Positions 1 through 64,000 of a stretch of 64,000 nt of DNA are shown here, one piece after another. The DNA comes from Scilla litardierei (taxonomy: Eukaryota; Streptophyta; Magnoliopsida; Asparagales; Asparagaceae). The translations under genes and the position numbers were made by a program. The notes under the pieces are model-generated. The model did no database searches, was not told the DNA's origin, and worked only from the letters and a program-made list of their open reading frames with translations. The stretch is taken from positions 178,022,051 to 178,086,050 of the forward strand of contig CM061138.1 in NCBI GenBank assembly GCA_030789695.1. The letters run 5' to 3'. Each line of letters opens with the position of its first letter. Within the stretch, counting starts at the first letter, position 1.

Positions 1-556
1 CTGACACCGACCTGCCAATTCTGAGTGTGGCCATGAGACCAAAAGAAAAGAAGGGGTTACCTCAAAAGGGAGTCGCATGAGGCAGAGTGACGGAAGGAGG
101 AAGCTTGAGAAGACGAAATCAGAAGAGCGCGAAGGGATTAAAGCCTGGGGGACCGGCACCTTATATACGGGGCAATCACGGAATTCGAACCGTCTGGAGT
201 AGGACAGGTGGTGGCATCCAAGGGTCGACGGCGTTTCGAAACCCGTGCTAAGAGAAGATCGAATCGACCGCGTCATGATGACCCACATTTAATGGGCTAG
301 CCTCGACTGACGCGCATGACAAATCCTCAATAGTCACATCACCCGAACCGGGCCGGCTAAACCCGAACGGCTCGGACGATGGGGACAATTGATACGACTA
401 TTTTGAAGAAGCCCAAAATCAAGCTATGGACGAGAAGCCCGCTAGCAAGGTTGGGCCCCGCCAGGTGAGGTCCACGGAGAAAACGCGACTCAATCAATGA
501 GGCTTCCGAAGACTCTCAAATCGGCCCACGATCATCGTGGGGAACCACTCCCCCGG

Positions 557-633
557 GGAATGGGGCATTAAATGTCCTTCAGGGCGTCCCGGAATGGGGC
601 ATTAAATGCCCGTCAGGGTGACCCGGAATGGGC
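557..633 (+). repeat. 34-bp tandem repeat, 2.3 copies
   Basis: Units at 557-590 and 591-624 both begin GGAATGGGGCATTAAATG and differ at a few bases. A third, partial unit follows at 625-633. The array lies about 180 bp upstream of the LTR TATA box, in what would be the U3 enhancer region. Confidence 0.85.
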
Positions 634-808
634 TGGCCCTCGACACTGGCAGACACCATCATGGGGACGGACCGGGGGTGTAGTGGCGGACGGCGCACGA
701 CATAACGGGAAGGCGAGGGGCAGACGGCTCCCCATGGCACGGGCCGGCGCCGTTGAGAGGAGCGGCGTGATGGCAACATGGGCAAGAGGCGATCACGGCA
801 GAACCACC

Positions 809-816
809 TATAAAAG
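809..816 (+). promoter_or_regulatory. LTR TATA box
   Basis: TATAAAAG in a GC-rich context, located as expected for the U3/R boundary of the LTR fragment. Confidence 0.5.
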
Positions 817-1235
817 GACCAGAGGGAGAACGGAGCGGGGGATCGAACTCCAGGCATTCTATCTGAAGGTATACCATCAACGACCTTGGCCTTTCGCACA
901 TCCTTCCCCCTCCCTCCTGCTCGCGCCGTGGGTCAGCGTATCGATCTCCTCTCGAGTCGTGCCTACCCGGCCGAGTATCCTTTAGACCCCGATCTGACTT
1001 AAGCATCGGAGGGGATACGGCCGGAACCAAGGTCCGGCCACCCTGACGAGTTTCTCGTCTGTTCAGGTCAACGATCATGCGGTGAGAAAACACCCGTAAA
1101 CACCACTCTTTACTATCTCTCACATGGTTATATATTTTTTTATCTCTCATGTCCTAACTAAAGCTTCAGGAGAGCTGAATCGACAGCATCATCCTTTCGT
1201 TTCGACTAGCTACCGTTGACGTGACGACAGAACAC

Positions 1236-2046
1236 TCAAGAGAGAAGCCTAGTTAACCCACAAAGGTCCATCTTCCACCTCGCTATCGCGACCCGTGTCC
1301 GACCATTTGGATATTTGGTGCACCCAAGTGACAAAGCATGTCTGCCTTTTTGGAACAACAAACCAAATCCAAGACATTTTTAATACATTTTTAGAAAGCA
1401 CTGCACCACCATCACTAGTATTATATTAATTACTACTATTATCATAAATTACATCTTTTTTGAGGCTGATAGCATGAATCATCGCACACACGAGCTCATT
1501 GTGTTCATGATGACAAATGTGTCACTTGGGCAATGGAACCAGATGCTACAGCTGGGGGTTTGATGAGCTTTGGGACCAAAACTCCACCCATTTTGTGTGA
1601 AGGGAACCGAGACGAGTTGACACCAGGTCCATCAGCAAGAGAGATTTGGCCTTCAATTGTGCGGGTGCTACTTGTCTCCTCCTTTTCCTCGTTGCACCAC
1701 CGTACGCCACTCATGATGTTCAGCCATGCGCGTGGACCTTGGGGCGTCCCGATCATGTAGCCCCCAAAAGGAGTGGCATGCCTCAAGCTTAGAGAAATCC
1801 TTGTTTCGCATCCATGAGAAGTGTGAGAATGCCAACTTATTCTTGCGATTTTTTTAGGGTTGTGGGAATCCATACGATTTAAGTAACGGATCATTATCAG
1901 CCAGCCGGTCCACATGTAACGATCGGTATTCGATATAAAATAACAACTCGCTTTTTGAACGGATTTTCTTGATCTGGTTGTCGCGGCCTTAATTGGCTTC
2001 TTCTCATTGCGATTAAAACGTAATTGGGATCGCCATTGTGGGTTAA
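1236..2046. other. No recognisable gene
   Basis: A long minus-strand frame crosses 1505-2224, but it resembles no family I recognise and runs into the MITE at 2047. I see no repeat structure here beyond short AT-rich stretches near 1380-1460. Confidence 0.4.
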
Positions 2047-2598
2047 GGGCTGTTCTTTTGGTGGAGTGTGGGCGAGATTCCTCCATTTCGGCACCATTCA
2101 TGCTACGGTAGCGGGTTTTTTTTCGCTTGGATTCCTTTCGCTTGTTCGCTTGGTTCATTTGGGAGATGTGATTACGCGCCTCGTTGGCTCCTGCATGGCT
2201 GCTTGCTCGCTGCGATTTTCTCAACTTTTAAATCCCCGAGTTTTGCGGGGATTACGCTAGGATTCCTGCCTTTGTGGGTCCCGCTTGGTGTTATCACCTC
2301 ACACGAGGCTGGCTCTCCACCTTTGCTGCTTCTCCCTTCGCGTTTTTGAGCAAACCCTAAAATTTCTCTAGCGGGGGGTAAACTTACATACGTTCACCTA
2401 GGCTCTCCAGACCCCACATTCTCACTTTCTTCATCCAAAAGAACACAAGAGAGTTTAGTCGGCCCCACAGTCCATTCTCAAATCTGCGTTCCATCCAACT
2501 TTTCAACCAAAGAAACACACTACACCAGTTTTCTCTCTCCAAGATTCCTCGCCCCTACAACTTTCCTCCAACCCGCATTCCACCAAAAGAACATGCCC
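2047..2598. mobile_element. MITE-like element with 27-bp terminal inverted repeats
   Basis: The left end (2047-2073) starts GGGCTGTTCTTTTGGTGG. The right end (2571-2598) is its inverse, read from the other strand as GGGCATGTTCTTTTGGTGG; the two differ by one inserted base and two transitions. The flanking bases TAA and TAG would be an imperfect 3-bp target duplication. A partial copy of the right end lies internally at about 2411-2452. The element is about 550 bp and has no transposase, so it is non-autonomous. The superfamily (PIF/Harbinger-like or hAT-like) is not resolved. Confidence 0.6.
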
Positions 2599-2937
2599 TA
2601 GGTGGCCTCCAAACAATTTTGTCAGGGACACATGAATTAGCATGCTAGGAAGGGCTTTTCGAATTAGGATTCTTTGTTATCCAACAAGAACTTCGTAGTT
2701 GGTAGAACCTAATTTAAAAAGGTGTTGGTCTTCCTTGTTTGTGTCCTGATGTGGATCACCTATTACTAGTAGAAATCGATTTTCCGCCTACAAAACTATA
2801 CCCTCGGAAAATTCTGTGGATGTAAAGCAATTTGCAGCCACATGTTTTTGTAGGCGGAAGTTTACTGGTGGAAGTTGACTTTAACCTACAGAGAAAGAAG
2901 AATTATCAGGAAATTTTTCAGGAGGTATATAATTAAA

Positions 2938-3213
2938 CTAGAAAATACTCCGTGCACGGGTGCACGGGCAAAAAAATTTCAGGGCTCAAAAAATTTTGAA
3001 GAAAATCCAAGGGGCAAAGTGAGAAAGAGTGGATGTGTTTGTTGGGAGTGTCAAGGGGTAAATATGAGAAAGTCGGGGGGGCTTTCTTGCAAAAGGAAAA
3101 TGGGTGATGAGGTGGCCAAATCCACATCACCACTCTATCAACCCTTTTGTCTCGGGTGGATCAAGGGTGGGGATAGGTGCCACCTAGGACAACCACACCA
3201 ATTGTAATATAGA
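2938..3213 (-). mobile_element. Non-autonomous Helitron 1
   Basis: Read on the minus strand, the 5' end is TCTATATTACAATTGG (from 3213). The 3' end has a perfect 8-bp-stem hairpin (CCGTGCAC/GTGCACGG, 2950-2967), about 9 nt later CTAG (2938-2941), then a host T. This is the standard Helitron signature: 5' TC, hairpin, CTRR, insertion at A/T. At 276 bp it has no Rep/Hel coding. Its 5' end directly abuts the 3' CTAG of the next Helitron. Confidence 0.8.
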
Positions 3214-3608
3214 CTAGAAATTACCCGTGCACTTGGTGCACAGAGCAAAAATAACCCCCACGAACACGACAATGGTGCCCACGTGAAACCGGAAAGGAGC
3301 GAAAAGCATGAGTGTGCATGTCGGCAGCGTCGGGGGTAAAAAGGGACCAAACACACAAATTCGTATGCAAAAAGGACCAAAATGCAAAAGGGGAAGAAGA
3401 TGGGTTTTTTGTGCAATTTAATGGAGGTTGGAATGGCAATGTTTTTGGGTTTTTTTTGGGTGAATGTGTGTTTTTTGGGTGTTCTTTTGGTGTTTTTTGG
3501 GTATGGGGGTGAGAGGTGGATGGTGAGGTGGAGGGGTTGTCCCATGTGACGATGTGACATTGCCGTATGGGACAAGGATTCAAAATCTGCCCTCTTTTAT
3601 AATAGAGA
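3214..3608 (-). mobile_element. Non-autonomous Helitron 2, in tandem with Helitron 1
   Basis: Minus-strand 5' end TCTCTATTATAAAAG (from 3608), preceded by a host A. The 3' end has a GTGCAC/GTGCAC hairpin (3227-3241) followed by CTAG at 3214-3217. Its 3' flank is the first T of Helitron 1. At 395 bp it has no coding capacity. The termini resemble those of Helitron 1, so both belong to one family or to close ones. Confidence 0.8.
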
Positions 3609-3867
3609 TTTTTTTGATAAGCTTCCGTTCAGGAAGAATCCGCGGACGGAATTACATGGCTGTAAAATAGTTTCTGTCCACAGAAAATTAATAATTGCAT
3701 GTCGATTTTTCATGGTTAGTATATAATTGAAAATACTACATAGTTTCTACCCACAAAATTTTTGTGGGCGGATATACATGGCTATAAATGGCTTTCCACC
3801 CATGGAATATATGTTATCTCCCATGAAAAATGAAATTGGAAAAAAAATTGTGGGGTCAGGGAGGCTA

Positions 3868-6469
3868 TGTAACGACCTATATGTTTATACATGATTATTG
3901 GAGATTTTACCCGTATTTTTCTCGATTTGTTCCTATCTTTTCTGCTCATTGTCTCTTATTTTTGGCCCAGTTCCGCTAGCCCAGCTGCAAGCCCACGGCC
4001 TGCATCTTGCTTTGAGTTGGAGAGCTTGGGCCACAGCCCGACTTCCCCTTATACGCATGCAGGCCTTCCCCGCTATCTCACTGACCCACTTCTTTGACCC
4101 GACACGATCTCTACTTCGACTATCGGATCGTACGTCCATGCCCCCATCTCATTCTAGCGGAAATCATAACCCTAGTTTTCGTACTTGAGCCGTCTTCGGC
4201 CGTTACGCGGGATCTCCGCCATGATCTCTCACATTTATCACCCACGATTTCCTCCAATGGCACGATCCAGCGCCTATATCTCATTCATCATCTTCTTCGA
4301 GGAAATCTTCATGCGAACATAACTTTCCCTTGAGATATTTCATGAGTTCCAATATCAATCTTCTTTGGATTTTCGGTTCCGATCTGTCTTTGGTTCTATG
4401 ATTTTGCCTATACAGTCTACTTCATCCTCTTTCTCAAGCAACCAACGTCAATAGGTGAGCTTGAGCGAGGAGAATACGAGGATTGGCCATCGTCGGTGAA
4501 CGGTAGACTTTATTTGCTTTAGTTTTCAGCTAATTCATTTTCGTGCATTGTTAGTATCCAGTTTGATTCATAAATACTATAGATCGGACTGTGGATTAAA
4601 ACTGAGATTCAACTCATTACAATAGAAATAATGATTCATGTAGATCTCTCTCGAGAGTTGTCTCATTGAGGATCCCATCGGCACTCCTATGTTCTCTGGC
4701 GACCCTTGCCGTTGTTCTACATATTTCTCTTGAACTGTCTGCACTGTGTGCCACCTAGATGTGTAGTTTTAGCCCACCTATGGTTCGGTCGTGACTGTTA
4801 CTTAATAATCTACACCTACCAACCTGTTTTGAACTACTGCCGATCTATTTTATATTACTATCGGCCTACCACAGCTGACTTAAATTAATTTGATATGATT
4901 TGTTATTGATCTATCTTGTTTATCGACCTGACCATTACCAATTTGGTCTGGCTATTACTTTTGATATGTTTCTGTACGACTTGACCCAACCTATTGATGA
5001 CACCGACCTAATGGACGTCTTTGACTCGGTCTGTCTTACTTGTTAACTTGACCTGTTATGATTGTCGATCTGACTTATTACTGCCATCGGTCCGTATCAT
5101 AGTTACCGACCTGTTTGAGATACTGGTCTGACTTACCGACCTATTTGTGTTACTAACTCGAACAGTTCGGTTTATTGATTTATTTTATTCTTTGATCTGT
5201 TTTTCTACCGACCTAATTTATTACTGAACTGTCACTACCGACTTAGCTGCTGACCTGATTTTGTACTACTAGCTCGATTTGTTATCAATTGACTGTCATC
5301 GACCTAATCTATTGAGTTGGTCTAAACAATTGATTTCCGAACTATCCTTGAGCTACCGACCTATTTTCAGTGTTGTTATTATTAATGTTGATAGAATAAG
5401 TGTCGACCTTGAATCTGATCTGAGCTATGTTTTCCTTTACTTTTCTAGATAAGTTATCTTTCAATTCTGCATTGTTTATACTGTTTGTTAAAGATCTGTT
5501 TTAGGATGAACGATGTAGCGAGATTGTAACTGTTAACCGAACTATTGTACTGGTAGAACTTGATCGAGTTGTTTTCAACCGAATTGATTAGATACTGACT
5601 AAGTTGTGTAGAATAGGTCGTGCAGACTAATACTGAACTACTGAACTACTAAAGTACTGATATATTGAACTGATTGTTATTGACATCGACATACTACACG
5701 TATGACTACCTACATAACTTAGGTCGAATAGACAAAATGTAATCGAACTAATGAAATGAGATATAATTGAGCTGAACACATGGGGTTATTGGAACTTGTG
5801 AATAAAGGACGGAAGAGGCGACTGAGACCATTGTCAGGTAATGATCGATATATACTAAAATTGACTGGGTCCCCTACTAAACTTGTTTGGACCATACGAA
5901 TTTTTGGCCTAGGTGAGCTCGCCCGTGGTACGAGGTGGCTCTCAGTATGCCCTCCAGTCTTTTGACTATGAGCTAATACAATAGAACCGACCATAGTAAT
6001 CGAACGTTTAGAAATCTTACTTGGCCTTTATATGTTAGTTTGTCTGCCCTCTTTACTTATTCTTTTACGATGTTGTTAGGTCTATATGTTAATGTTTTGG
6101 CTGACTACTATTGCAAGTCTACTTCATTATTCATATACTGTTGTTTTTTTGCAGGTGACGAGCCGACCTACGGGGAAGCACCGACCTACGAAGAGACTGA
6201 GTTTCTAGTAGAGACTGCTGACTTTTGATGTTGGACTTGCTAAGGAGTTGTTTGCTTTGATTAGCTTATATTGTATTTTCAGTTTGAGTGAAAGAGTTGT
6301 GATTTTACTCTTTTATTGGGAGATGTTACTGTAATTCTTTTAATGATTGGATATTAAGTATTGAAATATATGGCATTTTCATGTGATGTATCTATTCTGT
6401 TTTCACTAGTATCTGCAGGACCTGTACTTGTATAGATTCTGTAACGGCACCCGCATATGAGGTGTTACC
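3868..6469 (+). repeat. 5' LTR of element A
   Basis: Starts TGTAACGACC, like the F LTR start TGTAACAACC. It ends near 6469, where GGTTTTGCTGGCCCATGCAG begins; F has the same leader immediately after its LTR. The length of about 2.6 kb matches F (2,579 bp). The terminal CA is degenerate. The interior holds many copies of an ACCGACCTA-like motif between about 4800 and 5410. No host gene was seen in it. Confidence 0.75.
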
Positions 6470-6567
6470 GGTTTTGCTGGCCCATGCAGGTCTGCACAAT
6501 CACATCTTGAACAGTATAGAGCAGACGAAAATACGTACAAAACACTCAGTCAAGCTAACATTCTTCT

Positions 6568-7873
6568 TTGAAATGCAAAATGTCGAGTGCTAACACTCAT
6601 CGCAGACGTGCCACTGTGAGCAACATGATCATCATCGACGAGACCGTAAGAGACCAGGGCGATGGGAGTGGATCAGGCACACTCAATGACATCGACACCA
6701 ATGTCAACAACAATCTCAACAAAAACGTCAACTACAGAAATGTCATCAATGACAACAGTGGCAATGAACACATGGAGCAGTCTCCACCGTTAGTCCAAAT
6801 CCCAGACCAGACCCTACGTGAAATGATCCAGGCCCAACAGAAAGAGCCTAAGCATGAAGGAGGGGTACATCAATTTCGATCGTGGCGTCCATCGATCTTC
6901 AAGGGAACAAAAGACCCTCTTATAGTAGAAGAGTGGCTACGCTACACTGCTGATATACTGAGAGCCACATGGATTACATCAGACTCATCGGTGGACATGA
7001 CTAAGCTTCAGCTGACCCAGGACGCAAGAGCATGGTGGGATTCTGAGGAAGACCGATTGGTTCAGTTGATCATATGGAGACCTTCAAAGAGATGTTCAAC
7101 GCCCAATATTTCTTCCCAGAAGCGAAGATGGAGCTTCAGTCATAGTTTATGCACCTGTGGTAGGGATCCATGACAGTCGAGCAGTACAATACTGAGTTTT
7201 CTAGGCTTAGCAGTGCGTATTTGACACATGGAGTTGATCTATACAATGTACCAATTTTGTTAACAAATTGCTTTGAAGGTTTGTGATGAATATGGTGGCT
7301 AATCCATTAGACCGGGCTCACCGATTCCAAGAAGGCATTAACATCAAGATCAATCAGCAGCTAATGGGATTCAAGCTAAAGACCCATACAAAGGTACTGT
7401 CCACCGGTCAAGACTACGAGTACGTTCAGATGAAGGAAGAACGAGAGTAACCAGTGACTGCATCCTTAAGACGACAACCTCCACCTCCTACCCGACAGAT
7501 TCTTCGGCCAGTACATCAGACATAAGGTTGCCCCACTGCAGCCACTATAGCCACATCAGCCATGAGACTAGACTATATGCCACTATTGTGGCAAGACATG
7601 GCACATCAAAGCAGAGTGCCGATAGCTTCTGAACCAGTGCCTGGTTTAGGGATCAGCTGACTACACTAGCAGAGACTGCCTACGGAGGGGACAGTGACCA
7701 TCGGCCCCTGCACAGACAGCCGCGACAGTTACAGCACCAGCGGGGAACACTTAAAATGGACCCCTACCATAGCAGAGAGGAGTCAACAGGCGAGACCTCA
7801 GGCTCCACCCCTAGGCGCCAGACTTTCACTATGACGGTAAAGGAGGCCGAAGCTATATGTCAATGCATCGTAG
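6568..7873 (+). pseudogene. gag: Gag of element A, frameshifted
   Basis: The first 150 or so codons are open and contain the Gag motif VEEWLRYTADI and, later, ARAWWDSEEDRL, equivalent to VDEWLRHTEDDL and ARDWWEAQER in element F. After about 7060 the frame is lost, although homologous sequence (FKEMFNAQYFFPEAK, EQYNTEFSRLSS) continues in other frames with stops. A CCHC knuckle (CHYCGKTWHIKAEC) is readable near 7576. The end of the exon (TMTVKEAEAICQ) leads to the intron donor at 7874. This is the capsid/nucleocapsid precursor of the retrotransposon, non-functional here. Confidence 0.75.
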
Positions 7874-7948
7874 GTACGACTTTACAGTTTTCTTTCTGAT
7901 TTTCTATATTGCATAATGTGTGCTTAGACTTAATCTTCATAATTGTAG
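7874..7948 (+). other. Apparent intron between gag and protease (element A)
   Basis: Starts GTACGAC after a codon-phase-1 G and ends TTGTAG. Removing it joins the gag tail to a protease start with the same phase as in elements D and F. The acceptor is now split from its exon by the solo LTR: 7945-7949 is the target duplication GTAGG, and the exon resumes at 9141. Confidence 0.65.
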
Positions 7949-7949
7949 G

Positions 7950-9136
7950 TGTTACGACCTAAAGGTCGTGGGAGTTCGGCTCCTTCCCAGAACCACTAAT
8001 ATACCTCACTGGCTCGTCCCTTTCGAACAGACAGCCGACCCGACACCGGGGCGCCCCCCGCCCAGACTTCGGAGACCAGTAGGGCGTCAGCCGACCCAGA
8101 GGTCCGAGGATACATGGGGATGGGCGCACCTCGCCGCGCCCCCCCGCCAGAAGCGCTCAACCACTCTCGCTCGGTCCACCAGGAGCAGCGCGCCCGGGGT
8201 ACGCCCGGGCAGCGCAGCCTCGGATGTTGACAGAGGCTTATCCGTTCCCCCTCCCTACCGGCGATCCATGATCCCCACCTGAAAATGTGCGCGGTCGGGC
8301 CGAACACCCCGTGATCAGGTCGGCCCGGCGGCCCCATGCGAACCCAGCCATGGGGAAACACGCCACCGGATCCCTGACTCATCACACACGACAAACAACT
8401 TAGTTTAAGGACGCGACTGACACTAACGCCGCCTGACCATCTGACAAAGCACCCCCTGGCCGCTGCGCCCCTGACACTTCATGCTTTCGGCCCTGACACC
8501 CTGACAAAAGCACCCCTGGCCATTGCGCCGTCTGACAAAAGCGAGGCTGGCACTCCTGTTCCTGACATCCTCATCCCAAGCTTCCGCTGACAGCCGGGCC
8601 AGCTCAGCAAGTCGAGTCAGCATGCCAGGTCAACCCCACCTAACCACCTCCCATCAGGTATAAATACCCCCTCACTTCTTACGGTGAGGGGGTTGGCAAA
8701 TTCAATCCCAATCCCATTATTCACACACGAGAGCAAAGGTCGTCTATATCTTTGTTCTCCCACACATAGCTCGTCACGTACAGCCGGTGCATCCACAGTC
8801 CAGCCTGCATGCCTAGCCCCCGCTTTAAGTCCAATTACTGACTTAGGCATCGGAGAGGCTAAGGGTTGGACCCCAACCCGGCCTTTCTGACGAGTTGCTT
8901 ATTGTGCAGGATCGCTCGTCCCCTGGCTTATGTTCGCCTTCAGCTCCCGCAGTCCGACCTTCCTCAACTGTATCCTGTGGGATTTGACTCTGTGGTCCGC
9001 TCCAGCGACAAGCTTAGCCTCATCACCCCCTAATCACTTGTCAAATAGCCTACCCAAATCCTCTCAACAACATAACCACTGTGCCCTTGGTTCCCCCTAA
9101 TACAAATTCATTGTACGCGAGTTCCACCCCGCAACA
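7950..9136 (+). mobile_element. Solo LTR with 5-bp target duplication
   Basis: Begins TGTTACGACC and ends CCGCAACA, giving the inverted termini TGTT/AACA. It is flanked by GTAGG at 7945-7949 and 9137-9141. At 1,187 bp it has no internal region, so it is an unequal-recombination remnant. It contains a TATA box (8659-8666), the motif CTTAGGCATCGGAGAGG, and two copies of a CTGACAAA(A)GC...CTGGCC block (near 8441 and 8502). The related fragment is at 1-1235. The open frames in it are GC-rich shadows. Confidence 0.9.
8659..8666 (+). promoter_or_regulatory. LTR TATA box
   Basis: TATAAATA within the solo LTR, about 180 bp upstream of the CTTAGGCATCGGAG block, the same spacing as in the LTR fragment at 1-1235. 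Confidence 0.5.
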
Positions 9137-9140
9137 GTAG

Positions 9141-9609
9141 GCATCATGTTGGGAGCTAATAGACTCACTCTTGCGTTGTTTGATTCAGGAGCTATTCATT
9201 GTTTTATGGCGGCCCATTTCATCAACCAAAACACTATTTCTGTTTTATCGCTCTTCCAGTTAGTACGTCAAGACCGACAGTGGAGTATTGAATACAATCA
9301 GCGGTTATCCTGATTGTCCCGTCGTGATTTACAGACGAGAGCTCTACGCCGACTTCTTGGTAATCGAGATTCCTAACTTTGATGTTGTGTTCGAGATGGA
9401 CTGGCTAGGGACCTTTCACGTCACGATCGATTACAAACGCATTAGAGTAGTGTTCAAGATTCCGAACCATCCGAGGTTCGAGTTTGCCAGCGAGAGTAGA
9501 TCTAAAGGAGCAATCCAGTACAAAGCCAGATTTACAGACACCGTGTTGACTGCTATGGATGCTGCACCAGAGATGCCAGAGGTAGTAAGTGAATTTCTGG
9601 ACGTATTTT
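9141..9609 (+). pseudogene. pol: Protease region of element A, truncated
   Basis: Starts with the protease motif ALFDSGAIHCF (F has [11 protein letters not shown]), then a frameshift before 9288. It continues open with [24 protein letters not shown], closely parallel to F. It ends inside the segment before the RT domain (EFLDVF) where the SIRE LTR begins at 9610. Aspartic protease of the retrotransposon, non-functional. Confidence 0.8.
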
Positions 9610-10760
9610 TGTTGGAATTTCATAATTCCATATCTCTATTTCATATGATTTTGATATGAAAAACTTAATATTATTATTATTACTAACTCTTTCTGTGCAG
9701 ATAACTGACCACTCAACATTTATGTCTTGTACATTATCACTAGTTACTGCTTCCTACACAAAGACTTCTCAAAATTCAGATGCAGTCATATTTACGGCTT
9801 TTATTTAATCAATGCATTTTTCATTTTATAGCTTTTTAAGCCTGATGATGACTTATCTTAGTTGACTAGGGTCTCTCCTAACATTTACCTACAACCTAGT
9901 CATTTCAGAATCCTAAAATTCCTATTTTAAAAATTAGCCGACCAATCCATTTTTGTTTACAAGCTAATTTTTCCTTTTCGAAATTGACTTTGAAATTTGT
10001 TGGTCAATTTCCTCTTCATATCAGTTTCACGTTAGTAACTTCAAACAGTCAAATTTTGTCGTTTCAAAATTAGTCGACCAACAAAAAATCATTGGCCGAC
10101 CAATTTCATTTTTGATCTTTTTTGCAACCGGTTTGTTCTATCCGTTGGAGACGGTTTCTGACTGTTAGACTATGACTGTTATAACTTCCTTTCAGATCTA
10201 TAAATAGATGAGTACCCCCTTCTCTTCCATTCACTTCATTTTCCAACTTTCTTCTTTAAAAATTTAATTCTACTTGCTTCATTTGGAGAAATAAAATTAT
10301 GATATTTTCTTCATTTGAAAACTGAAATCTTCAAGAGTGTTTCTTCCGTCCAAAATCTAGAAACCTTGAACTTTCATTTACACCTTTCCTTTGAATTTCA
10401 TTTGAAATTCACATCAAGGCTTTAAATGTTGTTTCATTCTTTATTTTATAAGTTGAATCTCTTGGTGTAGAGATTGTACAAAGTTTGGGACACTGAGAGT
10501 GTCGCCATTTTTGTATGTTGTTTCTTGCGGGGCAAGTGTTATAGTTGATTGAAAATCTCTACGGGATAGAGGAATGGATGTAGGATCACAAGGATCCGAA
10601 CCAGGATAAATCTTGGTGTTTGCGTTTGCCATTCTCTGGATTGTATTTATTTACTTCTACACTATTATTGCATTTTTTATTAACTTTTAAATTTGCAATT
10701 TCGTCGTGATATACACTATTCATCCCCTATAGTATATTTGGTGTGCTTGGAGATCCTACA
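9610..10760 (+). repeat. 5' LTR of SIRE element B
   Basis: Starts TGTTGGAATTTC and ends GATCCTACA, directly before the primer binding site. It is 1,151 bp. It shares organisation with the solo LTR at 34437-36289, including an equivalent 3' end (CTTGGTGTTTGCGTTTG, then CTACA). It holds a pair of 12-bp palindromic motifs at 10070-10081 and 10092-10103. Confidence 0.85.
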
Positions 10761-10762
10761 TT

Positions 10763-10774
10763 TGGTATCAGAGC
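10763..10774 (+). promoter_or_regulatory. Primer binding site, initiator tRNA-Met
   Basis: TGGTATCAGAGC, the standard plant Copia primer site complementary to the 3' end of tRNA-iMet, two bases after the LTR. Confidence 0.9.
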
Positions 10775-10783
10775 GTAGTCAAG

Positions 10784-12420
10784 ATGGCCTACACCTATCC
10801 GATGAATAATTCAACATCTTCATCACAATTTCCAGAAGGACACACTGCCACAAGGCCTCCACTATTCAACGGTTCCAACTATTCTTATTGGAAGACAAGG
10901 ATGACGATCTATCTTCAAAGCATCAATTACGAACTTTGGAACATGTTGGAAATTCAATACGCGAAGCCTACAATTCCTTATGCCCAATGGACTGCTATTG
11001 ACAAATCTGCTGCAACTCACAACTCAAAAGCGATGAATGCACTATTCTGCTCCATGGACAAGAATGAGTTCAATCTTGTATCCCAGGCCAAATGAGCATA
11101 TGACATCTGGCATACACTCGAGGTAACATACGAAGGAACTAGTAAGGTTAAGGAAACTAAAATTTCTGTTCTTGTTCACATGTTTGAACTATTTAGAATG
11201 AAGGACAACAAAACAATTGGAGAGATGGTTACTAGATTAACAGATATCACAAACTCTCTAACTGCTCTTGGTAAGACATATACTGAAAAAACAAGTCAGG
11301 AAGATCCTTCGTGCCTTAACACCAGAATGGGAGAAAAAGACCACAACAATAGAAGAAGCCAATGACTTATCAACTCTCACTGTTGAAAGCCTCGCTGGTA
11401 ATTTGATGACATACGAAGTACAACTTCAAGACCGTAAGGAACAAGCAGACTCAAAGAAGAAAACTCTTGCCTTCAACGCATCATCAGACACCGATGATTC
11501 AGATACAGACGATGATGAAGATGTTACTCTCATCACTAAGAACTTCAAAAAACTCTTAAGAAAAGGTAAGTATAAAAATTTTAAATCTAAGAATACTGAT
11601 TCCTCTCTTTGTTTCAATTGCAATAATCCAGGACATTACAAGAAGGATTGTCCACTTCTCAAATCAAAGTACAAGACTTTCAACAATAACAATGAACATT
11701 CCAAGAGAGAGAGAGAAGTTTGACAGAATGAAGAAAGCTTTCACAGCAACTTGGGATTCATCTTCTGATGAAGAAGACAACAATAATGAAGAAAATGCCA
11801 ATATGTGTTTTATGGCACAAAATGATGAAAGCGATGTAAGTTCTTTTGATAATGAAGAATTATTAGATGCTTTTAATGATCTTTACATGTGTTTCTAAAG
11901 ACTAAATGCACAACACAAGTCTTTGAAACAGAGCAATGATGCTCTTGTTCTTGAACATCAAGAACTTTCATCTAAATGCGTTTCATCTGATACTATTAAC
12001 ACTGAGAAAGACTCGTTGTCTTCTCAAATTTTGAATCTGAATGAAGAGAATGTAATTGTCAAAAATCAGAATTAAGGATTGCACGCACGTCTATCCGAAA
12101 TGGATAATAGTGTTTCATCACTTAAGATGAAATACGATGAGATGTCTGCTAATGTTAATAAATTTTACAAAGGTAAGACTAATCTTGATCTTTGCTTCAT
12201 TTTCAGTATCCAGCAAATCATAGACAAGGATTGGGCTATTCAGATAAGAATATATCCAAATCTTGTAACACAATTTCAACTAGTGGGAAAACAACATTTG
12301 TTAGACCACAAAAGAAGAATCATACATTCATTTACACGAAGAAAGCAAATCCTATTATTTCTTCTTCACAAAGAAATATTTCAAATATTAGAAATATCTC
12401 AAATGCATCTCCTAGGTAAT
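10784..12420 (+). pseudogene. gag: Gag of SIRE element B, broken
   Basis: Starts at the first ATG after the primer site and reads like SIRE Gag (RPPLFNGSNYSYWKTRM, IYLQSINYELW). There is an in-frame TGA at 11093, then a frameshift near 11300. The CCHC knuckle CFNCNNPGHYKKDC lies around 11610-11655. Further stops follow at about 11897 and 12073. The downstream part has coiled-coil-like, acidic low-complexity sequence typical of long SIRE Gag. Non-functional. Confidence 0.8.
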
Positions 12421-12605
12421 TACCTAATACATTTAGTGTATGGGTTCCTAAGGATTCATGTTTATATGATAGAGATTTATTCATTTCTAATTATATGTAA
12501 TTTATTGTTCATTCTAGCAATTATATAAGAAAGACAAATTCTACTGGGGTTTGGCTTCCTAAGATCTAACCCCAAGGACCCTAAAGCAAATGGAACCATT
12601 GTTTC

Positions 12606-12820
12606 ATGTTTATCTTTCAGGTACACAGGATAGAGAGATGGATCTTAGATAGTGGATGTTCAAAACATATGGCTGTCAATATTAACTTACTTTCAACTGT
12701 TCAATTCAAAGATGGAGGCACAGTAACCTTTGAAGACAACAACAAAGGAAACATTATTGGTATTGGAATAGTTGGAAATCCAAATCAACCTACCATTGAG
12801 AACATACTCTTGCTTGATGG
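12606..12820 (+). pseudogene. pol: Protease of SIRE element B, split by Copia C
   Basis: Contains the Copia protease motif WILDSGCSKHM and the downstream GNPNQPTIENILLLDGVEN-type segment. The frame stops at the insertion site of element C and resumes at 18971 (FKHNLLSISQLC in the expected order). The 5-bp duplication GATGG marks both sides. Confidence 0.85.
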
Positions 12821-13658
12821 TGTTGAAAATAGTTGATGAAGAAAACCGATAGAAGATAGGAACGATGTTACCAAAATGAATAAAAAGGGGCTGAGTCGCG
12901 GACTAGGTCGCTTTCTTTAAGACGTTTCGCGGCTCTGCCCAAATTTGTGCAAGCAGTGGATGCCCCGCCGTCCCCAGGATAAAACAGCCCAGATGAACCT
13001 CTGTGATCGATCAAATCTGCACTGGAAGAGATCGAGGAAGAACAACACCCAAAAACACTGCTCAGGATCAAGGAAGAACAGAAAAAAGACTTTTTAAGGG
13101 GAAGAATTTTCGCAGGCAGAGGAAGAGATGGCAGAGAAAAATTTTCGCACCACAAATGTAAACCAAACGATGTCCTTTTATAATGAAAATTTGTAACGGA
13201 AAAGATTTAAACCGATTTAATTCTAGATCTGGAATTAATGCGTTTTAATTTCAGATCTGGGATTAAAGGCGGTAATAAAATCTGGATTAAAACAAAAAAA
13301 CGTTTAGATTTGTAAACGCTTGAATTTGAAACGTTTTAAAACCGTTTGAAATTTGAAATCCGGTTTATTAAAATAATTATATATAAATAATAATTATTTT
13401 ATCCAAAAATATAATCACCGGGCGCACGTCACGTCACGGCCGGCCGGCCGGCCGGCGGCGGCGGCGGCGGGCGCGTGTTGAACCCAAGTTCAACTAAGTC
13501 CTCTCCCCTTCACAAAAGAGCCATACCCCAAGGGGCACACCCCTAAGGCACAACAAGCTCTTTATAAACTCCTCCAAGTCTTTTTGCCCAACCAATGTGG
13601 GACTAAAGAAAAAGGAGGGAAAACCAAATGAGTCAAAAAAATTCAATAGTTTCCAACA
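12821..13658 (-). repeat. 3' LTR of Copia C
   Basis: 838 bp with termini TGTTG/CAACA. It contains an alternating GGCC/CGG block near 13438-13475. Small frames in it are repeated in the other LTR and are not genes. Confidence 0.95.
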
Positions 13659-14240
13659 ATCCCCCACTAGAATTTTTTAAAAAATAAAACAAAAATATAT
13701 TTCATCGAGCAGTATATAATATAAGACTTGTGCATAAATAAAGGTGTCTATCGACTTGAACCTTTATATAGTGTTGATGATTTAGATTTAACTAGAGTAA
13801 CTCGTAGTTTTGAACTCTATCTCTAACATCATCACACACACAACCTTATCACGGTGTTGTTCATAAGCCCGTGCTTTACGGCCTTGCACGTGTATCCTAG
13901 TATATTGAATGCTCTAGATAATTTTGCCCAAAATTTCATAGGAAGCGGCCACACTTCCACATTCACATAGGTGATTCTACCAAGAGTACTCCTGTAGCTA
14001 GGTACCCCACTCCACATATAGTATAGAATTCATTAAGAGTTAATATAAACTCATCCCTTTTTTCGCTTCAGGATATCATGCTCAATATGATTCTTCTGGA
14101 ATAAGACTAATAATTATACTAGCATGATTCTCCACATATCACTTCATGATTTGTTATTACCATTTGAACCTATTTCTCAGGATCTCTGGTCTATAGGTTG
14201 GGTTTCCCTCACAAGTGACTCATCATTCTAAGGGCATGAG
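13659..14240 (-). other. 3' untranslated region and polypurine tract of Copia C
   Basis: Between the pol stop and the 3' LTR. On the minus strand the last bases before the LTR are CTAGTGGGGGAT, the polypurine tract that primes plus-strand DNA. No other frame of note. Confidence 0.8.
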
Positions 14241-17200
14241 TCACATTCCTTTCGAGGTTTTAAAAACCTTTTCTCGAGCTAATCCTTTCGTCAAAGGATC
14301 AGCTAAGTTATCATCAGTACGTACATGATCCACTCTCACAGCTCCAGAGTTCATATACTCTCTAATAGTGCTGTGCTTACGAAGTATTTGTCGCCTTTTT
14401 CCGTTATAATAACGGTTCTGAATTTTTGCAATAGCTGCAGTACTATCACAATGGATCAAGATAGCTGGTATCAGTCTATCCCATAACGGATGTTCTGATA
14501 ACAGGTTTCTAAGCCAACCTGCTTCTTCACTAGCTGAAGCTAGTGCAATCATCTCGGACTCCATGGTGGATTGAGATAAGATAGTCTGTTTCTTGGATTT
14601 CCAAGATACAGCTCCACCAGCTATGCTAAAAATATAGCCACTAGTTGCCTTGGAGTCATCTGAAAGGGTGTTCCAATCAGCATCGCTATATCCTTCAAGG
14701 ACAGCGGGAAACTTCTGATAATGTAATCCGAGATTCATGGTCCTCTTAAGGTATCTCATGACTCTTTCAATAGCATACCAATGCTCAATACTAGGTCTGC
14801 TTGTAAACCTGCATAGTAATCCTATAGCATAGGCTATATCAGGTCTAGTGCAATCAGCAGCATATCTCAGACTGTCAATAATGCTCGCATACTCAGTTTG
14901 TCTAACACCTTCGTCGGTGTTCTTGAACAATTTAACACTAGGATCATAAGGAGTACAAGCTGGTTTACGATCAAAATAATTATATTTCTTTAGAATCTTT
15001 TCAACGTAATGAGATTGATTCAAAGAAATTCCATGTTCAGACCTAGTTATTTTAATTCCAAGGATTACATTAGCTTCACCGATATCTTTCATGTCAAAAT
15101 TTGCACTTAACATGGTTTTAACTTTGTTCACAACATGAATGTTTGAACCAAATATCAGCATATCATCAACATAAAGACATATAATGGTGCAAATACCATT
15201 ATCAGATTTATAATATATGCATTTGTCACTTTCATTAACATTGAAACCATCAGAAATAACAAGGTTATCAAATTTTTCATGCCATTGCTTAGGTGCTTGT
15301 TTCAAACCATAAAGTGACTTATCTAATTTGCATACTTTATCTTCTTGACCTGGAACAACGAAACCTTCAGGTTGATCCATATAGATTTCTTCTTCTAATT
15401 CACCATTTAAAAAGGCTGTTTTAACATCCATTTGGTGTACTACTAAATTATGTATAGCAGCAATAGCTAATAGTACACGAATAGAAGTAATTCTAGATAC
15501 AGGTGAAAAAGTATCAAAGAAATCTATGTTTTCTCGTTGTCTAAATCCTTTGGCTACGAGACGAGCTTTATACTTATCAATAGTTCCATCAGGTTTTAAC
15601 TTCTTCTTAAGTATCCACTTACATCCTATAGATTTACATCCAGGAGGTAAGTCAACTAGATGCCAAGTTCTATTAGACTCTAGAGAGTCCATCTTATCAT
15701 TAATAGCCTCTTGCCATAAATTGGCATCCAAAAAGGATAAGGCCTCGGTAAGATTCCTAGGATCTTCTTCTAAGTTATAAGTGTAATAGTCAGGACCAAA
15801 GTCCTTAGCAACACGAGCCCTCTTACTCTTTCTAGAATCAATTTCTAATCCTTTATCAGACTCAGGAAGACTAATGTCTGGTATAGGACATGAACTAGAG
15901 CCCCCACTATTCTTAGATTTAAAAGGAAACTTATCTTCAAAGAAATCAGCATCATTAGATTCAATAATAACATGTTCTTTCAAATCATAAAATCTATATG
16001 CTTTGCTATTTACAGCATAACCAATGAAAACACATTCATAAGCTCTACTAGCAAGTTTTCTCCTTTTAGGATCAGGAATCCTAACATAAGATAAACATCC
16101 CCAAGTTTTAAGATAGGACAGATTTGGTTTTTTATTCTTAAAAACTTCATATGGAGAAATTTTACTTTTAGATTTAGGAATCATGTTAAACACATAGCAT
16201 GCAGTTAATAAAATTTCTCCCCACCAATGAGAAGCAGCTCCAGAGTTAAGCATAATAGCAACTACAGATTCAGCTAAAGTTCTATTTTTTTGTTCAGCTT
16301 TACCATTCATTTCAGGAGAATAAGGAGCAGTCTTCTCATGAATAATACCATGTGAATTATAAAATTCATTAAAAATTGTTGAGTCATATTCAGTTCCTCG
16401 ATCACTACGTAATCTCTTTATCTTTTTATTACACTGATTTTCAATTTCAGTAACAAAAGATTTAAACATATCAAATGCATCACTTTTATTTTTCATTAGA
16501 TATACAACAGTATAATCAGAACAATCATCAATAAAAGTTATAAAATATCTTTTTCCATTTCTAGTCAAGACACCATCAAATTCACATATGTCAGAATGAA
16601 TTAAATCAAGTGGCTCTGATTCTCTTGAAACAGATTTATGTGGTGTCTTGGTTATTTTGGCTTGACTACAGAATTCACATTTCTCAAAATCATCCAAAGA
16701 CAATTTAGGAATAAGTTCTAAGTTACTCATATTTTTAATAAGGCGTTTGTTAACATGACAGAGTCTAGCATGCCAGATATTAAAAGAACACAACATATAA
16801 GCAGAAGCTGAACCTTTATTAATATCAATGTTCAACTTAAACATACCATCAGTGGCATACCCTTTCCCAACAAAAACATTGTTTTTAGCAATGGTATACA
16901 TATCAGCACCTATAGTTTGAGTGAACCCAGCCTTGTTGAGAAGGTAGCCCGAAACCAGATTCTTCCTCATCTCTGGAGTATGCATGACCTCTTTAAGAGT
17001 TACAGTCTTTCCAGAGGTAAACTTCAAATCTACATCGCCTATACCAGCAACAATAGTGGAGTGGGAATCTCCCAACAGCACTTTCTTGTCCTTTGTTTCA
17101 GAATAGGACTTGAATTGTCCACGATCATAACAGACATGGCGCGAAGCACCAGTGTCTATCCACCACCCTTCAGTACCTCCAATTGCATTAACTTCAGAAA

Positions 17201-17525
17201 TCATTGCAATCAAATCCTCTTCGGTAAGGTTCGCCTGCGGTGCAGGACGACGCTTATTCCGACAGTTCCGAGCCAAATGGCCAGGCTTGTTACAGTTATA
17301 GCAAATAAACTGTACCGAATCATTCTTTGAAGGGGGTTTTGGTCCATTCTGAGTTCTTGGAACATTTTTGTTCTGGTTGAATCGATTTCGATTCTGATTC
17401 TGATTCTTCATGAATTTACCTTTAGGTTTCAGAATAACAGATTTCTTACTGTTAGAAACAGCATTAATTTCTTCCTTTTTGTCTTGTTTACGGGCCTCCT
17501 CCTCAATCCGAAGACAAGTTATCAA
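14241..17525 (-). CDS. pol: Copia C Gag C-terminus and Pol polyprotein
   Basis: 1,094-codon open frame in Copia order. CCHC knuckle (C75-C88, [14 protein letters not shown]). Protease WWIDTGAS (Asp124). Integrase with zinc residues H252, H257, C283, C286 and catalytic D312, D375, E411 (DD35E spacing). Reverse transcriptase with YVDD at 785-788. RNase H at the C-terminus, ending near KTSKGM. It would be cleaved by its own protease to make the enzymes for reverse transcription and insertion. No internal stop. The upstream Gag is in another frame because of a one-base change at a G run (17587-17592), so the first ATG here is internal and not the true start. Confidence 0.9.
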
Positions 17526-17568
17526 ACTTTCTAAGGAAAATTCCTTAGTTTTGTGCCTAAGGGTAATT

Positions 17569-18099
17569 TTAAAATCTTTCCAAGCAGGGGGGTAATTTGT
17601 CTATGAGTACAGCGACTTGAAATTGTTCATCTAGAGTTATACCTTCAGAAACAATTTCATGAGCTATCTTCTGTAGCTCGTGAGACTGAACCTCCACAGA
17701 CTTGTCGTCTGTCATCTGGAACTTCAGGTAGCGACTGACTGCGTATTTCTTTGAGCCAGCCTCCTCTGTGTCGTACTTCTTCTGCAGTGCTTCCCAGACT
17801 TCCTTTGTTGTTTTGTGAGAACTATAGTAATCATAGAGATCGTCAGAAAGACCATTAAGAATATAGTTTTTGCACAGGAAGTCATGATCATCCCAGGTTT
17901 GGAATTCTTTGAGCTGAGCATCAGAAGGATTTTCGGGTAGAAGCAGAAGAGGCTTTTCAGTTTTACAGACGTAGGCAACAGTTTTGGTGGTAAGGAAAAA
18001 CAACATTTTCTGTTGCCAACGTTTGAAATGGGATCCAGAAAAGCGGAAGGGTTTGTTTAGGTCAGAGGCAACAATCACAGTTTCGGTTTCAGAAGTCAT
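17569..18099 (-). CDS. gag: Copia C Gag N-terminus
   Basis: 176 codons from an ATG 23 bp after the 5' LTR. The sequence is a UBN2-type Copia Gag ([49 protein letters not shown]). It ends early at a run of six C (minus strand; plus-strand G run 17587-17592). Continuing in the next frame gives the expected Gag continuation directly into the pol frame, so this is a one-base insertion in a homopolymer, either a real mutation or a sequencing error. Confidence 0.85.
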
Positions 18100-18121
18100 G
18101 GCAGAAGATGCGTCTTAAACT

Positions 18122-18965
18122 TGTTGAAAATAGTTGATGAAGAAAACCGATAGAAGATAGGAACGATGTTACCAAAATGAATAAAAAGGGGCTGAGTCGC
18201 GGACTAGGTCGCTTTCTTTAAGACGTTTCGCGGCTCTGCCCAAATTTGTGCAAGCAATGGATAGCCCCGCCGTCCCCAGGATAAAACAGCCCAGATGAAC
18301 CTCTGTGATCGATCAAATCTGCACTGGAAGAGATCGAGGAAGAACAGCACCCAAAAACACTGCTCGGGATCAAGGAAGAACAGAAAAAAGACTTTTTAAG
18401 GGGAAGAATTTTCGCAGGCAGAGGAAGAGATGGCAGAGAAAAATTTTCGCACCCCAAATGTAAACCAAACGATGTCCTTTTATAATGAAAATTTGTAACG
18501 GAAAAGATTTAAACCGATTTAATTCTAGATCTGGAATTAATGCGTGTTAATTTCAGATCTGGGATTAAAGGCGGTAATAAAATCTGGATTAAAACAAAAA
18601 AACGTTTAGATTTGTAAACGTTTGAATTTGAAACGTTTTAAAACCGTTTGAAATTTGAAATCCGGTTTATTAAAATAATTATATATAAATAATAATTATT
18701 TTATCCAAAAATATAATCATCGCGCGCACGTCACGTCACGGCCGGCCGGCCGGCGGGGGGCGGCGGCGGCGGCGGGCGCGTGTTGAACCCAAGTTCAACT
18801 AAGTCCTCTCCCCTTCACAAAAGAGCCATACCCCAAGGGGCACACCCCTAAGGCACAACAAGCTCTTTATAAACTCCTCCAAGTCTTTTTACCCAACCAA
18901 TGTGGGACTAAAGAAAAAGGAGGGAAACCCAAATGAGCCAAAAAAAATTCAATAGTTTCCAACAG
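18122..18965 (-). repeat. 5' LTR of Copia C
   Basis: 844 bp, same termini as the other copy. On the minus strand the sequence just inside it is AGTTTAAGACGCATC, which is not the usual tRNA-Met site. Confidence 0.95.
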
Positions 18966-18970
18966 ATGGT

Positions 18971-19732
18971 TTCAAGCACAACTTACTATCTATAAGTCAA
19001 TTGTGTGATAAGAATTTTAAAATTATGTTTGAACAACATGATTGTATTGTTTATAATTCTGATATGTCTTCCATTTTATTTCATGGCAAGCGTAGGAATA
19101 ATATTTGTATCCTATGCATGTCTATTGCCACTCACAATCACTGTTTGATGGCTTCATCAGACACACACTTTTATGGCATAAACGATTTGGACACACTAAT
19201 TTCAAAAATCTTGCACGCATTTCAAAACACAAATTAGTTAATGGAATGTCCCAAACATTTCATTCAAACACAAACACTTCTGTGATACTTGTCAACAAGG
19301 AAAAATGCATAAATCTTCTTTTAAATCAAAGGACATTGTCTCAATAAAGAGACCATTATTATTTCTTCACTCGGATTTATTTGGTCCTTCAAGAGTAGCT
19401 TCTTTGAATAATAGTAGATATGCATTTGTCATTGTTGATGACTATTCACGATACACATGGGTAATATTCTTACAACATAAGAATGATGCTTTTCAAGAAT
19501 TTTTCATATTTTGTAGAAAGATTCAGAAAATCAAATCTTCAATCATTATTACTATTCGTAGTGATCATGTGGGAGAATTTGAAAATGAATCTTTTTCCAA
19601 CTTTTGTGATAATAATGGTATAACACATAATTTCTTCTTTCCTAGAGCTGCTCCCCAAAATGGAGTAGAAGAAAGGAAAAATAGAACTCTTCAGGAATGT
19701 GCTAGAACAATGCTTTGTGATAGTAACTTACC
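18971..19732 (+). pseudogene. pol: Protease end and integrase of SIRE element B
   Basis: Resumes after Copia C. The GAG-pre-integrase zinc region (LWHKRFGHTNFKNLAR and a CDTCQQGK-type segment) is present across frameshifts near 19190 and 19300. The integrase core is then open from 19305, with HSDLFGP, IRSDHVGEFEN and NGVEERKNRT carrying the three acidic catalytic residues. It stops at NLP, where the LTR of element D begins. Non-functional fragment. Confidence 0.85.
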
Positions 19733-22087
19733 TGTCATGCTCCGCTTCCCATTATACTTGGGAGCGAGGACGCAAGCGGGTCCGCATGTGCTTAAAGCAA
19801 AGAAGAAGTACTTTTTTCTTCCTTCTTTGTCTTAAGCACAATAAGCATTGTTTTAGCAAAGCAGGTCCCTGCACGCGAATTTCTCAGAAGCAGCATAAAT
19901 ATCTATTACACTTTTATTCCATCGTTTTAAAAACAAAGTACACAAAGTAATTAAGGCCCAGCATGGCCGTACATTTTGCTGAAAGTAAACACACCTGAAA
20001 AGCAACAAGAAAAACTTAATCAAACTGAAATAAAAACAGCTCGCTCTATTCTACTGCAGGGAGGATCTCAGCGTCCTCGTAACTCTGATCAGCGGGGTCC
20101 ACCTCTAAGGTAGGATCCTCAAAAGCAAGGTTCTCGTTGTACTCTGTCTCTGAACCTAACATATATTTCATAAATTCATTTAAAATATATGTCAACGGTT
20201 GCTCGGCAAGATTTTTAAAATAATAAAAGTATTAAACAAAAGAGAGCGTTAGAACAATTAAGGAAAACACATGCATAGCATGTGAATATGAGCATGCTGA
20301 AAGTTGACATATGATTTAAAGTATTTAAGTGTTAAGCATGCGAAATAAGAAAACAAAAGAGCGTTAGAACATATAAAGAAACATGTGCATGATGAATGAT
20401 TATGAGCATACTGATAGTGATGACATGAGAGAGTTATCAATAGTTAACACAAAATTTGCATTTTAAATAAAATAACTATGGTTTGCAAGTTGAGTATTTT
20501 CAGTTGCCTGTGTTAGTGACTAAGTCCATATCCAGGTAAATATAATGTTCTTGATGCACCCTATCATTGAGGGTTTACCGTGACACTTCTTGCCATCCCT
20601 AACCAGGAAAATGGCCAAGATGCTTGCCTCCATTAGTGTGGTATAGAGGTAGCCGTAAGGTGGTCAAGCTACATATATAAACCCTACTACAATGGACTAA
20701 CCCCAACCAAAGTGTATTGTTTAGTCATCGACTAATCTTCATTCCATCTGTATTTGATGGATTCACATATGCCCGAGGGCCCAACATCGCATATTATTGG
20801 AGGTGGCACAATTTAATAGTAGGGACATACAAAAAGATCTCTCACAATTACTTTTAACGGGTAATAAGGACATTTTACACGTGCAATTCACATAGTAGCA
20901 AGGATGAAATTAACAACATGAGTCACCAAAAGTTGACATGATGATTTAAGTATAATGGGATTACTATCAGAGTTTAGAATAGCATTTTTCTGGATTTTTA
21001 AAATCAGTCATGTCAATTTTCTAGGATTTTTAGAAGCAAACATCACATTTATCAGTTTTTAAAAGTATTTAAAAATAAATGTCATAAACTTGCAAACTCG
21101 ATTTCTTCCCATCTACACGTTGGATTTTTATGTTCTTGCTGTCCAAATTTTCCTCTTGACGAGTACTTTCAGATTACATACAGTGCAATATGTCGTTTAT
21201 GTGAAAATTGTTAGAAACAATTTATTTTGACGTTTAGAAATAAATACGGATAGCTTTAAAATTTTATAGAAAATATGGTACTTTCCTGATTGGAGCGATC
21301 TTAGTGTACATGTGATCGTATGAAAGGCACGAATATCTCTGCGTCATTAGATTTGTGATATTAAGTCAAATGTTTATAACTAATATATATGAATAGTGTT
21401 TAATAATGTGTATTTTAAATAATCAGATGTGTATATAGGAAAAACACTTACCTTTCGTGTTTCTTGCAGGTGGGCAGGGAGTGATTCTTGCAGGTGGGCA
21501 GGGAGAGTTGACGGAGAGGGGAGAGAGATGGAACGAGAGAGAGGGATAGAGTCGGGGTGCTCCTCTGTAAACGAGGGGAAGAGGAGGGTTGCGAGTGGTT
21601 GCCGTGGAGATGGGTTACGAGTGTTTGAGGGAGAAGGGAGATAACGGGAGAGTGGGTTTTCCTTTGCTGTGAGTTGGGTTGGGATTTTATAATGTTTAAG
21701 ATACATGAATCTATTAATAATAGTAATTATTAGGTTAGGTGGGATTTTGACTAACTTAGCAAAAAGAAAACGTGAACCCATGTTTTAGTGCATGCTACTG
21801 ACGGTCGGTTAGGTATGGGTAACTAAGTTAGGTTAAGTTAAAATGTAAATAGTAAAAATTTAATTAGTAAAATAAAAAATGAAATTACGATTTTGCCCCC
21901 GAACTAAACGTGTTCGAAAAATTACGAAAACAGTACCACGGGTTCGTATCGTCACTAGGATCATGAATACGAAGTTCGATTTAAGGTTTGAGTGACGAAA
22001 AATAGAAAAAAAATCATTATTCATTTGAACTTGTTTGATGCCATCGCGATTACGGAAATTTGCGTACGTTAAAACTAGACCGTTACA
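19733..22087 (-). repeat. 3' LTR of element D
   Basis: Minus strand starts TGTAACGGTCTAG and ends GCGGAGCATGACA; the F LTR ends GCGGGGCGTGACA. It is 2,355 bp. A purine tract (AAGGAGGGTAGAA, 22088-22100) lies immediately inside it. No host gene seen. Confidence 0.85.
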
Positions 22088-22100
22088 TTCTACCCTCCTT
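22088..22100 (-). promoter_or_regulatory. Polypurine tract of element D
   Basis: AAGGAGGGTAGAA on the minus strand directly before the LTR, matching AAGGAGGGTAGGG in element F. Confidence 0.8.
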
Positions 22101-22299
22101 ATAAGAATTCCGTCCTCGAAATTTAGACAATAGATTATTGACTAAGCGGTTAAAGGAAAGGCTTGATTGATGAAAACAATCTAGCAAAATAAGTTGTAAA
22201 TAGCATAAAATATAATGTGATATCATAGCATCAAGAAAACAAGAGATGATGTTTAAGAATACTTACTATTAACATCAACATAACTTCCATAACTAGTCC

Positions 22300-23984
22300 C
22301 GAGATTAGTAAGATCATCCGACTCGGTAAATAGGTACGGGTAGCATTCCTACATATCGTCTTCCCGCTCCCATGTAGATTCTACAGGTGAGTCGCGACGC
22401 CACATCACTCTGACGAGGTTGATAACTCTATTTTTGAGGATCTTCTGTCGTCGGTTTAAGATCTTGACTGGTTGCTGTTCATATGATAGATCCGGGCGAA
22501 TAGCAATCTTAGAGTAATCCACCATATGACTGGGATCACTCACGTAGCGTCGTAACTATGAGACATGAAAGGCTTCATGTACTCCCTCCAATGAAGGTGA
22601 AAGTGCTAGACGATAAGCTACCTATCCAACTCGCTCTAGCACGTCAAAAGGTCCAATGAATCTCGGACTGAGCTTGCCTCGCCTTCTAAAATGAATTACT
22701 CCTCTGTTTGGGGATATCTTCAGGAACACAGGATCTCCTGGTTGAAACTCCAAGAGACGACGCTTGGCATCAGCCCAATGCTTGTACCTGTCTTGTGTAA
22801 TGTGTAGCTTGTTTCTGATATTACGCACTACATCCACTGCTTCAACAATCATTTCAGGTCCCAATAATTCTCGATCACCAATGTCATCCTAACTCAGCGA
22901 AGATCGATATTTCCTTCCATAAAGTGCAGCAAATGGCACCATGCCAATACTGGCTTGGTAGCTATTGTTTTTGGGAAACTCTACCAGGTGTAGATGATAT
23001 TCCCACGAGCGTTTGAAATCCAGCATACAAGCTCGTAACATGTCCTCTAATATTTGGATGGTACGCTCTGATTGGCCATCCATCTGCGGGTGATACACAG
23101 TGCTGAAACTAAGACTGGTACCCAAATTGGATTGCAGACTCTTCCAAAATTGAGATATGAATCTAGTGTCCTGGTCAGAGACAATGCTCACTGGACTTCC
23201 ATGCGATCGAACAATCTCATGCACGATTATCGATTACATCACAACATATATTAGAAAGAAGTTTTAAAGGTATAGAATAAATCATTGCCTCCATATACTT
23301 CTTTGCAAGTATTTTCGTAGATTGTCTTACTTTAAAGGGTATGAAATGCACAGACTTAGTTAATCGGTCAACGATAACCCAACTCGCGTCATTTTGCTTG
23401 GTGCTTCGAGGTAGTCTAGTCACAAAGTCCATGGTGATGTGCTGCCACTTCCACTCTGGAATCAGCAGGGGTTGAAGCAATCCAGCAGTGCGATGATGTT
23501 CAGCTTTCACCTGTTGACACACAAGACACTTCGCAACACTGCGAGCTACGCTTCTCTTCATTCCATGCCACCAAAAATTCAGGCGAAGATCCTTGTACAT
23601 CTTGGTGCCACCAGGATGAATAGGGTACGTAGAGTTGTGTGCTTCATTCAGTAGTTCATCTCTGATATCATCGAAAGGCACACAAATCCTACTACCATAT
23701 CTCAGGGAACCATCCTTATGAATGAGAAAATCCGTCCGAAGTCCAGCTCTGACTTGCTCTCTGATCTTCTGTAACTTCGCATCTCCAGACTGAGCAGCTT
23801 TGATCCGATCCACAATCGTCGATTGAATCTGCATATTCATCAACGATGATGTGATTCTAGGTAAAACAACTTCCATACACATCTCTTGCAGATCTTACTG
23901 TAGCCTCCACTGAACTGTAAGAGTCATGACTGCTGGCAGTCTACTCAGAGCATCAGGTACGGCATTAACCTTCCCTGCATGATA
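22300..23984 (-). pseudogene. pol: Integrase and chromodomain of element D, with stops
   Basis: Readable order on the minus strand: linker, zinc domain (CLVCQQVK), integrase core (MDFVTRLP, IVSDQDTRF, DGQSERTIQILED), then the C-terminal chromodomain (YEQQPVKILNRRQ ... STWEREDDM) that marks Tekay chromoviruses. Broken by TAG codons at 22349, 22556, 22622 and 22889, and by an insertion of about 66 bp near 23220-23285 between the integrase segments KYMEA and EIVRSHG. Non-functional. Confidence 0.85.
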
Positions 23985-24490
23985 CTAGAGGTCGATGTCG
24001 TAATCGACCATCAACTCTAACCATCTGTGCTGCCTTATATTGATCTCCATTTGGGTGAAGATGTACTTCAAACTCTTGTGGTCGGTGTAGATCTTCACTT
24101 GCTTGCTTAATAGAAAATGCCTCCAAATCTTTAGAGCAAAAATGACTGCAGCTAACTCCAGATCGTGTGTGGGATAGTTCTTCTTATGAGTCTTCAGTTG
24201 CTGGGATGCATACGCAACTACATGACCATGATGGTGCAGTACACATCCAAGACCCTTTCCAGACGCGTCACAGAAAACTTCAAATCCTCTAGTTCTATCT
24301 GGTATAGCTAGCACTGGTGCAGTCATCAGTTTCGTCTTCAATTCTTCAAATGCTTGCTCACAGGCCTCAGACCAGATGTACTTAATATCCTTCCTCGTCA
24401 GGCGAGTCATAGGCTCGGCAATCTTCGAGAAGTCTTTGATGAATCGACGGTAATAGCCAGCCAATCCAAGAAAACTTCGGATGTCAGAAG
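23985..24490 (-). pseudogene. pol: RT end and RNase H of element D
   Basis: Open frame with [34 protein letters not shown] and [13 protein letters not shown], the thumb/connection and RNase H domain of Gypsy Pol. It ends at a TAG (23985) where element F has a leucine codon. The upstream part of RT continues at 41577 after the inserted LTR. Confidence 0.85.
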
Positions 24491-24901
24491 CTGATTGTAA
24501 TGGCCCATAGTGCCATATACGCTAGGGCAGATTTATTTGCTTGATAGATACTGTATGTATGCTTGGATATGCATGTAGTGTGTGTAGTAAGAGTATTATT
24601 TGTATGTATTTCTTTGTGATGTGTATAGTAAATAAACTATTTGGATGCCTATTGGCATGGGTTTATAGATAGATGGATACTTCCATATGTATCTATGAAT
24701 GGTTGATTGGAAATGTCTATGTTTGTGTATATGTAATGTAGTGTATTGTGATGACTACTATGTAGTGAGTATTTGTGGTGTAATAAGTATTGGTATTGGG
24801 TTGTTGCTTTTGGTCCTAATATTAGTAGTGGCTTATAATATATCTTATGTTAGTGTGCTAGTATGTATGACTACTTGTAGTGATGTGTGGAATGGATGTA
24901 G

Positions 24902-24904
<3 letters not shown>

Positions 24905-24952
<48 letters not shown>
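24905..24952. repeat. (TG)24 microsatellite
   Basis: Perfect 48-bp TG run inside solo LTR E. Confidence 0.95.
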
Positions 24953-24954
<2 letters not shown>

Positions 24955-27318
24955 GCTACTACATGTGTAAATATGGGTGTATGTTGATACATATGGCATG
25001 GATGTATGTAGTGTGTGTGTTTAGATGTACAAAGAGATGATAATGACCTATATGTAGAGATATGTGTAGGGATGTATGTGCATGTTAGTATATGTGTGTA
25101 TACACTATGAATGTATGTATGCATGAATGAGGGTGTGAATGGGGACTAGTGTGAAAAGGGGTTGGGGTAGTGGCATTGTTGTAATTAGTTAAGGTGGGTG
25201 TGTATAGTAAAGAGGTGGGTGTGCATAGTAATGGTTATTTGGTAATATCCTAGAAGTTGGAGAGTATTTATATAGAAGGGTAATTAGGTCATTTTCCCTC
25301 CATGACATCTTCTAGGGCCTTGACTCTTTGACCTTAAGGATGAAGGAAAAGAAAAGAGAGAAGAAAAGAAGAGAAAAGAAAAGAAAAGAAGAGAAAGCTC
25401 TAGAAACCCCATTAGTTAAAACCCTTTTATTTCATTTTTCTTTCTCTCTTCCTCATTTTCTCCCCTTATTTTCGTTTTCCCCTCTCCCTCTTGCCATTCT
25501 CTTCAATTTTCAAGGAAAAATCCTATGTTTTTTCTCCCCTTTAGACCTCTTATGGATGGTAGAAATTGTGTGTTCTTTTGGAGCTTAAGAGAAGTTGTCA
25601 TGAATGAAGTTGGGAGCTTTTTGGTGGGAGCTTTGAGGTGAGTCTTGGATGATAGCAAGATTGGATTTTGAGGAGTAAAGTGAAGCTACTTAAGCTAGGA
25701 ATCCAATTCCTACTCTTATGCCATGTTCATGCATGTAAAGCTTTCATCTTGATTGCTTCTTAAATTCCTGCAGTCTGATAACAACTTTAGTCCTTCATAA
25801 CTTCTTCCGGGTTGAATTAAATTCTGAAAAATTATATTTGTGTAGATCTTGAAATTCTACCCCAGAATCATATAAAATTTGACATATGTTTAGTATAGTA
25901 ATTAGGAGTACAAATTCCATCTTTAAAACATGTCTGAATTTCATTCAGTCTGGACACAGTTTAGAAAAATTGAACTCAGTCCATGCATACTCCATAGAAA
26001 TTAGTGTTCTTGGTCTCGTTGTAAAGTTAACAACCTGTTCTACAACTTTTTCCGAGGTCATGTTTTCGAGATTCTAACTGCAACAGGACTTAAAATAGAA
26101 ATTGTTACATCTCTCAGAATCTGGCTGGAACACAGTTTCAACAGGTCTCACCAAACAATGCACTATAAATCACACACGTCATATTATTTTCTGAAATTTG
26201 GTGTGGAAATGTAAAACTTGCATATCTATAACTTTGTAATTGTGACTTTTGTAATATTCTAACTAGAATTCCTGATTGACAGCCTTGATTGTAGACTTTT
26301 TATGTTTTCCTGCACTTGCTATATGTTATGGTCTTTGGTTCATTATGCCATGAATATTTATATGATGTTGTGAGGTTGAGGCATGAAAAGTTGGGTCCCA
26401 TGTGATGCATTGAGATATGAATATGGATAGGATTAGGGCATGACACATTTGTGCATGACCCACTTGTAATGAAAGAGTATGAGAAAGAAAGAAAAGTGGA
26501 TGAAATGAAAAGTTCTATCTTTTTGAAGGGTTGCTTGTATGGGAATTGGCCTCACTTTATTGTAACATGCCTTTGGGACATTATTGTTATGCTTGGATGG
26601 GAGGTAGGAGGGTGGACATGGCATGAGTTGTATGTGGTTATGTTGTGATGAGAGATGGGCATGAGATAATGAGCATGACCCTTATTATGACAGAATGGGG
26701 AGGTTCCATACAACCATGTCTTGGGGACCACAATGCCCATCCATGTGTAACACTACGGTCCTATGGCCATGATTTGCTCTATTGTACCAATTAAATTCGC
26801 TTTAGATTGTGTTTATAAGTTTCTAATTGTTGTACTTGCATTCCCTTCTAGCACTTGGTTAATTCTATTTATTTAGCTCGGTGCTTATGTTATTTTAAGT
26901 ATGTTGTGAATCTATTGTTGCTTGTAGTGTTATTTTGTTTAGTTATGTTAGCTCTCTTACTTGATGTTTATGTTGCGTACTTTTATTTATGCCGTGTCAA
27001 TTTCTTTTAATATATTCCCCTGTAGCACTTGCACTTCATTATTACTTGCATCAATATGTAAAGTAGTTGCATTTAGGGAATGTCATACTAGTTGGAGTGG
27101 TATTTCCTACTGGGTCACGCATTGACGTGCCCCACCAGTTGTTTTTCAGGTGTTGGAGTTGATGGCAGGAGCTGGAGTTTGGAGTTATGGTTGAGGTGTT
27201 TGAGTGTAGAATTGGGTAGTGAGGGGAGGTGAGGGATATTGTACCCTTGGGTTCTTTTCGGGGATGAGCTGTTTTGTTGTACATATGTATAAAATGATGT
27301 ATAATGGACTTGATGAGG

Positions 27319-27320
<2 letters not shown>

Positions 27321-27350
<30 letters not shown>

Positions 27351-27384
27351 TGTATGTATGTATGTATGTATGTATATATATATA
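27321..27384. repeat. (TATG)n then (TA)n microsatellite
   Basis: About thirteen TATG units followed by TA units, in LTR E just left of the foldback MITE. Confidence 0.9.
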
Positions 27385-27389
27385 TGATT

Positions 27390-27546
27390 TAATGTAGAAA
27401 AACTGCTACCTGATCCAATGGATCAGGTGGCAAGACACAAAAAAGGTGGAGAGTACAAGCCCCAACATGTGCTTGTACTCGTTGGGCCCCACCCCTTTGT
27501 GTCTTGCACCTGATCCTTTGGATCAGGTGCCACCTGCTCTACATTA
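27390..27546. mobile_element. 157-bp foldback MITE
   Basis: The two halves are inverted copies: outer ends TAATGTAGA and TCTACATTA, and inner matching blocks such as GGCAAGACACAAA with TTTGTGTCTTGC. Each arm also has its own inverted repeat (CCTGATCC-AAT-GGATCAGG and CCTGATCC-TTT-GGATCAGG). No coding. It lies in an AT microsatellite of LTR E, and its target duplication is not resolved. Confidence 0.75.
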
Positions 27547-27772
27547 TTCCCATATATATATATATATACATATATTTTTTTTTTGGAAGGTAAGCGGGGT
27601 AATTTTATTGATAGTAGTACAATATGTACAACATAAAACTATAGAGTGTGTTTATGCTAGGGGGAGGAGAGGGCACAAGTGCCGTCACTCCCCACTAGCA
27701 GAAACTCCTCTATACATACGCAATTTCACAGGAAATCATACAAAACTCAAAACTCAAAATTACACGAAGGTA

Positions 27773-30700
27773 TCAACCCATGTCCCTAAATTCCCAATTT
27801 GAATAGACTTCAATCTCTTCCTCAGTTATTGGATCTTGGCCATGTAAGCTAGCTCTTATGTCAGCAACTATCTCCTCAAATAGCACGGTCTTGCATCTTC
27901 TCTCATTTTCAAAAATCCGTCTGTTTCTTTCACGCCAGATGTGCCAGACCATTGTAGCCAAACAGGTCTTAGCTAATAAACTCAAGCAATCTTTATTCCC
28001 GTATTTAGCAAGGAAATACTCTCCCACCTCAGATAAGGAATGATGAATATGAGCTGGCACTTTTAATTTTAACATAGATCTGCAGAAGATGTACCTCGAG
28101 TAGGGGCAATCAAAAAACAAGTGAATGGTGTTTTCCATAGCATTTTCATCACATAGGATGCAGTTAGCAGGGGAGCCAGGAGACCATCTGCAAATCCTAT
28201 CTCTGGTAAGCAGCTTACCTCTGAGGGCTCTGAGGAGGTTAAGCGACATTTTCGGAATGTGGTTGGGGTACCATACTAATTTATGAAGAGGGAAAGGGTC
28301 GCTTCTTGTACGCACTCCTTCCCAGGCCTGTTTGAAAGTGAACGACTCACCCCGAAGCCATTTCCAACCATCAGCCCCTGGTCTCAATTTGATGTTACTT
28401 AGTAGATGTCAGACACTGTCTAGAACCGGATCAGCAACCCAGCCGTTGCTACCCCAATATTCAGCAACCGTGATTTTTTCAGCACCATGAGGGATCATAA
28501 AGTGCTGATTGAGAGGTCCCCCATCGAGCCAGAAATCAAACCAGAACAGCGTTGCCTTCCCGTCCCGCACCTCTCTCCTAATCAGTTGCTGCAAAATTGA
28601 TCTACTCCGGAGGAGCCGCTTCCAGGTGCCGGATGAAGTCAAAGCAGGCCGTGCTGCATAAAACCCTGTTGCCGGACAGTAGTTTCCCTGTAGATGAGAT
28701 GCCCACAGGCCGCCGCTTGTTAAAAATCACCATGTTAGGCGCAGGCCAGCTGCCGCATTAAGATCTTCAAGAAGTCGTATTCCCACACCTCCCTCCATTT
28801 TTGGTTTGCACAGATCTTCCCAGGCCCAGGCTTTTGTGTTGCCTAGGATGAATTTCCGACACGCCGATGAGATAGCTCTAAGGACACTTACAGGGATGTG
28901 AAATACCTGCATCCAAAAGGAGACCATGCCGTAGATTACGGAACGGACAAGCTCGATACGCCCCGCAATAGATAGTAACGAAGATGACCAACCCCCCATC
29001 CTCTTCCTACATTTGTCAACCAGCTTCTTGTAATTAGTAGCCACTGGATACTTTCGCGAGAGCGGTAAGCCAAGGTATGTTGTTATAGTTGTAGCAATCT
29101 TGATCCCCAACGTAGCCGCAAGGGACTCCTTGTTCTTCACCCCTTTACTAAACATACCGGAACTCTTATCCCAATTTACATGGAGTCCAGAATATTGGGA
29201 GAACTCTTTCAGTAGGTTTTTGATGCCCAAAAAAGAAGTTTTATTGGCTCTACAAAATACAAGCAAGTCATCAGCAAAAAGAAGATGGGAGATGGAGCCG
29301 CTCCTCTTCATAGGATGTATAGTGCGCAAAATGATAGCTTTCTCCACCAGGATCGAAAAAGTCTCCATGATAATGACAAAGAGGTAGGGGGAGAGTGGGT
29401 CACCTTGCCGAAGACCTCTATTACTACCAAAGAAACCGTAAGGAGAGCCATTTACCATTACCGAGAAGGTTGGAGTAGTGATGCATTCTCTAATCCAGGA
29501 TATGAAGGTTTCAGGGAACCGTAGCTGCTTCATAAAGAAGAAGATGAAGTCCCGATTAACACTATCGAACGCCTTCCTTAGGTCCAACTTTAAACAAGCT
29601 CTTCCCCCCATTGGAATGTTGAAATCCCTAATTTGTTCGTGAGCAATAAGTGTACAATCTGAGAGGAGCCTGCCTTTTAGAAAAGCCGATTGATTTGGAG
29701 AAATAAGGTCATGAACCACCACCTTCAGTCGATTGCAAATGACCTTGCTAATAAATTTATAAAGGACATTACAGCACGCGATCGGCCTATAATCTCCCAG
29801 CCCACTTGCATTTGAATTTTTAGGAACCAGAGTTAGGAAGGTGTGGTTGACTTGCCTTAGGAGTGAGCCAGAGTTGAAGAAAGATTTAATAGCTGTAATA
29901 ACATCCGCTCCAAGGAGATCCCAATTGTGCTGAAAAAAGAAACCATTGTAACCATCAGGCCCAGGCGCCTTGTCCGCCCCAATCTGGAAAACTGCATCCT
30001 TAATTTCCTCACTGGACACCCTTCTGCTAAGCCATAAGGAGGATTCCTCTGTTAAGATTCGCTTTGGAGCCAATTCCCCAAAAGAGCTTAGGTAATTGTC
30101 CTGATTGTAGAGCCTCTTATAAAACAAAGGCGCTTCCTGAATAAGGTCACCAGTCATATTGTTTTGCTTACCTCCATCATCCACCAGATGACTCAAATTG
30201 TTATGGCTGCATCTGGCTTTCATATGAGTGAAGAAGAACTTGGTATTTCTGTCACCGAGGGTAAGCCAGTCCTGGCGACTTTTCTGCCTAAACATATCCT
30301 CTTCCATCTTCAATGCTTGTATCAGCTCTCTAATTAGTTGAGATTCTCTTTTTTGCAAACCGATGTCCACATGGGTTAGGGGGCAACACCTGAGTTCAGC
30401 TAATTCTCTCCTGCACTTCTCCACCACCTTGTCTGCCTTAAAGTCACTAGCCCATCCCCGTAGGATAGGCTTCAACATACTGAGCTTTTTAACCAGGCGG
30501 AACATAGGAGTTCCTTCAAAACTAGCTCCCCAATTATCACAGATAACGTCCTTGTAGCCTGGACAGGAGGACCAGAAATTAAATGATTTGAAAGGCTTAG
30601 GTTTTGCAGGGACCTGTTTATGTAGGTGAACGGCCATAGGATAATGGTCACTAGTGCCAGCCTCCAAATATTGAACATAAGCTTCTGGTAGTAAGGAGGT

Positions 30701-31315
30701 GAATTCTGCATTACCAAACACCCTATCAAGCTGTGCGGCAATTCGTTCAGGGCCAAGTCGGTTGTTACACCAACTGAATCTATTACCAGTACACTTTAGC
30801 TCCTGTAATCTACAACTCCGAATGCAATCTTCAAAATCAAGTACAATGTTAGCATCAAGAGCTCTTCCCCCAATCTTGTCTTTGGAATAAAGGACGCAGT
30901 TAAAATCTCCCCCCACCAACCATGGGACATTGCTTTGCGAATCAGCAACAAGGCTTTTCCACAAATTAATCCTCTCCTCCATGGAATTGCGTCCATATAC
31001 ACCTGTGATAACACAAGTCAATCCACCAACATTTTTGCATGAGATAGAGATATGTTGGTCAGAGGAAGACAGACTGATCACCCGCCAAATTTCAGGGTTA
31101 AAACCCATTAGAATCCGACCACCAGAAGATGAGTCAAAGTTATTAAAAGAGATCCACCCCCTCGGGATGACCCCCCTACCACCTGTGGGAAGAGACTTAA
31201 GCTTTGTCTCTACAAGTATCAGAACAGAGGCCTTCGTATTCCTTAAATTATCCCGCAAATCCCTTCTTCTAACAGAATTATTGAGCCCCCTGGCATTCCA
31301 GATAAACACAGTCAT
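27773..31315 (-). pseudogene. LINE 1 ORF2: endonuclease and reverse transcriptase
   Basis: One continuous frame of about 1,180 codons interrupted only by TGA at 28727 and TGA at 28409. The N-terminal apurinic-type endonuclease shows FIWNARGLNN, VGGDFNCVL and GTSDHYP. The reverse transcriptase shows DYRPIACCNVLYK, LDLRKAFDSVN, GLRQGDPLSPYLF and the catalytic FADD at residues 680-683. The C-terminus has a zf-RVT domain (CILCDENAMENTIHLFFDC) and WHIWRERNRRIF. It nicks the target and copies the RNA in place. The ATG at 31315 overlaps the ORF1 stop (ATGA). The first stop truncates the protein after the RT domain, so it is probably inactive. Confidence 0.9.
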
Positions 31316-33252
31316 TTATCAATGGTCGTTTTGCGGCCTTGGCCCGACTCCTGAAGCCTAGAGCTTTTCCTGGGAGGGGCCAAAGGATTAGAATCCAGCT
31401 TCTTCTTTATATTTTTATTCGCCACCGCATGTAATTCCTCCATTTCTTGGTCCCAGGCTGGGTTGTCGACAACAATCTCATCAGGTATATTGTCCAAGTC
31501 ATGGTCGGAAGCTTCATTGATTAGGGAAGGGAGTGCCCTGGGGATTGGAGGATCAGCTTCCAAAATATTAGCAATCTGATCAAGCAAACATACCTTAGGT
31601 GAATCTTCTGTTAACAGGTTCATTTGGGGAGAACTGGGTGGACAGCGGACTGTGTTGTGAAGTCCAAGGCCCAAGGGGGAAGCCTGAGCCGTTACATTTG
31701 CAGATTTTTCCTTAACAGCAGTGGTATGAGCAGTGGCAACTACGACCTCACCCACTTCAACAGCATTGGCAACGACTACCTCACCCACTTCAATACCCGC
31801 CTGTGGTAACAGGCTGTCTTTACAAGGCTCAATCACATTCCCACATGGATTCACAGCTGTAGGCAGAGATGCACCCGAAGTACCGGCCACATAAGCTGTA
31901 CTAGCGCCTATGGTATGGCCAACCAAAGAGCCCTCCGTGCCATGTGAGGTACTATCCCCTGGTGCAGTCTTTGGAATGAAGGTTTCAGTTGTAGGAAGAA
32001 CTCCCCGTTCCCTTATAATTTCATTGTCAGCCACGCCCGCGACCTGCTCTCCTTCCCCATTCTTATTCACTCCAGACAAGGTTTCAGCAACTTTTAATTG
32101 GAATGAAGGGGGCTTCGCAGCATCTGGACATTGGCTAAATAAGTGGCCAAAGCAGATGCACTTCGTACATCTCGGGGGCTCTCCCTCAATCTGCACATCA
32201 ATGCTTATAGAGGGCCCATCCTCTGTACCCACCAACACAGTCTTTGGAATGGCCTGTTTAGCATGAATTTCTACGAGGCATCGGGCATAGGAAAGGCGCT
32301 CTTTCTTAGCCGTAAGTTTGTCCAAACAAATGGGGTTTCCAACCAAGGAAGCAATGCAATTGAGAATTTCAAGTGTCCACATCTCTAAGGGGACTCCATG
32401 CAATTGGACCCAGACAGGAACCGACGAGAGGATATCCCTCTCAAGTTTGAGTCCAGCACACCAGCGCTGCAGCACCACAAGTCTGCCATCAAACATCCAT
32501 GGGCCCCCGTGAAGGATCCTCTCACATTCACCTTCATCTTCAAATTTGAAGCAGAAGAACCCATTATCCCTACTATAGATTTTTAAACCCTTCTTGAGGT
32601 TCCATAATCTATCCACCCAAGAACGAATTTGGCCATAGAATGGGGCCTCCCCCAGGACGTATCCTACTAGAGTAGACGTCCACTGCTCTGCCCCACGGGC
32701 AAGGGCGCTTCTCGGGACCATTGCCATTAACGTGCCATCCTCTTGGGCATGAGGCGGCACAAAAGCCATACCAACATCACTATCATACCTTCTGATATTT
32801 GAGCATACTTCAGACCATGATTGCTTAATGCCTGTGGTTGAAACTTTAAAATCCACAGCTTTCCTTGGAGGCTTTTTATCAAACACATTATGTGCTTCAC
32901 GCCTTTGTAACCCTTGATCACGAGGGAATGGAGCCTTCACGCCTTTGTAACCCATCGAAGGTCCCCTCGGAAGTATTTTACCCCCACGGTTTGCAGTGTA
33001 GCATTGACCCAATCTGTTGATGCCAAAGTCGCCATTGAATTTCCCGGCACCACCCAATCTTCCTCCCTTATTTTTCCGGCGATCCACAATTTCCCAACCG
33101 CCGCCCAAATGCAATCTGTCACCAGTGCCATGCCGATCCTGAGAAATAGGTGGCTTGAGAACACCTTGCTCCTTCCCAGGTCCATGAGAAAATTTAGCCG
33201 CTAGATGATCTGCGACAGAGCCGCCGCCGCCAGGGTCATTCTCCTCTCCCAT
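31312..33252 (-). CDS. LINE 1 ORF1: DUF4283/zinc-knuckle RNA-binding protein
   Basis: 646 codons from the ATG at 33252; the open frame continues upstream only through a TA repeat, so this ATG is preferred. The N-terminus is glycine-rich and basic. The middle has the DUF4283 region of plant LINE Gag-like proteins (RDNGFFCFKFEDEGECERIL, HGGPWMFDGRLVVLQRW). A CCHC knuckle (CTKCICFGHLFSQC) follows, then a long variable tail ending TTIDK. It would coat LINE RNA. The stop overlaps the ORF2 start by ATGA, suggesting coupled translation. No stop or frameshift seen. Confidence 0.85.
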   Translation of the reverse strand: MGEENDPGGGGSVADHLAAKFSHGPGKEQGVLKPPISQDRHGTGDRLHLGGGWEIVDRRKNKGGRLGGAGKFNGDFGINRLGQCYTANRGGKILPRGPSMGYKGVKAPFPRDQGLQRREAHNVFDKKPPRKAVDFKVSTTGIKQSWSEVCSNIRRYDSDVGMAFVPPHAQEDGTLMAMVPRSALARGAEQWTSTLVGYVLGEAPFYGQIRSWVDRLWNLKKGLKIYSRDNGFFCFKFEDEGECERILHGGPWMFDGRLVVLQRWCAGLKLERDILSSVPVWVQLHGVPLEMWTLEILNCIASLVGNPICLDKLTAKKERLSYARCLVEIHAKQAIPKTVLVGTEDGPSISIDVQIEGEPPRCTKCICFGHLFSQCPDAAKPPSFQLKVAETLSGVNKNGEGEQVAGVADNEIIRERGVLPTTETFIPKTAPGDSTSHGTEGSLVGHTIGASTAYVAGTSGASLPTAVNPCGNVIEPCKDSLLPQAGIEVGEVVVANAVEVGEVVVATAHTTAVKEKSANVTAQASPLGLGLHNTVRCPPSSPQMNLLTEDSPKVCLLDQIANILEADPPIPRALPSLINEASDHDLDNIPDEIVVDNPAWDQEMEELHAVANKNIKKKLDSNPLAPPRKSSRLQESGQGRKTTIDK

Positions 33253-33264
33253 TTTTTTTATTAT

Positions 33265-33268
<4 letters not shown>

Positions 33269-33334
<66 letters not shown>

Positions 33335-33342
33335 CGTCTGTT
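33269..33342. repeat. (TA)n microsatellite plus AACGTCTGTT, left target duplication of LINE 2
   Basis: About 65 bp of TA repeat followed by AACGTCTGTT. The same TA tract and decamer recur at 41285-41374, on the other side of LINE 2. Confidence 0.85.
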
Positions 33343-33500
33343 CATCATCCTCAGCTTTGTGCTCCGGCGACCAGTGCAATTCCTGGGCGATTTATGCCTT
33401 TGGGCTCCGTTGCCTGGGGCTCGGCCCTCCCCTGAGCTCTGAAATCCCCTCATAGCTTTTCCCCCTACCCTGTGAGTTCCACGTTCCAAGATCCACTCAT

Positions 33501-34436
33501 ATGGCCTCGTCTTCCTCCGGATCGACCCCCACCTCTAGGCCGTCTACTGCCTTAACTGACCCTGGGCCGTCTGCTAACTCGAATGGCTCAGGCGAAATCC
33601 CTACGGTATCATCTCAGAACGTCCTCCCCCCATTTGGCCCCTGGCGGTGAAGCTCCGTGGATCGCCGTTATAGGTCGTCGTCGGCCCACCCCATCTGCTG
33701 CGCTCCTTCCCCGACCACCTGTACCCGGCGGCCGTCATCGGCGTGGTGGTGGTCGTGCCCCTCCTCGATCGTGGGGTGGTGATAGGGCGCCCCCCCAATC
33801 CTAAGGTGGTGGCGTTTCCACCTCTGCTAGCACAACTTTCAGCACCCCCAGGTGCTCGTTGGATTGCCCCAGAGAACATCAGCTCAAATCCCCCGTTCTT
33901 CTTATGTTACATCAGCTTCATTCAGCTCTATATGTGCCCCCCCACTGTTCCGAACTGCGGGCTGGCGTTTTCGCCCCCAATTTCGGTTGGAGATGGGGTT
34001 GTAGCCGACATCTTACCTGCAGATATCTCTCAGGCCGCGGGACGCTGGTCGCACACGCTTGTTGGAACTTTGTAGGCCAACGGCCCTACTACGGCCAGCT
34101 CATGGCCTGGGTTGGGCGATCTTGGAAAACGAAGGGTGAAGTCCATGTCCACTCGCGAGAAAACGAGGTTTTCTTCTTCAAATTCGCCATCGATGTAGAC
34201 TGTGGTGACATTCTCAATGGTGGCCCTTGGCTCCTGGATGGCCGACTTCTCGTGCTTAGGCGTTGGGCTCCCGACATAGGCCTCGATAGGGACTTGCTTT
34301 CCTCCGTCCCTATTTGGATTCGTTTTTCGCAACTCCCGATCCAATTTTGGTCTCCCGTCATCCTTGGTAAACTAGCGAGCATCCTCGGCCAACCGCTCTT
34401 CTCCGATGCTACTGCAAATGCTTCCCGACTCTCCTT
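33501..34436 (+). pseudogene. LINE 2 ORF1, 5' part
   Basis: Begins at an ATG shortly after the 5' end and is rich in Ser, Pro and Gly. It has an early stop and frameshifts, then the DUF4283 region is readable (FVGQRPYYGQLMAWVGRSW, FFKFAIDVDCGDILNGGPW, LLDGRLLVLRRWAP). It ends at the solo LTR (34437) and continues after it with the zinc knuckle. LINE RNA-binding protein, non-functional. Confidence 0.75.
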
Positions 34437-34878
34437 TGTTGAGTATTGGTGTTTCATACCAATCTTATTTTGATGATGATCACAACATTATGTTGTTGCT
34501 CATTAATCTCATGTTTTAGTCTCTCAGTTTTATTTCAAGGATATCTTTCTTGGAGACTAATCACTTGGTGTAAGGATGGACATCATGTGAAGAAGGGCCA
34601 AAGTTTGGACTCAAGGAGTGCCAAAGCATGGAGATGGTGGAGAGCATCAAGGCATCAAAGATTGAAGACTTAGACTCTAAGGAAAGCATTTTAATCCATG
34701 TAATTTACTTTATTGCTTTCTCTCTCTTTTGAGTCTAGGTTATTGTAATGCCTTGTTAAATGGTTTACTTATCATGCATATGCATTTAACCATCTTAGTG
34801 AACCTTAGGATTATCATAGAATCCAACCCAATAGGTTCACTCTGTCCAAAGACTCATTTGGAGTCTCTAGCTTTCCAT

Positions 34879-35406
34879 CAGTCGCCTGATGAGGGAAACA
34901 CAGTCGACTGGGTGATTTCCAGTCGCCTGTAGATCCTTCTACAGTCGCCTGATATGCACAGCTCAAGTCATCTTTTCTATTGACTCAAACTTGAGCTTTA
35001 CGCATTATCGTCTGTCGATCAGTTTACAGTCGCATGTATACTTACAGTCGCCTGGAAATGGGCCAACAGTCGCCTGTCTAGCGTATGTGCATTCTCTGCA
35101 TCTCTTTGTCTTTTCTCCAACATTAGTCTGCAGACGACTGATTAAGGTATTACAGTCGCCTGACTATTTGACAGTCGATTGTATTATTAACATCAGTCAC
35201 ATGTGTGAAGAATTGGAGAAAGAGTGCAGCTCTCTGTTTCGATCCATCCCCTGCAGCAGTCGTCTGCTGAAGGATTAACAAGCGCTTATCCTATTTGTCA
35301 GTCGACTGTAATGTCTTCGTCAGTCGACTGTCCTGGCTCAAATTATAGCCGTTGGATATTTTCTAGCCGTTGATCAGTCGACTGTCTTTTGATCAACAGT
35401 CGACTG
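34879..35406 (+). repeat. Array of 16 spaced CAGTCGMCTG motifs
   Basis: CAGTCGCCTG starts at 34879, 34920, 34942, 35045, 35067 and 35153. CAGTCGACTG starts at 34901, 35299, 35321, 35375 and 35397. One- or two-base variants start at 35027, 35131, 35172, 35194 and 35257. Seven neighbouring pairs are exactly 22 bp apart, and other neighbours are 18-19, 42, 63, 64 or 85 bp apart. The intervening 12-bp spacers are unrelated to one another. Function unknown. Confidence 0.95.
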
Positions 35407-35790
35407 TTCCTGTCATTTTCACCCAGTTTCTAGCCGTTGCAGATTTGTTCATTTGGCTGTTTCTTTGGGTTTTTGGGCTTGATATAGGATTTATATATAT
35501 ATATGTGTGCTGCCATCACTTGAGAACTCTTGACAACACTTGATAACTCTTGACTGTATAGAAAATCTCAAGAGATCAATAAGCTACTCTCAAGCTCCCT
35601 CATTTCCCTCTATTGAGCATTCATCTCTCTTCATGCATTGAAGTCCAGCTCAAGGGAAATCATCCAAGTGCTCTCAAGCATATTCCAACACTTGGAGATC
35701 CTCTTCCATGCTTTGCATACATTCATGAGTAAGCATCTCACGGCATAGGTAAGAGTATTTATTTTACTTGGTGTAATTTGTTTTCCTATT

Positions 35791-36071
35791 TCTCTTTGTG
35801 GGATTAGGATACTCTCTTTGTGGGAGTTTCTCTCTTTGTGAGAGGTGTCTCTTTGTGGGACTAGGGAATTCTCTTTGTGGGAATTAACTCTCTTTGTGGG
35901 AGTTCTAGTGTCCTAGTGTAGGGCTAACCCTAATTCTCTGAGTGGGAATTAGTGATTCTCTGTGTGGGAGTCTTGATCCTCGTGTAGGATTGGTTGGGTC
36001 CTTGTGTAGGGCATAAATCCTCTTTGTGGGGTATCTCCTTGTGAGATTTGTATTCACTTCTCTGTGTGGGA
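35791..36071 (+). repeat. Quasi-periodic TCTCTTTGTGGGA repeats
   Basis: Fourteen exact or degenerate copies start at 35791, 35813, 35831, 35848, 35870, 35889, 35911, 35935, 35957, 35977, 35999, 36019, 36034 and 36059. The mean step is about 20.6 bp. They lie in the downstream part of the solo LTR, probably R/U5. Confidence 0.85.
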
Positions 36072-36294
36072 ATATAGTGAATATTGGTGTGGCCGGATGT
36101 ACCCAAGTTTGGGGAACCAGGGTAAAACTTTGTGTTTGCGTTTGGATTGATTGTGCCTTTTAATTCCTCTTGCATTTATAATTTCGCATTTGCAAGTTAA
36201 ATTTTAATTGGACAATTTTATTGCCATTACATATTCACCCCCCCTCTAGTGTGTGTTGTTAGTATTGCAAGGGTTAGACGATCCCTACATCCTT

Positions 36295-37162
36295 CGCTAG
36301 GTGTTTTGTCGAGATCGACTCTGTGTCTTCTTTCCCGTCCTCCATCTCCGCTCGCCTTGCGGATGGGTCCATCATCACAGGAGCCGTTGAGTATGAGAAA
36401 ATCCCTCCGATGTGTGCCCATTGTCGATGCTTCGGACATGACATCACCCAATGTGAGTCGCCTTCGAGACAGGAAGTGCCTCCTCAGCCGGCTTCTGCCA
36501 CTGGACCCCCCGTCGTAGATTCCTCTCTCCCAGCCAACCTGTGTATCGGGGTCCCCCCTTCGGCTAGCTCCGCGATATTGGTCCCTCCCATATCTGCAAA
36601 TGATGTCCCGCAGTCATTGTTGCACCCTCCTTTTATGTTGCCGGTCGTGCAGAATTGCTCTCTGGCCTCCCTGTGTGTGAATATTTGTCGGGCTTCAGCC
36701 TCCTTCGCCCATCCCGTCGCAGATGCAGGGTCCTCTGCCTGCAAAGTGCTCCCCGCCCCCCCCATTTGCAACGGCAACCTCTGGCTGCCAGTTGTTCAAC
36801 GCCCGCCATCAGTGCGAAGGCCTCTATGTGTGCTTCGGACGACCTGATTCCTTCGGACGACCTGCCTACTTCACCCAACGGCTGTGTTGCAGTCTCCATG
36901 TGTGCTCTGGTCGGCGCCCATCTCTCTTCGGCCCAGATTTCTTCGATCGCCCATTCTCCATCGCCCGTCCTGTCGCAGATGCAAGGTGCTCCGCCTGCCA
37001 TGTGCTCTGCGCCCACCCTTCCGCAACTGCAGCCGGCAACGCTTGCTGCCACTTGTTCAACGCCGGCCCAGGGTTCAGAGTGCCTGCCCTCCATTTGTCC
37101 AACGCCGGTCCAAGTAGCTGTAATGCGCCCGCCTAGGGCTAATGCCCAGTTGCAGGGGAGTG
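36295..37162 (+). pseudogene. LINE 2 ORF1, 3' part with zinc knuckle
   Basis: Resumes after the solo LTR. EYEKIPPMCAHCRCFGHDI followed by TQC is the CCHC knuckle near 36390-36460. The rest is a proline-, serine- and cysteine-rich variable tail open in several overlapping frames because of its composition. Frameshifts prevent a single frame. Confidence 0.7.
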
Positions 37163-37553
37163 CCCCCCTTCTTTCCCCTTGATCTCACTTGCGGCATTTA
37201 GTCTTGCCTTACCCCTGTTGCCATGTACCCCCCTTGCTGCGAAGGATGTGGGGGGGGGTCTTCTTCTGCTGTTGTGGGGGTCGCTTGCGAGTTTGTTGGG
37301 TTGAGTATCTCATCCGTGGGTGTGCTAGCCATCTGGGATTTTGATAGCCAATTCTCGGTCCTTAGCCCGTCCCGTCCCCCCTCCATAGGCCAAATTCCCT
37401 CCCCCCTATCCCATGCCCCCAGCCCGCCACCATTCCCAACCCTGGCTACGCCCTCCCCTCCAAAAAATCCGTTCCCCTTTCCCCTAAACCGAATAAAAGA
37501 GGGCTAGCCCCCCCTCGCATGCTTACACGGAGCCAACATCCGATCCCTTGATT

Positions 37554-40500
37554 ATGTCTATCCTTGCTTGGAACGTGCGGGGGCTAAATGCTTGTGTTCG
37601 CTGTAGGGATGTTCGGCATCACATTGGTAAATTTAAAGCTTCGTTGGTTGGTTTATTGCAGACGAAGGTTCGTGACCCGTTGGGAGGTATTGTTTCTTCA
37701 TGTTTCCCCAAGGGGTAGGTGGCTTTCCACAATTATGAGCATGCACCTAAAGGGCGTATTTGGGTGATGGCGGACCCGATGGTTTGGGGTTGCAAGGTTA
37801 TATCTTCTTCGGTGCAACATGTCACCCTTGATTGTGTTAACAGTGGTGGGCTCGCTGTCTCCGTTTCCTTTGTTTATGCCTCCAACTTGGCTTCTAATAG
37901 ACTTCGTCTCTGGGATTCTCTCCGCACTGATAGCTCTCTTGTGGCTGGGAAGGCTTGGGCGGTCATTGGTGATTTCAACGTCACCAGATTTATTGGGGAG
38001 AAGGTGGGGGGTAGATGCCTCGCCCCCGCCATGTTGGCTGATTTCAACCATTGCATTGAGGACCGCGGGTTGGATGATATTCGATGTATTGGTGACCATA
38101 TTAGTTTGAGCAACTGCGCTACTGACGGCCCTCGTATCTCCTGTAGGCTTGATCAGGCCCTCGTGAACCCTGACTGGCTTGCGGTCCTTCCTGATACCTA
38201 TGCTTCCTACCTCCCTCCGGCGACTAGCGACCACTCTCCACTTCTTATTCAGGTAATCCCTCCTCCCAACTCGGGCCCCAAGCCCTTTAGATTCTTTGGT
38301 CACTACTTCCAGGTGCCAGGTTTCTACGCTCTTCTACTATCTGTTTGGCCAGGACATTATTCTGGATCCCCTATGCTCAGACTTGTCTCCAAACTCAAGG
38401 CCCTAAAGATGGCTATCCGGGATTGGCCTCTCGTAGACCCTACCCCCCTTCCGACACCATCAGGAGCGATATTTCTGCTATTCGTGTGGACTCTGGCTTC
38501 CACTCTTGCCCGGATCTCTTGCGTGAGGAGCGTTCGCTCACTCACCTCCTTGCTTCTAGTCTGGCTTGTGAGGAGAGCCAGGCGAGACAGAAGAGCCGCC
38601 AGGCTTGGCTCTCCCAGGGGGCAGGAACACCGGGTTTTTCTATGCTGCAGCTAAGGAGCTGGTTGCTGGTAACAGTCTTATACACCTGATTGGGCCTGGG
38701 GGGGCCATGTGGCCAAGCTTGACTCCCTCCATGCTGAATCAATTGACTACTTCACCTCTCTCTTTCATTAGGACTCTTATCCCTCCGTCTTCCCCGAGAT
38801 TATCCCTAAGCATATTATATCCCCGGGCGCTTATGATTGGCTTGGGGGTCCCGTTGGTGATCAGGAAATTAAGGAGACGCTCTTCTCCTTGGATAGATAT
38901 AAATCCCCCGGGCCTGATGGTTTCCCTCCACTCTTCTTCCAGGAGATGTGGGGGATTGTAAGCAAGGATGTTCTCTTGGCGGACTGCTCCTTTTTTCGTC
39001 TGGTTGTATACTGAAACAGATCAACCATACCTTCCTCACTCTGATCCCCAAGGTCCCTTCGGCGTCCTCCTTGGGGGACTACCGTCCCATTTCCTGCTGC
39101 AAAGTCATCTATAAGCTCATTTCTAAGGTCCTTAGCAGGAGGATGGCGGTGGTCATCCCTGGCCTCATTTCTTGGAACCAGTCTGCTTTCATCAAGGGGC
39201 GCCTGATCTCTGATGCCTCTCTTCTTGCCCATGAGCTTATCAGGGACTACTCTGCTTCGTTGGGTTCTAGGGCATGTATCCAGCTGGATCTGTGCAAGGC
39301 TTTTGACAGTGTTAATCGTCGGTTTCTATACTATTTCATGGTGTGCCTCGTTTTTCATCCCGCTTTTAATCACTGGGTCAGGGCTTGTGTGGACTCTCCC
39401 TCATTCTCGGTGCTTGTCAACGGCTCACCGGCGGGTTTCTTCGGGAGCAACAGAGGGATCCGTCAGGGCGATCCCATGTCCCCCTTCCTTTCTGTGATTG
39501 TTATGGAGGCCTTCACTATCCTGATGGACACTGCTACTTCTTCGAGTGTCATCCGTCCTCCTAAGAGGGGGGTTCAGGGGATCCCCTCTCATCTGCTTTT
39601 TGCTGATGACATGCTTGTCTTTTGTAAGGCAGAGGAGTCCTCCTTTGTGGGCCTTGGCCAGCTCCTGGCGTCCTTCCATCTCATGTCGGGCCTCGAGGTG
39701 AATAAGGGTAAGAGCAAGTTGTTGCTTAGTAAAGGGTGCAACATTGGTAGTTAGATGTCCCTCCTTCTCGGCATCCCCCTTGAGATTCCTCTTGTCAAGT
39801 ATTTGGGGCTTCCACTTTCTGCTACATATCCCGCCGCCAAGCTCTGCTCGGGGCTCGTTGATAAGTGCAGGGCCAAGGTCTCTTGCTGGTCCTCTAGGCT
39901 CTTGTCCACGGCTGGTCGCATTGAGCTGGTGTGCACAGTTATCCATGGGTTTGTTTCCTATTGGTTGCAGTCTTACCGCATACCTATTTCGGTCCTCGCC
40001 GGGATTGACCGTCTGTGCCGAGATTTCATATGGGGCTCGAAACTTCATCTTTGGAGGTGGGAGGACATGTGCCTTCTGCGGTCGGAGGGAGGGATCGGTC
40101 TCCGTAGTCTCCGTGAGGTGGGTGTTGCTGCAGGTGCTAAGCTCCTCTGGAGGCTTCTTCACTCTCCCTCTCCCTGGGCCTCCTACATGTGCAGTGTTTA
40201 CCTGAAGAGCACCCCTCTCTTTCAGTGTGTCCCCTCGGCTTTGGACTCGGGGACCTGGAAGCATATGCTTCGGTGTCGGGATTTGGCGTCTACTTGCTAT
40301 CGCCGGGTTATTGGTGATGGTCGTTCCACTTTGTTTTAGTATGATCCGTGGCTTCCTTGTGGCCCTTTGGCGGATCTGCACTCCCCTCCTCTTCCTCTCA
40401 GATACCGCCGGGTTGTTGATTTCTGGGATGGTGAAGCTTGGTCTCTTCCTACTGAGCTTGCTCATCTTGCTCCCTTGTTGGCTTCGGGTTCTGTGTGGGA

Positions 40501-41105
40501 TGGCCCTGATGCCTGGGAGTGGTCCGTTTCCAGGGGGGTGCTCCCTCCACTCTACCTGGTCCTCTACTCGTCGTTCCTCCCCCACTGACAGGCTTGCCCC
40601 TGTGGTCTGGTTTCCTGGGCACACGCACAAGTTCTCCCTCAATCTCCTGCGTGCCCTCTCCGACTGCCTGCCTACCACCCATCAGCTGGCCAGGCGTGGC
40701 ATTCGGGAACAGTCTACTTGTGCCCTCTGCGGTCGTTTCCCCGAGTCGACTCGCCACATATTCTTTCCCTGTGAGTTCAGTGCTTTTGTTTGGGCGGAGT
40801 GCAGTCGTCATCTTGGCCTCCCTTCTGGCTCCAATTCCATCACCGTTGAAGCTCATGCGCTGAAACGGAGGTTTGGAGCCAGGGGAAATCCACCCCCAGG
40901 GGTAGGCTTTCCTTGTTGGTGTTCTCTGCGACAGTTTGGCACATTTGGAGGGAGCGGAACTGCCGCATTTTCAGATCTCTCAGGTCCACTGCGACATCCC
41001 TTCTGGCTAGGATCTCATTAGACATCTCGGATGCCCTTGTTGGTTGCATCCCGGATGATTTTGACCCTGTGGATACTTTCCTTTTTGAGAGTTGGGGTAT
41101 CTTGT
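37554..41105 (+). pseudogene. LINE 2 ORF2: endonuclease and reverse transcriptase
   Basis: Starts at the ATG of MSILAWNVRGLN, equivalent to LINE 1 ORF2. A TAG at 37716 is followed by endonuclease sequence (AVIGDFNVTRF, PATSDHSP) and a frameshift between about 38420 and 38950. The reverse transcriptase follows (DYRPISCCKVIYK, QLDLCKAFDSVN, RGIRQGDPMSPF, LLFADDMLVFC), with stops at 39752 and 40337. The zf-RVT region (CALCGRFPESTRHIFFPC) and WHIWRERNCRIF end it. Non-functional. Confidence 0.85.
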
Positions 41106-41282
41106 AGGCCGTCTTTTTGTGTGCCCCCTGCATAGGTTTTTCCACTTTTTTTTGTTTCTTGGCTCTCGCCTAGTAGGTCGTGTGTGGGGTGACTGCTTAC
41201 CAGCCTCTCCCTTGCCTTGACTTCCTGTTGGCGTCGCCTTGATGTAGCCCTTGTTCATATCAATACATACACACTTACTTTT

Positions 41283-41284
<2 letters not shown>

Positions 41285-41366
<82 letters not shown>

Positions 41367-41374
41367 CGTCTGTT
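41285..41374. repeat. (TA)n microsatellite plus AACGTCTGTT, right target duplication of LINE 2
   Basis: About 80 bp of TA repeat followed by the decamer AACGTCTGTT, the same arrangement as at 33269-33342. LTR E sequence resumes at 41375. Confidence 0.85.
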
Positions 41375-41576
41375 GTTCCCTTGTTGCTTCTATATTGCTC
41401 TGTGTTGGCTCTTGGTGTTTTTGTTGTTTGGGAACATTACAGGTACTACCCCAGCAGTGCGCAGTGGACCTGCTTTGAGTTTTTTGTATCTCCTTTCGTA
41501 ACACTCGCTGCTTTGAGATCACCTGGGACGGATTCGTACTTTCCGGGTATCCTGGGGAGTGGGGTGTTTCACTGAT

Positions 41577-42794
41577 CGATGGGTCGACCAATTCTTGACT
41601 GAAATGACCTTCTCTGGGTCGACAGAGATATCGTCCCTGACACTACATGCCCAAGAAATGCAATTCAGTCTAGCCAGAATTCACACTTGTTGTACTTGGC
41701 GTATAACCGATGATGTCACAAGGTCTCCAATACAATCCGCAGATGCTCGACATGCTCTTCTTCATTCTTCGAGTAGACCAAGATGTCGTCGATGAAGATC
41801 ATTACGAACTTATCCAAGAATTCATAGAAAACAAAGTTCATAAGGTTCATGAATACTGCAGGGGCGTTGGTCACACCAAATGGCATGACTACGAACTTAT
41901 AGTGCCCATACTTGGTCCGGAATGCCTTCTTCGGGATGTCTTCACTTCTGACCGTCACCTAATGATTACCGCTTTGGAGATCCAGCTTAGAGAATATTCG
42001 CGATCCTCCAAGTTGATTGAAGATGTCGTCAATGCGTGGCAGCGGATACTTGTTCTTAATGGTTACCTTATTCAGTTCTCGATTATCCACACACATCCTT
42101 CTTGACCCATCCTTCTTCTTGACCAAAAGAACTGGCGCACCCCAAGGAGATACGCTGGGATGTATCAATCCCTTCTGCAATAGGTCATCGAGTTATTTCC
42201 GAAGTTCTTCCAATTCACCAGGAGCTATGCGATAATGAGCCTTCGAAATATGTTGAGTGTTCGGCATAAGGTCGATAGTGAATTCCCGAGCTCGATCAGG
42301 CGGTAATCCTGAAATATCTTCAGGGAATACATCTGTAAAGTCTCGAACTACTCTAGGCTTCTCGGGCTCAACTTGCATCGATGCAATGATTACTTCGTTT
42401 GGCTTGGCCCGAAATTTGATAGGTCCAAGTGAACGGTCTCCACTTGCGAATTCAAACATAGGATGGTCAGGGATTTCAAACACTACTTTCTTTTTGTGAT
42501 AGTCGATAGTAGCGTAAAAATTTCCTAACCAATCTATGCCAAATATTGCATCCAAGTTTGGCATGTCGACTATCATAAAATCTGCAAATAACTCGTGACC
42601 ACAGATCACTACAGGGCAAGATCGACAGCCACTGGAGGTTTTAACTACTCCACTCCTGGTAGTGATGTTCCAGCAATTTGGTAGAGGATCGATATGAATA
42701 GAATGTTTCTCTACAAATCCTCGGGATATGAATCAGTGACTGGCTCCAGAATCAAAAAGTGATAGGGCTGGATGAGAGGCTACTAAGATAACAC
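41577..42794 (-). pseudogene. pol: Protease and reverse transcriptase of element D, with stops
   Basis: Minus-strand order: protease start (SLFDSGASH in the exon after the intron), ELFADFMIVDMPN with FGIDWLG, then RT ([56 protein letters not shown]) and VDPEKV before the inserted LTR. Stops: TAA at 42193, TAG at 41959, TGA at 41716. At the matching positions element F has Gln, Gln and Arg. Non-functional. Confidence 0.85.
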
Positions 42795-42883
42795 CTAGTA
42801 CATATGAAATATGTCTTAACTAAAAGATAGACAAGTCACATGCATATACCATAAGCATTATAAAAGAATGGTTTAAGCATTAC
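42795..42883 (-). other. Apparent intron between gag and protease (element D)
   Basis: 89 bp, GTAATGC...GTACTAG on the minus strand. Splicing joins ...QVISG to GVILVAS in codon phase 1, as in elements A and F. Confidence 0.7.
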
Positions 42884-43102
42884 CTGATATCACTTGCTCA
42901 TCGGTCTCAGCCTCTGCGGCTGTCATGGTGAAAACCTGACGCTTTGGCTGGTTTTGCATCGCCAGTGCGAAAGACTTCTGTTGTGGAGCCAGATGTGGTC
43001 CACGATGAGTAGGTCTAGGAGCTCCATGCTGAATATGTCCAGAAGGTCCAACAGTCATCGGCTTGTTGGTGCGGCGAGGGCAGTCTCTGGTAGCATGTGC
43101 AG
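42884..43102 (-). pseudogene. gag: Gag C-terminus of element D
   Basis: Reads from the second half of a CCHC knuckle (HATRDCPRR) to FTMTAAEAETDEQVISG at the intron donor. The upstream Gag is missing; the sequence turns into dioxygenase exon at about 43103-43118. Confidence 0.75.
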
Positions 43103-43117
43103 AGACCGAAGAAAGAG

Positions 43118-43803
43118 ATGAGGCTCTATATGGGCCAAGGCTACGGCAAAGAGAGCTCTCTTTATTGGAGGGATTGCTTCAATATGTTGGCTTATCCAAT
43201 CGAAGATTTCTGCCATCTCTTCCCAGCAAAGCCGGCTGGATTTGCGTAACCCCACCTTCCCTTTCTTTGATTAATTAATGTTACTTTCATGTATACGTAT
43301 TCACACTTGCATAATGACACAGCGATGATTTTCTACATATATTCAGGAATGTCATTAGCAAATTCACACCGGAGGTTAAGGTGTTGGCCACACGGGTTCT
43401 CAAGCTAATTTCGGTAGGGTTAGGGCTGGAGGGGGACTAACTGGCTGGAAATTGCAGCGGAGGGCCGGTCAAGATGGTCTTCGACTACTATCCCCGGTGC
43501 CCGGAACCAGGCTTAACGCTAGGCCTCCCAAAGCACTGCGATGGGAGCCTCACCACTCTACTCCTCCAAGGCACCGTTAGCGGCCTCCAAGTCCTTCACC
43601 ACGAGCAATGGATCTACGTCGATCCGATCCCCAACGAATTTGTCGTGAATGTTGTGCTTCTGTTAGATGCAAGCACCTAATATATATTATCTATTCACGT
43701 ACGGTTGGAATGAATGATGCAAATTTTATTGACAGGTAGTGAGTAATGGATTGGTAAAGGTGGTGGAGCATCGGGCTGTGACGAACCATAATGTGGCGAG
43801 GGA
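43118..43803 (+). pseudogene. 2-oxoglutarate/Fe(II) dioxygenase gene fragment
   Basis: Three exon pieces of a plant 2OG-Fe(II) oxygenase. Exon 1 (to 43245) reads SLYWRDCFNMLAYPIEDF. Intron 43246-43346 (GT...AG). Exon 2 (from 43347) reads SGGPVKMVFDYYPRCPEPG and LGLPKHCDGSLTTLLLQG, with the iron-binding His and Asp (HCD), then GLQVLHHEQWIYVDPIPN. Exon 3 (from 43736) reads VVSNGLVKVVEHRAVTNHN, with the second iron His. An in-frame TAA (43438) lies just before LAGN where relatives have Tyr, and the exon 2 donor is not a good GT. The 5' and 3' ends of the gene are missing. Related enzymes oxidise hormones, flavonoids or alkaloids; the substrate is unknown. Confidence 0.85.
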
Positions 43804-43806
43804 ATA

Positions 43807-45717
43807 TTTATAGGCTATAGCATTGAATCCAAAGCCTATAAAATTTATGATCCAAATACAAGAAGTATGATTACTAGCAAAGATGTGGAGTTCATTGAAA
43901 CTGAAGCATGTGAATGGAATGGAATGGAACCAACTGTGACAGACTACAACAGGTTGGAAGTAGATGCATTGCCTGAAGCAGATCAGCCAGATACAAATCA
44001 AAGCTCAAGTACCATAAATCACAGTTCACATGCATCAAATCACAGTTCAAATGCTACAACTAGTAGTCCACATGCTAGTAGTTCCAGTAGCAGTTCCTCA
44101 AATTCTCCAAGTGAAAATCAGAATGTGAGGACAAGATTATTAGGAGATATCTATAATGAGACTTATGAATTATTTCCTTGTTTTACTGCAGAACCTGCAG
44201 ACTTTACTGAAGCTTGTGCTGAAGATGAATGGAAGACAGCCATGCAAGAGGAGATCAATGCCATTGAGAAGAATAAAACATGGAGCTTGTGTGAGCTACC
44301 ACAAGAAAAGAAGGCAGTGGATGTTAAGTGGTTGTATAAATACAACATTGATGGCTCCCTAAACAAGCTAAAAGCAAGGCTTGTGGCGAGAGGATTCACT
44401 CAAGTCTATGGAGAAGATTATGAAGATACTTTTGCACCAGTTACCAGATATGAAACTATAAGAACCTTAATTGCAGTTTCAGCCTCCAAAGGATGGGAAG
44501 TTAGATAGCTGGATGTAAAATCAACATTTCTAAATGGTGCACTACAGGAGGAAATTTATGTGAAACAGCCTCCAGGATTTGTTAAAGAAAATCAGAGCTC
44601 AAAAGTTTATAAACTTCACAAGGCCTTGTATGGATTGAAGCAAGCAACTAGAGCATGGTACCAAAGAATACATGAATTCTTGATCAAACAAGGCTGTACA
44701 AGGAGTGATTCTGACGCTACACTCTATGTCAAGTCAGAAAATGGTAAATTTCTAGCTTTATGTCTCTATGTGGATGACATTATTTGTACTAGCAAGGAAG
44801 AGGCTTGGCTTGACAAATTTAAAAGACAAATGGAGCTTGAATTTGAAATGAGTGATTTAGGAAAGCTGCATTACTTCTTGGGACTAGAAATCAAACAAAC
44901 AGAGCATGGAATACATGTGTCTCAGCAGAAGTATGCTAAATCTATGCTGAACAGACTTAAAATGGCAAATTGCAAATGTGTGGAAACCCCTTTCAATGCC
45001 AAAGAAAAGCTTGTAGTGGATGAGTCTATTCCTGGAGTAAATGAGAAGCATTTCAGTAGTATAGTGGGAGGTTTGATGTATTTGGCACACACAAGACCAG
45101 ATCTGTCATATGCTGTAAATCAATTGGCAAGCATTATGCATAAGCCTAATGAGATTCACATGACAGCAGCCAAAAAAGTGCTGAGATCTATTGCAAGAAC
45201 CAAAGAACTTGGTCTGTTTTATGGCATAGATGAAGCTTGCAAGCTGATAGCATATTCAGACAGTGATTGGGGAAGCAGTGAAGAGGATAGAAGGAGTTTG
45301 ACAGGATACACATTATTACTGGGAAAATCATGTATCACACGGGGCACCAAAAGACAGAATTCAGTTGCTCTCTCCACAACAGAAGCTGAGTATATGGCCT
45401 TGTCATATACATCATGCCAAGTAGTATAGATGAAGAGGATTCTGGAAGATCTGAAGCAAGAGCAAGTTAAAGGTACTGTTATTTTTCTTGATAACAAGTC
45501 ATCAATCCATCTTGCAAAAAATTTCATCAATCAAGGAAGAACCAAGCATATTGATACAAGGTATCACTTCATAAGAGAATTGGTTTTTGAAAAAGCTATT
45601 GTGCTTCAGCATTGCAAGTTACTTGATCAACTAGCTAATGTGTTTACAAAGGCATTGGACATCAAACAATTCATCAAAATCAGAAATGAGCTTGGGCTTA
45701 GACCGAGTCTAAATTAA
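43807..45717 (+). pseudogene. pol: Copia I reverse transcriptase and RNase H
   Basis: One frame from 43807 to the TAA at 45715, broken only by TAG at 44506 (before LDVKSTFLNG) and TAG at 45427 (after SCQVV). The RT shows WKTAMQEEINAIEKNKTW, ARLVARGFTQ and the catalytic YVDD (CLYVDDIICTS). RNase H shows SDSDWGSSEEDRRSLTGY, STTEAEYMAL and the C-terminal DTRYHFIRE. A serine-rich segment near 44000-44110 separates the integrase end from RT. Non-functional. Confidence 0.9.
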
Positions 45718-45727
45718 GGGGAGGATA
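45716..45727 (+). promoter_or_regulatory. Polypurine tract of Copia I
   Basis: AAGGGGAGGATA immediately before the LTR start TGTTGG; it overlaps the pol stop codon. Confidence 0.85.
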
Positions 45728-45792
45728 TGTTGGAGTTAATTCAGACTGAAGTGTGTTTGGCTGTTCAATATGTGTGTCCAGTCAGCTTCATA

Positions 45793-45921
45793 AGTATGTC
45801 CATGATGTGAACAAGTGTGTACAGCCTTGAAGACAAGTATGTCCAAGATGTGAACAAGTGTGTACAGCCTTAACGCCAAGTATGTCCAAGTTGTGAACAA
45901 GTATGTTCAGCTGCTGAAGAA
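45793..45921 (+). repeat. 43-bp tandem repeat, three copies
   Basis: Copies start at 45793, 45836 and 45879 with AGTATGTCCA(T/A)GATGTGAAC. The third copy is more diverged. Confidence 0.9.
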
Positions 45922-46106
45922 AAGGAGATCAGTTGTACGCAAAGTAATCATGTACTCTGAGAAAGCAAGTCCCTTGAGATTTGTGTATTTTGTCTGATGT
46001 AGTAAATGCTTGTACTAGTTGATGTAAGCTCTTGAAAGAGCATGGTTGTATGTATATGCACTATAAGTTGTAGAAGTGAAAGAATGATATACATGTAATT
46101 TAAAAA

Positions 46107-46108
<2 letters not shown>

Positions 46109-46158
<50 letters not shown>
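46109..46158. repeat. (GA)25 microsatellite
   Basis: Perfect GA run in the LTR of Copia I. Confidence 0.95.
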
Positions 46159-46161
<3 letters not shown>

Positions 46162-46467
46162 TTGAGGTCAAGATCATCAAAAAAATATCCAAGAAGAAGA
46201 AGAAGAGCTTCAGCTTTGCCTGAATTCGTGTGAAAAATTCTTGAAAAAATCGTTCTTCCTCATTTTGAAATTTGTGTTCACGGATTTGTATACACACTTA
46301 TAGTGTATTGTGTACACACATAAGTGCTTGTCTGTACACAGATATAGTGTAACTGGAACATAGTTATTCCAGTTTCCTGCAAACTATTTGTTTCACAGAT
46401 CTTTCTTTGTTTTCTCCTCCTCTACTCAAAAAGATCTTGTCTTTGGGTACTGAGCTTTGTCTCAACA

Positions 46468-47363
46468 TCGAACACGGAGCGTACAAGGATATGGTACAAT
46501 AGATACGGTCTTATTCTATGGATAATACGTAATCCTAATACAAATACATTATCAAACATCGGTTCACAACAATTGTTATTTTATTTCTGACCCTCCTAAC
46601 TAATATCAGTAAGTTAGAATGGTGATTGCAATCAAGACAGAAACTGTTCAAAAAAGAAAATTTTACTGCATGAAAGTGGGCTGAGATTCTAGAAACATAA
46701 AATAAACACACAGAGCTTCTCCTAACATTCTTATTCTGTTTCATTTTCTTTCCCCAACCTGACAGGCCAAAAAGCCATTTCTACCTCACCTTTTTGAACA
46801 CAAAGCACCAAACACTTGCTCACAAGTTTACTCTTTGATACCATGCAAAGGAAAGAAATGTTAAGAAATTCTTCACAGTATGTATTGCAACATACATTTT
46901 GTTCATTTGAATAGAATCGCAAAACATATACCAAAGCATGTTATTCTCCAATAATCTTAGCATGAACAGCTCTCATGCTGATTTCCATATCAAATTCTAA
47001 ATTACGATGGGTTGACACACACAAAAAATTTCATATATACTAGCATGTGAGAGAAAGAGGTGTATTTATGTTTTTTGTGTAATTTTTGTCAAAACAGTCA
47101 CATTAGAGATGATGGATGTGACACTGTGATGTGACTGCTTTACCAAAAATGACAAAAAAACTAAATACACATTTTTTTCTCTGCGGTATATTTTTAGCAG
47201 GACCCTTTGTACCCTTTATACATGCTCAAGTAAAAAAATTTGAACCTACGTTGTTGTTCTGAAATCATCTTAGAAGGGTTACACCTCACTTGTCCTCAGT
47301 CACTCTCCACACAGTAAGGCAAAAAAAAGCTTTCTGTCTCTCATCTCTCTCTCAGTTAGCTCC
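46468..47363. other. Upstream region of the NPF gene
   Basis: AT-rich sequence with no gene or element termini that I recognise. It separates the Copia I LTR from the NPF core promoter, so it probably contains the proximal promoter. A CT-rich stretch (CTCTCATCTCTCTCTCAG) lies at about 47337-47355. Confidence 0.5.
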
Positions 47364-47371
47364 TATAAATA
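47364..47371 (+). promoter_or_regulatory. TATA box of the NPF gene
   Basis: TATAAATA about 70 bp upstream of the start codon, following a CT-rich tract. This implies transcription starting near 47395-47400 with a short leader. Confidence 0.65.
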
Positions 47372-47434
47372 GCATCAGCTAGGAGGTCATATTGTTTTAG
47401 AGTATACTTCTTTAAAGCTAAATTGGAGGAGATA

Positions 47435-49825
47435 ATGGAAGTTGAGACAAGAGATGGCTTCAAAGGTGAAGCTTCCCTTGATTGGAGAGGCAGGCCATGC
47501 AACCACAACAGGCATGGGGGCATGAGAGCTGCCTCCTTTGTTCTAGGTGATCCCCCTCTCTTCCTCTCTGAACCCAATTCATTTGATTAGTATTTTTTGT
47601 TAATGGGCATGCATGAATGAATCTAGGTCTTCAAGCATTTGAGATCATGGCGATTGCCGCGGTCGGCAACAATCTCATAACCTACGTGTTCAACGAGATG
47701 CACTTCCCCCTCCCCAAATCGGCAAACGTAGTCACCAACTTCATTGGCACCGTTTTCCTCTCCTCTCTCCTCGGCGGCTTCCTCTCTGATTCCTACCTCG
47801 GCTGCTTCAAAACAATGCTACTGTTTGGCCTCGTCGAGCTCTCAGTATGAAATTGACCCCCAAAATTTCCTTCCAGATGTTCAACCATCAAACAAAAAAT
47901 TTGGTTTTTGATTGAGTTCTTAATGGTCAGGGTTTCGTGCTGCTATCAACCCAAGCCCACCTCCCTCGGCTGAGGCCACCCAAATGCGACATGATGGTCG
48001 AAGGAGACCACGGCTGCGTGGAAGCCGGGGGCCTCGAGGCCGCGGTGTTCTTCACCGCCCTCTACTTGATAGCGCTCGGGAGCGGGTGCCTGAAGCCCAA
48101 CATGATCTCCCACGGCGCCGACCAGTTCAGGGGGGGCGACGACGCGAGGCGGTCGAAGAGGCTCTCCACCTACTTCAACACCGCGTATTTCAGCTTCTGC
48201 GCCGGGGAGCTGATTGCGCTGACGGTTCTAGTCTGGGTGCAGACGCGGTCGGGGATGGACGTCGGGTTTGCCGTGTCGACCGCCGCCATGGCGGCCGGGC
48301 TAGCGAGCTTGATGGGCGGCATGGTGTTCTACAGCAACAAGCCTCCTCAGGGCAGCATCTTTGCTCCAACCGCAAGAGTAAGACTCCACTTTATGATTCA
48401 CTTTATGGTGGCTACGATCCATAGCTAAAAGCCTCTGTTTCTATAATTCTATTGGATTATCTTTGATTTAAATCCTATCTATAATAGATTATAGTATATG
48501 TTAGCCTAGTGGAACTTTTATAACCATGGGGTTGAACTTTCGGCAAAGATCAAAAGTTGCCTTCATGACTGTCGACAGTGCATGCAATATTTGCCCATCG
48601 ATCTCAGAATATCTAAAACTGTCGACAGGTTTTTGTGGCCGCATTAGTCGCGGAAGGAAAGCAAGTTTGCCCTTCTCACAGCAAAACACTTCATGGTTGC
48701 CAAAACGTCGCGAAAGTTTGTGCTATGCCTTCGGTCCCTGAGCCCTCCTCCAACGCCGGCCATCTTCCCTGTCTCCACGCTCACAAATTCAGGTAAATAC
48801 GGGCCAAAAGTTGGAATTCGCTTTTTTTTAATGCGTCTAATGAGCTTTGAACATGGATGGTTCTGATACCATGTTGAATTACTTATCACTGTCCACTAAC
48901 TCTGGGTGGCTCATGTAACATATGTTGAAATTCCTTTGTATATGTGACTTGATTTTACTAGCTATTTTTGTGATCCAACATGGCCAGGTTCTTGGACAAG
49001 GCCTGCATCCAAAACAACACCGCCTGCGCCGAAGCCGAAGTCCTGCAGGCAAAAACACTCCTCTCCCTGGTCCCGATATTTGCCTGCACCATCGTCTTCA
49101 ACACGATCCTGGCTCAGCTCCAGACGTTCTCGGTCCAACAGGGCCGGTCCATGGACACCCGCATCGCCGGCTCGTTCCAAGTCCCCCCGGCCTCCCTCCA
49201 AGCCATCCCCTACCTCATGCTCATCGTCCTGGTCCCTCTCTACGAGACCGGCTTCGTCCCCATCGCCCGTAGGCTGACCGCGACCGAGTCGGGGATCTCC
49301 CCGCTGAGCCGGATCGGCGTCGGGCTCTTCACCGTGACGTTCTCGATGGTGTCGGCCGCGGTGGTCGAGAGGAGGAGGAGGATCCAAGCGGTCGGGGCTG
49401 ACGGGCCGATGTCGATACTCTGGATAGCGCCGCAGTTCTTGATATTTGGCCTGTCGGAGATGTTCACGGCCGTGGGCCTCATCGAGTTCTTCTACAAGCA
49501 GTCGGTGGGGGGGATGCAGTCCTTCTTGACTGCGATGACCTACTGCTCCTACTCGTTCGGCTTCTTCTTGAGCTCTCTTCTTGTCTCTTTGGTGAACAGG
49601 GTCACGTCGTCGACGAGCGGTTCTAAGGGGGGATGGCTCGGCGACAACGACCTGAACAAGGACCGGCTGGATTTGTTCTACTGGATGCTTGCTGGGCTCA
49701 GCTTGCTCAACTTCTTCAACTATCTTTACTGGTCGAGATGGTACTCTTATGAGCCGGAGGCTCGGCATGATGGTCGCTGCGTTGATGAGAAGCATGGAGA
49801 TATTGAGAGCAGAGCATATCTATAA
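47435..49825 (+). CDS. NPF4: NPF4-type NRT1/PTR family transporter, five exons
   Basis: Exons 47435-47546, 47627-47844, 47931-48377, 48629-48792 and 48988-49825. All have GT...AG introns and consistent phases, total 592 codons, the usual NPF length. The N-terminus ASLDWRGRPCNHNRHGG and the following FEIMAIAAVGNNLITYVFNEMH are characteristic of the NPF4 group (NRT1.13/1.14-like; this group includes ABA and nitrate transporters). Also seen: GTVFLSSLLGGFLSDSYLG, ALGSGCLKPNMISHGADQF, the central cytoplasmic loop (residues about 260-320) and IFACTIVFNTILAQLQTFSVQQG. It should be a twelve-helix proton-coupled carrier in the plasma membrane or tonoplast; the substrate is not predictable. The ExxER proton motif in helix 1 is replaced by E43-I-M-A. 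Exon 4 was found by its splice sites and its VFVAAL start. No stop or frameshift. Confidence 0.92.
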
Positions 49826-50150
49826 GAATGTGTGTGTGTGTGTGTCTGTGTCATAGCTAAGAATTGAAATATAGAAATTATCCCATGTATATGATTTAGT
49901 GGAAGACTAATACTTATTTATACAATGCTATGGAATGTTATAGAAAGATAGGAAAGGAATTGCCAAACTTGTGTGTGTGATTGTACACTTACGGCTCAAT
50001 TCTTAAATAACCAAACACCCCCTCAAACTCATGACGGTGGGTCGACGAGGGAGAGTTTGGATTAAAAAAATGTTAGAGTTGAGCTTTTGTTTGCTTCTTG
50101 AGATCTGTCACTTTATCCTCGGAGGGAATACATGGAAGGTGCATGATACG
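49826..50150. other. Downstream flank of the NPF gene
   Basis: Starts with a short TG run at 49830-49843. It is AT-rich, presumably 3' UTR and terminator. No perfect AATAAA; near-matches only. No gene seen. Confidence 0.5.
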
Positions 50151-50590
50151 ACCCTAGGGCGGCCAAGAAGGCCGCTCGGTTAATTATTTCTAGCTAGCTA
50201 GCCCAGTAGGGCCAACGACTACAGCCCATCAATCCAAAAGCCCCCGGCCTATCACCTCCTCATTTATGGCGACAGCCCGACTGACTGTTAGCCTTCTACG
50301 ATTACTGCCCATTAATCGGACGATCAATGATCGACCGTTATAATCGTCATCAATACTGACAGTACATGCCAAAGACAATAAAGCACCATTAATGCTCGGA
50401 GGTTACAAAATGTCAGCATTCTTGTGACCAGTCTCTATAAATAGTCACTCTGAACAATGGAGAAGGGGACGAATCTATGAAATCATACACTCAGGTAATC
50501 CTACACTCACAATCTGCTCAGCCAAACATTATATTCATCCATATAGCTTGGCCCGAGAACTAGTGGACGACTTACCAATAGGTCGGACGG
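50151..50590 (+). mobile_element. LTR fragment, Gypsy-like
   Basis: From TGATACGACCCTAGGG. It contains a TATA box (TATAAATAG near 50438) and, near its right end, GACTTACCAATAGGTCGGACGG, which resembles the GACTTAGGCATCGGAG block of the LTRs at 1-1235 and 7950-9136. It is truncated on the right by SIRE LTR sequence. Confidence 0.4.
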
Positions 50591-50717
50591 AAAAAAACAC
50601 CATAGGAGGAGGGGGTGAATAGGGAGTATGGCACAAAATAAAAATTTATCTCACATCGGAATCAACCGGAGTGCACACAATCACAGATTTGAACGAAACT
50701 GGCTCCCCACTTACTCT

Positions 50718-53296
50718 TGTAACAACCCTAGTGTGCAAATACTAAGTAATCGTTAAATTCATTCAAGTTTCTCGTACATGTGCACACCAATCCCGGGGAG
50801 TGGAGAGATTTGCAAATTGCCCCTCGATTTTTCATTTATACCCAAATGAGGGTATCAATGTAAGATTGGGCTTAAGGCAAATTTCTTTAAGTGAAGGGTT
50901 ATTGTGAAAAAGGGAAATGAGATATTTGCAATGGCAACCTTGTAATAAAATCAAACATTTGGATGGCTAATTTTGAAAAAAAAAGAAAGAAAAAAAAAGA
51001 AAAGAAAAGAAAATGAGGGTATGGCAATAAGTTTGACATACCAAAGTACACCTAAACCCCCCATCTCTCCCCTCACCCTACACCATAACCCCCCCCCCCC
51101 CCCCCCCCCCCCCCTCCCCTCTCCTAGGTCCCTTTCTCTCCCCCTCTCTCCATTATTTTTAGCCCATGGCTGAAATTAGCTAGGGAAAAAAAGGGAAAAG
51201 AAAAAGGAAGAGAAGAAAGAAGAGAATAAGAAGAAGAGGAAGGAGAGAGGAGAAGAGGAGGCCAAGTTGATGGTAGCTCCCTCCAAACCCTAGGCATCCT
51301 TGAAGCTTCAAAAGAGGAAGGATCTTCTCAACCTACCTCTAATTGTAGATAATGACAATAATGTTGTATGTTTAGGCTTCTTCATGAAAATTTGGGGAGA
51401 GTGTTGTAGAGCTAGGACTCTTGTTGCATGCTTGACAATTTGCTGAAACTTTAGCTAAGTGCTGGGATTAATTGGCTATTTGGAATGCTCTGAATATTTT
51501 ATATGATATTTATCTCGTAGTTACAAGTAACTTTAATGTTCAACACTTTTTCTAATTCGAACTGGAAGTTGGGGTAAACATTCGAATTGTGAAACATGCC
51601 AGGAATTCTGTCAAGCTGTACATATTTCAGTAAAACGAGCACCACTACCTGCACACATCTTGGATTTTGTTGATTTTGGTCTTGTTGGAAAGCTAACAAG
51701 TTTTTCTCAAAGTCCATTGAGACTTTTATGTTGAAATTCTGGCTAGAGTATGTCCAAAATTGGCTTTGAACACAGACACAGAAATCTGTCTGCAGAACAG
51801 TTTTGACACCCTTTACCAAATAATTCACTATAAATCCAATACTTCATATTTTTGTTTGAAATTTTATGGCTGAACTCAGAACTATAATATCTCCAACTTT
51901 CATTCTTTGAGGTTTGTCAAATTCTCAAAATAAATGGATTAAAAATGCTGTTTTTCTATCTGTTCATGCAATTTCAGTATGTTGAAGGGTGTTGGGTGAA
52001 ATTGGACTTGTGTGATATTGCTAATTCTTCACTCCAAATGCATGAATGATGTTGATGCATGTATGTAAGATTAGTTATGCTATTTGTTACAAAAATTGGT
52101 GACATGATTCTCTTCATTTATGTGGCGCTCATTATATGTTTGTTAAAATGCCTGAATGAACTTAAGATTGAAGAAACTTGGAAAATGGCATTGTTAATTG
52201 TGTGACATGTATTACCCACGAGGAATTGTATATGATCAATGAGGTTAGGATACATGGCTTATGGAGCATGCTAGTTTGTTGTGAATATCTTGATGAAAAG
52301 AATGAATTTGGACATCATTTACATACGTCATTTTACATGCTCAATACCCTAGGATTAATGATTAGCTAAAAGATAACCTAGGGATATCTTGTTTCACTCG
52401 AAGTGGGTGAGGACCCTAGGAGGGTTGGGGGAAACCAAGGTAACGAGTGGACATGCGGGGATGGACTGCTGGGTTGTGGACCACTCCTGACGAGCCCTCA
52501 GCGGCGGGGAGTTGGTGTGGTTGAGTTTGTTGTGTTGGTGAACGGCTTCTTTCGTAAGAGCTTGTCTCGGGAAGTTGTAGCATTCCACCCACCTTACCGG
52601 GTGAGGTCCAGTCCCCGATGTCTGACCCGTTACTGAGGTTTCGAATTCATGCATGAAAACTAACCTATAAAGAAAAAAACAGTAACTCTGGAATGTGATG
52701 CCTTTTCCTTTGTTGTGATTCCTTGTTGTGCACTATGATTAGAGTAGTAGAGTTATGGAGTTCCTACTGGGCACGCTGTGACGTGTCCTCCCCCCTACAG
52801 GTCCAGGCACTGGTTCTCTGGCGGCGGGCCCGGGAGTGGAGACCCCGGAGGGCAGCTCGTCTCAGCAGGGTCCGTAGTGTATGGTCAGTGTGGGTCGCGT
52901 GGTGTAGTCTTGGGTTGTGTGTGTGTGATGAACGCAGTGTTGTACCCATGTTCCCTTTGTACCCCGTAGGGTTGAGTTGTACTTTTGTGGGAGCTTTTGC
53001 TGTTGGGGTTGTACAGTGGACTTGTGCGGTACTGGCCATGTAGTAGCGGTGCTCTGTGACTCTTGGATGTTCTGTTCGTCGTATTTTACCTTACTGCCTG
53101 TGTTGTAGTGTCTTGTACTATCTTTCTGTGTTGGAGCTGTACTGTTCTGTTAATCGTTCAGTCTGTACTTTACTGCCTGTGTTTCCTCAGTGTTTGCAGT
53201 GGCCTGCGTGACTTTGGTGTGTACTTTAGCGCTTGGTACTCTAATACCGCGGCTTGTCACGCCGACCCTCCCTATTTTGGGCAGCGGGGCGTGACA
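50718..53296 (+). repeat. 5' LTR of element F
   Basis: TGTAACAACCC...GGGGCGTGACA, 2,579 bp. It contains an A/G-rich tract, a 26-bp C run (51089-51114) and a GC-rich 3' third. The small open frames in it recur in the 3' LTR. Confidence 0.97.
51089..51114. repeat. Poly-C tract, 26 bp
   Basis: Uninterrupted C run in the 5' LTR of element F. The matching site in the 3' LTR (about 58473-58484) has only 12 C. Confidence 0.9.
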
Positions 53297-53415
53297 GGTT
53301 TTGTGGTGGCCCACGCAGGTCCGCGCCCACTGCGATACGCGTAAAGGGAACACATGTAAGGCTCCAAAATTTCAGTACACGACACTAATGCATTTGTTCT
53401 ATTTCTCGCCTGCAG
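53297..53415 (+). other. Leader and probable primer site of element F
   Basis: The LTR is followed by GGTTTTGTGGTGGCCCACGC. Element A has GGTTTTGCTGGCCCATGC at the same place. TGGTGGCCCACG would fit a tRNA ending in CCA if the site starts 7 bp after the LTR. It is not the tRNA-Met site; the tRNA is not identified. Confidence 0.45.
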
Positions 53416-54586
53416 ATGGAAGGTGGGAACGGGAGTTCCGGCGGGACCGGAACATCTGATGGTGGGATTGGCCCAGCCGGTGATGTGCAGTCTTCGGGTG
53501 ACAGGACCTCAGAGTCAGCCCTGATGGCTAAGGTCCTGATGGACATTTTAGAGCACATTGGTCAGATGGAGGAGAGGACAGTGGCGCCGAAGCCGCCGAG
53601 CTACAAGGAGTTCAGGACACTGCGTCTGCGATACTTCTCGGGCAGGGAGAGTAGCCTCGAGGTAGATGAGTGGCTGCGGCACACTGAGGATGATCTGACG
53701 ATGTGTCGGTATCCCCGAGACGGTTGGGTAGAGTTGGTGAGGCACCAGTTGACCCATCAAGCTAGAGACTGGTGGGAGGCTCAGGAGAGGTGACTGAAGG
53801 GGAACATTGCTTGGGAGACCTTTCGGGAGTTGTTTGAGGCCAAGTTCCTTCCAGAGGCAGCGAAGGACGAGTTGAGGCAGAGATTTGAGCATTTGACTCA
53901 GGATGGGAGGACGGTGAATGAGTATGATGCAGAGTTCTCGTTGCTGAGCAAGTAGGCGCCAGAGCTTGTAGCGACAGATGCCATCAGAGCCAGGCGATTC
54001 CGCAATGGACTAGACATAGAGTTTCGGGCGGCCATGTCTACTCAGGAGTTATTGACTCAGGAGGCCGTACTGCGGGCTGCCAGACAGCATGAGACCCACC
54101 TACGGAGTGTGGGGAGGCCACCAGCCAGTGGTGGGAGACCAGCTGCTCAGCAGAGGACTGCACCTGGCCTAGTTCAGCGGGTGACATTCAAGCGACCGGG
54201 GGCTCCACCTCCGGCACAGAAGGGACCTTCATGCTACAGATGCGGGAAGCCAGGGCATGTGCAGAGAGACTGCCGAGTTACGAATTCCAGGTGTTATACA
54301 TGTGGAGAGCCGGGACACATCAGCAGATTTTGCCCACAGTCGGGTCATGCCCCGGTGCCGCCGGCGTTAGCAGCTGTCCGGCCTACACAGCAGAGACCTC
54401 TTCCACCACCGCCACAGCGGCTTGCCCTTTCGGCACCGTCAGGATCGAGACCGTCTGCACCGAGAGGACCCCCTCCACCTCCCCAGCAGCGACGAGGGAA
54501 CTAGGGGGCAGTTCCTCCACCGAGGCGGCAGCAGTACACCATGACCCCAGTAGAGACTTCGGAGGGTGCTAGTCGAGTGATCACCG
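53416..54586 (+). pseudogene. gag: Element F Gag
   Basis: Starts with the ATG after CTGCAG. It has an N-terminal Gly-rich stretch, the retrotransposon Gag domain (VDEWLRHTEDDL, HQARDWWEAQER, FRELFEAKFLPE) and two CCHC knuckles (CYRCGKPGHVQRDC near 54232 and CYTCGEPGHISRFC near 54295). A Pro/Arg-rich linker ends TMTPVETSEGASRVITG at the intron donor. In-frame stops: TGA at 53791, TAG at 53953 and TAG at 54502. It forms the particle that packages the RNA; as read here it would be truncated. Confidence 0.9.
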
Positions 54587-54676
54587 GTATGAATCTTGCC
54601 CCTATGCAGTCTATTAGATTGAGCCTCAGTTATTCTATTTAGCTATTTGGCTGAGTTTTATTGTTGTGATACTTAG
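54587..54676 (+). other. Apparent intron between gag and protease (element F)
   Basis: 90 bp, GTATGAATC...GATACTTAG, T-rich near its 3' end and containing an in-frame TAG. Splicing joins VIT-G to GIVRVAS in codon phase 1. The same position and phase occur in elements A and D. Confidence 0.7.
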
Positions 54677-57600
54677 GTATTGTTAGAGTAGCCTCCTACC
54701 CTGCTATGTCCTTATTTGACACTGGAGCGTCACATTGTTTTCTGTCGAAGAAGTTTGTGACGCAACACTCCATAGTAGTTGACACCTTTGCTGATAGTTG
54801 GAATGTTCACACCGGAAATGGGGTTATTTGTAGTGTCTCTGGGATACGGAACTGTCCTGTTGAGATCGGGGGACGAGAGTTGTATGCAGACTTTTTGGTG
54901 ATTGAGTTACCCGACTATGAGGCAGTGTTTGGAATGGATTGGTTGGGGATGTTCTATGCTAACATAGACTGTAGACTAAGGAGGGTAGTTTTTCGGATCC
55001 CTGACCATCCAGAGTTTGAGTTTTGGGATGGTAGTAGCGAGCTTGAGCCCTTGAAGTTTCGAGCTACGGTCGTGGAGTATTTGGACATGGAAGCAAAGCC
55101 CGTGTTACCAAGGGTTGTTGAAGAATTTCCTGACATCTTTCCAGATGACATCTTTGGATTACCCCCAGATAGGTCCCTGGAGTTTACTATTGATCTGATT
55201 CCAGGCGCTCAACCGATAGCGAAGGCTCCATACCGTATGGCCCCATCGGAGTTAGCTGAGCTCCGCAATCAGTTGACCGATTTATCAGATAGGGGATTGA
55301 TTCGCCAAAGTGTGTCACCGTGGGGAGCGCCAGTGTTGCTTGTGAACAAGAAGGATGGATCTCGGAGGATGTGCATTGATTATCGGGAATTGAATAAGGT
55401 GACGGTGAGGGATAAGTACCCTCTTCCCCGGATCGATGATATTTTTGATCAGCTTGGTGGATCCCGGGTGTATTCGAAGCTAGATTTGCGAAGTGGGTAT
55501 CACCAAGTGAAGGTGAGAGAATCTGATGTCCCAAAGACCGCATTCCGTACTCGATACGGTCAATATGAGTTTCTGGTGATGCCTTTTGGAGTGACGAATG
55601 CCCCAGCTACTTTCATGAGGCTGATGAATCAGATCTTCTTTGAGTATTTAGATAAGTTTGTGGTGGTATTTATCGATGACATCCTGGTTTACTCGAAGAA
55701 TGAGGATGAACATGCTGAGCATCTGCGGATGGTTTTGAATACCCTCAGGCAGCACCGATTGTATGCTAAGTTCAGCAAGTGCCAATTTTGGTTGACCAAG
55801 GTTGCGTTTCTTGGACACATAGTCTCTGGAGACGGAGTGTCTGTTGATCCTGAGAAGGTTGCCGCAGTAGAAGGTTGGCCTATACCTCGGACAGTCACAG
55901 AGATTCGAAGCTTTTTGGGGTTGGCTGGGTACTATCGGAAGTTCATTAAGGATTTCTCGAAGATTGCCTCGTCCTTGACTCATTTGACGAAGAAGGATGT
56001 TGCATATGTCTGGTCGGAAGAATGCCAGCGAGCGTTCGAAGAGCTGAAGCATCGGTTGACCACTGCTCCTATCTTAACTATCCCTGACCATTCGGGTGGA
56101 TTTGAAGTTTTCTGTGATGCGTCTGGCAGAGGACTAGGCTGTGTCCTTCATCAACACGGGCGAGTGGTGGCATATGCTTCCAGATTGTTGAAGGAGCATG
56201 AACTGAACTATCCCACTCATGACCTGGAATTGGCAGCAGTGATTCTGGCTTTGAAATTATGGAGACATTTCTTGCTAGGTGAACACGTGAAGATATACAC
56301 TGACCATAAGAGTCTAAAGTATGTGTTCACTCAGAAGGAGCTTAATATGAGACAACAACGATGGTTGGAATTAATGGCTGAGTATGACGTTGATCTGCTA
56401 TACCATCCTGGGAAGGTGAATGTGGTGCCAGATGCTCTTAGTAGATTACCCGCCGTAATGAAGCTAACCTCTCAACCATAACTTCGGTGGGCAATCCGAC
56501 AGATGAGAATAGAAGTTGTACTCCCAGGAGAGAAAACTGTTATGATGGGGCTGCAGATCCAGTCTGATTTGGTGAACAGGATTAAGGCAGCTCAATCAGG
56601 GGATGCCAAGTTGAAGAGGATCCGAGAGCAAGTGGAAGCTGAACTTCGTACCGATTTTCGTATTCACGAAGATGGGTCGTTGAGATTTGGGAACCGGGTT
56701 TGTGTGCCAAGTGGCGAGATTCAGGAAGAACTATTGAAGGAGGCACATAGTTCCCCATATTCTATCCATCCTGGAGGGACCAAAATGTACCGAGATTTGA
56801 AGCAGTATTATTGGTGGTCAGGAATGAAGAAGAGTGTAGCCAAGAGTGTGGCGTCCTGCTTGGTTTGCCAGCAGGTGAAGGCTGAGCACCAGAGAACTGC
56901 AGGATTGTTGCAGCCTCTCCCTATTCCAGAATGGAAGTGGGAGCATGTGACCATGGACTTTGTGACTGGTTTACCTCGGACGCCTAGGGGCAATGATGCG
57001 ATTTGGGTCATCATAGATCGATTGACCAAGTCGGCACATTTTATTCCGTTCCGAGTTGGAAAGTCAACAGAGAATCTAGCTAAGAGGTACATGGAAGAGA
57101 TCGTGAAACTGCATGGAGTCCCAGTGAGTATAGTATCTGATAGGGATAGCAGATTCACCTCACATTTCTGGAAAAGTTTACAGGCTAGTCTGGGGACGCG
57201 TTTGAATTTCAATACTTCATATCATCCTCAGACTGATGGACAGTCGGAAAGAACCATTCAGATTCTTGAAGATATGCTGCGAGCGTGTATGCTTGATTTC
57301 AAGGGTTCGTGGGAGGACCATCTGCATCTAGTCGAGTTCGCATACAATAACAGTTATCAAGCAAGTATTGGCATGGCTCCCTTCGCAGCTCTGTATGGAA
57401 GGCAGTGTAGGTCTCCTTTAAGTTGGGATGACGTTGGAGACAGGGAATTTTTAGGACCAGACTTGGTGGCGGCAACAACAGATGTGGTGCGGACAGTCAG
57501 AGAGAATCTGCGCATCGCGCAGGACCGTTATAAGCACTGGGCTGATACAAAGCGGAGACCCTTGGAATTTCAGCCAGGGGATTACGTGTTCCTAAGGATT

Positions 57601-57996
57601 TCACCTGTTCGTGGGACCATCCGATTTGGCAAACGTGGGAAGCTGAGTCCTAGGTACATTGGTCCGGTCGAGATTTCCGCTAAGGTCGGTGAAGTTGCGT
57701 ATCGGCTAACATTGCCACCGGCACTCGAAGGTGTGCATAATGTCTTCCATGTGTCTCAACTCAGAAGATATGTGGGAGATCCCAAACATGTTGTAGATTT
57801 TTCAGAGATAGAAGTACGGTCGGATCTCACATATGAGCAGCAACCAGTGGCTATCTTGGACCGGAGGCAGAAGACGTTGAAGAAGAAGACCATTGACTTG
57901 GTGCGGGTCATGTGGCAGCAAGAGTCTCCGGGAGAGTCAACTTGGGAGCGAGTAGATGAGATGCAAGAGAAATACCCGTACCTGTTTGAGCAATGA
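54677..57996 (+). pseudogene. pol: Element F Pol: protease, RT, RNase H, integrase, chromodomain
   Basis: One frame broken only by TAA at 56479, between RNase H and integrase. Protease [13 protein letters not shown] with [30 protein letters not shown] and catalytic FIDD (residues 322-325 counted from the ATG at 54706). RNase H with [15 protein letters not shown] and [13 protein letters not shown]. Integrase, counted from the ATG at 56503: zinc cysteines C119 and C122, catalytic D152, D213 and E249 (DD35E). The C-terminal chromodomain (QPVAILDRRQKTLKKK ... WERVDEM) targets integration to heterochromatin in chromoviruses. All catalytic residues are present; the stop would separate integrase from the rest. 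Confidence 0.93.
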
Positions 57997-58090
57997 CTGT
58001 TGTATCTTATATTTTCTGTAGTTGTTGGGTATTGTATATAAATGACTGCTCTCGTGATTTTGTTAAATTTCCGAGGACGGAAATTTTTCT

Positions 58091-58103
58091 AAGGAGGGTA
58101 GGG
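58091..58103 (+). promoter_or_regulatory. Polypurine tract of element F
   Basis: AAGGAGGGTAGGG immediately before the 3' LTR. Confidence 0.9.
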
Positions 58104-60675
58104 TGTAACAACCCTAGTGTGCAAATACTAAGTAATCGTTAAATTCATTCAAGTGTCTCGTACATGTGCACACCAATCCCGGGGAGTGGAGAGATTTGCA
58201 AATTGCCCCTCGATTTTTCATTTATACCCAAATGAGGGTATCAATGTAAGATTGGGCTTAAGGCAAATTTCTTTAAGTGAAGGGTTATTGTGAAAAAGGG
58301 AATGAGATATTTGCAATGGCAAACTTGTAATAAAATCAAACATTTGGAGGGCTAATTTTGAAAAAAAAGAAAGAAAAAAAAAGAAAAGAAAAGAAAATGG
58401 GGGTATGGCAATAAGTTTGCCATACCAAAGTACACCTAAACCCCACATCTCTCCCCTCACCCTACACCATAACCCCCCCCCCCCTCCTCCCCTCTCATAG
58501 GTCCCTTTCTCTCCCCCTCTCTCCATTATTTTCAGCCCATGGCTGAAATTAGCTAGGGAAAAAAAGGGAAAAGAAAAAGGAAGAGAAGAAAGAAGAGAAT
58601 AAGAAGAAGAGGAAGGAGAGAGGAGAAGAGTAGGCCAAGTTGATGGTAGCTCCCTCCAAACCCTAGGCATCCTTGAAGCTTCAAAAGAGGTAGGATCTTC
58701 TCAACCTACCTCTAATTGTAGATAATGGCAATAATGTTGTATGTTTAGGCTTCTTCATGAAAATTTGGGGAGAGTGTTGTAGAGCTAGGACTCTTGTTGC
58801 ATGCTTGACAATTTGCTGAAACTTTAGCTAAGTGCTGGGATTAATTGGCTATTTGGAATGCTCTGAATATTTTATATGATATTTATCTCGTAGTTACGAG
58901 TAACTTTAATGTTCAACACTTTTTCTAATTCGAACTGGAAGTTGGGGTAAAAATTCGAATTGTGCAACATGCCAGGAATTCTGTCAAGCTGTACATATTT
59001 CAGTAAAATGAGCACCACTACCTGCACACATGTTGGATTTTGTTGATTTTGGTCTTGTTGGAAAGCTAACAAGGTTTTCTCAAAGTCCAATAAGATTTTT
59101 ATGTTGAAATTCTGGCTAGAGTATGTCCAAAATTGGCTTTGAACACAGACACAGAAATCTGTCTGCAGAACAGTTTTGACACCCTTTACCAAATAATTCA
59201 CTATAAATCCAATATTTCATATTTTATGTCTGAAATTTTATGGCTGAACTCAGAACTATAATATCTCCAACTTTCATTTTTTGAGATTTGTCAAATTCTC
59301 AAAATAAATGGGTTAAAAATGCTGTTTTTCTATCTGTTCATGCAATTTCAGTATGGTGAAGGGTGTTGGGTGAAATTGGACTTGTGTGATATTGCTAATT
59401 CTTCACTCCAAATGCATGAATGATGTTGATGCATGTATGTAAGATTAGTTATGCTATTTGTTACAAAAATTGGTGACATGATTCTCTTCATTTATGTGGC
59501 GCTCATTATATGTTTGTTAAAATGCCTGAATGAACTTAAGATTGAAGAAACTTGGAAAATGGCATTGTTAATTGTGTGACATGTATTACCCACGAGGAAT
59601 TGTATATGATCAATGAGGTTAGGATACATGGCTTATGGAGCATGCTAGTTTGTTGTGAATATCTTGATGAAAAGAATGAATTTGAACATCATTTACATAC
59701 GTCATTTTACATGATCAATACCCTAGGATTAATGATTAGCTAAAAGATAACCTAGGGATATCTTGTTCCACTCGAAGTGGGTGAGGACCCTAGGAGGGTT
59801 GGGGGAAACCAAGGTAACGAGTGGACATGCGGGGATGGACTGCTGGGTTGTGGACCACTCCTGACGAGCCCTCAGCGGCGGGGAGTTGGTGCGGTTGTGG
59901 TTGAGTTGGTTGTGTTGGTGAACGGCTTCTTTCGTAAGAGCTTGTCTCAGGAAGTCGTAGCATTCCACCCACCTTACCGGGTGAGGTCCAGTCCCCGATG
60001 TCTGACCCGTTACTGAGGTTTCGAATTCATGCATGAAAACTAACCTATAAAGAAAAAACAGTAACTCTGGAATGTGATGCCTTTTCCTTTGTTGTGATTC
60101 CTTGTTGTGCACTATGATTAGAGTAGTAGAGTTGTGGAGTTCCTACTGGGCACGCGGTTACGTGTCCTCCCCCCTACAGGTCCAGGCACTGGTTCTCTGG
60201 CGGCGGGCCCGGGAGTGGAGACCCCGGAGGGCAGCTCGTCTCAGCAGGGTCCGTAGTGTATGGTCAGTGTGGGTCGCGTGGTGTAGTTTTGGGTTGTGTG
60301 TGTGTGATGAACGCAGTGTTGTACCCATGTTCCCTTTGTACCCCGTAGGGTTGAGTTGTACTTTTGTGGGAGTTTTTGCTGTTGGGGTTGTACAGTGGAC
60401 TTGTGCGGTACTGGCCATGTAGTAGCGGTGCTCTGTGACTCTTGGATGTTCTGTTCGTCGTATTTTACCTTACTGCCTGTGTTGTAGTGTCTTGTACTAT
60501 CTTTCTGTGTTGGAGCTGTACTGTTCTGTTAATCGTTCAGTCTGTACTTTACTGCCTGTGTTTCCTCAGCGTTTGCAGTGGCCTGCGTGACTTTGGTGTG
60601 TACTTTAGCGCTTGGTACTCTAAAACCGCGGCTTGTCACGCCGACCCTCCCTATTTTGGGCAGCGGGGCGTGACA
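58104..60675 (+). repeat. 3' LTR of element F
   Basis: 2,572 bp, same termini as the 5' copy. It differs by scattered substitutions, the poly-C length and a few small indels (for example near 59890). Confidence 0.97.
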
Positions 60676-62377
60676 ACTCTTCAACCTCAACTCAAAGTAT
60701 TTAACCCATTTTGATACCCCTTAAAAAGAAAACTTTGATCATGCTTGTGGGTGGTGATCCTACCGTTACAACCTGATCACTCTTCCAGTTGGAGACCAAA
60801 ACCGTCGTGACCACACTTAAGAGTGGTGATCGAACTGTACAAAATAATTCAGAGAATATAACACTCAATGATAACTTCTGAGGGAAGTTATTCAATAATA
60901 CAATCGCACACAAAATATAAATCTAACTGATCTAAAATTGAAGAAATAAATCAAATAGATATACCATAGCATAGTATGCGAGATCGTGATCGTGGTGGTG
61001 CAAACGGTTCACAGATCGGAGCTCTGGCTCAAAAGTTATAACACTTTGAAGTTTGTGGCTCAAATCAATCTGCAGATGTCGTTTGTAAAGCAGTTGAATT
61101 CGGCTCGTCAGAATCATTAGCCAGACCCATGGAATTCAGCATCATGGCTCGGTCGGAATTGGTCATCTGGCACGTGCGTAACTTAACAATTTGTGCGTAA
61201 AGCAGTTAGCAGCTCTATCTTCTAGAAAACATAGAAAATAGCCCGGAGCTCAAAAACATCAACAAAAATATTCGTTGGAATCGTGGAATAGTCCTCTTCG
61301 ACTGAAAAATAATAGAAGACTGATTTGGATGCTATTAAAGAGAAGATTTTCGAGATCTTTGATGCTTGCCTTGAAGAGGAGACTTTGTCTTGCGACAAGG
61401 GAAGAAAAAAGCTTGCTTGATGTCTTTAAGGAACTTGGACTTGCTTGAACCTTTGCTTGATCAATGGAGAGAGCTTAGGGCCGGTATAGTCTTGGAGCAA
61501 TGAAGAAGAGGCTGGCCTAGGTTTAGGATTTAGCTTGTAGAAAATATTGATCTCCTTGATATTGTAGGACTTGTACATGAGGCATTTAAATAGGAGAGGA
61601 TCCAAGTCCTAGTATCGCTAGGATTCATGAGTTGTTTGTTGATTTGATCTCTTTATGTTTAGCATGCACATGAATCCTAGTAGACTCAAACTTTATATTG
61701 CACATTAACTCTAGTAGCCAACTATAATTGTTTGTTCACATGAACTCTTTGAATCCCACTTGCATTAGGACTTTAGAAGTCACCCAAATATGCAATCCTT
61801 CATGAACTCTTCCTCCTTCATAATGCCAAGTTCTAGTTGCAATCAAATTCCTCTTTGAGATGGACTATAGCTAGATGCATTGCACTTGGACATGCACTTG
61901 GACATGCATTCTCTTTTTGAATCCAAACTTCGTCTCTCCTAGTTGCATTCAAACTTTGACTAGCCAATCTGTTAATCTTCATCTTACATTGAACTTAGAT
62001 AATCCATGATTAATTTGAACTCTTATTTTCATGAATTATCATATCCATCCTCTTTTGACTTTCTAGAAGATGTTTGACTAAGGTAAAATTACCAAATTGC
62101 CCCTTCATCTCCAACTTGATTTTTGGCCATCATTTGAATCTATAATTCATGAAAAATTATCATGATCTACTTGGCCATGGTCAATGATCTTTGAGCATCT
62201 TTGTGGCAAGCTGAACGATGTAGAAATTACGAAATTGCACTTTCGTCAATGTAGTCATGTTTTGATCTGAAAGTCACTAAACAAACATATTAGTAGCATG
62301 TGACTTGTTTATTATCATCAAAATTAAATGTGTGACCTAGTTAGTTGGCTAACTAGGCCAACAATCTCCACCTTTTT

Positions 62378-63340
62378 GATGATGGCAAACAAGTATAGAA
62401 AATTGAGATAAAAACAAATATAGAGCTGTGTCAAAATATGCACATGATCATGAACATGATAAATGCTTCCCATATCTATGTGCTCTCATGAATATTTTGA
62501 CAAGCTCCCCTTAAGTTCATGCATATCTCAATTTTACTATCTCTCTCCTTTTGACTTCATGAAAAAAGTATAAGCACGTATTCTCCAATTTTACTAGCTC
62601 TTCTCTATGCAATACGATGCTCAATGCTCCCCCTAAATTCATGCATTCCATTTTTTAATGTTCAATTTTCTTCTCTACCCCCTTTTGACATCAATCGAAA
62701 TGGATAAACATAAGCATGAAAATATCATCAACTTCATTGAAAAAATTTCTAAGCATAAGGTATGAAATAATATTAGCATATCGAAGAAACACGAGATTAA
62801 TAATGACTTTCATAGTAATGTGCGCTCCACATTAACTCAAAGCAAACACAACTTCATGAACATTGAAAGCATACGGTCATTGCTCAAATACAAAAAGAAG
62901 ATATCATCAAATAGCTTACTTGAATCATTGGTACATGCATAGAGAACCAAAAATCAAACTCATAAATTGTCTTAAACTACTTTTTCTATATTCATCTCTT
63001 TAGAATAAACTTTCAAGTACAATGTAGGGAGCAACCAACATAGGATACCATTATGTTAAATTTCATGTCCTTTGGAGTTAAGGTGCGTTAAGTGGTTACT
63101 TCATCTACCATATGTCATTCGCATTGCTCAACATAACACCGAAATCTGGTTACTAGCCGTCGGTTTCAAAAAGATTTTCATACTCTCATTCCCTCTTGCA
63201 TTTTCATTTTCTTTGGCCAAATTTTGCCAATATGTCTCTTTATTTTCTCTTTTTCTTTTCCTACGTTGTTGTCTCAAAATAGTGACTCATGAAGGCATCT
63301 ACATATTCGACTCCTACTACTTAATTCATCCAAAAATAAT
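62378..63340 (-). other. Internal 3' region of SIRE element H
   Basis: AT-rich, with repeated short segments such as GCTCCCC(C/T)TAA(A/G)TTCATGCAT (near 62505 and 62625), as usual between pol and the 3' LTR of SIRE elements. No convincing open frame. Confidence 0.5.
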
Positions 63341-63690
63341 AATATATATATGTTTATGCCAAAACATATATGTGTGTGTGCGCGCGCGCGCGCCAAACCA
63401 TATATATATATACATATATGTATATATGTGTATATATATGTATATATATGTATATACATGTATACATGTATATATGTATATATGTATATATGTATATACA
63501 TGTGTATATATATATATGTATATATATGTATATATATGTATATATGTATATACATATGTATATATGTATATATGTACATATACACATGTACGTATATATA
63601 TACACACATATATATACATGTATATACATGTATACATGTATATACATATATATATATACATGTATATATATATATATATACATGTATATA
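63340..63690. repeat. Compound TATA(C/T)ATG microsatellite with TG/CG run
   Basis: About 350 bp of interspersed TATATG, TATACATG and TA units. An alternating (TG)5(CG)6 segment lies at 63371-63392. All open frames here are tandem Tyr-Ile codons and are not genes. Confidence 0.9.
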
Positions 63691-64000
63691 CTAGTCATAA
63701 CCCGTGCCCACGGGCACGGTTCATTTAAGATTTTCTCACGCGAAATCTTTGTTCCCTAATAAATTATTTCCACGGCCCAAATTTAAAAGAATAACAAATT
63801 AGCGTAAAAATATTTAGCGGCACGGGCGCCTTCGGCGTAGGAGGCTTCGGCGTAGAACAACAAATTTGGCGTGGGCGTCTGCAACGTGAAACAACAAATT
63901 CGGCGCCGACGCCTTTGGCGCGGAACAACAAATTAGTATAAAAAAATTGGGTTTGGGTGTATTTTGGGGGCGGCGCGGAACAACAAATTCGGTGCGAGCG
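63691..64000 (-). mobile_element. Helitron 3' end
   Basis: On the minus strand, a perfect hairpin CCGTGCCC-GT-GGGCACGG (63702-63719) is followed by GTTATGA, then CTAG (63691-63694), then a host T in the TA repeat. The body extends to the right beyond the window. It resembles the Helitron ends at 2938 and 3214. Confidence 0.75.
63840..63995. repeat. Repeated AACAACAAATT(T/C)GGCG motif in the Helitron
   Basis: Four copies of (G/A)AACAACAAATT, near 63855, 63892, 63926 and 63979, separated by GC-rich GGCGYNGGCG-type sequence. A degenerate copy lies near 63788. Confidence 0.75.

What the first reader, a model, noticed from the sequence alone, without database searches (positions are those of the whole stretch)
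34879..35406. Palindrome-like motif array phased at 21 bp in a SIRE solo LTR
Sixteen copies of CAGTCGACTG, CAGTCGCCTG or close variants lie in 528 bp. Seven adjacent pairs start exactly 22 bp apart, with unrelated 12-bp spacers. Relative to the first copy, the starts are 0, 22, 41, 63, 148, 166, 188, 252, 274, 293, 315, 378, 420, 442, 496 and 518. The first fourteen are within 2 bp of multiples of 21, two helical turns, and a decayed copy (TTATCGTCTG) sits at the empty slot 126. This looks like a phased site for a dimeric DNA-binding factor, or a series of 10-bp-stem, 12-nt-loop hairpins in the LTR transcript. I know of no described function.
Basis: seen in the sequence. Interest (0 to 1): 0.78.

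Follow-up and report, generated by a model that had tools for sequence, protein, structure and literature searches.

The report
Rigid palindrome array in Sirevirus promoter
A plant jumping gene's promoter region carries eighteen palindrome sites set at strict distances, an unusually rigid form of a feature already known in this group of elements, and larger relatives in the same genome carry a second such array in front of their extra gene.

Summary
The array is real. All 16 boxes sit at the stated places in a 1853-bp solo LTR (34437-36289, target duplication TCCTT). Copies elsewhere in the 3.68-Gb host genome identify it as Sirevirus-type copia. Palindrome arrays upstream of TATA in Sirevirus LTRs are known (Bousios 2010), so the kind is not new.

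The "21-bp phase" is really a grammar: quartets of boxes spaced 22-(18..20)-22 bp, recurring about every 126 bp, then a pair ending 85 bp before TATA. The window has 18 slots, two decayed. Exact 22-bp pairs number 46,769 on the forward strand, 23-bp pairs 110. A second LTR family, whose flanks match only over short stretches, shares the grammar. Two further groups keep 22-bp pairs but mostly space quartets at about 135 bp.

The 10-bp-stem/12-nt-loop hairpin fails; each quartet is a weak inverted repeat. I favour a phased platform for a dimeric host factor.

In larger relatives an internal array lies between pol and a post-pol ORF, with a TATA-like site 79-83 nt downstream in 9 of 9 related copies. 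That is a candidate for the internal env promoter that Bousios 2010 could not conclusively identify. No protein, transcript or small RNA was tested.

The parts
34437..36289 (+). Sirevirus-type solo LTR, 1853 bp (TGTTGAG...CCTACA)
   Evidence: Boundaries and flanks; sibling copies begin the same way after PPT AGGGGGAG-AT and end before ATTGGTATCAGAGC
34432..34436 (.). Left target-site duplication TCCTT
36290..36294 (.). Right target-site duplication TCCTT
34879..35406 (+). Palindrome array: 18 slots (16 recognisable, 2 decayed), four quartets plus one pair
34879..34951 (+). Quartet 1 (box starts 34879, 34901, 34920, 34942)
35005..35076 (+). Quartet 2 (35005 decayed, 35027, 35045, 35067)
   Evidence: Slot 35005 reads CAGTCGNCTG in 10 of the 11 other copies aligned
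35131..35203 (+). Quartet 3 (35131, 35153, 35172, 35194); the only quartet that pairs mainly with itself in the predicted array RNA
   Evidence: 23 pairs inside it, 6 bases paired outside
35257..35330 (+). Quartet 4 (35257, 35279 decayed, 35299, 35321)
   Evidence: Slot 35279 reads CAGGCGCCTG in 10 of the 11 other copies aligned
35375..35406 (+). Final pair (35375, 35397)
35492..35504 (+). TATA-type core promoter, first TATA 85 nt after the last box
35349..35354 (-). AACGG core (CCGTTG on +), MSA-like, first of three
   Evidence: AACGG as MSA core from PMC8964727 passages
35367..35372 (-). AACGG core, second
35434..35439 (-). AACGG core, third
36236..36249 (+). CACCCCCCCTCTAG, resembling the polyC-rich Sirevirus integrase signal near the LTR 3' end
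   Evidence: feature named in PMC2829016

Best explanation
The array is the U3 regulatory module of a Sirevirus LTR. Its unit is a palindromic box, CAG-N-CG-N-CTG, with two inverted half-sites. Two boxes fixed at 22 bp (about two turns of B-DNA) make a 32-bp unit. Two such units, partly inverted copies of each other across an 8-10 bp gap, make a 72-74 bp quartet. In the window's family and one other LTR family quartets recur about every 126 bp (twelve turns), and the last pair usually ends 87 bp before TATA. Most likely each box is bound by a homodimer of a host factor, and the rigid pair spacing lets two dimers sit side by side on one face of the helix. The array would act as a multi-site activator of LTR transcription. 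Autonomous relatives would use a second such array between pol and the post-pol ORF as an internal promoter. Shown here: sequence, spacing, sharing between families, quartet dyad, TATA distance, internal array. Inferred: any protein, dimer binding, activation, internal promoter activity.
For: Spacing: CAGTCGMCTG-N12-CAGTCGMCTG has 46,769 forward and 46,477 reverse matches in the host genome, against 1 and 0 for the pattern read backwards (fully symmetric pairs count on both strands). With N13 the counts are 110 and 135. In 30 loci chosen by LTR sequence outside the array, 68 distinct quartets have 136 of 136 outer gaps equal to 22, while the middle gap is 18, 19 or 20 (12, 37, 19). Conservation: over nine sibling copies the substitution rate is 0.070 in boxes, 0.170 in spacers, 0.113 in linkers, 0.069 before and 0.104 after the array. 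CpG observed/expected is 0.77-0.90 in nine arrays printed (two rows are the window itself), against 0-0.57 in the LTR around them. Families: 78 arrays fall into four flank groups (49, 14, 9, 5) plus one single, with no flank hit of 150 bp or more between groups. Pairs at 22 bp occur in all four; quartets at a 125-127 bp step in A and B. Promoter link: TATA starts 85-89 nt after the last box in 31 of 33 family-A and 9 of 9 family-B LTRs, exactly 87 in 25 and 7. Internal arrays have a TATA-like site at 79-83 in 9 of 9 copies. Helix: 10.5-bp phase against random linkers p=0.021, 0.004 (two A arrays), 0.0005, 0.0065 (two B arrays).
Against: No factor, footprint or expression data. The 10.5-bp phase is not significant for two internal arrays (p=0.27, 0.11) or two family-D arrays (0.28, 0.18). 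The quartet step is 135-138 bp in four of the five internal arrays where it could be measured (126 in the fifth) and 135 in the one D array, so 126 bp is not general. B arrays have one step of 111-115. The TATA distance is 120-122 in four of five D arrays and unclear in the fifth. One family-A LTR had no TATA found and one had it at offset 0. Many loci are copies or LTR pairs of one element, and middle-gap lengths are mostly fixed per slot, so the 136-of-136 contrast rests on far fewer lineages. Boxes are less divergent than spacers but no less than the LTR before the array (0.070 against 0.069). A and B arrays still align at about 70% over part of their length, so they are not fully independent.
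Confidence: 0.6

Rival explanations
1. The array matters as RNA: quartets fold into ~73-nt hairpins in LTR-containing transcripts (3' U3 of genomic RNA, read-through or antisense RNA) and feed Dicer. Small-RNA production is the main consequence, for the host's benefit or as a conflict.
For: The array RNA folds far better than dinucleotide shuffles (-187.7 kcal/mol, z -7.7). Within quartets, spacers S1 and S3 pair at 6.04 of 12 positions, against 5.39 with S3 of other quartets (n=49, p=0.0015; other redundancy cut-offs give p=0.0365, 0.004, 0.01 at n=148, 21, 12). In maize Sireviruses small RNAs concentrate on palindrome regions (passages of PMC10760457 and PMC5311732, citing Bousios 2016, which is not held).
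Against: Most of the fold follows from the boxes: boxes kept and the rest shuffled gives -175.5 on average (2 of 30 reach the native value), boxes shuffled gives -149.1. In the predicted fold only one of four quartets pairs mainly with itself (23 pairs inside; the other three 13, 11 and 3). Variable positions of facing boxes do not co-vary: P2:P3 0.80 against null 0.98, P1:P4 0.96 against 0.95 (n=49). Only 6 of 175 110-nt LTR windows fall below -40 kcal/mol. A hairpin does not explain exact 22-bp pairs or the TATA distance.
Confidence: 0.15
2. The geometry is only history: an ancestral 32-bp unit was duplicated in direct and inverted order, and spacing persists because indels are rare, without selection on spacing.
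For: Spacers keep a weak shared pattern and partial inverted similarity inside quartets. They form fewer clusters (32) than column-random 12-mers (about 62). Family A and B arrays still align at about 70% over part of their length.
Against: Spacers are the fastest-changing class in family A yet keep length 12, while the 8-10 bp middle spacer and the linkers change length between slots and groups. The pair gap is 22 in groups with no long flank similarity.
Confidence: 0.14
3. The boxes are a DNA-methylation platform: each CAG-N-CG-N-CTG offers two symmetric CHG sites around one CG, and regular spacing helps maintenance or sensing of methylation rather than transcription-factor binding.
For: The box reads CAG, CG, CTG with positions 4 and 7 variable. 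CpG is kept in the array far more than around it.
Against: Heavily methylated sites should be lost fast by deamination, yet boxes change less than spacers. No methylation data. Nothing in this model needs 22 bp or an 87-bp distance to TATA.
Confidence: 0.07
4. The boxes bind an element-encoded protein (Gag or integrase) and serve packaging or integration rather than transcription.
For: The window's family looks non-autonomous (one interior with a gag ORF and no pol-like ORF), yet shares the array grammar with family B, as expected for a signal recognised in trans.
Against: Box position tracks TATA in families A and B, and a further array sits far from the LTR ends, upstream of another ORF.
Confidence: 0.04

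Closest known systems
Sirevirus palindromic repeated motif (RM) boxes, Bousios et al. 2010 (PMC2829016)
   Same: Palindromes of 10-20 bp, at least eight copies per element, in the upper half of the LTR, CpG-rich, upstream of TATA; extra copies upstream of the env gene. The Vitis box CGGTCGACCG differs from CAGTCGACTG only at positions 2 and 9.
   Different: No CGG-CCG core (12 of their 13 boxes have it; Tnd-1 does not). The fixed 22-(18..20)-22/126-bp grammar, the quartet dyad and an internal TATA-like site are not in the sections and passages I read; their supplementary figure S4 was not seen.
Maize Sirevirus palindromes CACCGGACNNNGTCCGGTG (Opie/Ji), cis-region and small-RNA hotspots
   Same: Clustered palindromes in the regulatory part of the LTR, strong predicted structure (passages)
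   Different: Different and longer box; the original 2016 paper was not held, so its spacing was not compared
Tandem activator boxes of other plant copia elements (such as Tnt1 box I)
   Same: Repeated LTR activator motifs, symmetry named for Tnt1 box I (passages of PMC2829016)
   Different: Two or three tandem boxes there; 18 slots in phased quartets here

Membership tests
Sirevirus (genus of Ty1/copia elements) | LTR end CA, ATTGG, then PBS TATCAGAGC | tested here: met
   Not testable in the solo LTR itself; met in family-A copies L004, L014, L024 (CTACA or TTACA, then ATTGGTATCAGAGC)
Sirevirus (genus of Ty1/copia elements) | Several PPTs AGGGGGAG upstream of the 3' LTR, the last followed by AT/TG | tested here: met
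   Family-A copies L002, L008, L014, L024: two or more upstream PPTs and terminal AGGGGGAG-AT-TGTTGAG
Sirevirus (genus of Ty1/copia elements) | PolyC-rich signal near the LTR 3' end and TATA near mid-LTR | tested here: met
   CACCCCCCCTCTAG at 36236; TATA at LTR base 1056 of 1853
Sirevirus (genus of Ty1/copia elements) | copia-type gag and pol | tested here: met
   Retrotran_gag_2 in one family-A interior and RVT_2 in a family-B interior. No pol-like ORF among those of 80 aa or more in two family-A interiors (judged by eye, no profile search of the DNA), so that family looks non-autonomous
Sirevirus (genus of Ty1/copia elements) | RT phylogeny within the genus | not tested
   No tree was built
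Sirevirus RM boxes of Bousios 2010 | Palindrome, eight or more copies, in LTR upstream of TATA | tested here: met
   16 recognisable boxes, last box 85 nt before TATA
Sirevirus RM boxes of Bousios 2010 | CGG-CCG core | tested here: not met
   Core is CAG-N-CG-N-CTG. One of their own 13 (Tnd-1) also lacks it, so this is filed as a variant, not a plain member
Sirevirus RM boxes of Bousios 2010 | Array forms a CpG island | tested here: inconclusive
   CpG observed/expected 0.90 in the window array against 0.00 before and 0.18 after, but G+C only 0.45; CpGplot was not run
Sirevirus RM boxes of Bousios 2010 | Extra boxes upstream of env in env-bearing elements | tested here: met
   Internal arrays between pol and a post-pol ORF in L011 and L025. 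That this ORF is env rests on position only; one of its two pieces has a sub-threshold Transposase_32 match, the other none

The most novel reading that the evidence does not exclude
The box array plus a TATA box is a portable promoter module that Sireviruses carry twice: once in U3 for the genomic RNA and once between pol and the post-pol (env-like) ORF. The internal copy (for example L011 1579-1929, TATA-like at about 2011, ORF open from 2230) would be the internal env promoter that Bousios 2010 favoured but could not conclusively identify. The exact 22-bp pair would be the recognition unit of one host factor that drives both.
Probability: 0.38. Interest if true: 0.7.

Novelty: new variant of a known kind. 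Interest (0 to 1): 0.52.

Why it matters
[quoted passage not shown] A strict spacing rule gives a sharp probe for finding one. The internal array with a TATA-like site makes the question of how Sirevirus env-like genes are expressed directly testable by mapping transcript starts. If the array is both promoter and small-RNA source, it would also explain why the element cannot easily shed a signal that the host can silence.

Tried and rejected
Pair-level hairpins (10-bp stem, 12-nt loop): rejected on spacer complementarity, with one weak result in favour (p=0.049).

A plain 21-bp phase as the description: replaced by the 22-(18..20)-22 quartet at a ~126-bp step.

A universal 126-bp step or box-to-TATA distance: rejected, because internal arrays and family D differ.

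All quartets as RNA hairpins: in the predicted fold only one of four is.

Motif pair in public viral contigs: 0 matches. Literature for the exact box: 29 papers hold the letters, 20 were listed and none of those titles is about transposons; no paper holds it with the word retrotransposon. Listings for Sirevirus with spacing, hairpin, internal promoter, palindromes, and for palindromic/22 bp/helical showed no title on this grammar; of the listed papers I opened only PMC2829016, PMC10760457 and PMC5311732, and PMC8964727. The searches cover open-licence PMC only. The 2016 Genome Research paper is not held.

Planned counts for N11, N9, the inverted-box pair and more internal arrays did not complete, so the genome-wide spacing contrast rests on N12 against N13 only.

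Full report
Observation. The LTR holds 11 exact boxes where 500 dinucleotide shuffles hold none, and 15 with at most one mismatch where shuffles average 0.07. The gaps are 22, 19, 22, 85, 18, 22, 64, 22, 19, 22, 63, 42, 22, 54, 22. A common phase at 21 is stronger than in any of 5000 random placements and than random long gaps (p=0.0002), but not clearly stronger than a reshuffle of the same gaps (p=0.094).

Anatomy of the insertion. The array lies in a solo LTR at 34437-36289 with target duplication TCCTT. The LTR interrupts a LINE-type ORF: the left piece has a DUF4283 domain, the right piece has no Pfam match, and joining the flanks at one duplication gives a reading that runs on across the junction into a zinc-knuckle-like stretch. 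The array starts 442 bp into the LTR and ends 85 bp before a TATA run at 35492. A polyC signal like that of Sireviruses lies at 36236.

Identity. The host genome is held (3.68 Gb, window at C9:178022051). Sibling copies of the window's LTR (family A) show ATTGG and PBS TATCAGAGC right after the LTR, several AGGGGGAG PPTs, and a terminal PPT followed by AT then TGTTGAG. These are the junction features described for Sireviruses (PMC2829016). In three places family-A LTRs enclose only about 2.6-3 kb, if each pair is one element. One interior (L014) holds a 501-aa ORF with Retrotran_gag_2 and no pol-like ORF of 80 aa or more; a second (L024) also lists none. So the family looks non-autonomous. A first look with the LTR start found 2125 candidate places, of which 40 were scored.

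The grammar. In sibling copies the array reads as four quartets, each 22-(18..20)-22 bp, at a 125-127 bp step, then a pair after 54 bp: 18 slots. The window's empty slots at +126 and +400 are boxes in 10 of the 11 other aligned copies each. Of 30 loci chosen by the LTR start alone, 24 showed the exact start tag in my script; 23 of these had boxes (one is the window itself) and one had none. Most of the 23 follow this plan; L041, L042, L047 and L048 carry extra or shifted gaps. In 20 further places chosen because one pair had a 23-bp gap, 181 of the 241 other gaps are 22, 18-20 or 62-64.

Spacing strength. Pairs at 22 bp occur 46,769 and 46,477 times on the two strands, pairs at 23 bp 110 and 135 times. 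The count for 21 bp did not complete. Among distinct quartets, outer gaps are 22 in 136 of 136 (flank-chosen), 130 of 132 (22-bp-chosen) and 51 of 64 (23-bp-chosen), while the middle gap is 18, 19 or 20 in every set. The loci include LTR pairs and near-identical copies, so these are not independent events.

Families. Of 78 arrays with at least seven boxes, flanks group into 49 (A), 14 (B), 9 (C), 5 (D) and one single, with no hit of 150 bp or more between groups; without that length limit there are 22 hits between A and B, none longer than 55 bp, and none between other groups. Inside the array A and B still align at about 70% over part of the length. B is an autonomous type: if the LTRs in L010 and L011 belong to one element they enclose about 10.5 kb, and an RVT_2 piece lies inside. 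C arrays are internal. D looks like a third LTR family, because L007 holds two D arrays 4.9 kb apart with near-identical flanks. A and B share the full grammar (B with one short step of 111-115 bp). C and D have 22-bp pairs and some 22-19-22 quartets, but the step is 135-138 bp in four of five measurable C arrays (126 in the fifth) and 135 in one D array.

Box and spacer evolution. Over nine family-A copies (window, L009 and L015 left out) boxes differ at 0.070 per site, spacers 0.170, linkers 0.113, LTR before the array 0.069 and after it 0.104. The fixed part of the box is CAG-N-CG-N-CTG; T4-A7 is commonest (165 of 366 such boxes). The Vitis box CGGTCGACCG would become CAGTCGACTG by one C-to-T type change on each strand; that derivation is inference.

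RNA or DNA. The array folds well as RNA (z -7.7), mostly because palindromes are present, and only one of four quartets folds mainly on itself. Pair hairpins are disfavoured. Each quartet is a weak inverted repeat: in all four window quartets spacer 1 matches the complement of spacer 3 at 6 of 12 positions and the direct copy at 1-4. Across 49 non-redundant quartets pairing is 6.04 against 5.39 with other quartets (p=0.0015), but variable positions of facing boxes do not co-vary. I read this as DNA-level symmetry with folding as a by-product, with some room left for an RNA role.

Promoter link. TATA starts 85-89 nt after the last box in 31 of 33 family-A and 9 of 9 family-B LTRs, at 87 in 25 and 7 of them (the A set includes the window and LTR pairs). 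The DNA between box and TATA looks largely unrelated in A and B by eye, apart from a CCGTTG. In internal arrays a TATA-like site (at least 6 of 7 positions) lies at 79-83 in 9 of 9 copies; it is the single best site in the next 300 nt in five and tied in four. Shuffling each copy's 300 nt puts such a site there in 6-9% of trials, and a 7-of-7 site, seen in five copies, in 0.2-0.6%. The copies are related (32-91% ungapped identity over the stretch), so this is two or so independent cases, not nine. Four of five D arrays have the site at 120-122. In L011 and L025 the internal array follows the end of pol and precedes an ORF with a shared start (MAPK.KGKEKI...). Bousios 2010 found boxes at that place, took them as support for an internal env promoter, and said they could not conclusively identify one (section 20).

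What is known and what is not. Palindromic boxes in Sirevirus LTRs are known, so this is a variant, not a new kind. What I did not find described, within the searches named and the text read, is the fixed 22-(18..20)-22/126-bp grammar, the quartet dyad, and the internal TATA-like site. For PMC2829016 I read the abstract, sections 9, 10 and 20 and passages; for PMC10760457, PMC5311732 and PMC8964727 passages only; Bousios 2016 nothing.

Noticed in passing
window 35349, 35367, 35434 (minus strand): Three AACGG cores in one orientation flank the last box pair just upstream of TATA. AACGG is the core of the MSA element bound by MYB3R factors (PMC8964727 passages). Three CCGTTG copies are present in 15 of 24 family-A LTRs examined. 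The LTR might be expressed at G2/M.
   Followed up: partly
window 35790-36073: A second repeat array below TATA: eight copies of TTCTCTTTGTGGGAAT-like 16-mers, with steps that include 22, 22, 19 and 22 bp.
   Followed up: no
window about 10400-11723: Another copia-type element with TTTGGTATCAGAGC at 10762 and a gag zinc knuckle has no cluster of boxes nearby within two mismatches: a natural contrast without the array.
   Followed up: partly
L007 1614-1959 and 6529-6874: LTR family D has a different layout (22, 19, 30, 42, 22, 71, 22, 19, 22, 45, 22) and a TATA-like site at 122.
   Followed up: partly
L014 3773-5278 (-): A 501-aa gag-type ORF in an interior without a pol-like ORF: an apparently non-autonomous Sirevirus family.
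   Followed up: partly
window 50718-53296 and 58104-60675: A pair of 97.6% identical ~2.6-kb repeats flanks ORFs that look gypsy-type by eye: a fairly young element.
   Followed up: no
window 28727-33489 (-): A LINE-like element with long open ORFs of 862 and 725 aa (identity by eye).
   Followed up: no
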